NCBI GenBank assembly: GCA_902583455.1
Contig: CACHVY010000001.1
Location: forward strand, 62,001-126,000
Reading direction: 5' to 3'
DNA from: an uncultured Pelagibacteraceae bacterium
GTDB taxonomy: Bacteria; Pseudomonadota; Alphaproteobacteria; Pelagibacterales; Pelagibacteraceae
DNA length: 64,000 nt
The notes beneath the pieces were generated by a model that saw only the letters and a list, made by a program, of their open reading frames with translations, did no database searches and had not been told where the DNA came from. The translations under genes and the position numbers were made by a program. Position 1 is the stretch's first letter; the number at the start of each line of letters is the position of its first letter. Below, one piece after another: positions 1 through 64,000 of the stretch.

Positions 1-1
1 A

Positions 2-433
2 CACGCATCAGCCATGAGAAGGTGCTTGGACTTCAAAAATGTAGATTTAATTTCAATTGGCATAAGAAATATCTCAAAAGAAGAAATTCCTTTTTTAAAA
101 AAAAATGATAGCAGGATCAAAATATTTTGGGCTAAAGATCAAAAAAAATGGAATTTAAAATATTTTAAAAGATTAATTAAAAATAAGAATGTATATTTAA
201 CTTTTGACGTAGATGGTTTAGACTCTAGTATTATGCCTGCGACTGGAACTCCCGAACCAGGAGGCTTGTTTTGGTATGAAACGTTAAGTTTAATCAAAAC
301 TACCTTTAAGAATGCGAATGTAATAGGAGCAGATATAAATGAATTAGCCCCAATTAAAGGATTTAATTCATATAATTTTTTAGTGGCAAAACTTGCTTAT
401 AAGATACTGACGTATAAATTTTTTTTAAAATAA
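2..433 (+). CDS. Agmatinase/arginase-family ureohydrolase, 3' part (5' end off window)
   Basis: This is the C-terminal portion (about 143 residues) of a binuclear-manganese ureohydrolase. The reading frame is open to the first base, where a His-Ala-Ser-Ala-Met-Arg-Arg stretch matches the substrate-loop region of agmatinases, so the internal ATG at 14 is not the real start. The family signature DVDGLDSSIMPATGTPEPGG is intact, with the Asp residues that bind the metals. The upstream HxDxHxD-type ligands would lie outside the window. The family hydrolyses agmatine, arginine or a related guanidino compound to urea. The substrate cannot be told from this part. The gene converges on the next one with a one-base gap and no visible terminator. 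Confidence 0.88.
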   Translation, partial: HASAMRRCLDFKNVDLISIGIRNISKEEIPFLKKNDSRIKIFWAKDQKKWNLKYFKRLIKNKNVYLTFDVDGLDSSIMPATGTPEPGGLFWYETLSLIKTTFKNANVIGADINELAPIKGFNSYNFLVAKLAYKILTYKFFLK

Positions 434-434
434 T

Positions 435-983
435 TTAGACTGGCTTAAATGTACCAAGTAATAATCTAAATGGTACAAGCATTATTAATGCTATAAATAT
501 TTTTACACCTAAGTCACCAAGTGATAAAGTTATCCAAGGCACTCCAGTTCCATAAAATGAAATAGAAAAGAATAAAAACGTATCAACAGTTGAGCCTATT
601 AGTGATGAAAATAAAGGAGCAACAAACCATGTTTTTCTTCTTAATCTATCAAAAACTTGAACATCTAACAATTGCGCAACTATAAATGCTGTTCCAGACC
701 CAATTGCTATTCTAATTGAGATTAAATCAGAAAAATTTGTAGAAAATATAAGTGTAAATAATATTCCAATTGTGAAACCAAAATAAACAATCTTTCTAGC
801 TACTATTTTACCAAAAGATCTATTGGCTAAATCAGTAATTAAAAAAGCTATTGGGTAACTAAAAGCTCCGTAGGTTAAAATATTTTCCAATCCGTAATAT
901 TTGACAGGAAACTGGACTAGAAAATTTGAAATTAGTACTACAAACCCCATTAAAAGGGATAAGGTTAAAAACAACCTATTCAT
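435..983 (-). CDS. Queuosine precursor transporter family (YhhQ/VUT) membrane protein
   Basis: This is a hydrophobic 182-residue protein with about six membrane segments. It carries the conserved ITDLANRSFGK region near residue 50 and a RIAIGSGTAFIVAQLLDVQ segment near 90-110, as in the DUF165/YhhQ family. E. coli YhhQ imports preQ0/preQ1 for queuosine tRNA modification, so import of a deazapurine precursor across the inner membrane is the likely role. The start codon overlaps the rpmB stop by one base, so the two genes are probably translationally coupled. The family assignment is firm, but the exact substrate is inferred. Confidence 0.82.
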   Translation of the reverse strand: MNRLFLTLSLLMGFVVLISNFLVQFPVKYYGLENILTYGAFSYPIAFLITDLANRSFGKIVARKIVYFGFTIGILFTLIFSTNFSDLISIRIAIGSGTAFIVAQLLDVQVFDRLRRKTWFVAPLFSSLIGSTVDTFLFFSISFYGTGVPWITLSLGDLGVKIFIALIMLVPFRLLLGTFKPV

Positions 984-1264
984 TATGCTGATTTTTGGAT
1001 TATGCTTTTTTTAATTTTTTTTAATCTTATAGATAAATTTTTTGATTTCACAGTTTTCATAAATTGATCAAAGCTTCCTTTTTTATCTATAGATCTCATT
1101 GCTGCATTAGAGACAGTTATCTTTAGTTTTTTGTTTAATAATTCACTTTTAAAACTGACCTTTTTAACACTTGGTAAAAATCTTCTTTTAACTTTATTGT
1201 TCGCATGACTAACCTTGTGGCCTTTTAAAGGTCTTTTTCCAGTTAATTCGCACTTTTTTGGCAT
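983..1264 (-). CDS. rpmB: 50S ribosomal protein L28
   Basis: This 93-residue basic protein begins MPKKCELTGKRPLKGHKVSH, the typical L28 N-terminus with its CxxTGK motif. It belongs to the large ribosomal subunit. The length is normal for alphaproteobacteria. A sigma70-like promoter lies almost on top of the start codon, so the transcript is predicted to have nearly no 5' leader. The base string next to the ATG is not a Shine-Dalgarno sequence. The gene is followed without a gap by the queuosine-precursor transporter. Confidence 0.96.
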   Translation of the reverse strand: MPKKCELTGKRPLKGHKVSHANNKVKRRFLPSVKKVSFKSELLNKKLKITVSNAAMRSIDKKGSFDQFMKTVKSKNLSIRLKKIKKSIIQKSA

Positions 1265-1272
1265 GAGGAGAA

Positions 1273-1301
1273 TGTATAATTGTACAATTTGATTCAGTCA
1301 A
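1273..1301 (-). promoter_or_regulatory. Predicted sigma70 promoter of rpmB
   Basis: On the minus strand, TTGACT (1296-1301) and TATACA (1273-1278) are separated by exactly 17 bases, in the 39-nt gap between pyrD and rpmB. A start about 7 bases after the -10 box falls near 1266, only about two bases before the rpmB ATG at 1264. The prediction rests on the motifs and spacing alone. Confidence 0.55.
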
Positions 1302-1303
1302 GT

Positions 1304-2341
1304 TTATAATTTACCAATAATATCGGAATAATTTTTTATATTTTTTTCCTTTAATATTTTTTTAAGTTCTTCATTAATTTTTATCGCAATTTTAGGTCCT
1401 CTAAAAACCATGCCTGTATAAAGTTGAACAAAATTAGCCCCACTCAAAAATTTTTTGTATGCCGTTTCTCCAGATTCCACACCCCCCACACCAATAATTT
1501 TTATTTGTCCATTTAAATTTTTAAAAAAATTATTTATCAATTTATTTGATATATCGTTCAAAGGTTTACCCGATAAACCGCCTTTCTGAAATTTTTGATG
1601 GTCTTTCAGGTTATCTCTATTTTGATCGGTAGTATTTGAAACAATTAACGCACTGACTTTATATTGTATTAATATTTTAGATATATCTTTAACAATATTA
1701 TTATCAATATCTGGTGAAACCTTTAAAGCAATTGGAATGTCGCTATTTAATTTTTTTTTTTCAGAAAAAATTTTATCTAATAAATCGCCTAATTCATCTA
1801 AATTATGAAAATCTCTTAAGTTTTCTGTATTAGGTGATGAAATATTAATTGTTATATAATCTGCTAATTTATAAAATTTATTAAATCCAATTAGATAGTC
1901 TCCTACTCTATCTTTGCTGTTCCAATTTGGCCCTATGTTTACACCAAGTATACCAATCGGTTTATTTTTTTTTATTCTATCACTTACAACATCACTGCCT
2001 GAATTATTAAAACCAAGACGATTTATTAAAGCTTTATCGTTCTCTAACCTAAAAACTCTTGGTTTTTTGTTTCCATATTGTTTTAAAGGTGTAACTGTTC
2101 CCACCTCAACAAAACCGAAACCTAGATTAAATAATGAATTATAAACCTCGGCATCTTTGTCAAAACCAGCGGCAACCCCGATTGGATTTTTTATCTCTCT
2201 TCCAAATAATTCAGATTTTAAATATGATACTTCTGAAATTTTTTGTTTTAAAAACAAATTTGTTTTAAGAGCCTTAATGGCTAATGTATGTGCCAATTCA
2301 GGATCCAATTTAAATATCAATGGTCTAATTTTATCGAACAT
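1304..2341 (-). CDS. pyrD: Dihydroorotate dehydrogenase (quinone), class 2
   Basis: This enzyme oxidises dihydroorotate to orotate in pyrimidine synthesis and passes electrons to membrane quinone. The 345-residue protein has the class 2 N-terminal extension (MFDKIRPLIFKLDPELAH) that docks to the membrane. It also has the FMN-binding PIGVAAGFDKD segment near residue 55 and an ISSPNTENLR motif near 170 containing the catalytic serine of class 2 enzymes. A GVGGVESG phosphate-binding loop lies near 285. The start codon overlaps the lysK stop by one base, which suggests coupling. The length is normal. Confidence 0.95.
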   Translation of the reverse strand: MFDKIRPLIFKLDPELAHTLAIKALKTNLFLKQKISEVSYLKSELFGREIKNPIGVAAGFDKDAEVYNSLFNLGFGFVEVGTVTPLKQYGNKKPRVFRLENDKALINRLGFNNSGSDVVSDRIKKNKPIGILGVNIGPNWNSKDRVGDYLIGFNKFYKLADYITINISSPNTENLRDFHNLDELGDLLDKIFSEKKKLNSDIPIALKVSPDIDNNIVKDISKILIQYKVSALIVSNTTDQNRDNLKDHQKFQKGGLSGKPLNDISNKLINNFFKNLNGQIKIIGVGGVESGETAYKKFLSGANFVQLYTGMVFRGPKIAIKINEELKKILKEKNIKNYSDIIGKL

Positions 2342-3909
2342 TAATTTATTTTCTCTTTAATAAGTGAAATCATTTCCTTTCTTCCAAAAAAACTTATGAA
2401 AAACCCAAGCCTCGGACCATTTTCTACTCCGAAGACTACCTCGTAAATTAATTTAAACCATTCTCTAAGATTTTCCCTATAACCATTATTTTTTCCTACT
2501 GTATAAATTTCTGTTTGAATATCCTCAGGCTTCATATTGTCAGAACATTTTTCTAAGCTTGAAATTAAATCTAACAAAGCTTTTTTTTCTGAAATATTTG
2601 GTTTTTTATATTTTTTGTTTTGTTTAACGATATCGTTAAAGTATTTGATTGAATATTTTATTAAATTATTAAATATAGGAAAGTTGTCTTTAGCGATATC
2701 TTTTTTATAATTTTTTACAAATTTCCAAAGCATTTCTGCAGATGTAGCATTACTAGTTTCAACTAAATTTAAAAGCATGGAAAAACTCATGATGTAATCC
2801 TCCGAAGGAATTTTGCCATTATGAACGTGCCATAAAGGATTAAGCAACAACTCTCGTGCATCTTGTTTCTTACTTTTTTCGATTAGATCTAAATATTCAT
2901 CTACAGCTTTTGGTACAATTTCTTTATATAATTTTTTTGCTCTTTTTGGATTCTGATACATAAACAAAGATAAGCTTTCTGGTGAGGCATAATTAAGCCA
3001 TTCATCAATAGTTACACCGTTTCCTTTTGACTTTGAAATTTTTTCACCTTTATCATCAAGAAATAGTTCATAGGCAAAACCTGAAGGATTATTTTTTCCT
3101 AAGAGTTTAATTATTTTAGTAGATAGAATTGCACTCTCAATTAAGTCTTTTCCATACATTTCAAAATCAATATCAAGAGTATACCATCTCATTGCCCAAT
3201 CCACTTTCCATTGAAGTTTGCAATTACCATCCAAAATACTTGTCTCCAATTTTTTTCCATTATTATCAAAAATTAAAGATGAATTTTTTTTATTTATTTC
3301 GACAATGGGTATTTCTAATACTTGGCCTGTTTCTTTACATATAGGAAGAAATGGTGAATATGTTTTTTGTCTTTCTTTACCTAATGTAGGAATAATTATT
3401 TTCATTATCCCTTCGTAATTATCTAATATTTTTTTTAGTGTAACATTAAAAAATCCAGACTTATATAGAGTAGTTGAACTCATGAATTTATATTTGAAGT
3501 TGAATTCATCTAAAAATTTTTTCAGCATTTCATTATTATGTTCCCCAAAACTTTTAAATTTTCCAAAAGGGTCAGGAATATCTGTAAGAGGTTTATGCAA
3601 ATTTTTTTTAAGTATATCTTTGTTTGGAACGTTATCTGGCACTTTTCTCAAACCGTCTAAATCATCCGAAAACGTAATTATTTCTTTTGGTAAATCTGTC
3701 AAATAATTTAAGGCATTGACTACCATGCTTGTTCTTGCAACTTCTCCAAATGTTCCAATATGAGGTAATCCTGAAGGACCATATCCAGTCTGAAGTGTAA
3801 TTTTTCCTTTTTTGTCTATAAATTTTTTTCTTTCTTTGAGAATCTTTTTTGCCTCAACAATTGGCCAAGAGTTCGATTTTTCTATATCTTCTTTTTTAAT
3901 ATTCATCAT
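2341..3909 (-). CDS. lysK: Lysyl-tRNA synthetase, class I
   Basis: This enzyme attaches lysine to tRNA-Lys. It is the class I (archaeal-type) enzyme that many alphaproteobacteria use in place of the common class II LysS. The 522-residue sequence has the class I signatures: GPSGLPHIGTFGE around residues 44-56 (HIGH-type, here PHIG) and KISKSKGNG at 290-298 (KMSKS-type). Two consecutive ATG codons lie at the start; either could be used. It is followed by pyrD with a one-base overlap. It is divergent from trkH across an 85-base gap. Confidence 0.95.
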   Translation of the reverse strand: MMNIKKEDIEKSNSWPIVEAKKILKERKKFIDKKGKITLQTGYGPSGLPHIGTFGEVARTSMVVNALNYLTDLPKEIITFSDDLDGLRKVPDNVPNKDILKKNLHKPLTDIPDPFGKFKSFGEHNNEMLKKFLDEFNFKYKFMSSTTLYKSGFFNVTLKKILDNYEGIMKIIIPTLGKERQKTYSPFLPICKETGQVLEIPIVEINKKNSSLIFDNNGKKLETSILDGNCKLQWKVDWAMRWYTLDIDFEMYGKDLIESAILSTKIIKLLGKNNPSGFAYELFLDDKGEKISKSKGNGVTIDEWLNYASPESLSLFMYQNPKRAKKLYKEIVPKAVDEYLDLIEKSKKQDARELLLNPLWHVHNGKIPSEDYIMSFSMLLNLVETSNATSAEMLWKFVKNYKKDIAKDNFPIFNNLIKYSIKYFNDIVKQNKKYKKPNISEKKALLDLISSLEKCSDNMKPEDIQTEIYTVGKNNGYRENLREWFKLIYEVVFGVENGPRLGFFISFFGRKEMISLIKEKIN

Positions 3910-3994
3910 TAATTTAAAATAAACTGTATTTTAAGAACATATTTTATTCATATAATGTTGAAATTTATTTTCCATAAAATAATGTTCGTTAAAA

Positions 3995-5440
3995 ATGTCC
4001 AATTATAAAACAGTATTTTTTACTTTAGGGATTTTATTAATAATTTTAGGAGTTGCTATGCTAGTTCCTGTGGTGTTCCAACTCATTTACGATGAATTTG
4101 ATTCAACTTTCATTATTTCTGGAATTATAACAATTACTTTCGGAATATTGTTTTTTTTGTCTAACATAGATCATTTAAAATTAATAAATACACAACAAGC
4201 TTTTTTGTTAACAGCCTTATCATGGTTAAGTATTGCGGCATTTGGATCTTTACCATTTTTTTTCTCTGAATTGAATTTAACTATCACAGATTCTTTTTTT
4301 GAGAGCATGTCAGGCATAACAACTACAGGAGCAACAATATTAAGTAATATTGAAAGTTCTCCAAGAGGTATACTTGTCTGGAGATCAATGCTTCAATGGC
4401 TTGGGGGGATTGGAGTGATTTTGATGGCGATTACTCTTATGCCAATAATGAATATTGGTGGAATGCAACTATTAAAAATTTCTTCCTATGATACCTCTGA
4501 AAAAATATTGCCAAAATCAAAAGAAATCTCTCTAAAACTTATTATTGTATATACATCTTTGACTTTTTTGTGTGCATTTTTTTATAAAATTTTTGGTATG
4601 AACACATTCGATAGTTTGACACATTCTATGACAACTATCGCAACTGGAGGTTTTTCAAATTATGATCAGTCTATAGGGTACTTTAATAATGCATATATAG
4701 AAATTATTTCTATTTTATTTATTTTGTCAGGTAGTATTCCATTTATATTATATATAAAATTCATTTCCGATGATAAAAAAATCATATTCAAAGATGAACA
4801 AGTTAAACTTTTTTTTAAACTAACTTTAGTCTCAATATTAGTATTATTTATTTATCTTGTAATAGTTAATAAGGATGTTTTTGAAATACACTTAAGATCA
4901 GTAATTTTTAATGTAGTTTCAATTTTAACAGGCACAGGATATGTAACTAAAGAATTTGATCAATGGGGAAATTTTCCATTAATTTTTTTTTTAATACTTA
5001 TGTTTATTGGTGGTTGTGCTGGCTCAACCACATGTGGGATAAAAATTTTTAGAGTGCACATTTTGTATTACTTTGTAAGAAATCAATTGCTCAAAATTAT
5101 ATATCCAAGAGCAATAATAAATTTGAAATACAACAATAGCAAGGTTGAGGATAAGTTAATAGCTTCAATTGTATCATTTATATATCTTTATATTTTGATA
5201 TTTTTTGTGCTGGCTTCAATGCTAACTTTAACAGGTTTAGACTTTATAACTTCAATTTCCGGCGCTGCATCTTCTTTGTCCAATGTTGGGCCTGGTTTAG
5301 GAAACGAAATTGGACCAAATAGTAATTATTCTGGACTTCCTGATCAGTCTAAGTGGCTATTATCAGCAGGTATGATTTTAGGAAGACTTGAAATATTTGC
5401 GATTTTAATAATTTTTTTACCATCTTTTTGGAGAAAATAA
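3995..5440 (+). CDS. trkH: Trk-type potassium uptake membrane protein
   Basis: This is the membrane translocation subunit of a Trk K+ uptake system. The 481-residue protein is strongly hydrophobic. It contains repeated pore-loop selectivity segments typical of TrkH/KtrB: SMSGITTTGATIL near residue 105, TTIATGGFSNYD near 212, SILTGTGYVTKEFD near 308 and SSLSNVGPGLG near 425, each with the Gly that lines the filter. The partner TrkA is not in this window. The stop codon shares one base with the next ATG, so the permease downstream is probably co-translated. Confidence 0.93.
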   Translation: MSNYKTVFFTLGILLIILGVAMLVPVVFQLIYDEFDSTFIISGIITITFGILFFLSNIDHLKLINTQQAFLLTALSWLSIAAFGSLPFFFSELNLTITDSFFESMSGITTTGATILSNIESSPRGILVWRSMLQWLGGIGVILMAITLMPIMNIGGMQLLKISSYDTSEKILPKSKEISLKLIIVYTSLTFLCAFFYKIFGMNTFDSLTHSMTTIATGGFSNYDQSIGYFNNAYIEIISILFILSGSIPFILYIKFISDDKKIIFKDEQVKLFFKLTLVSILVLFIYLVIVNKDVFEIHLRSVIFNVVSILTGTGYVTKEFDQWGNFPLIFFLILMFIGGCAGSTTCGIKIFRVHILYYFVRNQLLKIIYPRAIINLKYNNSKVEDKLIASIVSFIYLYILIFFVLASMLTLTGLDFITSISGAASSLSNVGPGLGNEIGPNSNYSGLPDQSKWLLSAGMILGRLEIFAILIIFLPSFWRK

Positions 5441-6903
5441 TGAAAAGAAAATTTATATTTTTTTTTACTGAGAAACCACTTAAAATGATATTGTTAGGTT
5501 TTTCATCTGGATTACCTATACTTTTAGTATTTTCTACCTTATCAGTATGGTTAACTAAAGCTGGTATTGAGAGAAGTACTGTTACACTTTTTAGTTGGGC
5601 TGGATTTGCGTATGCTTTTAAATTTTTATGGTCTCCATTAGTAGATAAAGTTAGTATTCCTTTTTTTTCTAAAATGGGACATAGAAGAAGTTGGTTACTC
5701 TTAACCCAGCTGTTAATTATTTTTTCATTAATTCTCACGTCAATAAATGATCCTCAAAATAATATTTATATTACAGCTGTATGTATAACTCTTGTCGCTT
5801 TTTTTAGTGCAACCCAAGATATAATAATTGATGCTTACAGAATCGAGTCAGTAGACCAAAAATTGCAGGGGTCACTGTCTTCTACTTATATAGCAGGTTA
5901 CAGAGTTGGCATGCTTGTTGGTGGAGCTGGTAGCTTATGGCTAGCCTCATTTTGGGGGGCTGAGGTTTATGAACATAATGTTTGGAAAAAAGTATATCTA
6001 ACTATGTCATTATTAATGTTAATTGGTGTTTTTACGAATCTTGTATCTCATGAACCAAGTAAAAAAAAAATACTTTCTAATAAAACAAATTTGCACTTTA
6101 AATTCTTTGTAAATATATTAATTTCAGTAATAATATTCATATTTTCTTATTCAAATATACACAATCCTTTTACTGACAAAAACTTATTAAGTTTTTTCTT
6201 TACAATCTTAAAGCTAATGATTTGTTTTTTATTTAGCAGTTTTTATCTTTTTTTATTAATTAAATTGAGGTTACAAGATATGGTGATAATTAAAGAAAGC
6301 TACTTTAATCCAATTAAAAATTTTATAGATAGATACGGTAAAGTAGCTCTACTTATTTTGCTTTTGATATCACTTTATAGAATGGCAGATGTTGTTATGG
6401 GGGTTATGGCAAATATTTTTTATTTAGAAAAAGGGTATAGCATAAATGAAATCGCAACATATTCTAAATTTTTTGGAGTTTTTGCTACAATTTTAGGAGG
6501 ATTATTTGGTGGATATTTTGCTATGAAATTCGGAACAATGATCACTTTATTTATCGGCGGACTTATAGCATCATTAAGTAATCTACTTTTTGCTTGGTTG
6601 GCAACCACAGAAACTAATATTAAATACTTAATATCTGTGATTACTGCTGACAATATTTCTAGCGGTTTTGCAGGGGCTGCGTTTGTAATATACTTGTCTG
6701 GATTAACATCTGTAAGATTTACTGCTACTCAATATGCACTTTTCAGCTCATTAATGTTATTTTTACCTAAACTTTTAGCTGGTTATTCTGGAGCTTGGGT
6801 GGATGTAGTGGGTTATCAAGTCTACTTTATAACTACTGCTTTAATTGGAATACCAGTTTTATTTTTAATTATATACATTTCAAAAGTAGCACCAATCAGA
6901 TGA
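5440..6903 (+). CDS. MFS permease, AmpG-like (muropeptide) family
   Basis: This is a 487-residue polytopic membrane protein of the major facilitator superfamily, most like AmpG permeases. It starts with a short basic segment followed by KPLKMILLGFSSGLPILLVF, typical of AmpG. Further AmpG-like segments are FLWSPLVDK near residue 65 and SATQDIIIDAYRIE near 125. The ATG at 5440 is chosen over a TTG at 5428 because GGAG at 5430-5433 is well spaced from it. AmpG imports anhydromuropeptides for cell-wall recycling; here substrate is inferred from family and from the peptidase gene that overlaps its stop codon (ATGA). Confidence 0.82.
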   Translation: MKRKFIFFFTEKPLKMILLGFSSGLPILLVFSTLSVWLTKAGIERSTVTLFSWAGFAYAFKFLWSPLVDKVSIPFFSKMGHRRSWLLLTQLLIIFSLILTSINDPQNNIYITAVCITLVAFFSATQDIIIDAYRIESVDQKLQGSLSSTYIAGYRVGMLVGGAGSLWLASFWGAEVYEHNVWKKVYLTMSLLMLIGVFTNLVSHEPSKKKILSNKTNLHFKFFVNILISVIIFIFSYSNIHNPFTDKNLLSFFFTILKLMICFLFSSFYLFLLIKLRLQDMVIIKESYFNPIKNFIDRYGKVALLILLLISLYRMADVVMGVMANIFYLEKGYSINEIATYSKFFGVFATILGGLFGGYFAMKFGTMITLFIGGLIASLSNLLFAWLATTETNIKYLISVITADNISSGFAGAAFVIYLSGLTSVRFTATQYALFSSLMLFLPKLLAGYSGAWVDVVGYQVYFITTALIGIPVLFLIIYISKVAPIR

Positions 6904-7613
6904 TAAATAATTATCCTATAGTAAATATTTACGAAAAAAGGTCTTTGAATTCAAAATTATCATCACAACTGATTTATGGTGAAAAGTTTAAAATATTAAA
7001 AAAAAAAAAAGACTGGTTAAAAATTAAGACTTCATATGATAATTACACTGGTTTCATAAAAAAAAGAAAATTTTTGGAGCGTATTAAAATTACACACAAA
7101 GTCTCATCCTTAAGTGCCAAATTATACTCAAAGCCAGAGGAGAAATTTTTACTCAATATTAAATTACCATTTTGTTCAAAAATTTCAGTGACCGAAATAA
7201 AAGATAAATTTTGTAAATTTGATAATTATTGGATAAAAAAAAAAGATGTTGTTTCAATAAATTATAGTCAGCAGATTTTTAAAGATATTGAAATGTTCAA
7301 AAATATTCCATACAAATGGGGTGGAAAAACCTATAGAGGGATAGATTGCTCTGGATTGGTTCAAATTTTCTATAAATTTAATAATTTATATTGCCCAAGA
7401 GATACAAAAGACCAAATAAAATATTTTAAGAGAGCAAAAAAAATTAAAAAAAATTCTATTGTTTTTTGGAAAGGACATGTTGCAATTTGTTTATCGAAAA
7501 ATCAATTAATACATGCTTATGGTCCTAAAAAAAAAGTTCTGTTTATGAGTATAAAAAAAACATTCAAATTGATTGAGAGAACAGCTAAATTAAAAGTTAT
7601 AGCAATTAGATAA
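6900..7613 (+). CDS. SH3-domain NlpC/P60 cysteine peptidase (probably cytosolic)
   Basis: The start at 6900 overlaps the permease stop as ATGA, giving 237 residues. The N-terminal half looks like bacterial SH3 repeats. The C-terminal half is an NlpC/P60 domain with the catalytic cysteine in GIDCSGLVQ, a histidine in GHVAI and a second conserved His in LIHAYG. The family cleaves D-glutamyl-diaminoacid bonds in peptidoglycan peptides. No signal peptide is visible, so a cytosolic role in degrading imported muropeptides is likely, like YkfC-type enzymes. A run of 13 adenines (6998-7010) sits inside the gene. The next gene begins immediately after the stop. Confidence 0.85.
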   Translation: MINNYPIVNIYEKRSLNSKLSSQLIYGEKFKILKKKKDWLKIKTSYDNYTGFIKKRKFLERIKITHKVSSLSAKLYSKPEEKFLLNIKLPFCSKISVTEIKDKFCKFDNYWIKKKDVVSINYSQQIFKDIEMFKNIPYKWGGKTYRGIDCSGLVQIFYKFNNLYCPRDTKDQIKYFKRAKKIKKNSIVFWKGHVAICLSKNQLIHAYGPKKKVLFMSIKKTFKLIERTAKLKVIAIR

Positions 7614-9128
7614 ATGAGCATATTAAACTTAAAAAAAAAATTTGAAGAATTAAAAGAAAAATTTTTGGTTAATAAATATGAAGAGGTTATAAAAGAATGT
7701 GAAGATATATTAAAAGAAAATAAAATAGATGTTTTTTATAATCTATTGTGTTTAGCATATAACAATAAAGGTGAGACCTATAAGGCTATTGATGTAATGA
7801 ATGAGGCATTAAAGCATAATCCTAAAAATGTAGATTTTTATAACAATATTGGAATGAGTTATAAAAATATATATAAGTATAAAAAAGCTGAGGATTTTTA
7901 CGTCAAAGGCTTAGAGCTTGACCAAAACAACCTTAAAATATTGAACAATTTGGGGAATTTAAAGAAAAGTTTATACAAAATTGATGAAGCTGCAGAAATT
8001 TTTGAAAAAATTTTATCTATTCAGCCTAATGCAATTACAGTTATTTATAATTTAGCACTTTTATATAGCCAAATAGGTAAATTTGAGGAGTCAAAAAAAT
8101 TGTTAAAAAAAATGTTAACCATTAAATCAGAGTTAACAATGGCGGATAGGATGATATCACAAACAACAAAATATAATGCGGACCACCCACATTTTCTTAA
8201 TATGAAAAAGAAAATGTCTATGATGAAGCTTAATGATAATTCGTTATTACACTTACATTATGCCTTAGGAAAGGCATACAATGACTTAAAAGATTATGAA
8301 AAATCATTTGAAAATTATAAAAAAGCTAATCACTTATCAAAAAAATTAAGTAAATATGATTTTGAAAGTGATAAAAAAAAATTTTCCTTTATTAAAGATA
8401 AATTTTCTTCATTAGGTGATTTAAAATTAAACACAAACAGTAGAGGTTTTTTATTTATAATTGGTTTACCAAGATCTGGGACCTCTTTAACAGAGCAAAT
8501 TCTTTCATCTCATCAAAATGTATTTGGGGGAGGAGAATTACCTTATATGGAAAAAATATTTAAGAACTATATTGAAACAAAAGAAAATTTGGATCAAGAT
8601 GATTTATTAAGATGTAAAAAGGATTATATTGAGTTCACATCGAGCCTTGACGATTCAAACAAATTTTTTACTGACAAAGCACCACTAAACTTTTTTTATT
8701 TGGGGTTTATAATAAAATTTTTACCTAATTCTAAATTCATTAATTTAATCAGAAATCCGATTGATAATTGCTGGTCTATGTATAAAAATTGTTTTCCTAC
8801 TAAGATTAATTTTACTGATGATTTGGTAGATTTAGTTAATTATCATAAACAATATCAAAGCTTGATGAATTTTTGGAAAAAATTTTTTCCAAGCCTTATA
8901 TACGATCTTCAATATGAAAATTTAGTAAATAATACTAAAATAGAAGTTGAAAACTTATTAAAATTTTGTTCGCTAGATTGGGATGAAAATTGTTTAAATC
9001 ATCATAAAAATAAAAGAGCAATCAAAACTATAAGTTTTAATCAAGCCAGAGAGCCAATTTACAAATCCTCTGTAAAATCATTTAGTGGATATGAAAATTA
9101 TCTTGAACCTCTTAAAGAATTAATTTAA
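7614..9128 (+). CDS. TPR-sulfotransferase fusion protein, copy 1
   Basis: This 504-residue protein has two parts. Residues about 1-265 form tetratricopeptide-type helical repeats, for example an AIDVMNEALKHNPKNVDFYN unit. Residues about 275-500 form a sulfotransferase domain with the PAPS-binding P-loop-like FIIGLPRSGTSLTEQIL, followed by GGGELPYM, DKAPLNF and a FINLIRNPIDNCWS segment matching the 3'-phosphate-binding region. Such fusions transfer sulfate to proteins or cell-surface molecules; the acceptor is unknown here. No signal peptide or membrane helix is visible. It abuts the NlpC/P60 gene with no gap and is a tandem paralogue of the next gene, with a 107-bp identical tract. Confidence 0.85.
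   Translation: MSILNLKKKFEELKEKFLVNKYEEVIKECEDILKENKIDVFYNLLCLAYNNKGETYKAIDVMNEALKHNPKNVDFYNNIGMSYKNIYKYKKAEDFYVKGLELDQNNLKILNNLGNLKKSLYKIDEAAEIFEKILSIQPNAITVIYNLALLYSQIGKFEESKKLLKKMLTIKSELTMADRMISQTTKYNADHPHFLNMKKKMSMMKLNDNSLLHLHYALGKAYNDLKDYEKSFENYKKANHLSKKLSKYDFESDKKKFSFIKDKFSSLGDLKLNTNSRGFLFIIGLPRSGTSLTEQILSSHQNVFGGGELPYMEKIFKNYIETKENLDQDDLLRCKKDYIEFTSSLDDSNKFFTDKAPLNFFYLGFIIKFLPNSKFINLIRNPIDNCWSMYKNCFPTKINFTDDLVDLVNYHKQYQSLMNFWKKFFPSLIYDLQYENLVNNTKIEVENLLKFCSLDWDENCLNHHKNKRAIKTISFNQAREPIYKSSVKSFSGYENYLEPLKELI
7725..7831 (+). repeat. 107-bp direct repeat, copy 1 (gene-conversion tract)
   Basis: These 107 bases are identical, including every third codon position, to 9298-9404. They encode part of the first TPR units of the sulfotransferase paralogues. 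Flanking sequence diverges at synonymous sites, so the tract is much younger than the duplication. Confidence 0.97.
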
Positions 9129-9186
9129 AAAAATTTAGTCAAATTGTAGTGTGAAATAACTAAACTTAAGTTATGAATATGTGATA

Positions 9187-10701
9187 ATGAGTGAGACAGA
9201 TTTAAAAAATAAATTCGAAGAATTAAAGAAAAAGTTTTTAGAAAAAAAATATGATCAAGTTATTGAGGAATGTGGTTTAATTTTGGAAAATAATCATATA
9301 GATGTTTTTTATAATCTATTGTGTTTAGCATATAACAATAAAGGTGAGACCTATAAGGCTATTGATGTAATGAATGAGGCATTAAAGCATAATCCTAAAA
9401 ATGTTGATTTTTTAAATAATTTAGGAATGTTTTACTCAAATATTTATGAATACAAAAAAGCTGAAAAAAAATACAAAATAGGTCTGGAAATTGATAAAAA
9501 TAATTTAAGTTTATTAAATAATTTAGCTAATTTAAAAAAAGATTTAGATCAAACCGAAGAAGCAGTGAATATCTATGAAATGATTTTATCTATAAAGCCA
9601 GATGCATTGGTAGTAATGTATAACTTGGCAGGACTATATAATAGTTTAGGTAAATTTGAGAAATCTAAAGAATTATATTTTCAAATGTTAAAGCTTAAAA
9701 AAGATTTTACTGAGGCAGATAGGCTAATTTCTCAAATGGAAAAATATAATTCTAAACATAAACACTTTTTAAACATAAAGGAAAAGTTATTAAATATGAA
9801 GCTTAACGATAATTCGCTGTTACATTTGCATTTTGCATTAGGAAAAGCATATGGAGATCAAAAAAACTATGTTGAGTCATTCAATAATTACAAAAAAGCA
9901 AATGATATATCTAAAAAAATTAGTAATTATAATTTTAGCAAAAGTAAAAAAAGGTTTGATACAATTAAAGAAAAATTTAAATCTTTAAATGATTGTAAAT
10001 TAAATAAAATAGATAGAAAAGTTATTTTTATAGTAGGAATGCCTAGATCAGGCACCTCCTTAACAGAGCAAATTTTGGCGTCCCATAAAAACGTTATTGG
10101 TGGAGGTGAATTACCTTATATACAAAAAATATATAACGATTATTTTAAATCAAATCAAAATATTGAAAAAAATGACTTACTAAAATGTAATAAAGAATAC
10201 TTAAATTTCTTAACTAATATCGATGATTCGAGCAAGGTGTTTACGGATAAGGCTCCGTTAAACTTTTTTTATATAGGATTTATTTTGAAATTTTTGCCAA
10301 ACTCAAAATTTATAAATATAGTTAGAAATCCTATTGATAATTGTTGGTCAATTTATAAAAATTATTTTCCAACCAAAATAGATTTTGGAAACGATTTAAG
10401 TGATTTGTCTAAATATTACAGATCATATAAAGATTTAATGTTCTTTTGGAAAAGGCTTTTCCCAAATGAAATTTATGATTTAAGATATGAAAATCTAATT
10501 AACAATACGAAGGAAGAAGTAGAAAAATTACTTAAATTTTGCTCTTTGGAGTGGGACGAAAATTGTCTAGAGCACCACAAAAATAAGAGAGTTATAAAAA
10601 CAATAAGTTTTAATCAAGCAAGAAGGCCAATTTACAGCACTTCGCTAAAATCATACGCTGGCTACGAAAATTATCTTTTGGATCTCATGGATCTTAATTA
10701 A
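9187..10701 (+). CDS. TPR-sulfotransferase fusion protein, copy 2
   Basis: This is a 504-residue paralogue of the preceding gene with the same architecture: N-terminal TPR repeats, then a sulfotransferase domain with FIVGMPRSGTSLTEQIL near residue 280, GGGELPYI, DKAPLNFFYIGFI and NIVRNPIDNCWS. The ATG at 9187 is preferred; a GTG two codons upstream (9181) is possible. A 58-base gap separates it from copy 1, without a clear promoter or Shine-Dalgarno. Its stop overlaps that of the convergent tyrA by 4 bases. Sulfotransferases need PAPS; whether this organism makes it cannot be seen here. Confidence 0.85.
   Translation: MSETDLKNKFEELKKKFLEKKYDQVIEECGLILENNHIDVFYNLLCLAYNNKGETYKAIDVMNEALKHNPKNVDFLNNLGMFYSNIYEYKKAEKKYKIGLEIDKNNLSLLNNLANLKKDLDQTEEAVNIYEMILSIKPDALVVMYNLAGLYNSLGKFEKSKELYFQMLKLKKDFTEADRLISQMEKYNSKHKHFLNIKEKLLNMKLNDNSLLHLHFALGKAYGDQKNYVESFNNYKKANDISKKISNYNFSKSKKRFDTIKEKFKSLNDCKLNKIDRKVIFIVGMPRSGTSLTEQILASHKNVIGGGELPYIQKIYNDYFKSNQNIEKNDLLKCNKEYLNFLTNIDDSSKVFTDKAPLNFFYIGFILKFLPNSKFINIVRNPIDNCWSIYKNYFPTKIDFGNDLSDLSKYYRSYKDLMFFWKRLFPNEIYDLRYENLINNTKEEVEKLLKFCSLEWDENCLEHHKNKRVIKTISFNQARRPIYSTSLKSYAGYENYLLDLMDLN
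9298..9404 (+). repeat. 107-bp direct repeat, copy 2 (gene-conversion tract)
   Basis: This is identical to 7725-7831; see that entry. The identity ends abruptly at both ends (a/t mismatch on each side). Confidence 0.97.
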
Positions 10702-11603
10702 AAGATATCCCTTCCGAAATTAGGTTTTGAAATATCCTGCTTTAGTTCAATAATTTGTTTTCGGACTTTTTTTGAATTTTTTAAAATTTTTAGTATATTT
10801 TTGTTACTTTTTCTTTTTATAAGTCTTTTAAATTTATTAAGATTCTTAATAAACATATTTATTGAATCAATAATATTATCGCTGTTACCAAAGAAAATAT
10901 CACGCCACATTATTTCGTTTGAGGCCGCTGTTCTTGAAAAATCTCTTAGGCCGCCAGCACTGTACTTAATGACATTCTTTTTATTTTTCTTTTGAAAATC
11001 TATCGCAGTTTTTATAAGATTATATGCAATTAGGTGGGGTAAATGACTTGTTATCGAAAAAATTTTATCATGATCAATAGAATTCATAAATATTATTTTT
11101 GATCCAATTTTTTTCCAAAATCTCTCAATTTTTTTCAATCTTTTTGCAGATTTGTCTTTATTTTTTAAAATAATACACCATTTATCTCTAAACAAATTTT
11201 TATTACCAAACTCTGGTCCGCTGACCTCTGATCCTGCAATTGGATGGCTTAATATGAATATGTCTTTTAAATTTTTATTTTCGTTAATTAACTTCTCTAT
11301 ATTACGTTTTGTAGAACCTGTATCGCTTATTAGATTCTTTGAAGAAACATATTTTTGTAGACTCTTAATTATATTTTTATATTGGCTAATGTGTGTACAA
11401 AGAAGAATTAGATCCATATCAGAAACCTGATGGTCTATTTTTTTAATAAATCTAATTTTCTTATTAATTTTTTTTATAAAGTGAATATTTTTTTTAGATT
11501 TTTCAAACACATAGATGTTTTTTGAAATTTTTTTGCTTATAGAAGCTCTCAAAATTGACGATCCTATTAGTCCACATCCAATTATTAATATATTGTTAAA
11601 CAT
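10698..11603 (-). CDS. tyrA: Prephenate/cyclohexadienyl dehydrogenase
   Basis: This enzyme oxidatively decarboxylates prephenate or arogenate in tyrosine synthesis. The 301-residue protein opens with an NAD(P)-binding Rossmann motif (ILIIGCGLIGSSILRA, residues about 5-20). It has the TyrA signatures SDTGSTKRNIE near 95 and LSHPIAGSEVSGPEFG near 118-133, and SHLPHLIAYNL near 188. It overlaps the end of hisC by 8 bases, and the pair is likely one transcript. It is somewhat lysine-rich, as are its neighbours. Whether it prefers prephenate or arogenate cannot be read from the sequence. Confidence 0.92.
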   Translation of the reverse strand: MFNNILIIGCGLIGSSILRASISKKISKNIYVFEKSKKNIHFIKKINKKIRFIKKIDHQVSDMDLILLCTHISQYKNIIKSLQKYVSSKNLISDTGSTKRNIEKLINENKNLKDIFILSHPIAGSEVSGPEFGNKNLFRDKWCIILKNKDKSAKRLKKIERFWKKIGSKIIFMNSIDHDKIFSITSHLPHLIAYNLIKTAIDFQKKNKKNVIKYSAGGLRDFSRTAASNEIMWRDIFFGNSDNIIDSINMFIKNLNKFKRLIKRKSNKNILKILKNSKKVRKQIIELKQDISKPNFGRDIF

Positions 11604-12678
11604 TTGAAAATATCGATTTTAGAGTTTTAATTAAAAATTTATTTTCTTTTGAATTTCCTATCGTAACTCTTAATTTATTTTTTATACCATATACTTCGAG
11701 GCTTCTAACAATAATACCTTTTTCTTCAAGTTTATTCTTAAATTTTTTTGCTGAAATTTTAGATTTATCAAAATTTAATAATAAAAAGTTTGCAGACACT
11801 TCATTTGTATTTATATTAAAATTTTCAAAGTTAGCTTTAATTATATCTGCCCATTTTTTGTTATGTTTAATTGACTTATCTATAAATTTTTTATCTTTGA
11901 GCGATTCTATAGCAGATAATTCGCCAATTTTTGTTACATTAAATGGTGGTTTAATTTTCATTAATGCTTGTACAATTTCCTTTGATCCATATCCCCATCC
12001 AACCCTTAGAGAGGCTAGTCCATAAATTTTAGAAAAAGTTCTTAGAATAAAAACGTTATTTTTATTTTTAAATAATTCGAGACCAGATTTATAGTCTTTA
12101 TTCATCATGTATTCTTGATAAGCATCATCTATAACCAATAAAATATTAGATCTAAGTCTTCTCCTTAAATCTTTTAATTCTAATGCAGTTAAATATGTAG
12201 CTGTTGGATTATTTGGATTAGCTAGAAATACAATTTTAGTTTTTTTAGTAACTTTTTTTAAAATATTATCTATTGATATTTTATAATTGTTTTCTTTAGA
12301 ATAAATAACTTTTGCTCCTACAATTCCTGAATAAATTCTGTACATTAAGAAACTGAATTTAGGTACAATTACTTCATCTGATTTTCTTAAGAATAATTGA
12401 CAAATCATTTGAATTATCTCATCTGACCCTGAGCCACAAATTATCTGATCAAAATTACATCTAAATTTCTTTGAAATTTCTGTACGTAAAGTTTTAGATT
12501 TTGAGTCAGGATATTTGGATAACGATCCAATTTTTGATAACCCTTTTTTTACCCTTCTAGATAAACCCAGCGCAGACTCGTTTGCTGATAACTTGATTAC
12601 CTTTTTCTTATTTAAAATTACCGACCTGCCAGGTTTATAACTTTTTATCCTAATTTTTCTAAAAATTACTTTTTGCAT
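11596..12678 (-). CDS. hisC: Histidinol-phosphate / aromatic aminotransferase
   Basis: This is a PLP-dependent class I/II aminotransferase of the HisC group, 360 residues from the ATG at 12678. An upstream ATG at 12726 would add a hydrophobic, non-conserved stretch and is rejected. Visible motifs are KLSANESALGLS (HisC N-terminus), GSGSDEIIQ near residue 80, ANPNNPTAT near 150, and the Schiff-base lysine in RTFSKIYGLASLRVGWGYG. HisC-type enzymes next to tyrA often act on aromatic 2-oxo acids or on prephenate, so this gene may serve tyrosine/phenylalanine synthesis as well as, or instead of, histidine. Confidence 0.9.
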   Translation of the reverse strand: MQKVIFRKIRIKSYKPGRSVILNKKKVIKLSANESALGLSRRVKKGLSKIGSLSKYPDSKSKTLRTEISKKFRCNFDQIICGSGSDEIIQMICQLFLRKSDEVIVPKFSFLMYRIYSGIVGAKVIYSKENNYKISIDNILKKVTKKTKIVFLANPNNPTATYLTALELKDLRRRLRSNILLVIDDAYQEYMMNKDYKSGLELFKNKNNVFILRTFSKIYGLASLRVGWGYGSKEIVQALMKIKPPFNVTKIGELSAIESLKDKKFIDKSIKHNKKWADIIKANFENFNINTNEVSANFLLLNFDKSKISAKKFKNKLEEKGIIVRSLEVYGIKNKLRVTIGNSKENKFLIKTLKSIFSNV

Positions 12679-12738
12679 AATCATATATATAAATAATAAT
12701 GAGATAATTGAAATAAAATTAAACAACGATTGGTTGCA

Positions 12739-12765
12739 ATTGACATAATTGATTACATGCTATAG
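12739..12765 (+). promoter_or_regulatory. Predicted sigma70 promoter of metX
   Basis: TTGACA (12739-12744) is a perfect -35 box and TATAGA (12760-12765) a good -10, with a rather short 15-base spacer. A start 6-7 bases downstream falls near 12772, directly in front of the riboswitch stem at 12774, and this position supports the call. Confidence 0.6.
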
Positions 12766-12773
12766 AAGATCAT

Positions 12774-12830
12774 TGCGCTGATTTAACTGAATTGCGAGCG
12801 CTATAAAAAAACCGCTAAACAAGTTTTTTT
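12774..12830 (+). ncRNA. SAM-II-type riboswitch in front of metX
   Basis: The leader matches the compact H-type pseudoknot of SAM-II. The P1 stem is GCGCT (12774-12778) with AGCGC (12796-12800). The first loop starts GATTTAAC and ends in ATTGC. An A-rich TATAAAAAAA joining segment follows, then the 3' strand GCTAA (12813-12817) that can pair back to the loop. SAM-II senses S-adenosylmethionine and lies upstream of metX in many alphaproteobacteria and marine sequences. Eight U residues (12823-12830) follow. They could pair with the A-rich segment and so compete with the ligand-bound fold. The related SAM-V class shares this core and is the main alternative. Confidence 0.85.
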
Positions 12831-12854
12831 TCATCACAATTCAAATCAGATACT

Positions 12855-13970
12855 ATGAGTAAATTTGAAAAGATTAAAAAAATTATTATTAAAAAACCAT
12901 TAAAATTAGATTGTGGTATTACTATCTCTAATTATCCTTTGGCGTTCGAAACATACGGGAAACTCAATAAAGATAAAAAAAATGCTATTATGGTATTCCA
13001 CGCTCTCACAGGTGATCAATTTGCGTCAGGTAAAAATCCTGTAACAAATAAAGATGGATGGTGGTCATATGTCATTGGTCCAAACAAAGCGCTTGATACT
13101 AATAAATATTTCATAATTTGTGCAAATGTTATTGGTGGTTGTATGGGGTCTTATGGACCAAGTACTTTAGATGAAAAGAGTGGAAAAAAAATTGGTATTA
13201 ATTTTCCAATAATAACAATAAATGACATGGTTAATGCACAGTTCAATTTACTTGACCATTTTAATATAGATAAATTATTTTGTGTAACAGGTGGGTCTAT
13301 GGGAGGAATGCAAGTTTTACAATTTGTCGCTAACTATCCAAATAAGTCAAAAATAGCTATACCTATAGCTTGCTCGGCCAGTCATTCAGCTCAAAATATT
13401 GCTTTCAATGAATTAGGTAGGCAAGCAATAATGGCAGATGAAAACTGGAAAAATGGCAATTATGAGTTAGAAAATATATCTCCAGCAAAGGGTTTGTCAG
13501 TCGCCAGAATGGCAGCTCATATAACTTATTTATCAAAAAAAGGTTTAGAGGAAAAATTTGGAAGAAAACTTCAAAAGCGTGATAAGATTAAATTTAGTTT
13601 TGATGCTGATTTTCAAATAGAAAGTTATCTTAGATATCAAGGATCAATATTTGTTGATAGGTTTGACGCAAATAGTTATCTTTATATAACGCGAGCTATG
13701 GATTATTTTGATCTTAGCAAAAGTTTTAATGGTGACTTATCGAAAGTATTTAGGAATACAAAAACAAAATTTTTTATAATTTCGTTTACTTCTGATTGGC
13801 TTTATCCTACAGCTGAAAATAGAGAAATTGTAATTGCTCTAAATGCGATTAATGCTGATGTGGGATTTTTAGAAGTTAAATCTGATAAGGGACATGATTC
13901 ATTTTTATTGGATGTTCCTGATTTTACAAATTCGTTAAAGAATTTTGTAGATAATTCGTACAGAATATAA
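12855..13970 (+). CDS. metX: Homoserine O-acetyltransferase
   Basis: This enzyme acetylates homoserine using acetyl-CoA, the committed step to methionine through O-acetylhomoserine. The 371-residue alpha/beta-hydrolase-fold protein has the HALTGD oxyanion segment near residue 50 and the nucleophile serine in VTGGSMGGMQ near 145. An Asp in SDWLYP lies near 310 and the catalytic His in KGHDSFLLD near 345. Its leader carries a SAM-II-type riboswitch, so expression should fall when SAM is plentiful. metW follows after 2 bases. The family includes serine acetyltransferases, but the context makes homoserine the likely substrate. Confidence 0.95.
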   Translation: MSKFEKIKKIIIKKPLKLDCGITISNYPLAFETYGKLNKDKKNAIMVFHALTGDQFASGKNPVTNKDGWWSYVIGPNKALDTNKYFIICANVIGGCMGSYGPSTLDEKSGKKIGINFPIITINDMVNAQFNLLDHFNIDKLFCVTGGSMGGMQVLQFVANYPNKSKIAIPIACSASHSAQNIAFNELGRQAIMADENWKNGNYELENISPAKGLSVARMAAHITYLSKKGLEEKFGRKLQKRDKIKFSFDADFQIESYLRYQGSIFVDRFDANSYLYITRAMDYFDLSKSFNGDLSKVFRNTKTKFFIISFTSDWLYPTAENREIVIALNAINADVGFLEVKSDKGHDSFLLDVPDFTNSLKNFVDNSYRI

Positions 13971-13972
13971 TT

Positions 13973-14569
13973 ATGAAGGAAGAATTTAAGATTATTGCAA
14001 ACTCTATTGAAAAAGATAAATCAATTTTAGATGTTGGGTGTGGAGATGGTGAATTAATGAAGTTTATAAATGAAAATATATCAAAAAAAATTAGGGGTTT
14101 AGAAATATCAAAAGATAATGTTCAAAAATGTATTGAAAGAGGACTTACTGTTATCGAAGGTAATGCTGAGATGGATTTACAACAATTTCCTAGTAATAGT
14201 TTTGATTACGTTATTTTAAGTCAAACTTTGCAAGCTTTTTTAAATCCTGAAAAGGTAATAAGTGATTTATTAAGAATTGGAAAAACATCAATTGTAACAA
14301 TACCAAACTTTGGTTTTTGGAAAGTGAGATTTAACTTGCTATTTAAAGGCACTATGCCTGTTACAAAAACGCTACCAAATGAGTGGTATAATACACCTAA
14401 TCTACACATGTGTTCGATTAAAGACTTCGTAAATTTTTGTAACAATAGAAAAATAAATTTATTTAAATCTTTAGCTCTCACAAATAATAAAGTATCTTCA
14501 ATTAACAAGTTTAATTTAAATTTTAAAAATTTAACTTCAGAACTTGGTATTTTTTTAATAGAAAAATGA
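13973..14569 (+). CDS. metW: Methionine biosynthesis protein MetW
   Basis: This 198-residue protein has a class I SAM-methyltransferase-like fold. Motif I is SILDVGCGDGELMKF near residue 20. The MetW-specific region VILSQTLQAFLNPEKV lies near 80, followed by TIPNFGFWKVRFNLLFKG near 108-125. MetW forms a partner pair with MetX in many proteobacteria and is reported to support its activity. It lies 2 bases after metX and its stop overlaps the next start as ATGA, so it shares the riboswitch-controlled transcript. Confidence 0.92.
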   Translation: MKEEFKIIANSIEKDKSILDVGCGDGELMKFINENISKKIRGLEISKDNVQKCIERGLTVIEGNAEMDLQQFPSNSFDYVILSQTLQAFLNPEKVISDLLRIGKTSIVTIPNFGFWKVRFNLLFKGTMPVTKTLPNEWYNTPNLHMCSIKDFVNFCNNRKINLFKSLALTNNKVSSINKFNLNFKNLTSELGIFLIEK

Positions 14570-15282
14570 TAAAAGTTGAAATTGTAAAATGCTTAAAAGA
14601 TAATTTTTCATATATAGTGCATAATAATAATGAGGCACTAGTTATAGATCCAAGCGAGTCTGGTCCAGTTATTAAATCATTAGAAAAATTAAATCTAAAA
14701 TTAAAATATGTCCTAAACACACATCATCATTTTGATCATATCGATGGAAATTTAATTTTAAAAGAAAAATATAAATGTAAAATAATTGGTTTTATAGAAG
14801 ATAAAAAAAGAATACCAGGTATAGATATTTGCTTAAAAAATGAGGAGATTTTTATAGAGGGTGATTTTCAATTTAAAACTTATCATACTCCAGGTCATAC
14901 CTTGGGTCATATTTGCTATCATTTTTTCAATGACAAAATATTGTTCACAGGAGATACTTTATTTTCATTAAGCTGTGGAAGGTTATTTGAAGGAACATAT
15001 GAAGATATGTTCAGATCATTATCATTGATTAAAACTTTTGATAAAGAAACTTTAATATATTGTGGACATGAATATACATTAAGTAATGCAAAATTCTGTA
15101 TTGAACATGATCCACATAATAAAAATCTTAAAAAAAAAATAGACTTAATTAATAAAAATTTAAAGGCAGGGATACCAACAATTCCATCTATTTTAAAAGA
15201 AGAGCTTGAGTGCAACATATTTTTAAAGGCAGAAAATATTGAAGACTTCTCAAAACTAAGGGATTTAAAGGATAATTTTTAG
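14566..15282 (+). CDS. gloB: Hydroxyacylglutathione hydrolase (glyoxalase II)
   Basis: This metallo-beta-lactamase-fold enzyme hydrolyses S-lactoylglutathione to lactate and glutathione. The 238-residue protein has the metal-binding THHHFDHIDG motif near residue 50, HTPGHTLGHICYH near 105-118 and FTGDTLFSLSCGRLFEGT near 125-142. It also has CGHEYTLSN near 165 and a glyoxalase II C-terminal region. Its ATG overlaps the metW stop by 4 bases, placing it in the SAM-regulated operon. The same adjacency is common in alphaproteobacteria. Confidence 0.93.
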   Translation: MIKVEIVKCLKDNFSYIVHNNNEALVIDPSESGPVIKSLEKLNLKLKYVLNTHHHFDHIDGNLILKEKYKCKIIGFIEDKKRIPGIDICLKNEEIFIEGDFQFKTYHTPGHTLGHICYHFFNDKILFTGDTLFSLSCGRLFEGTYEDMFRSLSLIKTFDKETLIYCGHEYTLSNAKFCIEHDPHNKNLKKKIDLINKNLKAGIPTIPSILKEELECNIFLKAENIEDFSKLRDLKDNF

Positions 15283-15292
15283 CTTATTAATC

Positions 15293-15339
15293 TTGACTAT
15301 AAAAAAGCTAATTATATATTGCATTTAATTTTTTAAGGA
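15293..15339 (+). promoter_or_regulatory. Predicted promoter and ribosome-binding site of rplU-rpmA
   Basis: TTGACT (15293-15298) and TATATT (15315-15320) are spaced by 16 bases, followed by an AAGGA Shine-Dalgarno (15335-15339) placed 6 bases before the rplU ATG. All lie in the 63-base gap after gloB. Confidence 0.6.
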
Positions 15340-15345
15340 TAAAAC

Positions 15346-15744
15346 ATGTCTTTTGCAATAATACAAACTGGTGGGAAACAATATAAAGTTAAAGCTGGAG
15401 AAATAATTAAAATAGAAAAATTTGGAGACCAGAAACCAAATTCTATAATTGAATTTAAGGAAATACTTGCCTACGGAGATGATAAAAATATTGAAGTGGG
15501 TTTACCTACTGTTCAAGGTGCGAAAGTAGAAGCCGAATTTTTAAAAAATGCTAAAAATAGGACAGTTCTAATATTTAAAAAAAGACGAAGAAAAAATTCT
15601 AGAAGAAAAAATGGTCACAGACAGCAATACTCATTAATTAGAGTCAATAAGATAATGTCAAAAGAAGGTAAAGTATTGTCTGAGGCTGAAAAAATTAGTA
15701 AAGTAAAAAAAGAAAAAAAGACTGAAATAAAAAAAGATAAGTAA
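15346..15744 (+). CDS. rplU: 50S ribosomal protein L21
   Basis: This large-subunit protein begins FAIIQTGGKQYKV and contains the L21 signature region KKRRRKNSRRKNGHRQQYS near residues 80-100. The core is about 103 residues; the 132-residue product carries an extra charged C-terminal tail rich in Lys and Glu, like tails seen on S16 and L19 in this window. It has its own promoter and a clear Shine-Dalgarno. rpmA follows after 21 bases. Confidence 0.97.
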   Translation: MSFAIIQTGGKQYKVKAGEIIKIEKFGDQKPNSIIEFKEILAYGDDKNIEVGLPTVQGAKVEAEFLKNAKNRTVLIFKKRRRKNSRRKNGHRQQYSLIRVNKIMSKEGKVLSEAEKISKVKKEKKTEIKKDK

Positions 15745-15765
15745 AATAAATTATAAAGATTAATT

Positions 15766-16020
15766 ATGGCAACAAAAAAAGCAGGTGGATCCTCTCGAAA
15801 CGGAAGAGATAGTGCTGGTAGAAGATTAGGTGTAAAAAAATATGGTGGCCAATTCGTTGTACCTGGCAATATAATAGTTAGGCAAAGAGGAACTAAAATT
15901 TTTCCAGGCCAAAACGTTGGCATGGGCAAAGATCACTCTATTTTCTCGGTTGTTAAGGGTAAGGTTGTTTTTAAAAAAAGTAAGTCAGATAGAACTTACG
16001 TTTCAGTAAAACCCAATTAA
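15766..16020 (+). CDS. rpmA: 50S ribosomal protein L27
   Basis: This 84-residue protein starts [20 protein letters not shown], the conserved L27 N-terminus that reaches the peptidyl-transferase centre. The [20 protein letters not shown] signature is present. It shows no cleavable N-terminal extension of the Firmicutes type. It is paired with rplU and followed by obgE, the usual bacterial order. Confidence 0.97.
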
Positions 16021-16024
16021 ATTC

Positions 16025-16048
16025 ATACAACATAAACAAAAGTTGTAT
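16025..16048 (+). promoter_or_regulatory. Inverted repeat directly before obgE
   Basis: ATACAAC (16025-16031) and GTTGTAT (16042-16048) form a perfect 7-bp stem with a 10-base loop that ends one base before the obgE ATG. It covers the place where a ribosome-binding site would be and no Shine-Dalgarno is otherwise visible. There is no T-run, so it is not an intrinsic terminator. Function is unknown. Confidence 0.4.
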
Positions 16049-16049
16049 T

Positions 16050-17033
16050 ATGAAATTTCTAGATCAAGTAAAGATATTTGTTAAAGCTGGTAACGGTGGC
16101 ACAGGATCTCCAAGCTTTAGACGTGAAAAATTTATAGAGTTCGGAGGTCCAGATGGAGGTGACGGGGGCAAGGGTGGCTCTGTGGTACTTAAGTCAGAGA
16201 GAAATTTAAATACTTTAATCGATTATAGATATCAACAACATTTTAAAGCCAAAAGGGGTGGTGATGGTAAAGGAAAAAACCAAACAGGGAGAGGTGGAAA
16301 AGATTTATTCTTATCTGTTCCAATAGGGACTCAAATCTTTGAAGAAGATAACAAAACTTTACTTTTTGATTTCAAGAAAGAAAAAGATGAGTTTACTGTT
16401 GCTGTAGGAGGTCGAGGTGGTTTTGGAAATACCAGATTTAAGTCATCTACAAATAGAGCTCCAAGAAAATTTACAAAAGGTACAAAAGGTGAGGAATTTT
16501 GGATTTGGTTACAACTTAAAACAATTGCTGATATTGGAATAATAGGTTTACCAAACGCAGGTAAATCAAGTTTACTTGCTTCAATAACCTCTGCAAATCC
16601 CAAAATTGCAAATTACAAGTTTACAACTATAAATCCTAATCTAGGTGTTGCAATGTATGATAATAAAGAGATTACATTAGCAGATATACCAGGATTAATT
16701 GAAGGAGCGCACACCGGCGTCGGTTTAGGTATTAAGTTTTTAAAACATGTAGAAAGATGTAAAACACTATTACACTTAATTGATGTTTCTGAGGAAGATT
16801 TGGTTAATTCTTATAAACAAATTAGAAAAGAATTAGGTGAGTATAGTAAGGAATTATTAAAAAAAAAAGAAATTATAGTATTAAATAAAGTCGATTTATT
16901 GTCGCAAAAAGAGCTCAAAAATAGAAAGATGAAATTTGAGGAAAAATTAAATAAAAAAGTTTTTCAATTATCTACTTTTGACAAAAAATTAATATCAAAT
17001 TTAAAAAAGAAGTTGCTTAAAAATGTATCTTGA
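16050..17033 (+). CDS. obgE: Obg-family GTPase
   Basis: This essential GTPase acts in 50S subunit maturation. The 327-residue protein has the glycine-rich Obg fold at residues 1-155, with GGPDGGDGGKGGSVV and GGRGGFGN. The G domain then has G1 GLPNAGKSSLL near 165, G3 DIPGLIEGAH near 210 and G4 LNKVDLL near 280. It lacks the C-terminal OCT extension of some bacteria and ends just after the G domain, as is usual for compact forms. Its last 11 bases overlap proB. Confidence 0.95.
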   Translation: MKFLDQVKIFVKAGNGGTGSPSFRREKFIEFGGPDGGDGGKGGSVVLKSERNLNTLIDYRYQQHFKAKRGGDGKGKNQTGRGGKDLFLSVPIGTQIFEEDNKTLLFDFKKEKDEFTVAVGGRGGFGNTRFKSSTNRAPRKFTKGTKGEEFWIWLQLKTIADIGIIGLPNAGKSSLLASITSANPKIANYKFTTINPNLGVAMYDNKEITLADIPGLIEGAHTGVGLGIKFLKHVERCKTLLHLIDVSEEDLVNSYKQIRKELGEYSKELLKKKEIIVLNKVDLLSQKELKNRKMKFEEKLNKKVFQLSTFDKKLISNLKKKLLKNVS

Positions 17034-18129
17034 AAATTCCAAAACTATTATTGTTAAAATAGGATCATCATTAATTATTAATGAAAAAAAAATTATCAGA
17101 AAAAAATGGTTATTGGAGTTTGCAAAAGACATTAAGGCTTTAAGAAAAAAAAATAAGAATATTATTATAGTAAGTTCAGGTGCAATTGCTCTTGGTTGTA
17201 AAAAATTAAATATAGCAAAGAAAAAACTTAAAATAGATCAAAGTCAAGCTATAGCATCTGTAGGACAAATCGAGTTAATGAATTTATTTAAGGAAGTTTT
17301 CGCTATTCAACAAATTAATATTTCCCAAATATTGCTTACACTAGAAGATACTGAAATTAGAAGGAGGGCTATAAATGCTAAAAGGACGATTGAAAATTTA
17401 TTTAATCTTAATTTTATACCGATAGTTAATGAAAACGATACTATTGCTACTTCTGAAATAAAATATGGAGATAATGATAGGCTAGCCTCAAGAGTTGCTC
17501 AAATTTCTGATGCAGATTGTCTTGTGTTATTATCAGATGTGGATGGACTTTATACAAAAAATCCAAAAATTCATAAGCATGCTAAATTGATAAATAGAAT
17601 TAAGAAAATAGACCAAAATATAATTAAATTAGCTTCTGGAAAAACTAGTGAGTATGGATCAGGTGGTATGAGAACTAAAATTGATGCAGCTAAAATATGC
17701 GCGCTCTCAGGATGTAAAATGGCAATAGCAAACGGATTAAAAGAAAGACCTTTGAGTAATATTTTAGATAAAAAAATATGCACTTGGTTTATTCCTGAAA
17801 TTTCTAAATTAGATGCTAGAAAAAAGTGGATTGCTAGTACTTTACATGCAAAAGGATATTTAAAGATTGATGAAGGTGCTGAAAATGCATTACGAAAAGG
17901 CAAGAGTTTGTTGGCCGCAGGCGTAAAGAGTGTTGAAGGTTCATTCAAAAAGGGTGATCAAATAAAAATAATTAGTAAGAATGATAAAGAGCTAGCAATA
18001 GGCCTGAGTTCATTTTCATCTGAGGAAATTGACAAAATAAAAGGTCATCAGTCAAATAAAATTGAAGAATTAATAGGTTACAAAACAAAAACTGAAGTTG
18101 TTCACAAAGATGATATGGTGGAAATCTAG
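17023..18129 (+). CDS. proB: Glutamate 5-kinase
   Basis: This is the first enzyme of proline synthesis; it phosphorylates the gamma-carboxyl of glutamate. The 368-residue protein has an amino-acid-kinase domain with VKIGSSLI near residue 10, VSSGAIALG near 50, the NENDTIATSEIKYGDND stretch near 138-154 and GSGGMRTKIDAAK near 215. A C-terminal PUA domain covers roughly residues 275-355. It overlaps obgE by 11 bases and is followed by proA one base after its stop. The PUA domain is the normal long form. Confidence 0.95.
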   Translation: MYLENSKTIIVKIGSSLIINEKKIIRKKWLLEFAKDIKALRKKNKNIIIVSSGAIALGCKKLNIAKKKLKIDQSQAIASVGQIELMNLFKEVFAIQQINISQILLTLEDTEIRRRAINAKRTIENLFNLNFIPIVNENDTIATSEIKYGDNDRLASRVAQISDADCLVLLSDVDGLYTKNPKIHKHAKLINRIKKIDQNIIKLASGKTSEYGSGGMRTKIDAAKICALSGCKMAIANGLKERPLSNILDKKICTWFIPEISKLDARKKWIASTLHAKGYLKIDEGAENALRKGKSLLAAGVKSVEGSFKKGDQIKIISKNDKELAIGLSSFSSEEIDKIKGHQSNKIEELIGYKTKTEVVHKDDMVEI

Positions 18130-18130
18130 A

Positions 18131-19381
18131 ATGAAAAAATATTTACAAAAATTAGGTCAAAATTCTTATAAAGCAAGTTTAGAAAAAGTGGATACAAACA
18201 CAAAAAATAAGGTTTTGTTAAAATTCAGTGATTTAATAAAAAAAAATATAAATAAAATACTTAAACAAAACAAAAAAGATATTAAGTATGCCAAAATAAA
18301 AAATATTGATAAAAATTTAGTTGCAAGACTCGAATTAAATAAATTAAAGCTTAGTTCGATAACTAAAACAATAACTGAAATAATTAAATTAAAGGACCCA
18401 ATTGGGGTTATTTTAGATAGATGGAAAAGACCAAACGGTCTAAAAATTAAAAAAATATCTATACCAATTGGAGTCATTGGTGTGATTTACGAAAGTAGGC
18501 CTAACGTGACTGTAGATTTATCTTGTCTTTGTTTTAAATCAGGTAATTCAGTTATCCTCAAGGGTGGTTCAGAAGCTTTTTTTACTAATAAAATATTTGT
18601 CAAACTATTTAGAAAATCTCTCAAGGCTAATAAAGTGAATGTAAATTATGTTCAATTTATTGAAAGAAAAGATAGAAAAGTTGTTAGCTCCCTTCTAAAA
18701 GATATGAGAAATTATATTGATGTTATGATTCCTAGAGGAGGCAAAAACCTTGTTAGGAAAGTCAAAGAATTATGTAATGTTCCAGTAATAGGTCACTTGG
18801 AAGGTATTTGTCACACATTTATCGATAAAAAAGTAAATACAAAAATGGCAAGGAATGTTGTTCTAAATGCAAAAATGAGAAACGTTAGCATATGTGGAGC
18901 TACTGAAACTTTATTAATTCATAAAGATTGCCCAAAAAAAGAAATTAATTTGATACTTAACGAATTAAAAAATAATAATTGTTTAATATACGCAGATAAT
19001 AAAGTCAGAAAAATTTTTAGTGGTAAACTTAAAAAAGCAACTAATAAAGACTGGCGTAAAGAATATCTTGATTCAAAAATCTCTGTTAAAATTGTTAAAA
19101 ATGTTAATGAGGCAGTTCAACACATTAATAAATTTGGTACCATGCATACCGACTCTATTATTACAAATAACCCTGTAAATGCTAATTATTTTGTGAGAAA
19201 TGTAAAAAGTTCTATAGTTATGCATAATACATCGACTCAATTTGCTGATGGAGGAGAACTAGGCTTTGGTGGAGAAGTTGGAATATCTACAAACAAGTTA
19301 CCGCCAAGAGGTCCTGTGGGGCTAAATCAATTAGTATCATTTAAATACCACGTAGCTGGAAATGGCCAAATCAGAAAATAA
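18131..19381 (+). CDS. proA: Gamma-glutamyl phosphate reductase
   Basis: This enzyme reduces gamma-glutamyl phosphate to glutamate semialdehyde with NADPH, the second step of proline synthesis. The ATG at 18131 gives 416 residues, the usual length; a TTG at 18098 would overlap proB by 32 bases and is not conserved. Motifs are IGVIYESRPNVTVD near residue 110, MIPRGGKNLV near 200 and the catalytic cysteine in NVSICGATETLL near 255. FADGGELGFGGEVGIST lies near the C-terminus. The last 20 bases overlap nadD. Confidence 0.95.
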   Translation: MKKYLQKLGQNSYKASLEKVDTNTKNKVLLKFSDLIKKNINKILKQNKKDIKYAKIKNIDKNLVARLELNKLKLSSITKTITEIIKLKDPIGVILDRWKRPNGLKIKKISIPIGVIGVIYESRPNVTVDLSCLCFKSGNSVILKGGSEAFFTNKIFVKLFRKSLKANKVNVNYVQFIERKDRKVVSSLLKDMRNYIDVMIPRGGKNLVRKVKELCNVPVIGHLEGICHTFIDKKVNTKMARNVVLNAKMRNVSICGATETLLIHKDCPKKEINLILNELKNNNCLIYADNKVRKIFSGKLKKATNKDWRKEYLDSKISVKIVKNVNEAVQHINKFGTMHTDSIITNNPVNANYFVRNVKSSIVMHNTSTQFADGGELGFGGEVGISTNKLPPRGPVGLNQLVSFKYHVAGNGQIRK

Positions 19382-19898
19382 ACTCATAGACAAAATAGGT
19401 ATACTAGGAGGCACATTCGACCCACCTCATAAAGGACATTTGAAAATTTCTCAAATAGCAAAAAAAAAATTTGATTTAAAAAAGATAATTTGGGCTATAA
19501 CAAAAAAAAATCCATTTAAAAAAAAAAGTTATTTTGATTTAAACAAAAGAATAAAACTTTCAAAATTTTTAACAAAGAAACAAAAATATATTAAAGTTGT
19601 TTTTTTTGAAAAAAAAATTAATTCAAATAAGACAATAAATTTAATAAAGTATTTTAAAAGTAAAAGTAAAAAGAAAGAGATATATTTTTTACTAGGTGCA
19701 GATAATTTATTAAATTTTCATAAATGGGACAATTGGAAAAAAATACCAAAAATTTGTAAAATCGTAGTTTTTGATAGAAATGGTTTTAAAGCAAAGGCTA
19801 AAAAATCTATCGCATATAAGTCAATTAAAAATAAAGGTCTTATTTATATTGAATTTAAAAAAGTTAACATTTCATCTTCTAAAATTAGAAATTTTTGA
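19362..19898 (+). CDS. nadD: Nicotinate-nucleotide adenylyltransferase, short C-terminus
   Basis: This enzyme converts nicotinate mononucleotide and ATP to deamido-NAD. The 178-residue protein has the nucleotidyltransferase signature GILGGTFDPPHKGH near residues 13-26, a LGADNLLNFHKWDNW segment near 110-124 and ends with ISSSKIRNF. The ISSxxIR motif is normally followed by about 15-25 more residues that pack on the fold; here translation stops 2 residues later. No continuation is visible in other frames before rsfS. It is probably a naturally trimmed enzyme, but a recent truncation is possible. Composition is very lysine-rich. Confidence 0.87.
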   Translation: MAKSENKLIDKIGILGGTFDPPHKGHLKISQIAKKKFDLKKIIWAITKKNPFKKKSYFDLNKRIKLSKFLTKKQKYIKVVFFEKKINSNKTINLIKYFKSKSKKKEIYFLLGADNLLNFHKWDNWKKIPKICKIVVFDRNGFKAKAKKSIAYKSIKNKGLIYIEFKKVNISSSKIRNF

Positions 19899-19913
19899 TA
19901 TGATTAATAATTA

Positions 19914-20264
19914 ATGGTCAAAAAAACCAATCTTAAAAAATTAATAATTGAAACATTAGATAATAATAAGGCACTTGACATAGTTTCAATTGACTTAAAA
20001 GATAAGTCTTCAATTGCAGATCATATGATAATAGCAAGTGGAACCTCTTCAAGACATATCCAGTCATTATCAGAACAGGTCTTAGATAAATTTAAAGAAA
20101 ATGGATTTAGTCAATGCAAGATTGAAGGAAGAGACAGCGCAGAGTGGAAGCTTGTTGATGGTATCGATATTATTGTTCACATTTTTAACCCGGAAAAAAG
20201 AAAATTTTATGAGCTTGAAAAAATATGGTCTGAATTAATTCCTAAAGAAAGGGTAATTGTTTAA
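19914..20264 (+). CDS. rsfS: Ribosomal silencing factor
   Basis: RsfS (Iojap family) binds L14 and blocks subunit joining when nutrients are short. The 116-residue protein has the family pattern: KALDIVSIDLKDKSSIADHM near residues 17-36, ASGTSSRHIQSL near 40 and EGRDSAEWKLVDGIDIIVHI near 70-89. It follows nadD after 15 bases as in most bacteria. Its stop overlaps the ctpA start by one base. Confidence 0.95.
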   Translation: MVKKTNLKKLIIETLDNNKALDIVSIDLKDKSSIADHMIIASGTSSRHIQSLSEQVLDKFKENGFSQCKIEGRDSAEWKLVDGIDIIVHIFNPEKRKFYELEKIWSELIPKERVIV

Positions 20265-21400
20265 TGAATTATAAAAGAATATTTACTTTTATCATTTTTT
20301 TTATTTTGTATTATGGAAAAGTTATAGCTCAGGAAGAAACAGTTTATGACAAAATAGATCTTTTTGGAGAAGTTTTAGACAAAATAAATAAAGAATACGT
20401 AGAAGAGGTGGATCAATCAGATTCGATTGATGCGGCAATTAATGGTGTCTTACAATCATTAGATCCGTATTCATCATATATGTCTCCAAAACATTTGGAA
20501 GAAATGCAAACAGAAACCAAAGGTGAGTTTGGGGGTTTAGGTATAGAAGTTGGTATGGAAGCAGGTGTTGTGAAAGTTATATCACCTCTCGATAATTCAC
20601 CTGCTGAAAGAGAAGGTGTTAAGGCTGGAGACTACATTGTCAAAATAAATAACACACAGGTACAAGGAAAAACATTGAATGAAGCAGTTGAATTAATGAG
20701 AGGCCCTGTTGGATCATCTTTAGAAATTACTGTACGAAGAGTTGGTGTGAGAAAATCATTAGTTTTTAATATAACCAGAGAAATTATTCAGGTTGCATCT
20801 GTTAAATCTGAAGTGTTTGATGAAAAAATTGGGTACATTCGTCTCACATCATTTAACGAAAATAGTGACGACCAAATTAAAAATAAGATTAAAGAATTAA
20901 AAAAAAATAAAAAAATAGAAGGCTATATTCTAGATTTGAGAAATAATCCAGGTGGATTATTAGGTCAAGCGATTAAAATATCAGATTTTTTTTTAGATGA
21001 TGGCGAAATAGTATCAACTAAGGGAAGAAAGAAAAATGAAAATCAAAAATGGTTTGCAAGAGATGGCGATATTATCAATGGCAAAGCTCTTGTAGTTTTA
21101 ATTAACAAAGGCTCTGCTTCTGCATCAGAAATAGTGGCAGGAGCTCTAAAAGATCATAAAAGAGCAGTATTAATTGGTGAGAAAAGTTATGGAAAAGGAT
21201 CAGTGCAATCAATAATACCTTTAAAAAATCGTGGCGCAATTAGATTAACTATTTCGAAGTATTATTTGCCATCAGGAAAATCAATTTCAGAAGTTGGTGT
21301 AACTCCAGACATAACCGTAGAGGAAGAGTCTGAAGAATTCAGAATTCTATCTGAAAATGACAATCAGCTTAAATTTGCTAGAAAATTATTCACTGGATAA
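20264..21400 (+). CDS. ctpA: Carboxyl-terminal processing protease (S41 family)
   Basis: This is an exported serine protease with an N-terminal signal sequence (hydrophobic residues 5-20, ending near VIAQEE), so it acts in the periplasm. A PDZ domain spans about residues 85-165. The S41 catalytic domain has the nucleophile Ser in NKGSASASEIVAGAL near 285 and the general-base Lys in GEKSYGKGSVQS near 310. The 378 residues are short for the family but include all parts. It follows rsfS directly; rlmH and the M23 peptidase gene that often lie between them in alphaproteobacteria are absent. Confidence 0.94.
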   Translation: MNYKRIFTFIIFFILYYGKVIAQEETVYDKIDLFGEVLDKINKEYVEEVDQSDSIDAAINGVLQSLDPYSSYMSPKHLEEMQTETKGEFGGLGIEVGMEAGVVKVISPLDNSPAEREGVKAGDYIVKINNTQVQGKTLNEAVELMRGPVGSSLEITVRRVGVRKSLVFNITREIIQVASVKSEVFDEKIGYIRLTSFNENSDDQIKNKIKELKKNKKIEGYILDLRNNPGGLLGQAIKISDFFLDDGEIVSTKGRKKNENQKWFARDGDIINGKALVVLINKGSASASEIVAGALKDHKRAVLIGEKSYGKGSVQSIIPLKNRGAIRLTISKYYLPSGKSISEVGVTPDITVEEESEEFRILSENDNQLKFARKLFTG

Positions 21401-21404
21401 TTTT

Positions 21405-21884
21405 ATGCAAGAAAAATTTAAAAATTTACCCTTAAGAATAGGTGTGGGTATTATTCTCTTAAACAAGGATAATAAAGTTTTTGTAGCCAAAAGACTAGAT
21501 AATCCTAAAAATTATTGGCAAATGCCTCAAGGTGGTGTGGATGAAAATGAAAAATTTTTAGATGCTGCACTGAGAGAACTTGAGGAAGAGACAGGTGTGA
21601 AAAATGTGGACTTAATAAAAGAAATTGAAGGTTATCAAACATATTTTTTGCCTGAAAATCTTGTTGGGATAATTTGGAGAGGTAAATACAAAGGACAAAA
21701 ACAGAAATGGTTTTGCATGAGATTTAAAGGTGACGATACAGAGATCAATATTAAGACTAAAAAACCAGAGTTTTCTGAATGGAGATGGATTGACATAGAT
21801 GATATTACTAAAAGAGTTGTTAATTTTAAAACTGATGTTTACGAAAACTTGAAAACTGAGGTAAAAAAAATTATTTTTAATTAA
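21405..21884 (+). CDS. rppH: RNA pyrophosphohydrolase (Nudix)
   Basis: RppH removes pyrophosphate from 5'-triphosphorylated RNA and so triggers decay. The ATG at 21405, 4 bases after the ctpA stop, gives 159 residues; the frame extends upstream inside ctpA but without conservation. The protein has LRIGVGIILLN near residue 8, WQMPQGGVDENE near 35 and the full Nudix box ending ALRELEEETGV near 50-60. A YKGQKQKWF segment lies near 100, all typical of RppH/YgdP. The last 8 bases overlap the convergent atpC. Confidence 0.93.
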   Translation: MQEKFKNLPLRIGVGIILLNKDNKVFVAKRLDNPKNYWQMPQGGVDENEKFLDAALRELEEETGVKNVDLIKEIEGYQTYFLPENLVGIIWRGKYKGQKQKWFCMRFKGDDTEINIKTKKPEFSEWRWIDIDDITKRVVNFKTDVYENLKTEVKKIIFN

Positions 21885-22272
21885 ATTTGATAGAATTTAA
21901 AACTTCAATTTTTTGGTTTAATATATATCGTTCTTGATCTTTAATATTTTCTTTTTTTAATACTTCCTCAGTATCTTTTATAATTTTATCAAGTTTACTT
22001 TTATTTACATCTCTTAAATCAAAAATATTACTCGTGAGTATGGACAAAGTATTATCTTTAAATTCGACAATGCCGTCATCTACATAAAAATTTATGTTTT
22101 CATTTTTGGACTTTACGTCAATAATTCCAGGCTTTAAGAAAGAAATTAAAGGAATATGATCTTTTAGTATACCCATATATCCCTCAATACCGGGGATAAC
22201 TACTTCATCAGTATCTTTTTTTGTTAAAAAAGATCTTTCTGGACTTATGATTTCTAAATTAAATTGGTCCAT
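21877..22272 (-). CDS. atpC: ATP synthase F1 epsilon subunit
   Basis: This is the central-stalk subunit, 131 residues, with the N-terminal beta-sandwich (DQFNLEIISPERSFL; VIPGIEGYMGILKDHIPL) and a C-terminal helical part. It is the last gene of the F1 operon and starts directly after the atpD stop codon. It ends convergently with rppH with an 8-base overlap; no terminator is visible between the two converging units. Confidence 0.95.
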   Translation of the reverse strand: MDQFNLEIISPERSFLTKKDTDEVVIPGIEGYMGILKDHIPLISFLKPGIIDVKSKNENINFYVDDGIVEFKDNTLSILTSNIFDLRDVNKSKLDKIIKDTEEVLKKENIKDQERYILNQKIEVLNSIKFN

Positions 22273-24566
<2,294 letters not shown>

Positions 24567-24574
<8 letters not shown>

Positions 24575-26105
24575 TTTTAAACTTTTCTTTTAAATCATTT
24601 ATCAGAGATGCTAATTTTTTTTCTATATCTTCATCAAGTTTTCCAGTGCTTGAAATACTGTCAATAATCTCAGGTTTTTCAGATTTGCATTTTTCTAAAA
24701 GTTGATTTTCGAAATCTTCGATATTTTTTAAGTCTATATCATCAAGGTATCCTCTAACACCTGCAAATATAGTTAAAACTTGCTCTGCAACAGTCATTGG
24801 TGAATATTGTTTTTGCTTTAATAATTCTGTTAATTTTGATCCTCTATTCAATAATTTTTGAGTTGAAGCATCTAAATCAGAACCAAATTGAGCAAATGCT
24901 GCCATTTCTCTATATTGAGCTAATTCTAATTTAATTGAACCTGCAACTTTTTTCATCGCTTTAGTTTGAGCGGCTGATCCAACTCGCGAAACAGACAATC
25001 CAACATTAACCGCTGGTCTAATACCTTGATTAAACAATTCTGTTTCTAAAAAAATTTGCCCGTCAGTAATAGAAATTACATTAGTTGGAATATATGCAGA
25101 AACATCACCCGCTTGTGTCTCTATAACAGGTAATGCTGTTAATGAGCCTCCACCATTGGCGTCACTTAATTTCGCTGCTCTTTCTAGAAGTCTACTGTGT
25201 AAATAAAAGACATCACCTGGATAAGCTTCTCTACCTGGAGGTCTTCTAAGTAATAGAGACATCTGACGGTAGGCTACTGCTTGTTTTGATAAGTCATCGT
25301 AAATAATGAGTGCATGCATTCCATTATCTCTAAAATATTCTCCCATAGCACAACCAGTATAAGGTGCTAAGAATTGTAATGGAGCAGAATCTGAAGCTGT
25401 TGCTGAAACTATAGTCGTATAGTCCATAGCTCCTGCATCCTCTAATGTCTTTACAATTTGTGCAACCGTAGATCTTTTTTGGCCTATAGCGACATAAATA
25501 CAATAAAGTTTTTTGCTTTCATCATCTGACTCATTAATTTTTTTTTGATTTATAATTGTGTCAATTGCGACTGCAGTTTTTCCAGTTTGTCTATCTCCTA
25601 TTATTAATTCTCTTTGGCCTCTACCAATTGGGATTAAACTATCTATCGATTTTAAACCAGTTTGCATTGGTTCACCTACTGATTGTCTCGGTATTATACC
25701 TGGCGCTTTTACTTCCACTCTTCTTCTTTCTAGATTTTTTTCGAGATTAGCTTTGCCATCTATTGGGTTTCCTAACCCATCAACTACTCTTCCTAATAAT
25801 TGTTTGCCGACTGGAACATCAACAATTGATCCAGTTCTTTTTACTGTATCTCCTTCTTTAATAGCTCTGTCATCACCAAAAATAACTACGCCAACGTTAT
25901 CACTTTCAAGGTTTAAAGCCATTCCCTTCGAGCCGTCAGAGAATTCAACCATCTCTCCAGCTTGAACATTATCAAGACCATATATTCTGGCTATACCGTC
26001 ACCAACAGATAAAACTTGTCCAATTTCAGTTACCTCAGACTTGTCTCCAAATTTTTTGATTTGTTCTTTTAATATTTTTGTTACTTCTGAAGGATTTATA
26101 TCCAT
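24567..26105 (-). CDS. atpA: ATP synthase F1 alpha subunit
   Basis: This non-catalytic nucleotide-binding subunit has 512 residues. The P-loop [11 protein letters not shown] lies near residue 170, and the conserved [11 protein letters not shown] and [20 protein letters not shown] segments and [10 protein letters not shown] signature follow. The length and order in the atpHAGDC operon are normal. It starts immediately before the atpH stop codon's upstream neighbour, with no gap to atpH. Confidence 0.98.
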
Positions 26106-26636
26106 TTATACCTCGATCATCTGTGATTTGATTTGTTTAAGTTTATTTTTCATAGAATTATCAATCATAATACTTCCAACTTGAATTATTAATCCTGAAA
26201 TAAGATCTTTGTCTACTTTGTAATCTAAATTAATTTTTGATCCAAACTTAGCGAAAAGCTCTTTTTTGATTTTTTCTATTTCATTATCTTTAAGTTCTTT
26301 GGCAGATATCAATTTTGCATCCACTTCACCTCTTTTAAATGAACAATATGAAACAAAATCCTTTAAAATTTTATCTAAATAAAAAAGTCTGCGCTTGTTC
26401 ACCAAAAAATTTAAGAATTTATTTAGTATTGGGTTAAAGTTAAATTTCTTTGATAGACCGTTTAGCATTTCAACATGATCATTTTGTTTAAAAAGAGGGT
26501 TTTTGATAAAAGCATTAAATTCTTTTATTGTTTCCAAAGCTTTTAAAATTGATTTAGACTGGTGTTCGACTTCGTCAGCGACATTGGATTCAGTTGATAA
26601 TTCATACAAAGCTTTTGAGTAACTGTTAAAGGCCAT
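26106..26636 (-). CDS. atpH: ATP synthase F1 delta subunit
   Basis: This is the peripheral-stalk connector (OSCP-type), 176 residues. It has the usual helical N-terminal domain (YSKALYELSTESN) and the C-terminal pattern DKDLISGLIIQVGSIMIDNSMKNKL. It is the first gene of the F1 operon. The 117-base gap upstream is the largest in the long minus-strand block and holds a good promoter. The F0 genes are not in this window. Confidence 0.94.
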   Translation of the reverse strand: MAFNSYSKALYELSTESNVADEVEHQSKSILKALETIKEFNAFIKNPLFKQNDHVEMLNGLSKKFNFNPILNKFLNFLVNKRRLFYLDKILKDFVSYCSFKRGEVDAKLISAKELKDNEIEKIKKELFAKFGSKINLDYKVDKDLISGLIIQVGSIMIDNSMKNKLKQIKSQMIEV

Positions 26637-26658
26637 TTTGTGTGAGTTTTTTCAAGTT

Positions 26659-26687
26659 ATTATAATTAGATCTTTAAATTTTTTGAA
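26659..26687 (-). promoter_or_regulatory. Predicted sigma70 promoter of the atpHAGDC operon
   Basis: On the minus strand a perfect -10 TATAAT (26659-26664) lies 17 bases downstream of TTCAAA (26682-26687). The predicted start near 26652 leaves a leader of about 16 bases. A second possible -35, TTGAAC, lies further upstream with a weaker -10. Confidence 0.5.
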
Positions 26688-26753
26688 TTAATTAGCATAT
26701 AGCCTAGATACGTTCAAGCTAGAGGTTAAAAAAATACATCTTTTTTTTCAATA

Positions 26754-28712
26754 TTAATTGAAGTTTATTGGATCAACATCAACTGAAAGTTTTATTTGGG
26801 GCGGTAGTTTAAAATTTTTTATAGTATTTTGTATCTGTCCCTGAATATTTATATTTTTACTCGATCTAATAAGTATTCTATTTCTATATTTGCCCCTAAT
26901 TTTATAAATTGGTGCGTTTACAGGACCTAATATATTCCCACCTGTTTTTTTTTTTAGTGATGTAACAAGTTTATATCCAATCTTTTCTGACATAGAAGCA
27001 TCTTTGCAACTTATTATAATTGAAACAAATCTTTCAAAAGGTGGTAATTTGAATTTTTTTCTCAACTCAAGTTCATTTTTTAAAAATATGTATGGGTCTG
27101 GATTTATAATTTGAGATATCACATTATTTATTTTATTAATTGTTTGAAAATATACTTTTGATGGTTTGCCCTCTCTTCCGGCACGCCCTGACAATTGATG
27201 ATACAACTGCACAGTTTTTTCCACACTTCTTATGTCAAAACCTCTTGAAGCTAAATCTAAATCAAGTATTACTATGCAATTTAAATTAGGAAAATGAAAG
27301 CCTTTTGATATTAATTGTGTTCCTATTAAAATTTTAGTCTCATTATCAATAATTTTTTGTATTTCAATTTGTGAATTTTTTTTATTAATTGTATCACTTG
27401 AAAAAATTGCAGTTTTTTTCCCAGGAAAATTTTTCTTTACTTCTTCTAATATTTTTTCAACACCCAAACCGCTATAAATAAATTCACATTTTTCATTATC
27501 AAATTTACAAATTGTTTCTAAGCTTTTTTTATATCCACAATAGTGACATAAAATCTTGTTTATTTTTTTATGATAAACAAGATTAATAGAACACTTTGGA
27601 CAAATGAAATTTTTTAAACATTTTTTACAAATAACAAAAGGAGAGTATCCTCGTCGATTAACAAAGAATAATACTTGGTCATTTTGTTTTAAATGGTTTT
27701 TTACTTTTCTAATAATTTTTTCAGAAAATAAACTATTTTTAATCCTTTTTTCTTTCGTTAAATCAATTAACTCATATTCAGGTAGCCTTGCATTTTTATA
27801 TCTTTTTAAAATCCGATAAGAGAAATACTTTCCTTTTGTTATGTTGTTGTATGTTTCAATTGAAGGAACTGCAGAAATTAAGTTTACTGGAATGTTTTCA
27901 TAAGATGCTCTTGATATAGCCATATCTCTTGCATTATAAGCCACTCCTTCATCTTGTTTAAAAGATTGATCGTGTTCCTCATCAACAATAATTATCCCTA
28001 AATTTTTGAAAGGTAAAAAAAGAGATGATCTTGCACCAATAATAGCTTTAATATTTCCGCTGCTTAAACCATTCCATATGATTTTTTTATTTTTTGGTGT
28101 CACGCTAGAGTGCCATACAGCTGGTTTAAAACCAAAAAAGTCTATAAATTTTTTTTCGAATTCTCCTGTTAAACCTATTTCAGGAAGTAGTACTAGTACT
28201 TGTTTATTTTGTTCGATTTTATCTTTAATAAGATTGAAATAAACTAATGTTTTTCCTGAACCTGTAGTACCTTGAAGTACATTAACAGAGAATTTGTTAT
28301 TATTTTTAGATAGATTGGTTAAGCAGGTAAGCTGTTCATTATTTAATTTATAAATAGATCTTTTGGTTATGGAGTTGTACTCTATGAAATTATCAGTTGT
28401 TTTATTTTCGATAGCTTGATTGCTCAGTAAATGAAGTTTTAAAGCCATTCCCTTAGGAACTATGTTATATTTTGAAAACCAATTTAAGAAATCTATAGTT
28501 GTTTTTTTTAATGGATTAACATCCAATTTCCTTAATATTTTTTTTAATTGAAACCTTTTTAATTGATCTTGTTCAAACTCATTCCAGACAACACCATTAA
28601 CTTTTTTTTTACCAAATGGTACTTCAACATAATCACCTACCTTCAGATTTATATCAGAAGTATATGTAAATGGATGGTCAAATATATTTGGGATAAGAAC
28701 TGGAAACTTCAT
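26754..28712 (-). CDS. priA: Primosomal protein N' (PriA helicase)
   Basis: This superfamily 2 DNA helicase restarts stalled replication forks. The 652-residue protein has an N-terminal DNA-binding domain, Walker A GTTGSGKTLVYFNL near residue 145, the VLLPEIGLT segment near 175 and DEEHDQSFKQ (DEAH-type box) near 245. Eight cysteines form the zinc-binding insert (CKKCLKNFICPKCSINL, then CHYCGYKK) near 360-395. SGRAGREGKPS is motif VI. It is the last gene of the ffh-to-priA run, 19 bases after lpdA. Confidence 0.95.
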   Translation of the reverse strand: MKFPVLIPNIFDHPFTYTSDINLKVGDYVEVPFGKKKVNGVVWNEFEQDQLKRFQLKKILRKLDVNPLKKTTIDFLNWFSKYNIVPKGMALKLHLLSNQAIENKTTDNFIEYNSITKRSIYKLNNEQLTCLTNLSKNNNKFSVNVLQGTTGSGKTLVYFNLIKDKIEQNKQVLVLLPEIGLTGEFEKKFIDFFGFKPAVWHSSVTPKNKKIIWNGLSSGNIKAIIGARSSLFLPFKNLGIIIVDEEHDQSFKQDEGVAYNARDMAISRASYENIPVNLISAVPSIETYNNITKGKYFSYRILKRYKNARLPEYELIDLTKEKRIKNSLFSEKIIRKVKNHLKQNDQVLFFVNRRGYSPFVICKKCLKNFICPKCSINLVYHKKINKILCHYCGYKKSLETICKFDNEKCEFIYSGLGVEKILEEVKKNFPGKKTAIFSSDTINKKNSQIEIQKIIDNETKILIGTQLISKGFHFPNLNCIVILDLDLASRGFDIRSVEKTVQLYHQLSGRAGREGKPSKVYFQTINKINNVISQIINPDPYIFLKNELELRKKFKLPPFERFVSIIISCKDASMSEKIGYKLVTSLKKKTGGNILGPVNAPIYKIRGKYRNRILIRSSKNINIQGQIQNTIKNFKLPPQIKLSVDVDPINFN

Positions 28713-28731
28713 TTGTGATACAAGTTGTATA

Positions 28732-30132
28732 TTACGAATGAATCTGTCTTTTATCTACTGATAATGCAGCTTCTTTAATTGCCTCAGAAAAGGTAGGATG
28801 TGCATGACAAGTCCTCGCAATGTCCTCGGAACTTGCGCCAAATTCCATTGCAACTGCCATTTCAGCGATCATTTCACCAGCGTGGGGACCTATAATATGA
28901 ACCCCTAAAACTTTGTCAGTCGAATTATCAGCTAAAATTTTTACAAAACCTTCTGGCTCATCAATTGCCTTTGCTCTAGAGTTTGCCATAAATGGAAACT
29001 TTCCTATTTTATAACTTATATTTTGTTTTTTTAATTGTTCCTCTGTTTTTCCGATAGTTGCTACCTCTGGAGAAGTATAAATAACTCCAGGGATTAAATC
29101 ATAATTTACATGTCCAGATTGTCCTGCAATAATTTCTGCCACTGCAATACCCTCTTCTTCAGCCTTATGCGCTAACATCGGCCCTTGAATTACATCACCT
29201 ATAGCAAAAATATTTTTTTTGTCTGTCTTAAAATTTTTATCTACTTTAACTCTACCTTTTTCGTCAGTTTTTAAGTTTATTTTCTCTAAATTTAGGTTAT
29301 CTGTAAATGCTTTTCTACCTATTGAAATTAAAGCGACATCACAATCATGAGAACTCTTTTCACCCTTGTTATTAGAAGTCTCTATTTCTACATTTTCTTC
29401 TTTTTTTGTAATTTTCTCTACTTTTGTGCTCATATGAAATTTTATTTTTTGTTTTTTTAAAATTTTCATAAATTCATTTGAAATTTCTTTATCCATTCCA
29501 GGTGTTATGTGATCTAAAAATTCAATTACATGGACATCAGAACCTAATCTTGACCAAACAGAACCCATTTCTAGTCCTATGTATCCACCACCGATTACTA
29601 TCATTTTTTTAGGAACTTTTTTTAAAGAGAGAGCACCTGTTGAAGATACAATTCTTTTCTCATCAAATTTAATATTTGGCATTTGAGAGGGCTCTGAGCC
29701 TGTAGCTATAATTATATTTTCACCTTCAATTTCAGACTCTTTGCCGTCAGAACCTTTGATTTTTATTTTTTTGTCTGAAACAAAGCTTCCGAAACCCTTT
29801 AAATAAGAAACTTTATTTTTTTTAAATAAAAATTCTACTCCTTTAGTTAATACAGTTACCGCTTTATCTTTATTTTTCATCATTTTATCAAGATTTAATT
29901 TAATATCACTTATCTCGATTCCTACTTTTGAAAAATTTTTTGCTTTTTGAAAATTTTCAGAAAGGTTCAATAAATTTTTTGAAGGTATGCATCCAATATT
30001 TAAACATGTTCCACCTAAAGTGCCTCTGTATTCTACACATGCAGTTTTTTTTCCTAATTGAGCAAGCCTTATTGCACAAACATATCCACCTGGGCCACCA
30101 CCAATAACAATTGCATCAAATTTTTCAGACAT
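28732..30132 (-). CDS. lpdA: Dihydrolipoyl dehydrogenase
   Basis: This is the E3 flavoenzyme that reoxidises lipoamide with NAD+. The 466-residue protein has the FAD motif VIGGGPGGYVCAIR near residue 10, the redox-active disulfide in GGTCLNIGCIPSKN near 40-53 and the NAD motif VIGGGYIGLEMGS near 180. The catalytic HAHPTFSEA lies near 445. It directly follows sucB (4 bases), so it serves the 2-oxoglutarate dehydrogenase complex; other lipoyl complexes may share it. Confidence 0.97.
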   Translation of the reverse strand: MSEKFDAIVIGGGPGGYVCAIRLAQLGKKTACVEYRGTLGGTCLNIGCIPSKNLLNLSENFQKAKNFSKVGIEISDIKLNLDKMMKNKDKAVTVLTKGVEFLFKKNKVSYLKGFGSFVSDKKIKIKGSDGKESEIEGENIIIATGSEPSQMPNIKFDEKRIVSSTGALSLKKVPKKMIVIGGGYIGLEMGSVWSRLGSDVHVIEFLDHITPGMDKEISNEFMKILKKQKIKFHMSTKVEKITKKEENVEIETSNNKGEKSSHDCDVALISIGRKAFTDNLNLEKINLKTDEKGRVKVDKNFKTDKKNIFAIGDVIQGPMLAHKAEEEGIAVAEIIAGQSGHVNYDLIPGVIYTSPEVATIGKTEEQLKKQNISYKIGKFPFMANSRAKAIDEPEGFVKILADNSTDKVLGVHIIGPHAGEMIAEMAVAMEFGASSEDIARTCHAHPTFSEAIKEAALSVDKRQIHS

Positions 30133-30136
30133 AGAT

Positions 30137-31471
30137 TTATAAATTTAAAAATAATCTTCTCGGATCCTCCAAGTTTTCTTTGACAGTTTTTAAAAATGAG
30201 ACCGCTTCTTTTCCATCAATTATACGATGATCATAAGATAATGCTAAATACATAATTGGTCTAATTTTAATTTCATTATTAATTACATATGGTCTACTTA
30301 CAATATTATGCATGCCCAAAACACCTGATTGTGGTAAGTTTAAAATTGGGGTAGATAACATAGAACCATATACGCCTCCATTACTAATTGTGAATGTTCC
30401 CCCTTGTAGGTCTTCAATTGTAATTTTTCCATCTCTAGCCTTATCAGATAGAGTTTTTATATTCATCTCAATGTCTGCAAAAGACATTTCATCTGCGTTT
30501 TTTAAAACTGGCACCACCAATCCTTTCTCTGTTCCAACCGCAAAACTGATATTGTAATAATTTTTATAAATTATGTTCTCACTTTCTATTTCTGCATTGA
30601 TTGCTGGATATAACTTAAGTCCAACTACGCAAGCTTTAACAAAAAATGACATTATACCCAATTTTATTTTAAATTTTTGCTGAAAATCATCCTGATTTTC
30701 TTTTCTCATATTCATAATGTTTGTCATGTCTACTTCATTAAAAGTAGTTAGCATTGCTGCATTTTCTTGGGCTTGTTTTAATCTTTTTGCAATTGTCATT
30801 CTTAACCTAGACATTTTAATCTTTTCTTCCTCTCCAAATTTTAATTTTCTTTCTGATGGAGACGGTTTAACACCCATTAAACTTAGCAAGTCTCCTTTTA
30901 GAATCATCCCATCTTTACCTGATCCCTTAATACCTTCCATATTTATATTATTTTCGTTTACTATTTTTCTAACAGCAGGTGACATAACTTTTTCTTTACC
31001 TGATCTAACTTTTTCATCACTTTTTACTTCTTCAGTTAAAACAAGTGCCTCTTCCTCCGGTTCCTGTTTTGCCACTTGTTTAGGTTGAATTTTTAAATTT
31101 TCTTCTTCATTATTGCTATCAAAGAGTTTGGTATCTCTTTCCTCATCCAATTTAATTATATTGTCATTAATATTTTCTGATGGTTTGACCGAAGCTTTTA
31201 TTTTTTCGATTTTATGATTTTTAGAAGCTGATTGACCTCCAATAATAGACCCTAACGTTGCTCCAACTTCAACTGTAGATCCTGTTTCAAAATTTATCTC
31301 TCCTAAAATTCCTTCAGATGGTGAGGGTACTTCTAAATTTACTTTGTCAGTTTCTAGCTCAACAATGGGTTCATCTGCTTCAACGCTATCACCTTTACTT
31401 TTAAGCCATTTTGCAACTGTAGCTTCGGTTATGCTCTCTCCAAGGACAGGAACAACTATTTTTTCTGACAT
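30137..31471 (-). CDS. sucB: Dihydrolipoyl succinyltransferase (E2 of 2-oxoglutarate dehydrogenase)
   Basis: This 444-residue protein has one lipoyl domain (residues 1-75; the lipoylated Lys lies in [17 protein letters not shown]). A charged linker follows (about 80-160), then a peripheral subunit-binding domain ([20 protein letters not shown] near 165) and the catalytic domain with [16 protein letters not shown] near 415. It transfers the succinyl group to CoA. It starts directly after sucA and leads into lpdA. Confidence 0.96.
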
Positions 31472-34339
31472 CTATTTAAATACTTTTTCTAAAATTTCTT
31501 TTTGTTGTTTAGCATGTCTATTAGCATATCCAGTCGCAGGCGATGCTGCTGCTTTTCTGCCAATATAATCTAATTTCTTTTTAACTCCTAAATTATCTAA
31601 AGTCCATTGAATATAATCTCTTACAGACGACCATGCGCCCATATTTTTAGGCTCTTCCTGACACCAATAAAACTGAGAATTTGAGATATATGGTTTTATA
31701 GCTTTAGTTAAAGATTTTACTGGGAATGGATATAATTCTTCAATTCTAACAAAAATTACATCATCAACCTTATTTTTTTCTCTCGCTTCTAATAGATCAA
31801 AATAAATTTTACCTGAGCAAATTATAACTTTTCTGACTTTTTTAGCTTTTTTAATTTTTATAAATTTAGAATTTTTGATTAAAGCATGGTCTTCTAATAC
31901 TCTATGAAAAGAATTAAATTTATTAAAATCATCTAAATTTGATACACAATATTTATGTCTTAACAAGGACTTGGGTGTCATAATGATTAATGGTTTTCTA
32001 AATTCTCTATGAATTTGTCTTCTTAAAGCGTGAAAATAGTTAGCGGGTGTTGTACAATTCATAACCTGAATATTTTCTTGGGCACATAATTGTAAAAAAC
32101 GCTCTAATCTTGCAGATGAATGTTCTGGTCCTTGTCCCTCATATCCGTGGGGCAAAAGCATTACAAGACCTGAGGCCCTGGACCACTTTCTCTCTCCTGA
32201 TGCTATAAATTGATCTATAACTACTTGTGCTCCATTTGCAAAATCACCAAATTGTGCTTCCCATATAGTTAGTGTTTCCGGTTCGACCAAACTATAACCA
32301 TATTCAAAACCTAGAACTGCCAATTCAGACAACAAACTGTCGACTATTTCGTACTTTTTTTGGTTATTTGAAATATTGTTTAATGGTATGTATCTTGAAT
32401 TATCATTTTGATTCCTAATTACTGAATGTCTTTGACTAAATGTACCTCTACCTGAGTCTTGCCCAACTAATCTGACTGGAAAACCTTCATCTAACAAAGT
32501 ACCAAAAGCCAAGCTTTCTGCTGTTGACCAATCAATATTTCTTCCTTCTACCACTGTTTTTGCTCTTTGTGAAAACACTCTTTCGATTGTTTTATGAGCA
32601 AATATTTTTGAAGGTATTGAGTTAATTTTTTCTGATATCTTTTTAATTTTCTCATTATTTACTCCTGTTACTCCTTTTTTATCTTTGCCTTTGGTCGGTT
32701 GATATCTTGACCATGTTCCTTCGAACCAATTTAATTTTGGTTTATAATCTTTTGCAGTTTTAAACTGATTTTCCAAAAGTTGTTTAAAATCTGTATTCAT
32801 TTTACTAAACTCGCTTTCAGATAAAGTCCCTTCTTGAACCAGTTTTTTACCATAAATATTTAGAGTAGTTGGGTGAGCCCTAATCTTTTTATACATTAAT
32901 GGCTGAGTGAATGAAGGTTCATCTCCTTCATTATGGCCAAACCGTCTATAGCAAATCATATCTATAACAACATCTTTATTAAATTTTTGCCTAAATTCTA
33001 TTGCGATTTTTGCACAATGAACAACAGACTCTGGATCGTCTCCATTACAATGTAAAATAGGTGCCTCCACAACTTTTCCTAAATCAGAAGGATATGGACT
33101 TGATCTTGCAAACCTTGGGCTAGTTGTAAATCCAATTTGGTTGTTTACAATTATGTGAATGGTCCCCCCAGTATTATGTCCTTTAAGACCTGACATGGCA
33201 AAACATTCTGCCACTACACCTTGTCCAGCAAACGCAGCGTCTCCATGAATTAGAACTGGTATTACTTTTTTTCTTTCTTCGTCCTCATGAAAAAATTGTT
33301 TTGCTCTAGTTTGACCGAGGACTATGGGATTGACTGCCTCTAAATGTGATGGGTTATCTGTCAAACTCACGTGAACAGAATTTCCATCAAATTCTCTATC
33401 TGAAGATGCTCCTAAATGATATTTTACATCACCTGTAGAATCATCATGTGTAGCTGAAAATTCACCTGCAAATTCATTAAAAATTCTTTTATATGACTTT
33501 TGTAAAACATTTGCTAAAACATTTAACCTTCCTCTATGAGGCATTCCGATTTTAATTTCTTTTGCTCCTAATTGACCGCCTCTTTTAATTATTTGTTCTA
33601 AAGATGGTATTAAAGACTCACCACCATCTAAACCGAATCTTTTGGTTCCAACGTATTTTTTTGCTAAGAATTTTTCAAATCCTTCTGCTTGGATTATTTT
33701 ATTCATAATTGCTATTTTTCCATTTCTAGTAAAATTCAACTGATTTTCTTTTTTTTCCATTCTTTCTCTAAACCAGACTTTTTCGGTTGGATCTGTAATA
33801 TGCATAAACTCTGCACCAATTGTTGAGCAATAGATTTTTTTTAAATTGTTTGTTATTTCTTTAATTGTTGCATGTCCTATATCCATATAATTGTCTAAGA
33901 AAATTTTCCTATTAAGATCATCTGCAGTAAAACCATGATCCTGTGGATGTAAATCGTGTAAGTACTCTTTTTTCATTAAACCCAAAGGGTCTAAATTTGC
34001 AATCAAATGTCCTCTTGTTCTGTAGGCTCTTATTAGCGTTATAGCTCTTATAGAATCTGATACTTTTTTATCTGCATTAACATTTTCTGTAGGGACATTA
34101 TTTTTATAGTTTAAACTATTTCTATGAATTTTTATTTTTTTAGGGCTCCAATTCGGCCCTTGAATTTCTTTGGAAATGATTTCTAGATCTTCATCAAGAC
34201 TTTCAAAATAGCTTCTCCAACTTTCAGGTAAATTTGGATCTCCCTCTATAAATTTTACATACATTTCTTCAATAAATCCGCTGTTGGATTTATTTAGAAA
34301 AGTTGCATTTTTATTTTCTAAGTTATTTGAGGAACTCAT
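31472..34339 (-). CDS. sucA: 2-oxoglutarate dehydrogenase E1 component
   Basis: This thiamine-diphosphate enzyme decarboxylates 2-oxoglutarate. The 955-residue length is normal. The N-terminal FIEEMYVKFIEGDPNLPESW E2-binding stretch is followed by IGMPHRGRLNVLANV near residue 265, the ThDP motif HGDAAFAGQGVVAE near 365 and the IVNNQIGFTT metal-binding segment near 400. LLPHGYEGQGPEHSSARLER lies near 730-750. It lies 35 bases after sucD, the widest gap in the 28-kb run, without a clear Shine-Dalgarno. Confidence 0.97.
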   Translation of the reverse strand: MSSSNNLENKNATFLNKSNSGFIEEMYVKFIEGDPNLPESWRSYFESLDEDLEIISKEIQGPNWSPKKIKIHRNSLNYKNNVPTENVNADKKVSDSIRAITLIRAYRTRGHLIANLDPLGLMKKEYLHDLHPQDHGFTADDLNRKIFLDNYMDIGHATIKEITNNLKKIYCSTIGAEFMHITDPTEKVWFRERMEKKENQLNFTRNGKIAIMNKIIQAEGFEKFLAKKYVGTKRFGLDGGESLIPSLEQIIKRGGQLGAKEIKIGMPHRGRLNVLANVLQKSYKRIFNEFAGEFSATHDDSTGDVKYHLGASSDREFDGNSVHVSLTDNPSHLEAVNPIVLGQTRAKQFFHEDEERKKVIPVLIHGDAAFAGQGVVAECFAMSGLKGHNTGGTIHIIVNNQIGFTTSPRFARSSPYPSDLGKVVEAPILHCNGDDPESVVHCAKIAIEFRQKFNKDVVIDMICYRRFGHNEGDEPSFTQPLMYKKIRAHPTTLNIYGKKLVQEGTLSESEFSKMNTDFKQLLENQFKTAKDYKPKLNWFEGTWSRYQPTKGKDKKGVTGVNNEKIKKISEKINSIPSKIFAHKTIERVFSQRAKTVVEGRNIDWSTAESLAFGTLLDEGFPVRLVGQDSGRGTFSQRHSVIRNQNDNSRYIPLNNISNNQKKYEIVDSLLSELAVLGFEYGYSLVEPETLTIWEAQFGDFANGAQVVIDQFIASGERKWSRASGLVMLLPHGYEGQGPEHSSARLERFLQLCAQENIQVMNCTTPANYFHALRRQIHREFRKPLIIMTPKSLLRHKYCVSNLDDFNKFNSFHRVLEDHALIKNSKFIKIKKAKKVRKVIICSGKIYFDLLEAREKNKVDDVIFVRIEELYPFPVKSLTKAIKPYISNSQFYWCQEEPKNMGAWSSVRDYIQWTLDNLGVKKKLDYIGRKAAASPATGYANRHAKQQKEILEKVFK

Positions 34340-34374
34340 TTATATTTACTATTTATAATACAAAGTTCCTTTAT

Positions 34375-35250
34375 TTAAAGAGACAATTTATCTACAAGTG
34401 TTTTACCCAACTCAGCAGGGGAATTAGCTATAGTAATGCCTGCTTTTTCCATAGTTTCTATTTTGTCATTTGCGCTACCTTTGCCTCCGGAAATTATTGC
34501 TCCAGCATGTCCCATTCTTCTACCAGGAGGTGCCGTAACTCCTGCAATAAATCCAACCATAGGCTTTTTGATAGAATGACTTTTTATAAATTCAGCAGCT
34601 TCTTCCTCGGCAGAACCACCAATTTCCCCGATCATTAGTATAGATTTTGTTTCATCGTCTTTTAAAAAAAGATCGAGACAATCAATAAAATTTGTTCCAT
34701 TAATTGGGTCGCCACCAATACCTATACAAGTCGATTGACCCAGTCCATTTTCTGTAGTTTGAGCTACCGCTTCATAAGTTAATGTACCTGATCTTGAGAC
34801 TATTCCAACTGTTCCTTTTTTATGAATATTTCCTGGCATTATTCCAATTTTACATTCACCAGGTGTAATAATACCTGGACAGTTAGGACCAATTAATCTT
34901 GATTTAGATTTTGATAATTTTTGTTTAACTTTTAACATGTCTAATATTGGTATCCCCTCAGTGATACAAACAATCAATTCTATAGATGCATCTAATGCTT
35001 CAATTATTGCAGCTGCAGCAAACTTTGCTGGGACATAAATCATTGAAGCATTCGCGCCAGTTTTATCTTTAGCTTCTTTAACAGTATTAAAGACTGGTTT
35101 ACCCAAATGTTCTTGGCCTCCCTTTTTAGGAGTTACGCCACCTACAAGATTAGTTCCATACTTAATAGCTTGTTCAGAGTGAAATGTGCCATGGGATCCT
35201 GTAAATCCTTGGCAAATTACTTTAGTTTCTTTATTTACTAAAATAGACAT
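34375..35250 (-). CDS. sucD: Succinyl-CoA synthetase alpha subunit
   Basis: This is the subunit that carries the phosphohistidine and binds CoA, 291 residues. [18 protein letters not shown] near residue 12 is the CoA-binding loop, and the active-site His is in [18 protein letters not shown] near 245. [20 protein letters not shown] lies near 122-141. The start overlaps the sucC stop by one base. Confidence 0.97.
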
Positions 35251-36409
35251 TATTTTATTGCTTTTACAATTTTGCTAGCCGCATCTGATAAATCTGATGC
35301 AGAAATTATTTTTAACCCTGAGTTATCTAAAATTAGTTTACCTTCTTTATAATTTGTTCCAGCTAATCTAACTACAAGTGGTACATTGATATTAATTTCT
35401 TTTGCTGCTTCAACAACTCCTTGAGCAAGAATATCACATCTCATAATTCCTCCAAAAATATTTATTAATATTCCTTTAACATTTGGATCTGAAAGTATAA
35501 TTTTAAAGGCTGCAGAAACTTTTTCTTTTGAAGCTCCACCACCCACATCTAAAAAATTTGCTGGCTCTTGCCCAAACAATTTAATTATATCCATGGTTGC
35601 CATTGCTAATCCTGCTCCATTTACCATACAGCCAATTGATCCATCTAATTTTATATAGGCTAAATCATGTTTGCTTGCTTCAATTTCTGATGGATCTTCC
35701 TCATTTAAATCCCTTAGGCTTTGAATCTCTGGTTGCCTAAAAATTGAATTATCATCAAAATTCATTTTGGCATCTAAACAGATTAGATTTTCATCTTCAG
35801 TTAATATTAAAGGATTTATTTCAACTAGGTTTGCATCAGTAGATATAAACATTTTATAAATTGATTTAATTAGATTTATTCCTTGTAACATTGTATTGTC
35901 TTTTAGATTAAAAATTTTGATAATTTTTTTGCAATTTTCATCATCAATATCCTCAAGATAATCTACTTTAGTCGTAATTATTTTTTCAGGACTCTTTTTA
36001 GCTACTTCTTCAATGTCCATTCCTCCTTGATCACTAGAAATAAATGCAATTTTTGAACTTGCTCTATCAATAAGACAAGACAAATAAAATTCTTTCTTAA
36101 TTTTCGACGACTCTTCAATATAAAGTCTTTTTACTTCTTTGCCATTTGGACCAGTCTGGTGAGTAATAAGAGTTTTACCCAACATCTCTTTTGCAGCATC
36201 AGTTAATTCCTTAATATTATTTAATATTTTAACCCCTCCAGCTTTACCTCTACCTCCAGCGTGTATCTGTGCTTTTAAAACATATTTATCGGTCTTAATC
36301 GCTTTTGCTTTTTCAATTAACTCGTTTACTGTGAAAGCAAAATCACCTTTTGGAACACTCGCACCATATTTTTTTAAGATTTGTTTTGCTTGATGTTCGT
36401 GAATATTCA

Positions 36410-36410
<1 letters not shown>
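35250..36410 (-). CDS. sucC: Succinyl-CoA synthetase beta subunit
   Basis: This ATP-grasp subunit has 386 residues. [16 protein letters not shown] at the start, [16 protein letters not shown] near 46, [17 protein letters not shown] near 265 and [17 protein letters not shown] near 320 are diagnostic. It makes ATP (or GTP) from succinyl-CoA with SucD. One-base overlaps with both mdh and sucD suggest strict coupling. Confidence 0.97.
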
Positions 36411-37378
<968 letters not shown>

Positions 37379-38872
37379 CTATTTCATTGTTGGCATTATA
37401 AACTCTGGGTTTGATCTAACACCTGAAGGCCACCTAGATGTAATTGTTTTTAATTTCGTATAAAATCTTACACCCTCAGGTCCATGCATGTGTTGATCTC
37501 CAAAAAGTGATCTTTTCCATCCACCAAAACTGTGGAATGCGACTGGCACAGGTATAGGTATATTTATACCAACCATGCCAACTTTAATTTTGCTTGCAAA
37601 AGTTCTTCCAACGTCACCATCACGTGTGTAAATACTTGTTCCATTACCAAATTCATGTTCGTTAATTAAATTAATTGCCTCGTTAAAATCTTTAGCTCTT
37701 ACAATTGATAAAACTGGACCGAAGATCTCTTCTTTGTAAATTCTCATATCTTTACTCACATGATCAAATAAACATCCTCCAATAAAAAATCCTTTTTCAT
37801 AACCTTGTAACTTTATATTTCTACCATCCACAACTAACTTAGCGCCCTCTTTCACACCTAAATCTACATATCCTCTCACTTTTTCAAGATGTTCTTTTGT
37901 AACTAAGGGACCCATCTCTGAACTTTTATCCATTCCAGGACCAACTTTTAAAGCCTCGACTTTTTTTGATAGTTTTCCTACTAATTCATCACCAATTTTT
38001 CCAACAGCAACTGCAACTGATTGGGCCATGCATCTTTCTCCTGCAGATCCGTATGCTGCTCCCATTAATCCGTTAACAGCTTGATCTAAATCACAGTCAG
38101 GCATAACTACACAATGATTTTTTGCACCTCCTAAAGCTTGTACCCTTTTTTCATTTTTTGCAGCATTTTCGTAAATATATTTTGCTATTGGAGTCGATCC
38201 AACAAAACTTACTGCTTGAATTTTTTTATTTATTAAAATTGCATCAACTACCTCTTTATCTCCATTGACAACATTAAGAACTCCATCAGGTAAACCAGCT
38301 TCTGAAAATAGCTCTGCTAACTTTATTGAACATGAAGGATCTTTCTCTGAAGGTTTTAAAATAAATGTATTTCCACATGCTATAGCCATCGGAAACATCC
38401 ACATTGGTACCATAGCTGGAAAATTAAATGGGGTTATACCTGCACAAACACCAAGTGGCTGTCTAATTGACCAGCTGTCAATCTCAGTGCCAACATTTTC
38501 TGTAAATTCCCCTTTTAACATTTGAGGTATACCGCAGGCAAACTCAACTATCTCTAAACCTCTTGTCAGTGAACCTTTCGCATCCTCGTAAACCTTACCA
38601 TGTTCAGAAACGATTAATTTTGTTAGTTCATCTGAATTTTTTTCTATCAATTCTTTAAATTTAAACATGACTCTTGCTCTTTGTATTGGTGGTTTTAGTG
38701 ACCATGTTTCAAAGGCTTTTGATGCTATATCAACAGCTTGGTCTAAGTCATTTTTTGTTCCAAGTGAGACTTCACTTTCTTGTGATCCTGTCGCGGGATT
38801 AAAAACTTTTCCACTTCTTTTGGATGAACCAGGAAAAATTTTACCATTTACGTAATGTTGTATTAAATTCAT
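37379..38872 (-). CDS. mmsA: Methylmalonate-semialdehyde dehydrogenase (CoA-acylating)
   Basis: This is an aldehyde-dehydrogenase-superfamily enzyme, 497 residues from the ATG at 38872 (a TTG two codons upstream is possible). VNGKIFPGSSKRSGKVFNPA and GITPFNFPAMVPMWMFPMAI are typical MmsA segments, SFVGSTPIAKYIY lies near 245, and the catalytic Cys is in GSAGERCMAQS near 285. It converts methylmalonate or malonate semialdehyde to propionyl-CoA or acetyl-CoA. Its location inside the TCA gene run, between sdhB and mdh, suggests feeding C3 aldehydes into central metabolism. The physiological substrate is not settled by sequence. Confidence 0.93.
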   Translation of the reverse strand: MNLIQHYVNGKIFPGSSKRSGKVFNPATGSQESEVSLGTKNDLDQAVDIASKAFETWSLKPPIQRARVMFKFKELIEKNSDELTKLIVSEHGKVYEDAKGSLTRGLEIVEFACGIPQMLKGEFTENVGTEIDSWSIRQPLGVCAGITPFNFPAMVPMWMFPMAIACGNTFILKPSEKDPSCSIKLAELFSEAGLPDGVLNVVNGDKEVVDAILINKKIQAVSFVGSTPIAKYIYENAAKNEKRVQALGGAKNHCVVMPDCDLDQAVNGLMGAAYGSAGERCMAQSVAVAVGKIGDELVGKLSKKVEALKVGPGMDKSSEMGPLVTKEHLEKVRGYVDLGVKEGAKLVVDGRNIKLQGYEKGFFIGGCLFDHVSKDMRIYKEEIFGPVLSIVRAKDFNEAINLINEHEFGNGTSIYTRDGDVGRTFASKIKVGMVGINIPIPVPVAFHSFGGWKRSLFGDQHMHGPEGVRFYTKLKTITSRWPSGVRSNPEFIMPTMK

Positions 38873-38896
38873 CGGCAAAATTATTTAATTAACTAA

Positions 38897-39670
38897 TTAG
38901 CTTGTTGCAAGCATTTTTTTGATAGATGCTATAGCTTTTGCTGGATTAAGACCCTTTGGACAAGCATTTGTACAGTTCATGATTGTATGGCACCTATATA
39001 GTTTTAGTTCGTCAGCTACTTTTTTTAATCTTGCTTTTCTATCTTCATCTCTTGAGTCTATTATCCACCTGTAAGCTTGAAGTAAGACAGCTGGACCAAG
39101 ATATTTGTCTCCGTTCCACCAATAACTAGGGCATGACGTGGAACAGCATGCGCACATAATACATTCATAAAGTCCATCAAGTTTAGCTCTATCTTCTTTG
39201 GATTGTAAGTTCTCGTTTTTGCTAGAATCGTTTGAATTTTTTAGCCAAGGTTCCACAGACTCATATTGTCTATAAAGTGTACTTAAATCTCCAATAAGAT
39301 CTTTTAATACTTTTAAATGAGGGAGAGGATAAATATTAATATCTCCTTTAATCTCTGAATGAGGTTTAGTGCAAGCTAAACCATTTTTTCCATCCATATT
39401 CATTGCGCAAGAACCACAAACTCCATGTGCACATGATCTTCTATAGGCGATAGTAGGATCAATTTCATTTTTTATTTTATTTAGTAGATCTAAGACTTTT
39501 GATGGACAATTATCCATATCCACTTCGTAAGTATCAATTCTTGGGTTTTCGCCAGTTGATGGATCCCATCTATAAATATTAACTTTTCTTATATTCTTAG
39601 AACCTGTTGTGTCTTTAAAATATTTGCCCTTCTGGATTTTTGAATTCTTAGGCAAATTTATTTGAACCAT
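38897..39670 (-). CDS. sdhB: Succinate dehydrogenase iron-sulfur subunit
   Basis: This 257-residue subunit carries three Fe-S clusters: [16 protein letters not shown] near residues 75-90 for the [2Fe-2S], then [16 protein letters not shown] near 165-180 and [17 protein letters not shown] near 222-238 for the [4Fe-4S] and [3Fe-4S] centres. It passes electrons from SdhA to quinone at the membrane. It overlaps sdhA by one base. Confidence 0.97.
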
Positions 39671-41445
39671 CAGTAGACTCTTTCCTGTGGCGGGAAATAT
39701 TGCACATCATTAGTTAGTGTTGATCTGTGAACTGGTCTGTAATCTATTTTTGTTTTCTTACCTTCACACCAAGATAAAGTATGTTGCATGTATTTTTCAT
39801 CGTCTCTCTTAGGATAATCTTCTCTAGCATGAGCACCTCTGCTCTCCTTTCTATAATATGCTGAGTCCATTGTTGTTATTGCTTGTCTTATTAAGTTATC
39901 AAACTCTAATGTTTCAACTAAATCAGTATTAAAAATTAAAGATTTATCTTTCACTGATAAATTTTCCATACCTTCAAATGGTTTTCTTATTTGCTCAATG
40001 CCTTCTTTCAAAGTTTTTTCTGTTCTAAAAACGGCACACTTTGACTGCATTGTTTTTTGCATAGATAATCTTAAATCTGCAGTACTGTTTGCACCACTAG
40101 AATTTCTAAGCTTATCAAATCTTGATAAACATTTATCAGTTTCAGAATCTGGAATATCTTCATGTGGTTGTCCAGGTTTTACTAATTCGGATGCTCTTTT
40201 TGCTGCAGCTCTACCAAAAACAACTAAATCAATTAATGAATTAGATCCTAATCTATTTGCTCCATGAACAGATACGCATGCAGCCTCACCAATAGCCATT
40301 AATCCCGGAACTGTTTTTTCAGAACCATTTAGTGTTAACACTTCAGCTTTATAATTTGTAGGTATACCTCCCATGTTATAATGAACAGTTGGTACTACTG
40401 GTATTGGTTCTTTAGTAACATCAACGTTAGCGAATAACTTCGAAGACTCTGATATGCCTGGTAATCTCTCCTCGATAACATTTTTATCTAGGTGATCTAA
40501 ATGTAAGTGAACGTGATCTTTATCTTTGCCAACTCCTCTGCCTTCATTTATTTCAACTGCAATAGATCTGCTCACCACATCTCTTGATGCTAAGTCCTTT
40601 GCTTTAGGAGCATATCTCTCCATAAATCTTTCACCTTTAGAGTTTACAAGATATCCGCCTTCACCTCTTACACCCTCAGATATTAAAGTGCCATGACCAT
40701 AGATACCTGTTGGATGAAATTGAACAAATTCCATATCTTGTAAAGGTAAACCTGCTCTTAATACCATTGCATTCCCATCACCAGTACAAGTATGTGCTGA
40801 AGTAGCTGAATAGTATATTTTTCCGTAACCACCTGTTGCAATAATTGTTATATGAGACCTAAACCTATGAATTGTGCCATCATTTAAATTCCAAGCAATC
40901 AAACCTTTGCACTCACCATTTTTCATTAAAAGATCTAATGCAAAATACTCAATAAAAAATTCTGTATTATGTTTCAAAGCTTGTCCATACAATGTATGTA
41001 AAATTGCATGGCCAGTTCTATCTGCTGCTGCACAAGTTCTTTGTACTGGTTCGTTACCATAGTTTTTTGTCATTCCACCAAAAGGTCTTTGGTAAATTTT
41101 GCCATCATCTGTTCTACTAAAAGGAACACCGTATTTTTCTAATTCCAAAACTGCTCGAGGAGCTTCTTTACACAAGTATTCTATGCAATCCTGATCACCC
41201 AACCAATCTGCACCTTTAACTGTATCATACATATGCCAACGCCAATCATCTTCGCCCATATTACCTAGCGCTGCAGAAATTCCACCTTGAGCAGCAGATG
41301 TATGGCTTCTAGTTGGAAAAACTTTTGATATACAAGCTGTCTTAAGCCCAGCTTCACTTAACCCAACAGCAGCTCTCAAGCCTGAACCACCAGCACCTAA
41401 CACAACTACATCATATTCGTGATCAATAATTTTGTAAGATTTCAT
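39670..41445 (-). CDS. sdhA: Succinate dehydrogenase flavoprotein subunit
   Basis: This catalytic subunit has 591 residues. The dinucleotide motif [17 protein letters not shown] lies near residue 13. The FAD-linking His is in [17 protein letters not shown] near 45-61. [20 protein letters not shown] near 242-261 and [18 protein letters not shown] near 400 are conserved. It oxidises succinate to fumarate. The order sdhCDAB is standard. Confidence 0.98.
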
Positions 41446-41447
41446 AA

Positions 41448-41771
41448 TTATAAATATATAATAGTAATTATTGTAAATAGAGGGATAATTAAAGATGACA
41501 AAAAAACACCTAAATTTGCGTATTTTTTTGCATTTTCCTGCTTTATATAGTCCTCAAAAATCTCACTAATACTGAGAGCTGAATAAAAAAACATGCTAAC
41601 TATGAAAATTGAAAATAATATTTTAGATGGCTGTGAGGTAAAGAAATTAACTACCTCATCATAACTTCCATTAAATATTGTAACAATATTCATTAAAAAC
41701 CAAATCATAAAAGGAACCATTATTACTGAACTGATTTTTTGGAATAACCATTTTTTTGTAGCTTGAAGCAT
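41448..41771 (-). CDS. sdhD: Succinate dehydrogenase membrane anchor subunit
   Basis: This 107-residue protein has three predicted membrane helices and a [19 protein letters not shown] start typical of SdhD. A conserved-looking acidic/tyrosine loop lies between helices 2 and 3. Sequence identity in this family is low, so the call leans on size, topology and position between sdhC (one-base overlap) and sdhA (2-base gap). Confidence 0.9.
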
Positions 41772-42154
41772 TAAATTAGAACTCCACTTAGAAGGTATAA
41801 AGCTATTGTTAATATAAAAGAGCCTAATATCACAATGACACCTGTTATTTTTGTAGTTCTCAATTCAAAACCATAACCCATGTCCCAGAACCAATGTCTG
41901 ATTTCACTTAAAATCTGAAATAAATAGGACCAAATAAATCCAATAATAAAAAACTTACCCACCATCGATTCTGAAAATTTTTTAAAGTATTGATAACTTT
42001 CTGAGCCAAATATTAAACTAATCACCCAAAAACAAACAAGTATTAATAATAAATAATTTATCACTCCTGTTATTCTGTGAGAAATTGAAACAAGTGATGA
42101 AATATGCCAGTTATAAACTTGTATGTGTGGAGATATAGGATTGTTATCTTTCAT
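41771..42154 (-). CDS. sdhC: Succinate dehydrogenase cytochrome b556 subunit
   Basis: This 127-residue protein has three membrane helices. PISPHIQVYNWHISSLVSIS, then HRITGVINY (quinone-site Ser/Arg region), and EIRHWFWDMGYGFE near residue 83-96 (heme-ligand His region) are SdhC signatures. It is the first gene of sdhCDAB and lies 2 bases after asd, so the sdh genes are probably read through from asd. Confidence 0.93.
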   Translation of the reverse strand: MKDNNPISPHIQVYNWHISSLVSISHRITGVINYLLLILVCFWVISLIFGSESYQYFKKFSESMVGKFFIIGFIWSYLFQILSEIRHWFWDMGYGFELRTTKITGVIVILGSFILTIALYLLSGVLI

Positions 42155-42156
42155 AA

Positions 42157-43149
42157 TTACTTCTTAATGTATGCCTCCGCAATTTCCACTGCATTTAAAG
42201 CCGCTCCTCTTAATAAATTGTCTGAAACTATCCACATGTTAATGGCATTTTTTTTACTATTATCTTTTCTAATTCTTGAAATAAAAGTTTCATTTTTTCC
42301 TTCAGCTTCTACTGGGGTAATATATCCTCCATCATTCCTATCATCAATTACTTTACAACCAGGTGATTGATTTAAAATTTCTATAACCTTGTCAATTGGT
42401 GCCTCATTCTCAAATTCAACGTTAACAGACTCCGCATGAGATACTAAAACAGGAATTCTAACACACGTTGCTGTGATATCTATATTCGAACCTAAAATTT
42501 TATTAGACTCTTGTATCATTTTAATTTCCTCTTTCGTATATCCATCTGTACTAAATTTATCTATATGCGGTATAGCATTAAATGCTATTTGTTTAGTAAA
42601 ATTCTCACTTTTAATTTTTTTAGACTCAAGAGCTTTCTTTGTTTGATTCAAAAGCTCATCCATAGGTTTTTTTCCAGCACCTGATGTGGATTGGTAAGTT
42701 GATATTACCAATCTTTTTATTTTAAAATTATCATTCAAATTTTTTAAAACTATTACCAATTGAGCAGTTGAACAGTTTGGATTAGCTAAAATATTTTTTT
42801 TCATATTTTTTATTTCTTTAGAATTGACTTGAGGAACAATTAAAGGCACATCTGGATCCATTCTAAAATAGCTTGAATTATCTATAACTACTGTATGCTT
42901 TGCTGCTGCAGAGACATATTTTTCTGAAATTTTTCCACCTGCAGAAAAAAATGTAATATCAGCTTTTGAGAAATCAAAATTTTCTAGGTCGCTTACTTCA
43001 ATTTCACTGTCTTTAAATTTGATTTTTACACCTGAGCTTTTAGCAGATGCTAGAAGGTATAGATTAGTCACTGAAAAGTTTTTTCTTTCCAGAACTTCTA
43101 TAATTTTTCTTCCAACATTTCCTGTTGCTCCTACAATCGCTATATTCAT
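42157..43149 (-). CDS. asd: Aspartate-semialdehyde dehydrogenase
   Basis: This enzyme reduces aspartyl phosphate to the semialdehyde for lysine, methionine and threonine. The 330-residue protein has IAIVGATGNVGRKIIEVL at the start, SAGGKISEKY near 70, and the catalytic Cys in ANPNCSTAQLVIVL near 125. It also has STYQSTSGAGKK near 150 and CVRIPVLVSHAESVNVEFE near 230. It lies between dmdA (15-base gap) and sdhC (2-base gap). Its product also leads to homoserine, the substrate of MetX elsewhere in this window. Confidence 0.96.
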   Translation of the reverse strand: MNIAIVGATGNVGRKIIEVLERKNFSVTNLYLLASAKSSGVKIKFKDSEIEVSDLENFDFSKADITFFSAGGKISEKYVSAAAKHTVVIDNSSYFRMDPDVPLIVPQVNSKEIKNMKKNILANPNCSTAQLVIVLKNLNDNFKIKRLVISTYQSTSGAGKKPMDELLNQTKKALESKKIKSENFTKQIAFNAIPHIDKFSTDGYTKEEIKMIQESNKILGSNIDITATCVRIPVLVSHAESVNVEFENEAPIDKVIEILNQSPGCKVIDDRNDGGYITPVEAEGKNETFISRIRKDNSKKNAINMWIVSDNLLRGAALNAVEIAEAYIKK

Positions 43150-43164
43150 GTTGATTAACTTATA

Positions 43165-44274
43165 CTAAATGAAAGGTAAATCGCAAACTGTTCCTAGAAA
43201 TATTTTCTCATTGATATCAATTTTAAATTGATGTTTTGCATCCCAATAGGGTTTATTAATCATTGCAATTCCAATCACTTTTTTAAATGTTGGAGAATAT
43301 GCGGCAGACCTAACGTGACCAACGATATTATTATTATCATCATATAATGTTTTTTCACAGTACATATCAATTTTATTATGATCAATCTTAACACCCATTA
43401 ATTTTCTTTTTATTCCATTTTGCTTAATTTGTTTCAATCTTTCTTTGCCCAAGAAATTTACATCCGATTCTAAATTCACAAATTTATCAAAATTTGCCTC
43501 AAATGGATTGTCTCTATTATCAAAATCATTACCATAAGATAATAAAGCAGATTCTATTCTTTCAATTAAATTTGGACATCCTGCTTTTACATTAAATTCT
43601 TTACCATATTCAAACAAATAGTCATATAACTCTTGACCGGCTTTATCATCTTCAACATATATTTCAAAACCGCTTTGTTTAGACCATCCAGATCTGGCAA
43701 TAAAATATTTTTTTCCTTTGAATTCGTAATACTTAAAATTAAAAAATTTTAATTGTCTAATTTCTTCACCAAATATTTTTGCCAAAAGATTATCAGACAA
43801 AGGTCCTTGGACAGCTAAAATATTTACGTTTGGTTCAGTAATCTCCACTTCAAATTTGTATCCGGCAGCTAAACCTTTTGCAAAAAATATTACATCTGAG
43901 TCGGCTATTGAAAGCCACCATTTATCATCTGCAAGTTTATTTATAATTGGATCATTAACTAAATTTCCTTGATCGTCAATTAAAGGTGCATAATAGCATT
44001 TTCCAACTTTTGAATTTGATAAATCTCTACACGTCATTAGTTGAACTAATTTTGCAGAGTCTTTTCCAGTAATTTGTACCTGTCTTTCTGCAGCCACATC
44101 CCATACTTGCACAAATTTCTTAAGATGCTCATAATCAGCTTCTACCGACTTAAAAGAGACCGGGAGTAGCATGTGATTGTAAACTGTATAACCACTCACC
44201 CCATGAGCTTCTATTCTATCAGTGTAAGGTGTGCTTCTTAATCTTCTTGATTTTATAATTGAAAAGTTTTTCAT
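43165..44274 (-). CDS. dmdA: Dimethylsulfoniopropionate (DMSP) demethylase
   Basis: This is a tetrahydrofolate-dependent demethylase that turns DMSP into methylmercaptopropionate, passing the methyl group to THF. It is a relative of GcvT (aminomethyltransferase). The 369-residue length and segments such as [60 protein letters not shown] and the C-terminal VCDLPFI match the Pelagibacter DmdA as I remember it. The genes beside it encode the next steps (DmdB, DmdC). Its ATG overlaps the stop of the alpha/beta hydrolase as ATGA. A general glycine-cleavage role is unlikely given that context. Confidence 0.93.
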
Positions 44275-45047
44275 TTTTTTAAAAATTCTGCTACCTTTTC
44301 CCTCATTTCAAAAGCTTTTTCAAACATAATCATATGTCCACAATCATTTAAAATCTCAGTTTTTGAGTTTTTTATTAAATTAGCAAATTTTTTTCCATTT
44401 TCAGTTGGCACCATTTTATCAAGTGCTCCAAAAATAAGAATTGTTGGACACTCAATACTTGTCGATGCATCTTTTCCGTTTTTATAATTATTGCAAGCTT
44501 TAAGATCTACAGATAAAATTTCCTTAACTTCTCTTGATGAGTTGATAATTTTTTCTACCGGGTTTCCGCCAATAAATTTTTTTGATCCCTCATAACCCCA
44601 TTTCATCATCAGATGAACTGCTTTTTTATCGCCAGACTCAGCTAAATCAATCAAATCTTGATTGACTGGCATTTTATAAGACCCAGCCAACAATACTAAT
44701 TTAGAAATATGATTTTTATATTTTGAACCATATTCTATCGCCTCAAGGCACCCTTGCGAATGACCAATTATTGATACTTTTTCAACATTTATTTCATTTC
44801 TTACATTTTCTAACCAGTCTGCAATTTTTTCTATGCTCGTTAGACATGGTCCATCTGATTTTCCATGGCCAGGTAAATCAATTGCTAAAATATTAAAATT
44901 TTTGTTTGACAAATATTGTTCGGTTAAAGACCAAACAATATGTGTTAACCCACTACCATGAAGCAAAAAAATTGTTTCTTTATTTTTATCAAAATCTTTA
45001 CCTGCATCGGAGGCAAAGACCTGCTTATTATCTACTTTAAGAATCAA
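44271..45047 (-). CDS. Alpha/beta hydrolase inside the DMSP demethylation operon
   Basis: This is a 258-residue alpha/beta-hydrolase-fold protein. The oxyanion motif LLHGSGLTH lies near residue 30, the nucleophile elbow GHSQGCLEA near 96, an Asp in GALDKMVP near 210 and the His in [13 protein letters not shown] near 240, so the catalytic triad is complete. The start is a TTG whose TTGA overlaps the dmdB stop, and its own stop overlaps the dmdA ATG (ATGA), so three genes are translationally locked together. Its reaction is unknown to me. Candidates are hydrolysis of a thioester intermediate or a later step that DmdD performs in other bacteria. Confidence 0.85.
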
Positions 45048-46672
45048 GTAAGTTCCTTGGCTTTTTTTCTTAGCTCAAATTTTTGAATTTTTCCTGTTGA
45101 AGTTTTTGGTAATTCACAAAATGCTACTTTTTTTGGTATTTTAAAACCAGCTAAAGTCTCTCTACAAAAATCAATTAATTCTTTTTCTGATACATCTTTA
45201 TCTTGCACTTTTTCAATAAAAGCACAAGGAACCTCTCCCCATTTTTCATCCGGTTTTGCAACTACTGCAGCTATCGAAACAGATGGATGTTTTGCTAAGG
45301 TATTTTCAATTTCTATAGATGAAATATTTTCTCCTCCTGAAATAATTATATCCTTAGATCTATCTTTAATTTTAATATATCCATCAGGATTAACTACAGC
45401 CAAATCCCCAGAGTGAAACCAACCATGTGACATTGCTTTATCTGTTGCATCTTTATCTTTAAAGTAACCTTTCATAACTACGTTACCTTTAATCATTATC
45501 TCACCAATGGTTTTTGCATCTTTAGGAACAGGTTTCATAGACTCGGGGTCCATTACCATTACATCCTCTGTATTAGGATATCTAACACCTTGTCTTGCTT
45601 TAATCTCATTTTTCTTGTCTTCATCAAAAGAATTCCAATTCTCATTCCATGCACATTGTAAAATATGTCCGTATGTTTCTGTTAGTCCATAAACATGCAT
45701 TACTTCAAAACCAAGTGCTTCCATTTTTTTAAATATAATACTTGGTGGTGGTGCTCCAGCTGTAAGAACATAAACTTTATGTGTAAGTTTTTTTCTATCA
45801 CTTTCTGATGCACCAGTTATCATATTTAAAACTATTGGTGCTCCACCAAAATGTGTAATTTCATACTTAATAATTAACTCAAAAATTTTTTTTATATCAA
45901 TGGCTCTTAAACAAATTGTTCTGCCGTTTAGCATCGGGATTGTCCAGGGATATCCCCAACCGTTGCAGTGAAACATTGGAACAACTGTTAAAAAATTTAA
46001 TCTATTTGGCATGTTCCATGCAATTGCACTTCCTGTAGACATTAAATAAGAACCTCTATGGTGATACACAACTCCTTTTGGATTTCCTGTCGTGCCTGAA
46101 GTATAACTTAGAGATATTGCTTGCCATTCATCTTTTGGTCTCTTCCAGATGAATGTTTCATCACCAGTATTCAGGAATTCTTCATATTCTTTTTCGCCAA
46201 TTTTTTTTAATAAAGATTGATCAGCAAATTTATCATGAATATCAATTATTAAAGGTTTGTTTTTGGATAATTCCAATGCTTTTTTTAAAACTGAATGTAG
46301 TTGTCGATCAACAATTAATACTTTTGCTTCGCTATGATCAATAATATATGCAACTGTCTTAGCATCTAATCTTGTGTTTATAGTATTTAGAACTGCTCCA
46401 GTCATTGGTACAGAATAATGAGCCTCAAAAATTTCAGGTGTATTAAAAGCCATGACTGAAACTGTATCCCCCTCCTTAATACCAATTTTTTCTAGTGCAC
46501 TCGCAAATTTTATGCATCTCTTATAAATTTGTTCCCAGGTGTAAGACCTATCTTCATAAATTAAAGCTTCATAATCTGGATAGATATCTTTTGCTCTTTC
46601 GAGGAAACTTAATGGAGTTAATGGAACAAAATTTGCGTTATTTTTGTCTAAGTTATTATCGTAATGGCTCAT
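45044..46672 (-). CDS. dmdB: Acyl-CoA synthetase, probable methylmercaptopropionate-CoA ligase
   Basis: This AMP-forming ligase of 542 residues has the adenylate motif SLSYTSGTTGNPKGVVYHH near residue 180. It also has VYGLTETYGH near 330, HSGDLAVVNPDGYIKIKDRS near 420-440 and the C-terminal lysine in PKTSTGKIQKFELR near 528. In the DMSP demethylation pathway DmdB joins methylmercaptopropionate to CoA. Position between dmdC (1-base gap) and the hydrolase/dmdA pair supports that role; by itself the family has broad substrates. Confidence 0.88.
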   Translation of the reverse strand: MSHYDNNLDKNNANFVPLTPLSFLERAKDIYPDYEALIYEDRSYTWEQIYKRCIKFASALEKIGIKEGDTVSVMAFNTPEIFEAHYSVPMTGAVLNTINTRLDAKTVAYIIDHSEAKVLIVDRQLHSVLKKALELSKNKPLIIDIHDKFADQSLLKKIGEKEYEEFLNTGDETFIWKRPKDEWQAISLSYTSGTTGNPKGVVYHHRGSYLMSTGSAIAWNMPNRLNFLTVVPMFHCNGWGYPWTIPMLNGRTICLRAIDIKKIFELIIKYEITHFGGAPIVLNMITGASESDRKKLTHKVYVLTAGAPPPSIIFKKMEALGFEVMHVYGLTETYGHILQCAWNENWNSFDEDKKNEIKARQGVRYPNTEDVMVMDPESMKPVPKDAKTIGEIMIKGNVVMKGYFKDKDATDKAMSHGWFHSGDLAVVNPDGYIKIKDRSKDIIISGGENISSIEIENTLAKHPSVSIAAVVAKPDEKWGEVPCAFIEKVQDKDVSEKELIDFCRETLAGFKIPKKVAFCELPKTSTGKIQKFELRKKAKELT

Positions 46673-46673
46673 T

Positions 46674-48440
46674 TCAGTTAAAATTAAAATTCATAATGTT
46701 TGAACTTCCTGAAATGGCAGATTTATAGTGTTGTTCAGCCCTAGGTAGTACTTTTTCAAAATAAAATTTAGCAGTATTTATTTTGTCATCATAGAATTTC
46801 TTATTTTCTTCGTAATCTTTAAAACTTACTTGAAGTGTTTTAATCCAAGCAAAGGCCAAAGAAATATAACCAAGTGTTTTCAAATAATCATTTGCTGCTG
46901 CGCTTACATCATCTCTGTTAGTCTCAGATCTATCAATTGTCCATTCACTGAATTTTTTAAGGATTTCTAGATAATTATTAAATTCTTTAACAAACGGTTT
47001 AATTTTTTCGTTATTTGAATTAGTTTCAGATTTGATAAGATCTAAGAATTTATTAATTATGTTTCCATTTTTGTTTGATAATTTTCTAAAAACTAAATCA
47101 GCAGCCTGCACTGAATTGGTCCCTTCGTAAATAGGTGTTATTCTATTATCTCTGTATAATTGCTCTATACCTTGATCTTTTGTATACCCGTATCCTCCAT
47201 ATATTTGCATTGCATCACTAGTAATTTCCATACCTAAATCTGAAAATAAAGATTTTACAACTGGTGTCATTAATGAAACCATATCTGATGCATCTTGTTT
47301 AATTTTCTGATCACTATGATTTAAGCTAACTTCAGTTTGTTGTGACAACCAAAAACATAATGCTCTTTCTCCCTCAATTATTGATTTCATGTTTAATAAT
47401 GACTTTCTTATATCTGCATGTTCAATAATTAAATCTGCATTTCCATTTTGAGATTTGTTATTATTGCTTTTACCTTGTTTTCTCTCTTTAGCATAGCTTA
47501 ATGAATTCTGGTAAGCGATTTCTGAAATCCCTAAACCTTGAATTCCAACGACAATTCTCTCTAGGTTCATCATAGTAAACATTTGACTTAATCCTTTATT
47601 TTTAGGACCAATCATAAATCCAGTTGCGTCATCAAAATTTAAAACACAGGTTGCTGAACCTTTGATGCCCATTTTTGTTTCTATAGATCCTGTTGAAATT
47701 CCATTTCTTGCACCAATTGTTCCATCATTTTTTACAACAAATTTTGGAACTAAAAATAAACTTATTCCTTTAGTTCCTTTAGGTGAGTCTGTTGCTCTCG
47801 CAATTACTAAATGGATTATATTTTCGGTAAGATCATGGTCTCCAGATGTAATAAATATTTTTTGACCTGTAATTTTATAAGTTCCATCTTGTTGTTCTAC
47901 TGCTTTTGTTTTTAATAAACCTAAATCTGTTCCACAGACTGGCTCTGTTAAACACATTGTACCACTCCATTTACCCTCAACCATTTTGGGAAGATATTTA
48001 TCTTTAATTTCATCTGAGGCGTGATGATGAATACAATTATAAGCACCGAGAGTTAATTCACTATAAAGTTTAAACGCCAAACTAGCAGATGATATCATCT
48101 CATCAAAAAAAGCACTTACAGTTCTAGGCATTCCCTGTCCACCATATTTTGGATCGCAGGATAATGAAGTCCATCCATCCTCAATATATTTTTGATAAAC
48201 TTCTTTATATCCAGGCGGTGTTCTTACTACGCCATTTTCTAGAACTGCAGGATTATCGTCTCCAGCTTTTGCAAGTGGTAAAATTAAATTTTCATTTATT
48301 TTTGCTGCTTCTTCTAAAATGTTTTTAACGAGATCTGGACTGACTTCTTTATACTTTTCTAAGTCATTATAATTTTTATTGTCTCTTAATTTCTCAAAAA
48401 GAAACATCATATCTTCAACAGGTGCTGTATAAGTTGTCAT
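46674..48440 (-). CDS. dmdC: Acyl-CoA dehydrogenase, probable methylmercaptopropionyl-CoA dehydrogenase
   Basis: This is a 588-residue flavoprotein of the long acyl-CoA dehydrogenase type. It has MCLTEPVCGTDLGLLKTKA near residue 155, TGQKIFITSGDHDL near 190, RIVVGIQGLGISEIAYQNSL near 295 and QIYGGYGYTKDQGIEQLYRD near 405-424 with GTNSVQAADL after it. DmdC makes methylthioacryloyl-CoA. It is the first gene of the dmdCB-hydrolase-dmdA set and lies 33 bases after leuB. The crotonase DmdD that would follow in Ruegeria-type clusters is not here. Confidence 0.88.
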   Translation of the reverse strand: MTTYTAPVEDMMFLFEKLRDNKNYNDLEKYKEVSPDLVKNILEEAAKINENLILPLAKAGDDNPAVLENGVVRTPPGYKEVYQKYIEDGWTSLSCDPKYGGQGMPRTVSAFFDEMISSASLAFKLYSELTLGAYNCIHHHASDEIKDKYLPKMVEGKWSGTMCLTEPVCGTDLGLLKTKAVEQQDGTYKITGQKIFITSGDHDLTENIIHLVIARATDSPKGTKGISLFLVPKFVVKNDGTIGARNGISTGSIETKMGIKGSATCVLNFDDATGFMIGPKNKGLSQMFTMMNLERIVVGIQGLGISEIAYQNSLSYAKERKQGKSNNNKSQNGNADLIIEHADIRKSLLNMKSIIEGERALCFWLSQQTEVSLNHSDQKIKQDASDMVSLMTPVVKSLFSDLGMEITSDAMQIYGGYGYTKDQGIEQLYRDNRITPIYEGTNSVQAADLVFRKLSNKNGNIINKFLDLIKSETNSNNEKIKPFVKEFNNYLEILKKFSEWTIDRSETNRDDVSAAANDYLKTLGYISLAFAWIKTLQVSFKDYEENKKFYDDKINTAKFYFEKVLPRAEQHYKSAISGSSNIMNFNFN

Positions 48441-48473
48441 TTTTTTTACTATACTTAAATTAAGATAATTTAA

Positions 48474-49583
48474 TTATTTTTGCAAACACGCAATAATCGC
48501 ATCCCCCATCATAGAGGTGGAAACTTCTTTTTTTCCTTTAGAAATAATGTCTTTTGTCCTTAATCCATCGTCTAAAACTTTCTGAACTGCATTGTCCAAT
48601 TCAGTGGACTCTTTATCTAAGTTTAAAGAATATTTTAAAGCCATTGAAAAACTTAAAATTGTTGCAATTGGATTAGCAATACCTTTGCCTGCGATATCTG
48701 GAGCAGAACCATGCACAGGTTCGTACATTGATCTTAAATTTCCATCTTTATCTTTTGCACCAAGTGAGGCTGAAGGTAGTAATCCTAATGAACCTGTAAG
48801 CATTGCTGCTTCATCAGAAAGTATATCTCCAAACAAATTATCAGTTACTATTACATCGAATTGTTTTGGATTTCTTAATAACTGCATAGCACAGTTATCC
48901 GCAAGCATGTGTTCTAAATTTACGTCTTTATAGTCTTTTTTGTGAAGAGTAGTTACCTCCTCTTTCCAAAGTTGACCAGCTTCCATAACATTTGATTTCT
49001 CACAAGAAGTAACTTTATTATTTCTTTTTTTGGCTAATTCAAAAGCAACTCTTGCAACTCTTTCAATTTCTTTGGATGTATATGTATGAGTATTAATTCC
49101 TTTTCTCTCTCCATTATCGATGGGCTTTATACCTCTTGGTTCGCCAAAATAAATTCCTCCAGTCAATTCCCTTACAATCATTATATCAAGTCCTGATACT
49201 ATTTCGGGTTTTAAACTAGAAGCCTCAACTAACTGTTTAAAACAAATAGCAGGTCGTAAATTTGCAAAAAGTTTAAGTTCTTTTCTTAATTTTAGTAATG
49301 CTCTTTCTGGTTTTTTAGAAAAATCTAAGTTATCCCATTTAGGGCCTCCTACAGCGCCTAAAATTACTGCTTCACATTCTAAGGCTTTAAAAAATACTTC
49401 ATCGGTAATGGGAGTTTTAAATTTATCATACGCAGCCCCACCTACTAAATCTTGATCTACTTCGAAATCAAGAGATCTATTTTTATTAAACCATTCAATT
49501 ATTTTTTTTACTTCATTGATTACTTCTGGACCAATACCATCCCCAGGTAAAAGTAAAATTTTTCTTTTTTTTACTTTAATCAT
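48474..49583 (-). CDS. leuB: 3-isopropylmalate dehydrogenase
   Basis: This enzyme oxidises 3-isopropylmalate in leucine synthesis. The 369-residue protein has [17 protein letters not shown] near residue 9, [17 protein letters not shown] near 95-111 (substrate-binding arginines), [15 protein letters not shown] near 138 and [19 protein letters not shown] near 285. [15 protein letters not shown] lies near 248. It overlaps leuD by 8 bases in the leuCDB order. Confidence 0.96.
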
Positions 49584-50181
49584 TAAAAATCCAAGGCTTC
49601 GATGACTTTATTTTGCTTTCATAAGCTGAAATCTTTGAAGACTGGGCTAACGAAAGAGAGATATCATCTAAACCTTCTAGAAGGCATTTTTTTTTAAATT
49701 CATCAATTTCAAACTTAATTTCATTATTTCCAAATTTTATAGACTGGTCCTCCAAGTTTATCGATATTTCTTCTTTTCTTGTAGAGTATTCAGATAATTC
49801 TTTTATTACTTCCTCTTTGACAGTTATTGGTAAGATGCCATTTTTGAAACAATTATTGTAAAATATATCTGCATAACTAGAACTTATTACACAAGTAATA
49901 CCAAAGTCTAAAAGTGCCCAAGGCGCATGTTCTCTCGATGAGCCACATCCAAAATTTTTACCAGTGATTAATATTTTTGATTGATTGTAAGGTTCATTAT
50001 TTAGAACAAAGTCAGAAATTTCTTTACCTTCATCATCATACCTCATCTCGAAAAAAAGATTTTTTCCTAAACCTGTCCTTTTAATAGTTTTTAAAAATTG
50101 TTTAGGAATTATCATATCTGTATCGATATTAACTATTGGTATATATGCAGGAATGCTTTTTAATTTATTAAACTTTTTCAT
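49576..50181 (-). CDS. leuD: 3-isopropylmalate dehydratase small subunit
   Basis: This 201-residue swivel-domain subunit of isopropylmalate isomerase has [20 protein letters not shown] near residues 18-37, [20 protein letters not shown] near 74-93 and a [10 protein letters not shown] segment near 108. It works with LeuC, whose stop it overlaps by one base. Confidence 0.96.
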
Positions 50182-51584
50182 TAATTTTTATACTTTCTTA
50201 CATCATCAAAATTTCCAGAAATTGCTGCAGCTGCTGCCATAGCTGGGCTAACTAAATGTGTTCTACCACCTCTACCCTGTCTACCCTCAAAATTTCTGTT
50301 AGATGTTGATGCGCATCTTTCCTCTGGTTTAAGTTTATCAGCATTCATTGCTAAACACATTGAACATCCTGGTTCTCTCCATTCAAATCCAGAATTTAAA
50401 AATATTTTATCTAAACCCTCTTGTTCAGCTTGTTCTTTTACTAACCCTGATCCTGGAACGACCATGGCTTTTACATGAGATGCAATTTTCTTATCCTTTA
50501 GAATTTTTGCTGCATCTCTTAAATCTTCAATTCTACCATTTGTACAGCTACCTATGAAAACTTTGTCAATTTTTATATCTTTAATTAATGTATTTGGTTT
50601 GAGACCCATATATTTTAAAGATCTTTCAATCGAGTTTCTTCTGTCATTATCTTTTTCATCAGAAGGATTAGGGACTTTTCCATCTATAGTAATGACATCT
50701 TGTGGTGATGTACCCCAAGTAACCATCGGCTGTATGTCTTCTCCTTTAAGTGTAACTTCTTTATCAAAATTAGCGTTATTATCTGAATTAAGTTTACTCC
50801 AATATTCAACTGCTTTATCCCAGATTTCATTTTTTGGTGCCATCGGTTTACCTTTTAAATATCTAAATATCTTTTCGTCAGGAGCTATCAATCCTGCTCG
50901 TGCTCCGCCTTCGATTGTCATGTTGCAAATTGTCATTCTATTTTCCACTGTCAATGATGAGATAACATCTCCAGCATATTCAATGACATAACCTGTACCG
51001 CCAGCAGTTCCAATTTTTCCTATTATTTGTAAAATTACATCTTTAGACGTTACTCCGATTGGTAATTTACCATTAACGCTTATTCTTAAATTTTTCGATT
51101 TTTTTTGAACCAACGTTTGGGTTGCCAATACATGCTCAACTTCTGAAGTACCTATTCCAAAAGCTAATGCGCCAAAAGCTCCATGAGTTGCTGTATGACT
51201 ATCTCCGCAAACAATTATGTTCCCAGGCTGTGTAAATCCTTGCTCTGGCCCAATAATATGTACTATACCCTGTCTTTTGTCAGACATTCCAAAAAGTTTA
51301 ATTCCAAACTCCTTACAATTCCTACCTAGTGTATCAACTTGGATCTTAGACTCCTCATCTGCAATACCTTTAGATCTATCTGTAGTTGGAACATTATGAT
51401 CTGCAACTGCAAGTGTTAATTTGGGATTTCTGACTTTCCTGTTAGAATTTCTTAACCCTTCAAAAGCTTGGGGACTAGTAACCTCATGTATTAAATGTCT
51501 ATCGACAAATAACAAAGATGTGCCATCTTCTTGCTGATGTACTAAATGTTCTTCCCAGATTTTATCGTATAAAGTTTTTGACAT
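50181..51584 (-). CDS. leuC: 3-isopropylmalate dehydratase large subunit
   Basis: This aconitase-family subunit has 467 residues and a [4Fe-4S] cluster: cysteines in [16 protein letters not shown] near residue 345 and in [11 protein letters not shown] near 407. [20 protein letters not shown] (25-44) and [20 protein letters not shown] near 125-144 are conserved. It isomerises 2- to 3-isopropylmalate. It follows rplS after 16 bases, with only a weak place for a promoter. Confidence 0.97.
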
Positions 51585-51600
51585 TTAAAAAAGTTTAATT

Positions 51601-52125
51601 TTATTTAGCCTTTTTAGTGCTGTCTTCTTTAAGACTCTCATCTTTTTTTAAAGACGGAGATTTATCATCCTCAGGAGTTTCTACTTTATCATCTTTTGTT
51701 GTCTGTTTAACAACATTTTCCTCTGTTACTCCCTCAGGTTTTGTCTCTATATCAATACCGATTTTCTTTTTAATTTTTTCAGCAATTTTTGCCGATTTCC
51801 CTGTTCTGTCTCTTAAGTAGTATAGCTTAGCTCTTCTTACTTTCCCAGATCTTATAACTTTAATAGTATCAACAATTGGACTAAAGAGTGCAAATGTTCT
51901 TTCAACTCCTTCGCCAAATGATATTTTTCTTACGGTAAATGAAGAGTTAATGTCTCTATTTTTTTTTGCGATACAAACGCCCTCGAAATATTGAATTCTT
52001 TCTCTCTTTCCTTCTGTAATTCTAACACCAACTTTAATAATATCTCCAGGAAAGAAATCTGGTAATTTTTTTTCTGCTGAGATTTTCTTTACGTTCTCTC
52101 TATTTATTTCTTCAATATTTTTCAT
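51601..52125 (-). CDS. rplS: 50S ribosomal protein L19 with acidic/lysine tail
   Basis: The ATG at 52125 is preferred to a TTG at 52140. It gives 174 residues. The core has [20 protein letters not shown] and [20 protein letters not shown], then [19 protein letters not shown], as in all L19. The usual protein stops about residue 115-130; here about 45 extra residues ([15 protein letters not shown] and a charged Ser/Lys/Asp-rich end) follow. It lies 16 bases after the trmD stop. Confidence 0.95.
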
Positions 52126-52141
52126 TTGTATGTTTATCAAT

Positions 52142-52828
52142 TTAATTTTTTTTATATTTTTGCCACAAGTCTGGTCTTCGGTGGCGTGTTATAGCCTCTG
52201 ATTGAGATAAACGCCAGTCTTTAATTTTGCTATGATCTCCTGATAAAAGCACCTCAGGAACTGGTGTTTTTTCCCATATTTGTGGTTTTGTATACTGAGG
52301 ATACTCCAATAAACCATTTTCAAAACTTTCGTCTTTGTAAGAATTTTCATTTCCTAGAACACCCGGCACAAGTCTTAATATGCTATCCAAAATTACGTAT
52401 GCAGCTGTCTCACCACCTGACAAAATGTAGTCCCCGATACTTATCTCTTCAATACCTCTGGACTCTATGACTCTTTGGTCAATTCCTTCAAAATGACCAC
52501 AAAGAATATTTATTTTTTTTTCGTTCAAAAATTTTTTTGCTTTATTTTGATCAAAAGTCTTTCCTTTAGGTGTTAAGTAAATAATTTTTTCATTTTTTTT
52601 TAAATTTTGATCTAGTGCTTTTGCAACTACATCAGGTTTTAAAACCATTCCTTCACCACCTCCGTAAGGAGTATCATCTACTGTTTTATGCTTATCCTTT
52701 GCGTAGTCTCTAATATTGATTACATCCAAGTTCCACAAACTTTTCTCAATTGCTCTTCCATAGATACCTTTGCTTAGAATTCCTGGAAAAAAGTCTGGAT
52801 ATAAAGTGAATATTTTTACTTGAAACAT
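52142..52828 (-). CDS. trmD: tRNA (guanine37-N1)-methyltransferase
   Basis: This SPOUT-class enzyme makes m1G37 in tRNAs and so prevents frameshifting. The 228-residue protein has [20 protein letters not shown] near residue 6, [18 protein letters not shown] near 51-68, [14 protein letters not shown] near 110 and [20 protein letters not shown] near 129-148 (the knot). It starts one base inside the rpsP stop; rimM, which usually stands between them, is absent. Confidence 0.97.
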
Positions 52829-53289
52829 TATTTTTTATTTTCCTCTGCCTTTGGAGCTTCTTTTGGAGCATCAGCTTTTTTCTCTTCCGCCTTTGGAGCT
52901 TCTTTTGGAGCATCAGCTTTTTTCTCTTCTGCCTTTGGAGCATCAGCTTTTTTATCCTCTTTTTTTTCAGCACCAGCATCTTGTTTTTTTCTATCTTTTT
53001 TTGGAATAGCTTTGTTGGGATTATTACCAGCTGCAGGCATTTCAATTAATTTATTCTCCCCTAAAATTCTTGCAACTCTAGTAGTTGGTTTTGCTCCTTG
53101 ACTTAACCAATATTTAATTCTCTCAGATTCAAGACCTACTCTATCTTTTTTATCTTTTGGTAACAGTGGATTGAAATATCCTAGTTTTTCTATAAATCTT
53201 CCATCTCTTGGAAATCTGCTGTCTGCTACAACTATCTTATATACTGGTCTTTTTTTTGTACCGCCCATTGATAATCTAAGTTTTAACAT
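52828..53289 (-). CDS. rpsP: 30S ribosomal protein S16 with repetitive C-terminal tail
   Basis: The first about 85 residues are standard S16: [40 protein letters not shown] and [18 protein letters not shown]. They are followed by about 65 residues of low-complexity Lys/Ala/Asp/Pro/Glu sequence built on a 14-residue unit ([14 protein letters not shown]). The total is 153 residues. A strong AAGGAG Shine-Dalgarno (53295-53300) lies 5 bases before the ATG, one of the best in the window. It heads the trmD-rplS group after ffh. Confidence 0.95.
52850..52953 (-). repeat. 42-bp in-frame tandem repeat in rpsP
   Basis: Two almost identical 42-base units (52850-52891 and 52892-52933, differing at one base near the end) are followed by a third, partial unit lacking 12 bases. 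The repeat encodes a 14-residue block of the S16 tail, so copy number can change without breaking the frame. Confidence 0.92.
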
Positions 53290-53302
53290 TTTTTCTCCTT
53301 TA

Positions 53303-54661
53303 TTATTTTAATTGATTGAAGAGTTCTGGTGGCAATCCTTTATCCATTAACCCTTTTGTGTTTCCTTTTGACATTTTTTTCATCATGTCAGACATCATTT
53401 TAAATTGTTTTAACAATTTATTGATAGTGGCAATATCTGTACCGGAGCCATTAGCAATTCTTTTTTTTCTAGATCCATTTATTATTTTAGGATTATCTCT
53501 TTCTTGTTTTGTCATTGACAATATTACTGCCTCATTTTGAGTTATAATTTTTTCATCAACTCCTGCTTGATCCATTTGTGATTTTAATTTTGAGACACCT
53601 GGTAAAAAAGACATTACTCCCTCTATACCACCCATTTTTTTCATTTGTCTTAATTGTGTTAAATAATCATCTAGTGAAAATTGTCCTTTTTTTAAAGTTT
53701 CTTCAGCTTCTTTTAATTTTTCTTCGTCGATGTCTTGTGCTGCTTTCTCAACTAGAGAAATGATATCTCCCATACCTAAAATTCTATTTGCAATCCTGTC
53801 AGGGTGAAAAATTTCTAGATTTTCAATTTTTTCTCCTATTCCTAAAAATTTGATTGGCACATTAGCAACATGTTTCATACTAAGTGCTGCACCACCTCTT
53901 CCATCTCCATCAGCACGTGTTAAAATTATTCCTGTAAGTTTTACTGTATTTCCAAATTCCTTTGCCACATTAGCAGCTACTTGACCAGTAAGTGAATCAG
54001 CGACCAGTATTGTTTCAGTTGGTTTTATGACTTCCTCTATTTGTTTTATTTCACTCATCATCTGTAAATCGATTTGTGTTCTTCCAGCGGTATCAAAAAT
54101 AATAACATCTGAGCCATTAAGGTTTGCAGCCGTTAAGGCTCTTCTGCAAATATCCGTGGGTATTTGACCTTCTATTATTGGCAGTGTTTGAATATTATTT
54201 TGCTCACCAAGAACTTTTAATTGGTCTTGAGCAGCAGGACGATAGATATCTAAACTTGCCATCATGATCTTTTTTTTGTTATTTTTTTCTAAAAATTTAG
54301 ATAATTTTGCGGTACTAGTTGTCTTACCAGATCCTTGGAGTCCTACCATCATAATTGAAATTGGTGGATTAGATTTTAAATTAATTTCTTGATTTTTATC
54401 ACCTAAGAAATTTACAAGCTCGTCATAGACAATTTTTACAACCATCTGCCCAGGAGCTGTTGATCTTAGAATTTCTTTCCCTAAAACTTTCGGTTTAACA
54501 TTATTAATAAATTCTTTTGCGACGTCTAAAGAAACATCTGCCTCTAATAGAGCTTGTCTTATTAATCTTAAACCATCATCAACCTGACCTTCATCAAGTG
54601 ATGGTGATTTTTTAAATTTATCGAGTATACCCTCGAATTTATTTGTTAAATTTTCAAACAT
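53303..54661 (-). CDS. ffh: Signal recognition particle protein Ffh
   Basis: This is the GTPase of the signal recognition particle, 452 residues. The N domain comes first, then the G domain with [14 protein letters not shown] near residue 108, [11 protein letters not shown] near 140, [13 protein letters not shown] near 190 and [13 protein letters not shown] near 248. The methionine-rich M domain ([14 protein letters not shown], then [12 protein letters not shown]) binds signal peptides and SRP RNA. It is divergent from dapF and ftsY (its receptor, 970 bases away on the other strand). A structured leader lies directly upstream. Confidence 0.97.
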
Positions 54662-54673
54662 ATTTTAATCCAG

Positions 54674-54760
54674 CAGTCATCGCACCAGTGGGCGAACCCT
54701 CGCTGACTGGTGTCGATCTCTTTGTTTCCAAAGACACCGCAAAATGCTGTTTTTTTGCGG
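54674..54760 (-). ncRNA. Candidate structured leader RNA upstream of ffh
   Basis: The 159-base gap between ffh and dapF holds dense inverted repeats. CCGCAAAA/TTTTGCGG (54737-54744 with 54753-54760) is a perfect 8-bp stem. GGTGTC/GACACC (54709-54714 with 54733-54738) encloses CTTTG/CAAAG with a GAAA loop on the minus strand. CACCAGT/ACTGGTG (54683-54689 with 54706-54712) has an inner GGG/CCC pair closed by a UUCG loop. CAGTCA/TGACTG (54674-54679 with 54704-54709) competes with that helix. The structures end 13 bases before the ffh ATG. It does not match the SRP RNA core I know. It may be a cis-regulatory leader of ffh or a separate small RNA. Confidence 0.55.
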
Positions 54761-54820
54761 AAGTGGTGAGAAACTATAATAGAGGTTCAAAAAGTCAATA
54801 AATAAGTTAAGTATAAATAT

Positions 54821-55633
54821 ATGGATTTTAAAGCATATAAAATGGACGGTTTAGGAAATGACTTTGTTATTATCGATCAAAGAGATAGTGACTTTGAATT
54901 AAATAAGTCTCAAATAAAAAGTATTTGTGACAGAAAAAAAATTGGTTGCGATCAACTGATTTTAGTTAAAAAAAGTGAAAAAGTTGATGCTTATTTAATT
55001 TTTAAAAATTCTGATGGATCCGACTCAGCAGCTTGTGGTAATGGTACGAGATGTGTAGCAAGCCTTTTGTCAAAAGAAAATGCTAAAACTGAAATCACAT
55101 TTGAAACGGAGAGCGGTATTCTAAAATCTAAAATCTTAAATGAGAATAATATCCAAACTAATATTGGAATTCCTAAAACAAATTGGAATGAAATACCTTT
55201 AGCAAAAGAAGTAGATACAAAGAATGTTGAAATTAAAGTAGATAATCTTAATCTTTCAGGGACAGCAGTGAATGTTGGAAATCCGCATATAATTTTTTTT
55301 ACTGAAGATTTAGATAAAATTCAAATAAAAGACATAGGGCCTAAAATTGAAAGTAATTCTTTGTTTCCAGAAAAAGTAAACGTGACATTTGCAAAAAAAA
55401 TTAATGATAAACATTTTAAGGTTTTACATTGGGAAAGAGGGGCAGGCTTGACTAAAGCTTGTGGTACTGCAGCGTGTGCTACAGCAATTGCAGGTGAAAT
55501 AAATAAAATTTCAATTTATCCTACTGAAATTGAATTTAAATTAGGAAAGATCAAAATAAATAAGGACGTTGATGGAAATATCCTTATGGAAGGAAATGTA
55601 TCTAATATAGAAAAAATTCATTTAAACCTATGA
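54821..55633 (+). CDS. dapF: Diaminopimelate epimerase
   Basis: This enzyme converts LL- to meso-diaminopimelate for lysine and peptidoglycan. The 270-residue protein has KMDGLGNDFVIID near residue 7. The two catalytic cysteines are in SAACGNGTRCVAS near 70 and in TKACGTAACATAIA near 212. GNPHIIFF lies near 155. Its stop overlaps the ftsY ATG as ATGA. The pairing of dapF with ftsY is familiar in alphaproteobacteria, sometimes with a methylthiotransferase gene between them; none is here. Confidence 0.96.
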   Translation: MDFKAYKMDGLGNDFVIIDQRDSDFELNKSQIKSICDRKKIGCDQLILVKKSEKVDAYLIFKNSDGSDSAACGNGTRCVASLLSKENAKTEITFETESGILKSKILNENNIQTNIGIPKTNWNEIPLAKEVDTKNVEIKVDNLNLSGTAVNVGNPHIIFFTEDLDKIQIKDIGPKIESNSLFPEKVNVTFAKKINDKHFKVLHWERGAGLTKACGTAACATAIAGEINKISIYPTEIEFKLGKIKINKDVDGNILMEGNVSNIEKIHLNL

Positions 55634-56550
55634 TAAATATTTTTAAAAAATTTAAAGACGGTTTAAAAAAAACTACTTCAAATTTTTCTAAAGGTATTAA
55701 AGAAATCATAATTAACAAAGAAATTGGTGATAAAGAATTAGAAAAAATTGAAGAATTTTTGATCCAATCAGATGTTGGAGTAAAAGCATCTTCTGAAATT
55801 AGAGAGGAAATTTCTAACCGTAAAATTGATCCGAGTAAGAACGAACTTGAAGAGATTCAAAATATTATAAATAATTATATAAATTCTTTATTGAAACCTT
55901 TAGAAAACAAAAATTTTTTTAGTAAAACTCAAGAGAGAAAAGCAGTTCTTATCTCTGGAGTAAATGGTGTAGGCAAAACCACAACAATTGCAAAAATGTC
56001 AAAACTTTATAAATCAAATCATAATGAAGTAATTTTTGTAGCTTGTGACACATTTAGAGCAGCAGCAATTGATCAGCTGGAGAGATGGTCAAAAAAATTA
56101 AATTGCGAAATAATTAAGTCCGAACCAGGAAGTGATCCTGCATCTGTTGCCTATAAGGCTATGGAGTTTGCAAAGAAAAATAATGTAGATATTACTTTAA
56201 TAGATACAGCGGGTAGATTGCAAAATAAAAAAAATTTAATGGATGAATTTAAAAAAATTGGAAATGTAATAAAAAAAATAGATGAGAAAGCGCCACAAGA
56301 TGTAATTTTAGTCTTAGACGCTACATCTGGTCAAAACGCTATAAATCAGGTCGAAGAATTCAATAAGATTATACCAATCACAGGGTTAATTATGACCAAA
56401 CTTGATGGTACAGCAAAAGGTGGTATTTTAATTGCAGTTTCTAAAAAATTTCAGTTACCGATTATCGCTTTAGGGTTTGGTGAAAAAGAGGATGATCTTC
56501 AAATCTTTGATAGTGAAAGTTTTTCTAAAAATTTCATTAATTTTAATTGA
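55630..56550 (+). CDS. ftsY: Signal recognition particle receptor FtsY
   Basis: This is the membrane-associated GTPase that docks SRP-ribosome complexes. The 306 residues contain only the NG core; the long acidic N-terminal domain of E. coli FtsY is missing, as in many alphaproteobacteria. G-motifs are ISGVNGVGKTTTIAKM near residue 110, DTFRAAAIDQLERW near 142, LIDTAGRLQNKKNL near 190 and TKLDGTAKGG near 255. It converges on the next gene with a 3-base gap. Confidence 0.97.
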   Translation: MINIFKKFKDGLKKTTSNFSKGIKEIIINKEIGDKELEKIEEFLIQSDVGVKASSEIREEISNRKIDPSKNELEEIQNIINNYINSLLKPLENKNFFSKTQERKAVLISGVNGVGKTTTIAKMSKLYKSNHNEVIFVACDTFRAAAIDQLERWSKKLNCEIIKSEPGSDPASVAYKAMEFAKKNNVDITLIDTAGRLQNKKNLMDEFKKIGNVIKKIDEKAPQDVILVLDATSGQNAINQVEEFNKIIPITGLIMTKLDGTAKGGILIAVSKKFQLPIIALGFGEKEDDLQIFDSESFSKNFINFN

Positions 56551-56553
56551 TCA

Positions 56554-57363
56554 CTATATAATTTTTAAAAAATTTTTAATTTTTTCTAACAACTCTTCAT
56601 CAAATTCCATCATATGGTCATCATCTTTTCTAAAATAACTTAACTTGGGTTCAGAAAAATTTTCGAACATTTCTTTTCCCATGCTGAAAGGGACAATTTT
56701 ATCTTTGTCACCATGCATTACCATTTTAGGAAAATTTATTTTATCAATTTTTTTTATCGATTCGTATTTATCTTTCAAAAGTATTTTTACTGGCAAATAT
56801 GGATAATATATTTTTGATAATTTAACCATTGATGTAAAAGGCGACTCTAAAATTATTCCTGCAAAATTATGTTTTGATGCTAAATCAACAGCCACTGCTG
56901 TTCCTAACGACTCACCGTATAAAATTATGTCTTTGTCAGATACACCAATATTATTTAGCCATTTTTTTGCTGCCTCAGAATCTTTGTAAAGACCGATTTC
57001 ATTTGGCTCACCCTTATTACCACTAAATCCTCTGTAAGCTATAATCAAATAGTTTAAATCAAGTTTTGAAATATCGTTTAATTTATAAATTCTATTTTGA
57101 AGATTTCCTGCATTACCATGAAAAAAGAGCAATGTTTTAAATTTTTTATTTTTTACATGATGCCAGCCTAAAAGTTTAAAATCTGAATTTATATAAACTT
57201 TTTCAATTTTATGATTTAATTGATTTTCCTCAAGATAGTTATTTTCATTAGGGTGATACATTAATTTTCTCTGTGAAAGAAAAATAACGATTACAACCAC
57301 TAGATAAATGACTGTTAAAGCTATAGCTGAATTTAAAATTATCATTGAAATTTTCTTATACAT
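56554..57363 (-). CDS. Membrane-anchored alpha/beta hydrolase
   Basis: This 269-residue protein has one N-terminal membrane helix (about residues 5-29), then a hydrolase domain of the BEM46/YfhR type. Visible motifs are LLFFHGNAGNLQNRI near 80, YRGFSGNKGEPNE near 110, the nucleophile elbow in YGESLGTAVAVDLA near 145, an Asp in MHGDKDKIVPFSM near 217 and the His in DDDHMMEFDEE near 252. The catalytic domain probably faces the periplasm or stays at the membrane. Substrate is unknown. It overlaps the upstream exporter gene by 8 bases. Confidence 0.82.
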   Translation of the reverse strand: MYKKISMIILNSAIALTVIYLVVVIVIFLSQRKLMYHPNENNYLEENQLNHKIEKVYINSDFKLLGWHHVKNKKFKTLLFFHGNAGNLQNRIYKLNDISKLDLNYLIIAYRGFSGNKGEPNEIGLYKDSEAAKKWLNNIGVSDKDIILYGESLGTAVAVDLASKHNFAGIILESPFTSMVKLSKIYYPYLPVKILLKDKYESIKKIDKINFPKMVMHGDKDKIVPFSMGKEMFENFSEPKLSYFRKDDDHMMEFDEELLEKIKNFLKII

Positions 57364-58249
57364 TTTTTTTTTTATATTTTACTAAATAAACACCTAAAAA
57401 TACTAATATTGTTCCATATACATGGAAAGTTTTTAAATTTTCACCAAAAAACAAAATTCCATAAAAAGCACCATACACAGTAAAAAGGTATAAAGTGAAA
57501 CCAGTTGTAGTTGCTCCTAAATATTTTTGAGCATAGGTATACAAGGAAAATGCTATTATCCCTGGTGAGACTGCGGCAAATATTACCCAAATTATAAAGT
57601 TTGTATCAAACGTAGTGCTTTTTATAAAAATTTCTTCAGTCAGATAAAAAGGTAATAAACTTAAAGCACCAAATAAAGATATTAGTGTAAAACGTTCAAA
57701 TACTTTGAGCGATGACTTCCAATAAAATAGAAAAATAGAGTATAAAGCCCAACCAATTGATGCTCCTAACATCCAGAGATCACCTTTGGTAAACATTAGT
57801 TCAATTAATGCTAAATAATCTCCTTTGATAATAATAATTATAACTCCCAATAAACATGATATTAGTCCTATTATTTTAAGTAAATTCATTTTTTCTTTAA
57901 AAAAAAAATAACTTATTAAAATTATAAAAATTGGAGAAGAAGTATAAATTATACCCATATTTATTATTGTAGTAGTTTGACCTGCAATAAATGGAAAAGC
58001 TCCACAAACTCCGCATCCCATAAAACCCAAAAAAAATAATTTCTTATATTCTTTAAGTATAATTTTTTTTTTAGAAAAAATTGTGTAATTAAAAATTAGA
58101 AGAATTAAAAAAACTGTTAACCACCGCCAAAAAGCAAGAGATATTGGCGGTATGTATTCAACTCCACCTCTTGCAACTACAAGATTGCTTGCCATAAATA
58201 TTGGTTGAATTACTAATAAAGAATAAGCTAGAAGCTCTTTTTTAATCAC
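57356..58249 (-). CDS. EamA/DMT-family transporter
   Basis: This 297-residue protein has about ten membrane helices in two related halves, as in the drug/metabolite transporter superfamily. It has VARGGVEYIPPISLAFWRW near residues 25-43 and the second-half VSPGIIAFSLYTYAQKYLGA near 228-247. The start is a GTG at 58249, 8 bases after the stop of a 58-residue membrane protein gene. Such proteins often export amino acids or metabolites; the substrate cannot be deduced. Confidence 0.83.
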   Translation of the reverse strand: MIKKELLAYSLLVIQPIFMASNLVVARGGVEYIPPISLAFWRWLTVFLILLIFNYTIFSKKKIILKEYKKLFFLGFMGCGVCGAFPFIAGQTTTIINMGIIYTSSPIFIILISYFFFKEKMNLLKIIGLISCLLGVIIIIIKGDYLALIELMFTKGDLWMLGASIGWALYSIFLFYWKSSLKVFERFTLISLFGALSLLPFYLTEEIFIKSTTFDTNFIIWVIFAAVSPGIIAFSLYTYAQKYLGATTTGFTLYLFTVYGAFYGILFFGENLKTFHVYGTILVFLGVYLVKYKKKNV

Positions 58250-58257
58250 GAAACGTG

Positions 58258-58434
58258 TTATGATTTATCGAAAAAAGATTCGTATATCATCATTACTATC
58301 GCTATACCCATTAAGATATATACTGGCAAAACATCCAAAAAACCAATCATCATAGATCTTGTTAGTGTTGTTGCAAGTCCAACTAAAAAAAATATTGCAA
58401 AACTTAGACCAATAATAACTGTGATTTTATTCAT
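58258..58434 (-). CDS. Small two-helix membrane protein (58 residues), unrecognised
   Basis: An open frame runs from an ATG at 58434 to a TAA at 58258. It starts MNKITVIIGLSFAIFFLVGL and ends IYESFFDKS. Two hydrophobic segments (about residues 4-22 and 34-51) are joined by a short loop with an Arg, suggesting a small inner-membrane protein. The start overlaps the amidase stop by 8 bases and the stop lies 8 bases before the exporter start, so it fills the gap exactly as an operon member would. I do not recognise the family. Codon use looks like its neighbours. Confidence 0.72.
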   Translation of the reverse strand: MNKITVIIGLSFAIFFLVGLATTLTRSMMIGFLDVLPVYILMGIAIVMMIYESFFDKS

Positions 58435-59764
58435 TAAATTTTTTGCTCTCCTTTTCCAGCCAGTTAGCTACACCTAAAAATCTGTTATCGTCATGCCTGT
58501 CGCCAACTAATTGGACACCTAATGGTAAATTATTTTCTCCTTGAAGTAAAGGTAGAGAAATGGCTGGCGTATGCATATACGACCATACTCTATTAAAATC
58601 AGCACTTCCTGTACTTTTTAAACCTTTGTCAGCTACACCAGTACTACATGGACTTAAGATTCCATGATAATCTTCAAATACCTCTTTATAAGACTCATAA
58701 CTCCTCTCCATAAAGTCAACTGCATCTAAATATTCTTTAGCAGAATGCTTCATACCTTTTGAAATAGCTGATTGCATTTCCTTTGAAAGTTTTGATTTTG
58801 ATTTTTTGTAATAAACTTGAAAGTTATTAGCTAAATCAGTTTCATGTATTAATCTGTGGTATTTGTCTATATCCTTAAAGTATGAAGGAGTATCAAATAC
58901 TTCAATATTTTTTTTAAAAGATTTTATAAAATATTCAAATGCCTCTCTGGATTTTTTATCAACTTTCTTCCAACTATCTGTCTTATAAAAAATGAACTTT
59001 GGATCAAACATAGGTCCTTTTTTACACTCGTCTAACATAAATTCTGAGGAGTAATGTATGGTCGCTTTATCGTAAGAGTCTTTTTTAATTAACACTTTCG
59101 CAAGTAGTGCAACATCTTCTACGGTCCTTCCAAAAACTCCTATATGGTCAAGATTATACGAAGTTCTTAAAACTCCATTACGTGAAATTAATCCATAACT
59201 TGGTTTGTAACCAACGACGCCACAGTAAGACGCTGGTCTAATCACTGAACCTCCTGTTTGAGAACCAATTGATAAAGGCGCCATATGAGAAGCTATAACA
59301 GCTGCCGACCCACTAGAAGATCCACCTGGAGTTCTTGAATAATCGTGAGGATTTGTTGTTTTAGGTGGAGCAAGGTAAGCTAATTCAGAAGTATTTGTTT
59401 TTCCCATGATTAATGCTCCTGCTGATTTAAGCAAATCTACTACCTCTGCATTTTGTGACTCTGTTTTTCCTTTTCTTAAAACAGTTCCACACTCAGTTGG
59501 CATATCATATGTTCCTATTATATCTTTTAGTGCTACCGGAATTCCATGAAGAGGCCCTACGGGTTTGCCCGACCTTCTATGATTGTCTGCTTCTTCTGCT
59601 TTTTCTAGAAGTAGTTTTTTATCAAAATGGGCCCAAGCTTTTACATCTTTTTCAAATTTATCTATTTGCTCAATGTATGATTTACACAAATCAACAGAGT
59701 TTAGATCAGATTTTTTTATTTTTTCTGCTATTTCAGAGACAGTTAATTGAAATATATTGGACAT
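58427..59764 (-). CDS. Amidase-signature-family hydrolase
   Basis: This 445-residue protein has the Ser-cisSer-Lys triad of the amidase signature family: Lys in GIPVALKDIIGTYD near residue 76, Ser in TPGGSSSGSAAVIAS near 150 and the nucleophile Ser in SIGSQTGGSVIRPASYCG near 172. It may be annotated as GatA, but it is not next to gatB or gatC and instead follows TRAP transporter genes after a 6-base gap. Hydrolysis of an imported amide or related compound is the more likely job. The substrate is unknown. Confidence 0.85.
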   Translation of the reverse strand: MSNIFQLTVSEIAEKIKKSDLNSVDLCKSYIEQIDKFEKDVKAWAHFDKKLLLEKAEEADNHRRSGKPVGPLHGIPVALKDIIGTYDMPTECGTVLRKGKTESQNAEVVDLLKSAGALIMGKTNTSELAYLAPPKTTNPHDYSRTPGGSSSGSAAVIASHMAPLSIGSQTGGSVIRPASYCGVVGYKPSYGLISRNGVLRTSYNLDHIGVFGRTVEDVALLAKVLIKKDSYDKATIHYSSEFMLDECKKGPMFDPKFIFYKTDSWKKVDKKSREAFEYFIKSFKKNIEVFDTPSYFKDIDKYHRLIHETDLANNFQVYYKKSKSKLSKEMQSAISKGMKHSAKEYLDAVDFMERSYESYKEVFEDYHGILSPCSTGVADKGLKSTGSADFNRVWSYMHTPAISLPLLQGENNLPLGVQLVGDRHDDNRFLGVANWLEKESKKFNE

Positions 59765-59770
59765 TAAAAT

Positions 59771-61132
59771 TTATTCTGCGAATAAAACATCTGGTAACCA
59801 TAAAGCGATACCAGGAAACATATACATTAAAACCATTGCAAATATTACTATTCCAAGAAAAGGCATTATACCTCTAAAGATTTGCATTAATTCAACGTTT
59901 CTACTTTGCACACCCTTTAAATAATAAGCCGACATTGCCATCGGTGGAGTTAGAAAAGATGTTTGTAAATTTAAAGCTATTAACATTGCAAAAAAATACG
60001 GGTTTACTCCAAAAAATTCTACTAGCGGTAAAAATATTGGGACAAATATAATTAAAATTTCAGTCCACTCTAGTGGCCAACCAAGTAAAAATATTATGAT
60101 TTGTGTGATAACTAAAAATTGCCAAGGTTGAATATCCATTGATTTAAAAAATTCTTCAAAAACTTCATGGCCACCTAAATATGAGAAAACTGATGCAAAT
60201 GTCCAAGATCCAACAAATAACCACATAATCATTGCACTTGTTTTAGCTGTTAGAAAAACAGATTCTTTAAAATTTTTCCATTTTAATGACTTATAAAAAA
60301 AAGATAAAATTAAAGCTCCAAATGCTCCTACTGCAGCAGCCTCTGCTGGAGTAGCTAATCCACCTAAAATTGTACCTAAAACCAAAATTATTAGAGAGAA
60401 CAATGGAACAAAAGAAACTAGAACCTCTTTTAAAATTACTGATCTTGGCGGAATTTCCTCTGCTGCGGGCTTAGGTGCTAAAGACGGATTGAAGTATGCT
60501 CTTATAATTACATATAAAATATAAAGGCCTGCTAACATTAAGCCAGGAAATATAGCAGCAGCAAAAAGTCTTAGTGGAGATAATTGAGCTATTACTGCAT
60601 ATACAATTAACATAATACTTGGAGGTATTAAAATTCCCAAACATCCTCCTGAACATATAACTCCGGATGCAAATTTTTTATCATATCCAGCTCTTATCAT
60701 TGCTGGCCAAGCTAAAAGACCCATTAAAGTTACAACTGCTCCAATTATTCCTGTTGCTGTAGAAAATAATGCACATGTTACGAGTGCTGCGACAGCCATT
60801 GAGGCTGGTAGCCTATGGGAAGCAAGTCTTATAGCAAAAAACAATTTTGCTACTATCCCAGCTCTTTCAACTAAGTAACCCATAAATAAAAATAAAGGCA
60901 CCGCAGTTAAAACTGTATTATCCATTATGGTGTAAGTATTTTGGACTAATAAAGAAAATATCCGATTATCAAGCAGATGATCCATCCTAGTTGGATCAAA
61001 GTAAGCGTAATATCCAAACCCAACACCCATAGCTAGTAGAGTGAATGCAATTGGGAAACCTAAAAGAACTGCAAATAAAAATAAGCTCATCATTAGTATT
61101 GCAATTTCTGGGTTTGTTAATTCAAATAACAT
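59771..61132 (-). CDS. dctM: TRAP transporter large membrane subunit
   Basis: This 453-residue protein has about 12 membrane helices and belongs to the DctM/SiaM-type family. It has LLGFPIAFTLLAMGVGFGYY near residue 23-42, VPLFLFMGYLVERAGI near 78, GGCLGILIPPSIMLIVYAVI near 160-179, GLATPAEAAAVGAFGAL near 258 and LQTSFLTPPMAMSAYYLKGV near 392. It forms the Na+-driven transport channel with DctQ, whose end it overlaps by 11 bases. Confidence 0.94.
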   Translation of the reverse strand: MLFELTNPEIAILMMSLFLFAVLLGFPIAFTLLAMGVGFGYYAYFDPTRMDHLLDNRIFSLLVQNTYTIMDNTVLTAVPLFLFMGYLVERAGIVAKLFFAIRLASHRLPASMAVAALVTCALFSTATGIIGAVVTLMGLLAWPAMIRAGYDKKFASGVICSGGCLGILIPPSIMLIVYAVIAQLSPLRLFAAAIFPGLMLAGLYILYVIIRAYFNPSLAPKPAAEEIPPRSVILKEVLVSFVPLFSLIILVLGTILGGLATPAEAAAVGAFGALILSFFYKSLKWKNFKESVFLTAKTSAMIMWLFVGSWTFASVFSYLGGHEVFEEFFKSMDIQPWQFLVITQIIIFLLGWPLEWTEILIIFVPIFLPLVEFFGVNPYFFAMLIALNLQTSFLTPPMAMSAYYLKGVQSRNVELMQIFRGIMPFLGIVIFAMVLMYMFPGIALWLPDVLFAE

Positions 61133-61709
61133 CAGCTTTTTCGTCTTTCTGAGATGTTCTCATTAATATTTTTTCGGTTTCTTCAGCACCTGCTGACATT
61201 CTCTCTGGCCAATGACCTGTTTTAATACAAATGATCGCTCTACAAACTTCACTAATTCCTTGGATCGTTAATAAGAGTCCTGACAGTGGTATTATAGATT
61301 TTGCCATATAAATTTGTATTTGTGCTGGACTGTTCCAACTAGTTTCTTTAATTTTCCATGCTAACGCTGCATATTCGTATCCATAAAATACTAGAGCCAA
61401 AATTCCAGGAAAGAAAAAAATAAAATATAAAATTAAATCAATCCAGCCCTGAACTTTTGTAGGAAACAATCTATAAATAACATCTCCTCTAACATGTGCC
61501 TCTGTTGACAAACAATAAGCACCTGCCATCATAAAAATTGCACCATACATTTGTAAACTAAAGTCAAAATTCCAAAGTGTAGGGCTGTTAAAAGCGTAAG
61601 CCATTATTACTTCATAGCAAGTTCCACCCATAAGTATAACTATGCACCATGAGAAGGCTTTACCCATTGATGCACTTAGTGTATCTGCAAATTTTATGAA
61701 AGATTTCAT
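61122..61709 (-). CDS. dctQ: TRAP transporter small membrane subunit
   Basis: This 195-residue protein has four predicted membrane helices. It contains YGAIFMMAGAYCLSTEAHVR GD-type sequence near residues 50-70, where the HVRGDVI pattern is typical of DctQ proteins. The C-terminal tail is charged and cytosolic. It sits between dctP and dctM, after an 84-base gap that carries a strong terminator-like hairpin. Confidence 0.9.
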   Translation of the reverse strand: MKSFIKFADTLSASMGKAFSWCIVILMGGTCYEVIMAYAFNSPTLWNFDFSLQMYGAIFMMAGAYCLSTEAHVRGDVIYRLFPTKVQGWIDLILYFIFFFPGILALVFYGYEYAALAWKIKETSWNSPAQIQIYMAKSIIPLSGLLLTIQGISEVCRAIICIKTGHWPERMSAGAEETEKILMRTSQKDEKADVI

Positions 61710-61747
61710 AATGTCACTTTACGTTAAATTCTATCTATTAATCAAAC

Positions 61748-61774
61748 AAAAAAAAGGGGGCCATTGGCCCCCTT
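61748..61774 (-). terminator. Intrinsic terminator/attenuator between dctP and dctQ
   Basis: On the minus strand the stem AAGGGGGCC/GGCCCCCTT, with a 3-base loop, is followed by a run of eight U residues in all. It lies about 20 bases after the dctP stop codon. It is the only GC-rich hairpin with a U-run that I found in the window. In the opposite direction there is no T-run. It probably lets dctP be made in excess over the membrane subunits. Confidence 0.85.
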
Positions 61775-61793
61775 AATTAAGATTATATCTTGA

Positions 61794-62948
61794 TTATATT
61801 TTTACTTTAGCAATTGGTCCAAACTCATTTTCATAAGCTAACTTGTAATTAGGCTGATTCATCAGCAAGTATTTCATTACTCTCTTAGCGTATGCTTTTT
61901 GAGAATCGACGATTTTCTTAAAGAAAGGATCTTTCTTATTGAAATCACCGATAACTTTATCCCAACCTTTTAACTGTTGAGCTAAAATTTCATCTGAAGT
62001 TTGGTAAACATTTACTTTATGTTGATTCATTAATTTAGATAAATCAGCTGAATATCTAACTAAAGCTTTAAAGTAGTTATCTGTGTTTGCAGCGTAAGCA
62101 GCATTTTTCAATATTGCTTTATTTGCTGGTGACAGACTATTAAATGTTTTATTGTTAATTGGTATTTCAAACATCTCTTGAGATTGGTGGAAGCTTCCTA
62201 AGTGATAATGCTTAGACACATCTTGCATACCAAACTGAGAATCTGAAGTTGGGTTGTTAAACTCAGCTGCTTCAATCAAACCAGTTTTCATAGCTGGTTG
62301 GATTTCACCACCTGGTAACTGTCTTACGACCATTCCCATTGCAGTAAGAACGTTAGTAGCAAGACCAACTGTTCTGTACTTCATACCTTTAACGTCAGAT
62401 ACTTTTGTTACGTTCTTTTTAAACCAACCGAAAGGTTGTGCTGGCATAGGCATGTGGAATACACCTGTATAATCGAAACCAACTTTTGCAAGTGTTTCTT
62501 CATATAGTTTTCTTCCGCCACCGTACTCCATCCATCCCATTACTTCTTGAGATGACATACCGTATGATGGTCCAGTACCAAATAATGATGCTGCTGGATT
62601 TTTACCATACCAATAAGCAGTTACCCAGTGTCCCATATCTACAGCACCTGAACTTACCGCTTGACCGATCTCACTAGTCTTTACAACTGCTCCAACTGGT
62701 TGAAGATCGATTTTTAAAGAACCGCCAGACATGTCGCTAACCATTTTGCAATAGTCTCCTGCCATTTCAAAAAAGATGTTAGCACCACTTGGCCATGCAG
62801 CTTGCATTTTTAGAGTTTGTGGAGCTCCGAATGCAATGTTTGGCATTGCTACTGCTGCTGTTGCTGCTGCACCAGTTGCTGCCGCTGCCTTAAAGAACTT
62901 ACGTCTTGAAGGAATTTTTCCCTTCAACGATTTTTTTTCTTTAATCAT
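61794..62948 (-). CDS. dctP: TRAP transporter solute-binding protein, TakP-like
   Basis: This periplasmic solute-binding protein has 384 residues. A twin-arginine-type signal is visible (KIPSRRKFFKAAAATGAAAT, ending near NIAFGAPQ). The mature part has the AAWPSGANIFFEMA start, then GHWVTAYWYGKNPAASLFG near residue 105 and KGMKYRTVGLATNVLTAMGM near 185. It also has LPGGEIQPAMKTGLIEAAEF near 215 with NNPTSDSQFG, all resembling TakP, which binds 2-oxo acids. The binding Arg (in KYRTVGL) is present. A strong AGAGGAGA ribosome-binding site (62954-62961) fits high expression. Confidence 0.92.
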   Translation of the reverse strand: MIKEKKSLKGKIPSRRKFFKAAAATGAAATAAVAMPNIAFGAPQTLKMQAAWPSGANIFFEMAGDYCKMVSDMSGGSLKIDLQPVGAVVKTSEIGQAVSSGAVDMGHWVTAYWYGKNPAASLFGTGPSYGMSSQEVMGWMEYGGGRKLYEETLAKVGFDYTGVFHMPMPAQPFGWFKKNVTKVSDVKGMKYRTVGLATNVLTAMGMVVRQLPGGEIQPAMKTGLIEAAEFNNPTSDSQFGMQDVSKHYHLGSFHQSQEMFEIPINNKTFNSLSPANKAILKNAAYAANTDNYFKALVRYSADLSKLMNQHKVNVYQTSDEILAQQLKGWDKVIGDFNKKDPFFKKIVDSQKAYAKRVMKYLLMNQPNYKLAYENEFGPIAKVKI

Positions 62949-62953
62949 TTATT

Positions 62954-62961
62954 TCTCCTCT
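62954..62961 (-). promoter_or_regulatory. Strong Shine-Dalgarno of dctP
   Basis: On the minus strand AGAGGAGA lies 5-6 bases before the dctP ATG, one of the few near-perfect anti-16S matches here. Together with the terminator after dctP it points to high expression of the binding protein. Confidence 0.75.
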
Positions 62962-63066
62962 ATTAGTTAATTAACTTGATATTATTAAAGCACAAAATGA
63001 ACTTGGAGTCTTAGGTTAAAATTGTTCTAAACTTAATTTTTTACAACTATTGGTAGTATATATTTA

Positions 63067-64000
63067 TCAATTTACTTTATTTTTGCAGTTACCCGTTTTG
63101 AAAAATTCCTCAATGTTATCAATAGCAAGATTAGCCATTGCTGTTCTAGTTTCTTTAGTTGCACTTCCAAGATGAGGTAGTATGAAAACACTTTTATGTA
63201 TAAGATATCCTGGGTTTAAATTAGGTTCGTTTTTATAAACATCTAAACCTGCTGCATAAACTTTTCTTCTATCTAATGCATCCAATAAAGCTTCATCGTC
63301 TACTATATCTCCTCTAGCTACATTAGTTACCACTGCACCTTTTGGTAAATACTCTAGAGTTTCTTTATTTATAAGATTAATCGTTTCTTTTGAGGCTGGA
63401 CAACATACAGATAATACATCTGAAACTTCCATTAAACTTTTTAGATTATCATGATAAGTAGCTCCTTGTTCTTTGTCAGAGCTTAATTTAGATCTATTGT
63501 GGTAATGTATTATCATACCAAGCGACTTTGCTATCTTAGCAATTTTTTGACCGATACGTCCCATCCCTAAAATTCCTAACCTTGAGCCAGTTAATTGTTT
63601 ACCAATCAAATAGTCTGCTGACCATTTCCAATTAGACTCTTTTGCTGCTTGAATACCTTCACTTGCTCTTCTACAAGCTCCTAGAATTAACAATATTCCT
63701 ATTTCAGCTGTAGCATCTGTTAAAACATCTGGTGTGTTTGTAACTGCTATATTTCTTTTTTTTGCAGCTACTAAATCAATATTGCCAAATCCTACAGCAA
63801 AATTTGATAAAATTTTTATACTCTCTGGTAATTTATTGATAGTTGCCTCATCCATTTTATCAGTTAGCGATGTTAATATTCCATCACAACCTTGACTTAA
63901 TTCCACTAATTTAGATTGAGAATAAAGTTCATCATTCAAATTCAGTTTAGCCTCCCATAACTTTGAAGCTTTTTCCTCATTTGATCTTAGAAGTTTTCTG
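63067..64000 (-). CDS. D-2-hydroxyacid dehydrogenase (glyoxylate/hydroxypyruvate reductase type), 5' end off window
   Basis: This is an NAD(P)H-dependent 2-hydroxyacid dehydrogenase. The frame stays open to the last base, and the extra upstream residues (RKLLRSNEEKASKLWEAK) read as family N-terminus, so a TTG at 63939 is not the real start. Visible parts are FAVGFGNIDLVAAKKR, the NAD motif LGILGMGRIGQKIAKIAKSL, catalytic Arg in NVARGDIVDDEALLDAL, Glu in DVYKNEPNLN and His in LPHLGSATKETR. It resembles glyoxylate reductase (GyaR). It lies upstream of the TRAP genes on the same strand with a 118-base gap, so metabolism of the imported acid is possible. Confidence 0.9.
   Translation of the reverse strand, partial: RKLLRSNEEKASKLWEAKLNLNDELYSQSKLVELSQGCDGILTSLTDKMDEATINKLPESIKILSNFAVGFGNIDLVAAKKRNIAVTNTPDVLTDATAEIGILLILGACRRASEGIQAAKESNWKWSADYLIGKQLTGSRLGILGMGRIGQKIAKIAKSLGMIIHYHNRSKLSSDKEQGATYHDNLKSLMEVSDVLSVCCPASKETINLINKETLEYLPKGAVVTNVARGDIVDDEALLDALDRRKVYAAGLDVYKNEPNLNPGYLIHKSVFILPHLGSATKETRTAMANLAIDNIEEFFKTGNCKNKVN

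Follow-up and report, generated by a model that had tools for sequence, protein, structure and literature searches.

Repeated homogenisation of one short segment in tandem TPR-sulfotransferase paralogues of SAR11 bacteria

SAR11 is an abundant group of ocean bacteria. Here, we analysed a stretch of 64,000 nucleotides from an uncultured Pelagibacteraceae bacterium (below, the window), which covers positions 62001-126000 of contig 1 of the source assembly G000 (GCA_902583455.1; 954,718 bases in 19 contigs, 81% complete). Two genes of the same architecture, referred to as A and B, lie in tandem between two neighbours which form the borders of the locus:

6795-7613, forward strand: left neighbour and left border of the locus, an SH3/NlpC_P60 protein according to Pfam
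7614-9128, forward strand: gene A, an open reading frame of 504 amino acids with TPR repeats and a Sulfotransfer_3 domain (PF13469, E 2.6e-38; several TPR Pfam models)
7725-7831, forward strand: converted tract of gene A, an exact match to 9298-9404, whose original extent was probably to 7839 (residues 38-75)
9129-9186, forward strand: short spacer between A and B
9187-10701, forward strand: gene B, the tandem paralogue, 504 amino acids as read, of the same architecture as A (PF13469, E 2.9e-41)
9298-9404, forward strand: converted tract of gene B, which probably once reached 9412 and has since acquired one substitution, at 9405
10698-11603, reverse strand: right neighbour and right border of the locus, an open reading frame which we take to be TyrA-like (prephenate dehydrogenase)

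Gene B was read from the ATG at 9187, while the mechanical open reading frame opens at the GTG at 9181. At C1:166000-167334 the same genome encodes another homologue of gene A, a distant one (26% identical).

Both A and B carry the sulfotransferase domain PF13469, and their sulfotransferase activity is a prediction from sequence. The residues P286, R287, S288, G289 and T290, presumably the PAPS-binding loop, do not vary among 14 aligned homologues. In searches by sequence and by fold, the catalytic domain resembles that of tyrosylprotein sulfotransferases (PDB 3ap1, 5wrj) and the TPR part resembles that of the TPR-bearing OGT (PDB 1w3b); unlike in these enzymes, TPR and sulfotransferase domains are combined here in one protein.

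The initial annotation had reported an identity of 107 bp between the two genes, and both the length and the end coordinates were borne out: 7725-7831 and 9298-9404 match exactly, the match is maximal at 107 bp, and all synonymous sites within it are identical. No other exact direct repeat on the same strand of the 64-kb window exceeds 41 bp; next in length comes a 41-bp exact match in a short local repeat at 52847-52953. The genes had also been said to differ widely outside the tract, and indeed the overall nucleotide identity of A and B is 71.6%; the example given, 8223-8279 against 9796-9852, has 9 differences in 57 bases, with an amino-acid change in one codon.

The tract encodes residues 38-75. 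In the predicted structure (mean pLDDT 89.4) helices span residues 39-51 and 55-68 and the next pair starts from 73, while the next Pfam TPR repeat begins at residue 74. Judged from this model, the tract corresponds to one predicted TPR helix pair. In the window and in two relatives with both genes, L033 and L036 (described below), the following TPR units together with the sulfotransferase domain show 63.7-74.5% identity between A and B, in agreement with the earlier statement that the sulfotransferase domains stay distinct. The three following TPR units (residues 74-175) taken by themselves are only 63.7-72.5% identical at the nucleotide level over the three pairs, thus the exchange does not extend to the entire TPR module. 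The earlier suggestion that the two enzymes could trade binding partners through exchange of the recognition module is not supported, given a single helix pair followed by divergent units; the exchange makes the A and B proteins alike at one repeat and does not swap specificities.

Homologues of the two genes were sought in other genomes. A search with gene A in 61 genomes found matches at E ≤ 0.001 in 50 of them; further gene A searches gave 5 genomes at 1e-170 among 394 relatives of genome G277 and 5 at 1e-150 among 399 genus genomes around genome G016, and gene B was found in 7 of 399 genus genomes at E ≤ 1e-140. The searched sets overlap and draw from the larger genus. At these cut-offs a second copy was present only in the window and in G032, which we take to be the same assembly as L036 and do not count as independent support. 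L033 came from a genome-contig search returning 15 loci. Exact direct repeats of at least 35 bp, sought across 62 loci, occurred only in the loci of the window, L033 and L036/G032. A scan of viral contigs with gene B for a phage source gave 20 pattern matches and no relative.

The neighbouring genes were compared at 12 other loci. In nine of them (L033-L038, L060, L061 and L063) the locus lies between the NlpC/P60-type gene and a downstream trio which we take to be TyrA-, HisC- and MetX-like genes; in L061 these neighbours are more distant. The other three (L039, L040 and L041, with proteins 35-37% identical) lie elsewhere, with neither border gene next to them. Counting the window and the nine relatives, two copies occupy the locus in three of the ten genomes (the window, L033 and L036) and one copy in seven. 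In a tree of the gene body, L034 and L038 have single copies which group with A, L035 and L037 have single copies which group with B, and L060 (labelled L006 in the trees) and L061 belong to neither group; the single copy of L063, left out of the trees, is closest to B by identity. As single copies from different species group with either A or B, the two genes predate the split of the compared species. An A-type or a B-type gene has thus been retained in different species at the same fixed place. The tree of the flanking genes is mostly without resolution, except that it joins L035 with L036.

Two single copies show traces of the other type. The body of L035 is B-type, and its positions 6001-6060 form an A-like start (88.3% identity to the A copy of L036 and 68.3% to its B copy over 60 nt). 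L034 has an A-type body, and its last 85 nt are slightly B-like, with 70.6-77.6% identity to B copies and 63.5-68.2% to A copies. From these sequences L035 and L034 may be A/B fusion products of deletion, with stretches too short to claim it; a tree of the last part of the gene leaves a crossover origin of the single copies undecided.

The most informative relative is L033 (SCGC AAA795-F16), a separate genome whose genes are 92.1% (A) and 91.4% (B) identical to those of the window, with 89.0% identity over four flanking genes. Its A and B copies share an identical tract of 115 bp, whose first base corresponds to 7725. The only difference between A and B of the window within 7725-7839 is at 7832, where both copies of L033 and the A copy of the window agree; the change therefore occurred in gene B of the window, and both tracts probably ran over 7725-7839. 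By this comparison, the tract of the window was probably 115 bp long originally, and gene B later gained one substitution opposite 7832.

The contents of the two tracts are not the same. Between the window and L033 they differ at 7 sites in 107 bp, and at every one of them A and B of the same genome share the base peculiar to that genome. In the quartet of the four genes, sites sorted by genome and sites sorted by gene number 7 and 0 in the tract against 5 and 284 outside it (Fisher p 2e-11), with 7 crosswise sites in all. Homoplasy or other small exchanges do exist, as seen from the 5 genome-sorted sites outside the tract and the 7 crosswise ones. In the quartets with L036, the tract holds 9 and 8 genome-sorted sites and, in both cases, 0 gene-sorted sites. 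In comparison, each of 1171 overlapping 115-bp windows placed outside the tract contains 0-3 genome-sorted and 12-37 gene-sorted sites.

The trees give the same picture. In the tree of the gene body, the A copies and the B copies of the different species form separate clades, whereas the tract unites the two copies of each genome for the window and L033, with modest support (79.1/79 and 76.3/75). The history of the tract thus differs from that of the rest of the gene, in the trees as well as in the sorting of sites, as is characteristic of a conversion tract. Over the TPR unit of residues 40-73, A and B are 99.0% identical in the window and 100% in L033, while the orthologues of the two genomes are only 93.1% and 92.2% identical; paralogues exceed orthologues in likeness, as in concerted evolution, in this unit and not in the remainder of the gene. 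In L036 the copies share 42 bp (7761-7802), inside the same island, and their unit 40-73 has 84.3% identity in comparison to 65.7-72.5% in the next three units. Among the three two-copy genomes, independent concerted evolution is therefore seen in more than one lineage, clearly in the window and L033 and partly in L036.

We then asked how often such patterns arise by chance. An alignment of 11 homologues, in which 881 columns are polymorphic, was permuted 10000 times. The longest match between A and B of the window runs through 63 polymorphic sites, while no permutation exceeded 20 (0/10000). The L033 pair matches over 66 polymorphic sites (0/10000), and the L036 pair over 29 (0/10000; 63/10000 for third positions alone). 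The six cross-genome A/B comparisons gave runs of 8-19, reached by 10 to 8328 of 10000 permutations; the two lowest counts, 10 and 135, belong to the window against L033, whose tracts resemble each other. In 1000 conversion-free simulations on the gene-body tree, which take sites as independent and have clusters of slow sites outside their model, the observed 107, 115 and 42 bp (window, L033 and L036) were never reached, the longest simulated runs being 33, 33 and 40. Likewise, 7 genome-sorted sites in a 115-bp window were found in none of the 1000 simulations (maximum 5). The run of identity between the paralogues lies far above what their divergence would predict, again as in a conversion tract, and chance is excluded as its source.

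Since the source assembly is in 19 contigs and the analysis covered assembled sequences, one copy of the segment could in principle have been written into both genes by an assembly or amplification artefact. However, L033 is a separate genome with the same left edge and has its seven private differences in both copies, and L036 presents a third, partial case; an artefact is therefore very unlikely. The homologous locus in SAR11 relatives, a comparison which the initial annotation had proposed as a check, thus spoke in favour of a genuine exchange.

The identity of every synonymous site in the 107 bp could also suggest that purifying selection on the nucleotides, through an RNA element or codon choice, holds the copies identical without any exchange. 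The tract is, however, not simply frozen, because its orthologue divergence between the window and L033 is near the gene mean (7 and 8 differences per 115 bp, against means of 9.3 and 9.1 elsewhere), and the changes went the same way in both copies. The predicted fold of the tract is unremarkable as well (z 0.74), and an RNA element was rejected on this ground. Such constraint on the nucleotides is, in our opinion, extremely improbable.

The corresponding edges in the window and L033 would also be expected if there had been one ancestral conversion only, followed by too little time for differences to accrue. This reading is contradicted by the numbers: about 7.5 differences between A and B are expected per genome since the split of the window and L033, whereas the window has 1 and L033 has 0 (Poisson product 2.6e-6). 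It would moreover need seven matched parallel changes, while outside the tract only 5 of 113 differences between the A copies of the window and L033 are mirrored in B. We regard a single event as hardly credible. From the genome-sorted state of all 7 of 7 differing tract sites and from the missing A/B differences it follows that conversion continued in both lineages after their split. Of the recent gene conversion originally proposed, the conversion is strongly supported, but the single recent event has to give way to a recurrent process in two lineages.

Selection could act on top of this process, if the same TPR unit is favoured in both enzymes (e.g., by a shared partner) and converted cells win. 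This would add a cause to conversion and is compatible with the mechanics of repeated exchange; it would be in line with the close match of the tract to one TPR helix pair (residues 38-75) and with the edges corresponding in two species. The mechanics alone, however, account for the edges. Moreover, non-synonymous change between the window and L033 is not significantly lower in the tract (1/88) than in the rest of gene A (46/1155; p 0.25), and single-copy relatives keep the unit without special conservation (68.7-82.6% nucleotide identity to the copies of the window in five genes). Thus, we find a role of such selection unlikely.

The direction of transfer was examined at sites where the outgroup copies differ by type. 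Only at site 7819 do the three outgroup A copies all differ from the three outgroup B copies; the window and L033 have the A state there. A wider set of 16 diagnostic sites was defined by L034 and L038 agreeing against L035 and the B copy of L036. The B copies of the window and of L033 show the A state at all six sites of 7794-7819, the right half, and the A copy of L036 shows the B state at 7 of the 16. The outgroup states are mixed, and sequence may have passed from A to B as well as from B to A.

The comparison of the window and L033 demonstrates that the segment was homogenised repeatedly, between edges that correspond, and we consider it highly probable that the tract is kept identical between these old tandem paralogues by repeated ectopic gene conversion within the chromosome. 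An ancestral conversion would have set the edges of the tract. The resulting 107-115 bp of perfect identity would then offer RecA the most favourable site for strand invasion from one copy into the other, new mutations inside the tract would be copied over repeatedly between A and B, and extension would halt at flanks which are about 30% different. No special function of the segment would be necessary. That the edges are shared while the contents are private agrees with an island which came down from a common ancestor and has been refreshed since.

Regarding the machinery, RecA was found in G000, and neither MutS nor MutL was found in this 81% complete assembly, to which the search for MutL was confined. 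MutS was found in none of 59 genus genomes (58 at least 90% complete, plus that of the window), the same search being positive in 11 of 14 controls. According to PMC12374537, mutS and mutL are missing from SAR11 subclades Ic and IIa.A, to one of which the window may belong, and this is linked there to promiscuous recombination; the terms 'gene conversion' and 'paralog' are absent from its main text. The absence of MutS/MutL probably eases exchange of this kind.

More tentatively, and with slightly less than even confidence, we propose that the segment is a self-sustaining conversion island across species boundaries, in which a stretch barely long enough for pairing by RecA would stay identical between two otherwise diverging genes. 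Its identity would trigger the very conversion that restores it in bacteria without MutS/MutL, so that one repeat of the two enzymes would evolve as a unit. It is the edges alone which suggest the self-sustaining step. Against it stand the figures given in PMC3924818, by which the minimal efficient segment in yeast is about 200 bp and conversion takes place mainly above 80% identity; the tract is shorter and the genes are less alike. Only three two-copy genomes were found, the third of which (L036) has the shorter match of 42 bp, and this also limits the case for repeated conversion. If the proposal is true despite these figures, the case becomes more interesting.

Recurrent conversion between adjacent bacterial paralogues is already known. 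PE_PGRS17 and PE_PGRS18 are adjacent tandem paralogues with a short tract converted independently, at least four times by the authors' count (PMC1762029); their reference list includes a paper on lacking mismatch correction in mycobacteria. The events there are tracked by a 12/40 polymorphism among tubercle bacilli, whereas here two species share the edges of the tract, each with its own sequence inside. Non-reciprocal exchange between two chromosomal paralogues is also described for the duplicate tuf genes of Salmonella, for which conversion has been measured (PMC5485169); these are near-identical whole genes marked by 12 nucleotide differences, whereas A and B differ by about 28% and are kept alike over 107-115 bp only. 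In the concerted evolution of rRNA operons, copies within a genome are more alike than orthologues between species; PMC6002687 and a 2005 review by Santoyo and Romero reportedly deal with this subject. In contrast to these operons, the likeness here is confined to a single short stretch within two protein-coding genes. Neither this pair of genes nor conversion between SAR11 paralogues was described among the matches listed in our literature search, outside which most subscription journals lay.

The locus thus provides a new and clean SAR11 example of a known process, in which one short segment is affected across species. It gives an indication of how short an identical segment (about 107-115 bp, with flanks about 30% different) may be while it still goes on recombining within a SAR11 chromosome. 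It is also a warning that gene trees and dN/dS values computed on such tandem paralogues are built on mosaics.
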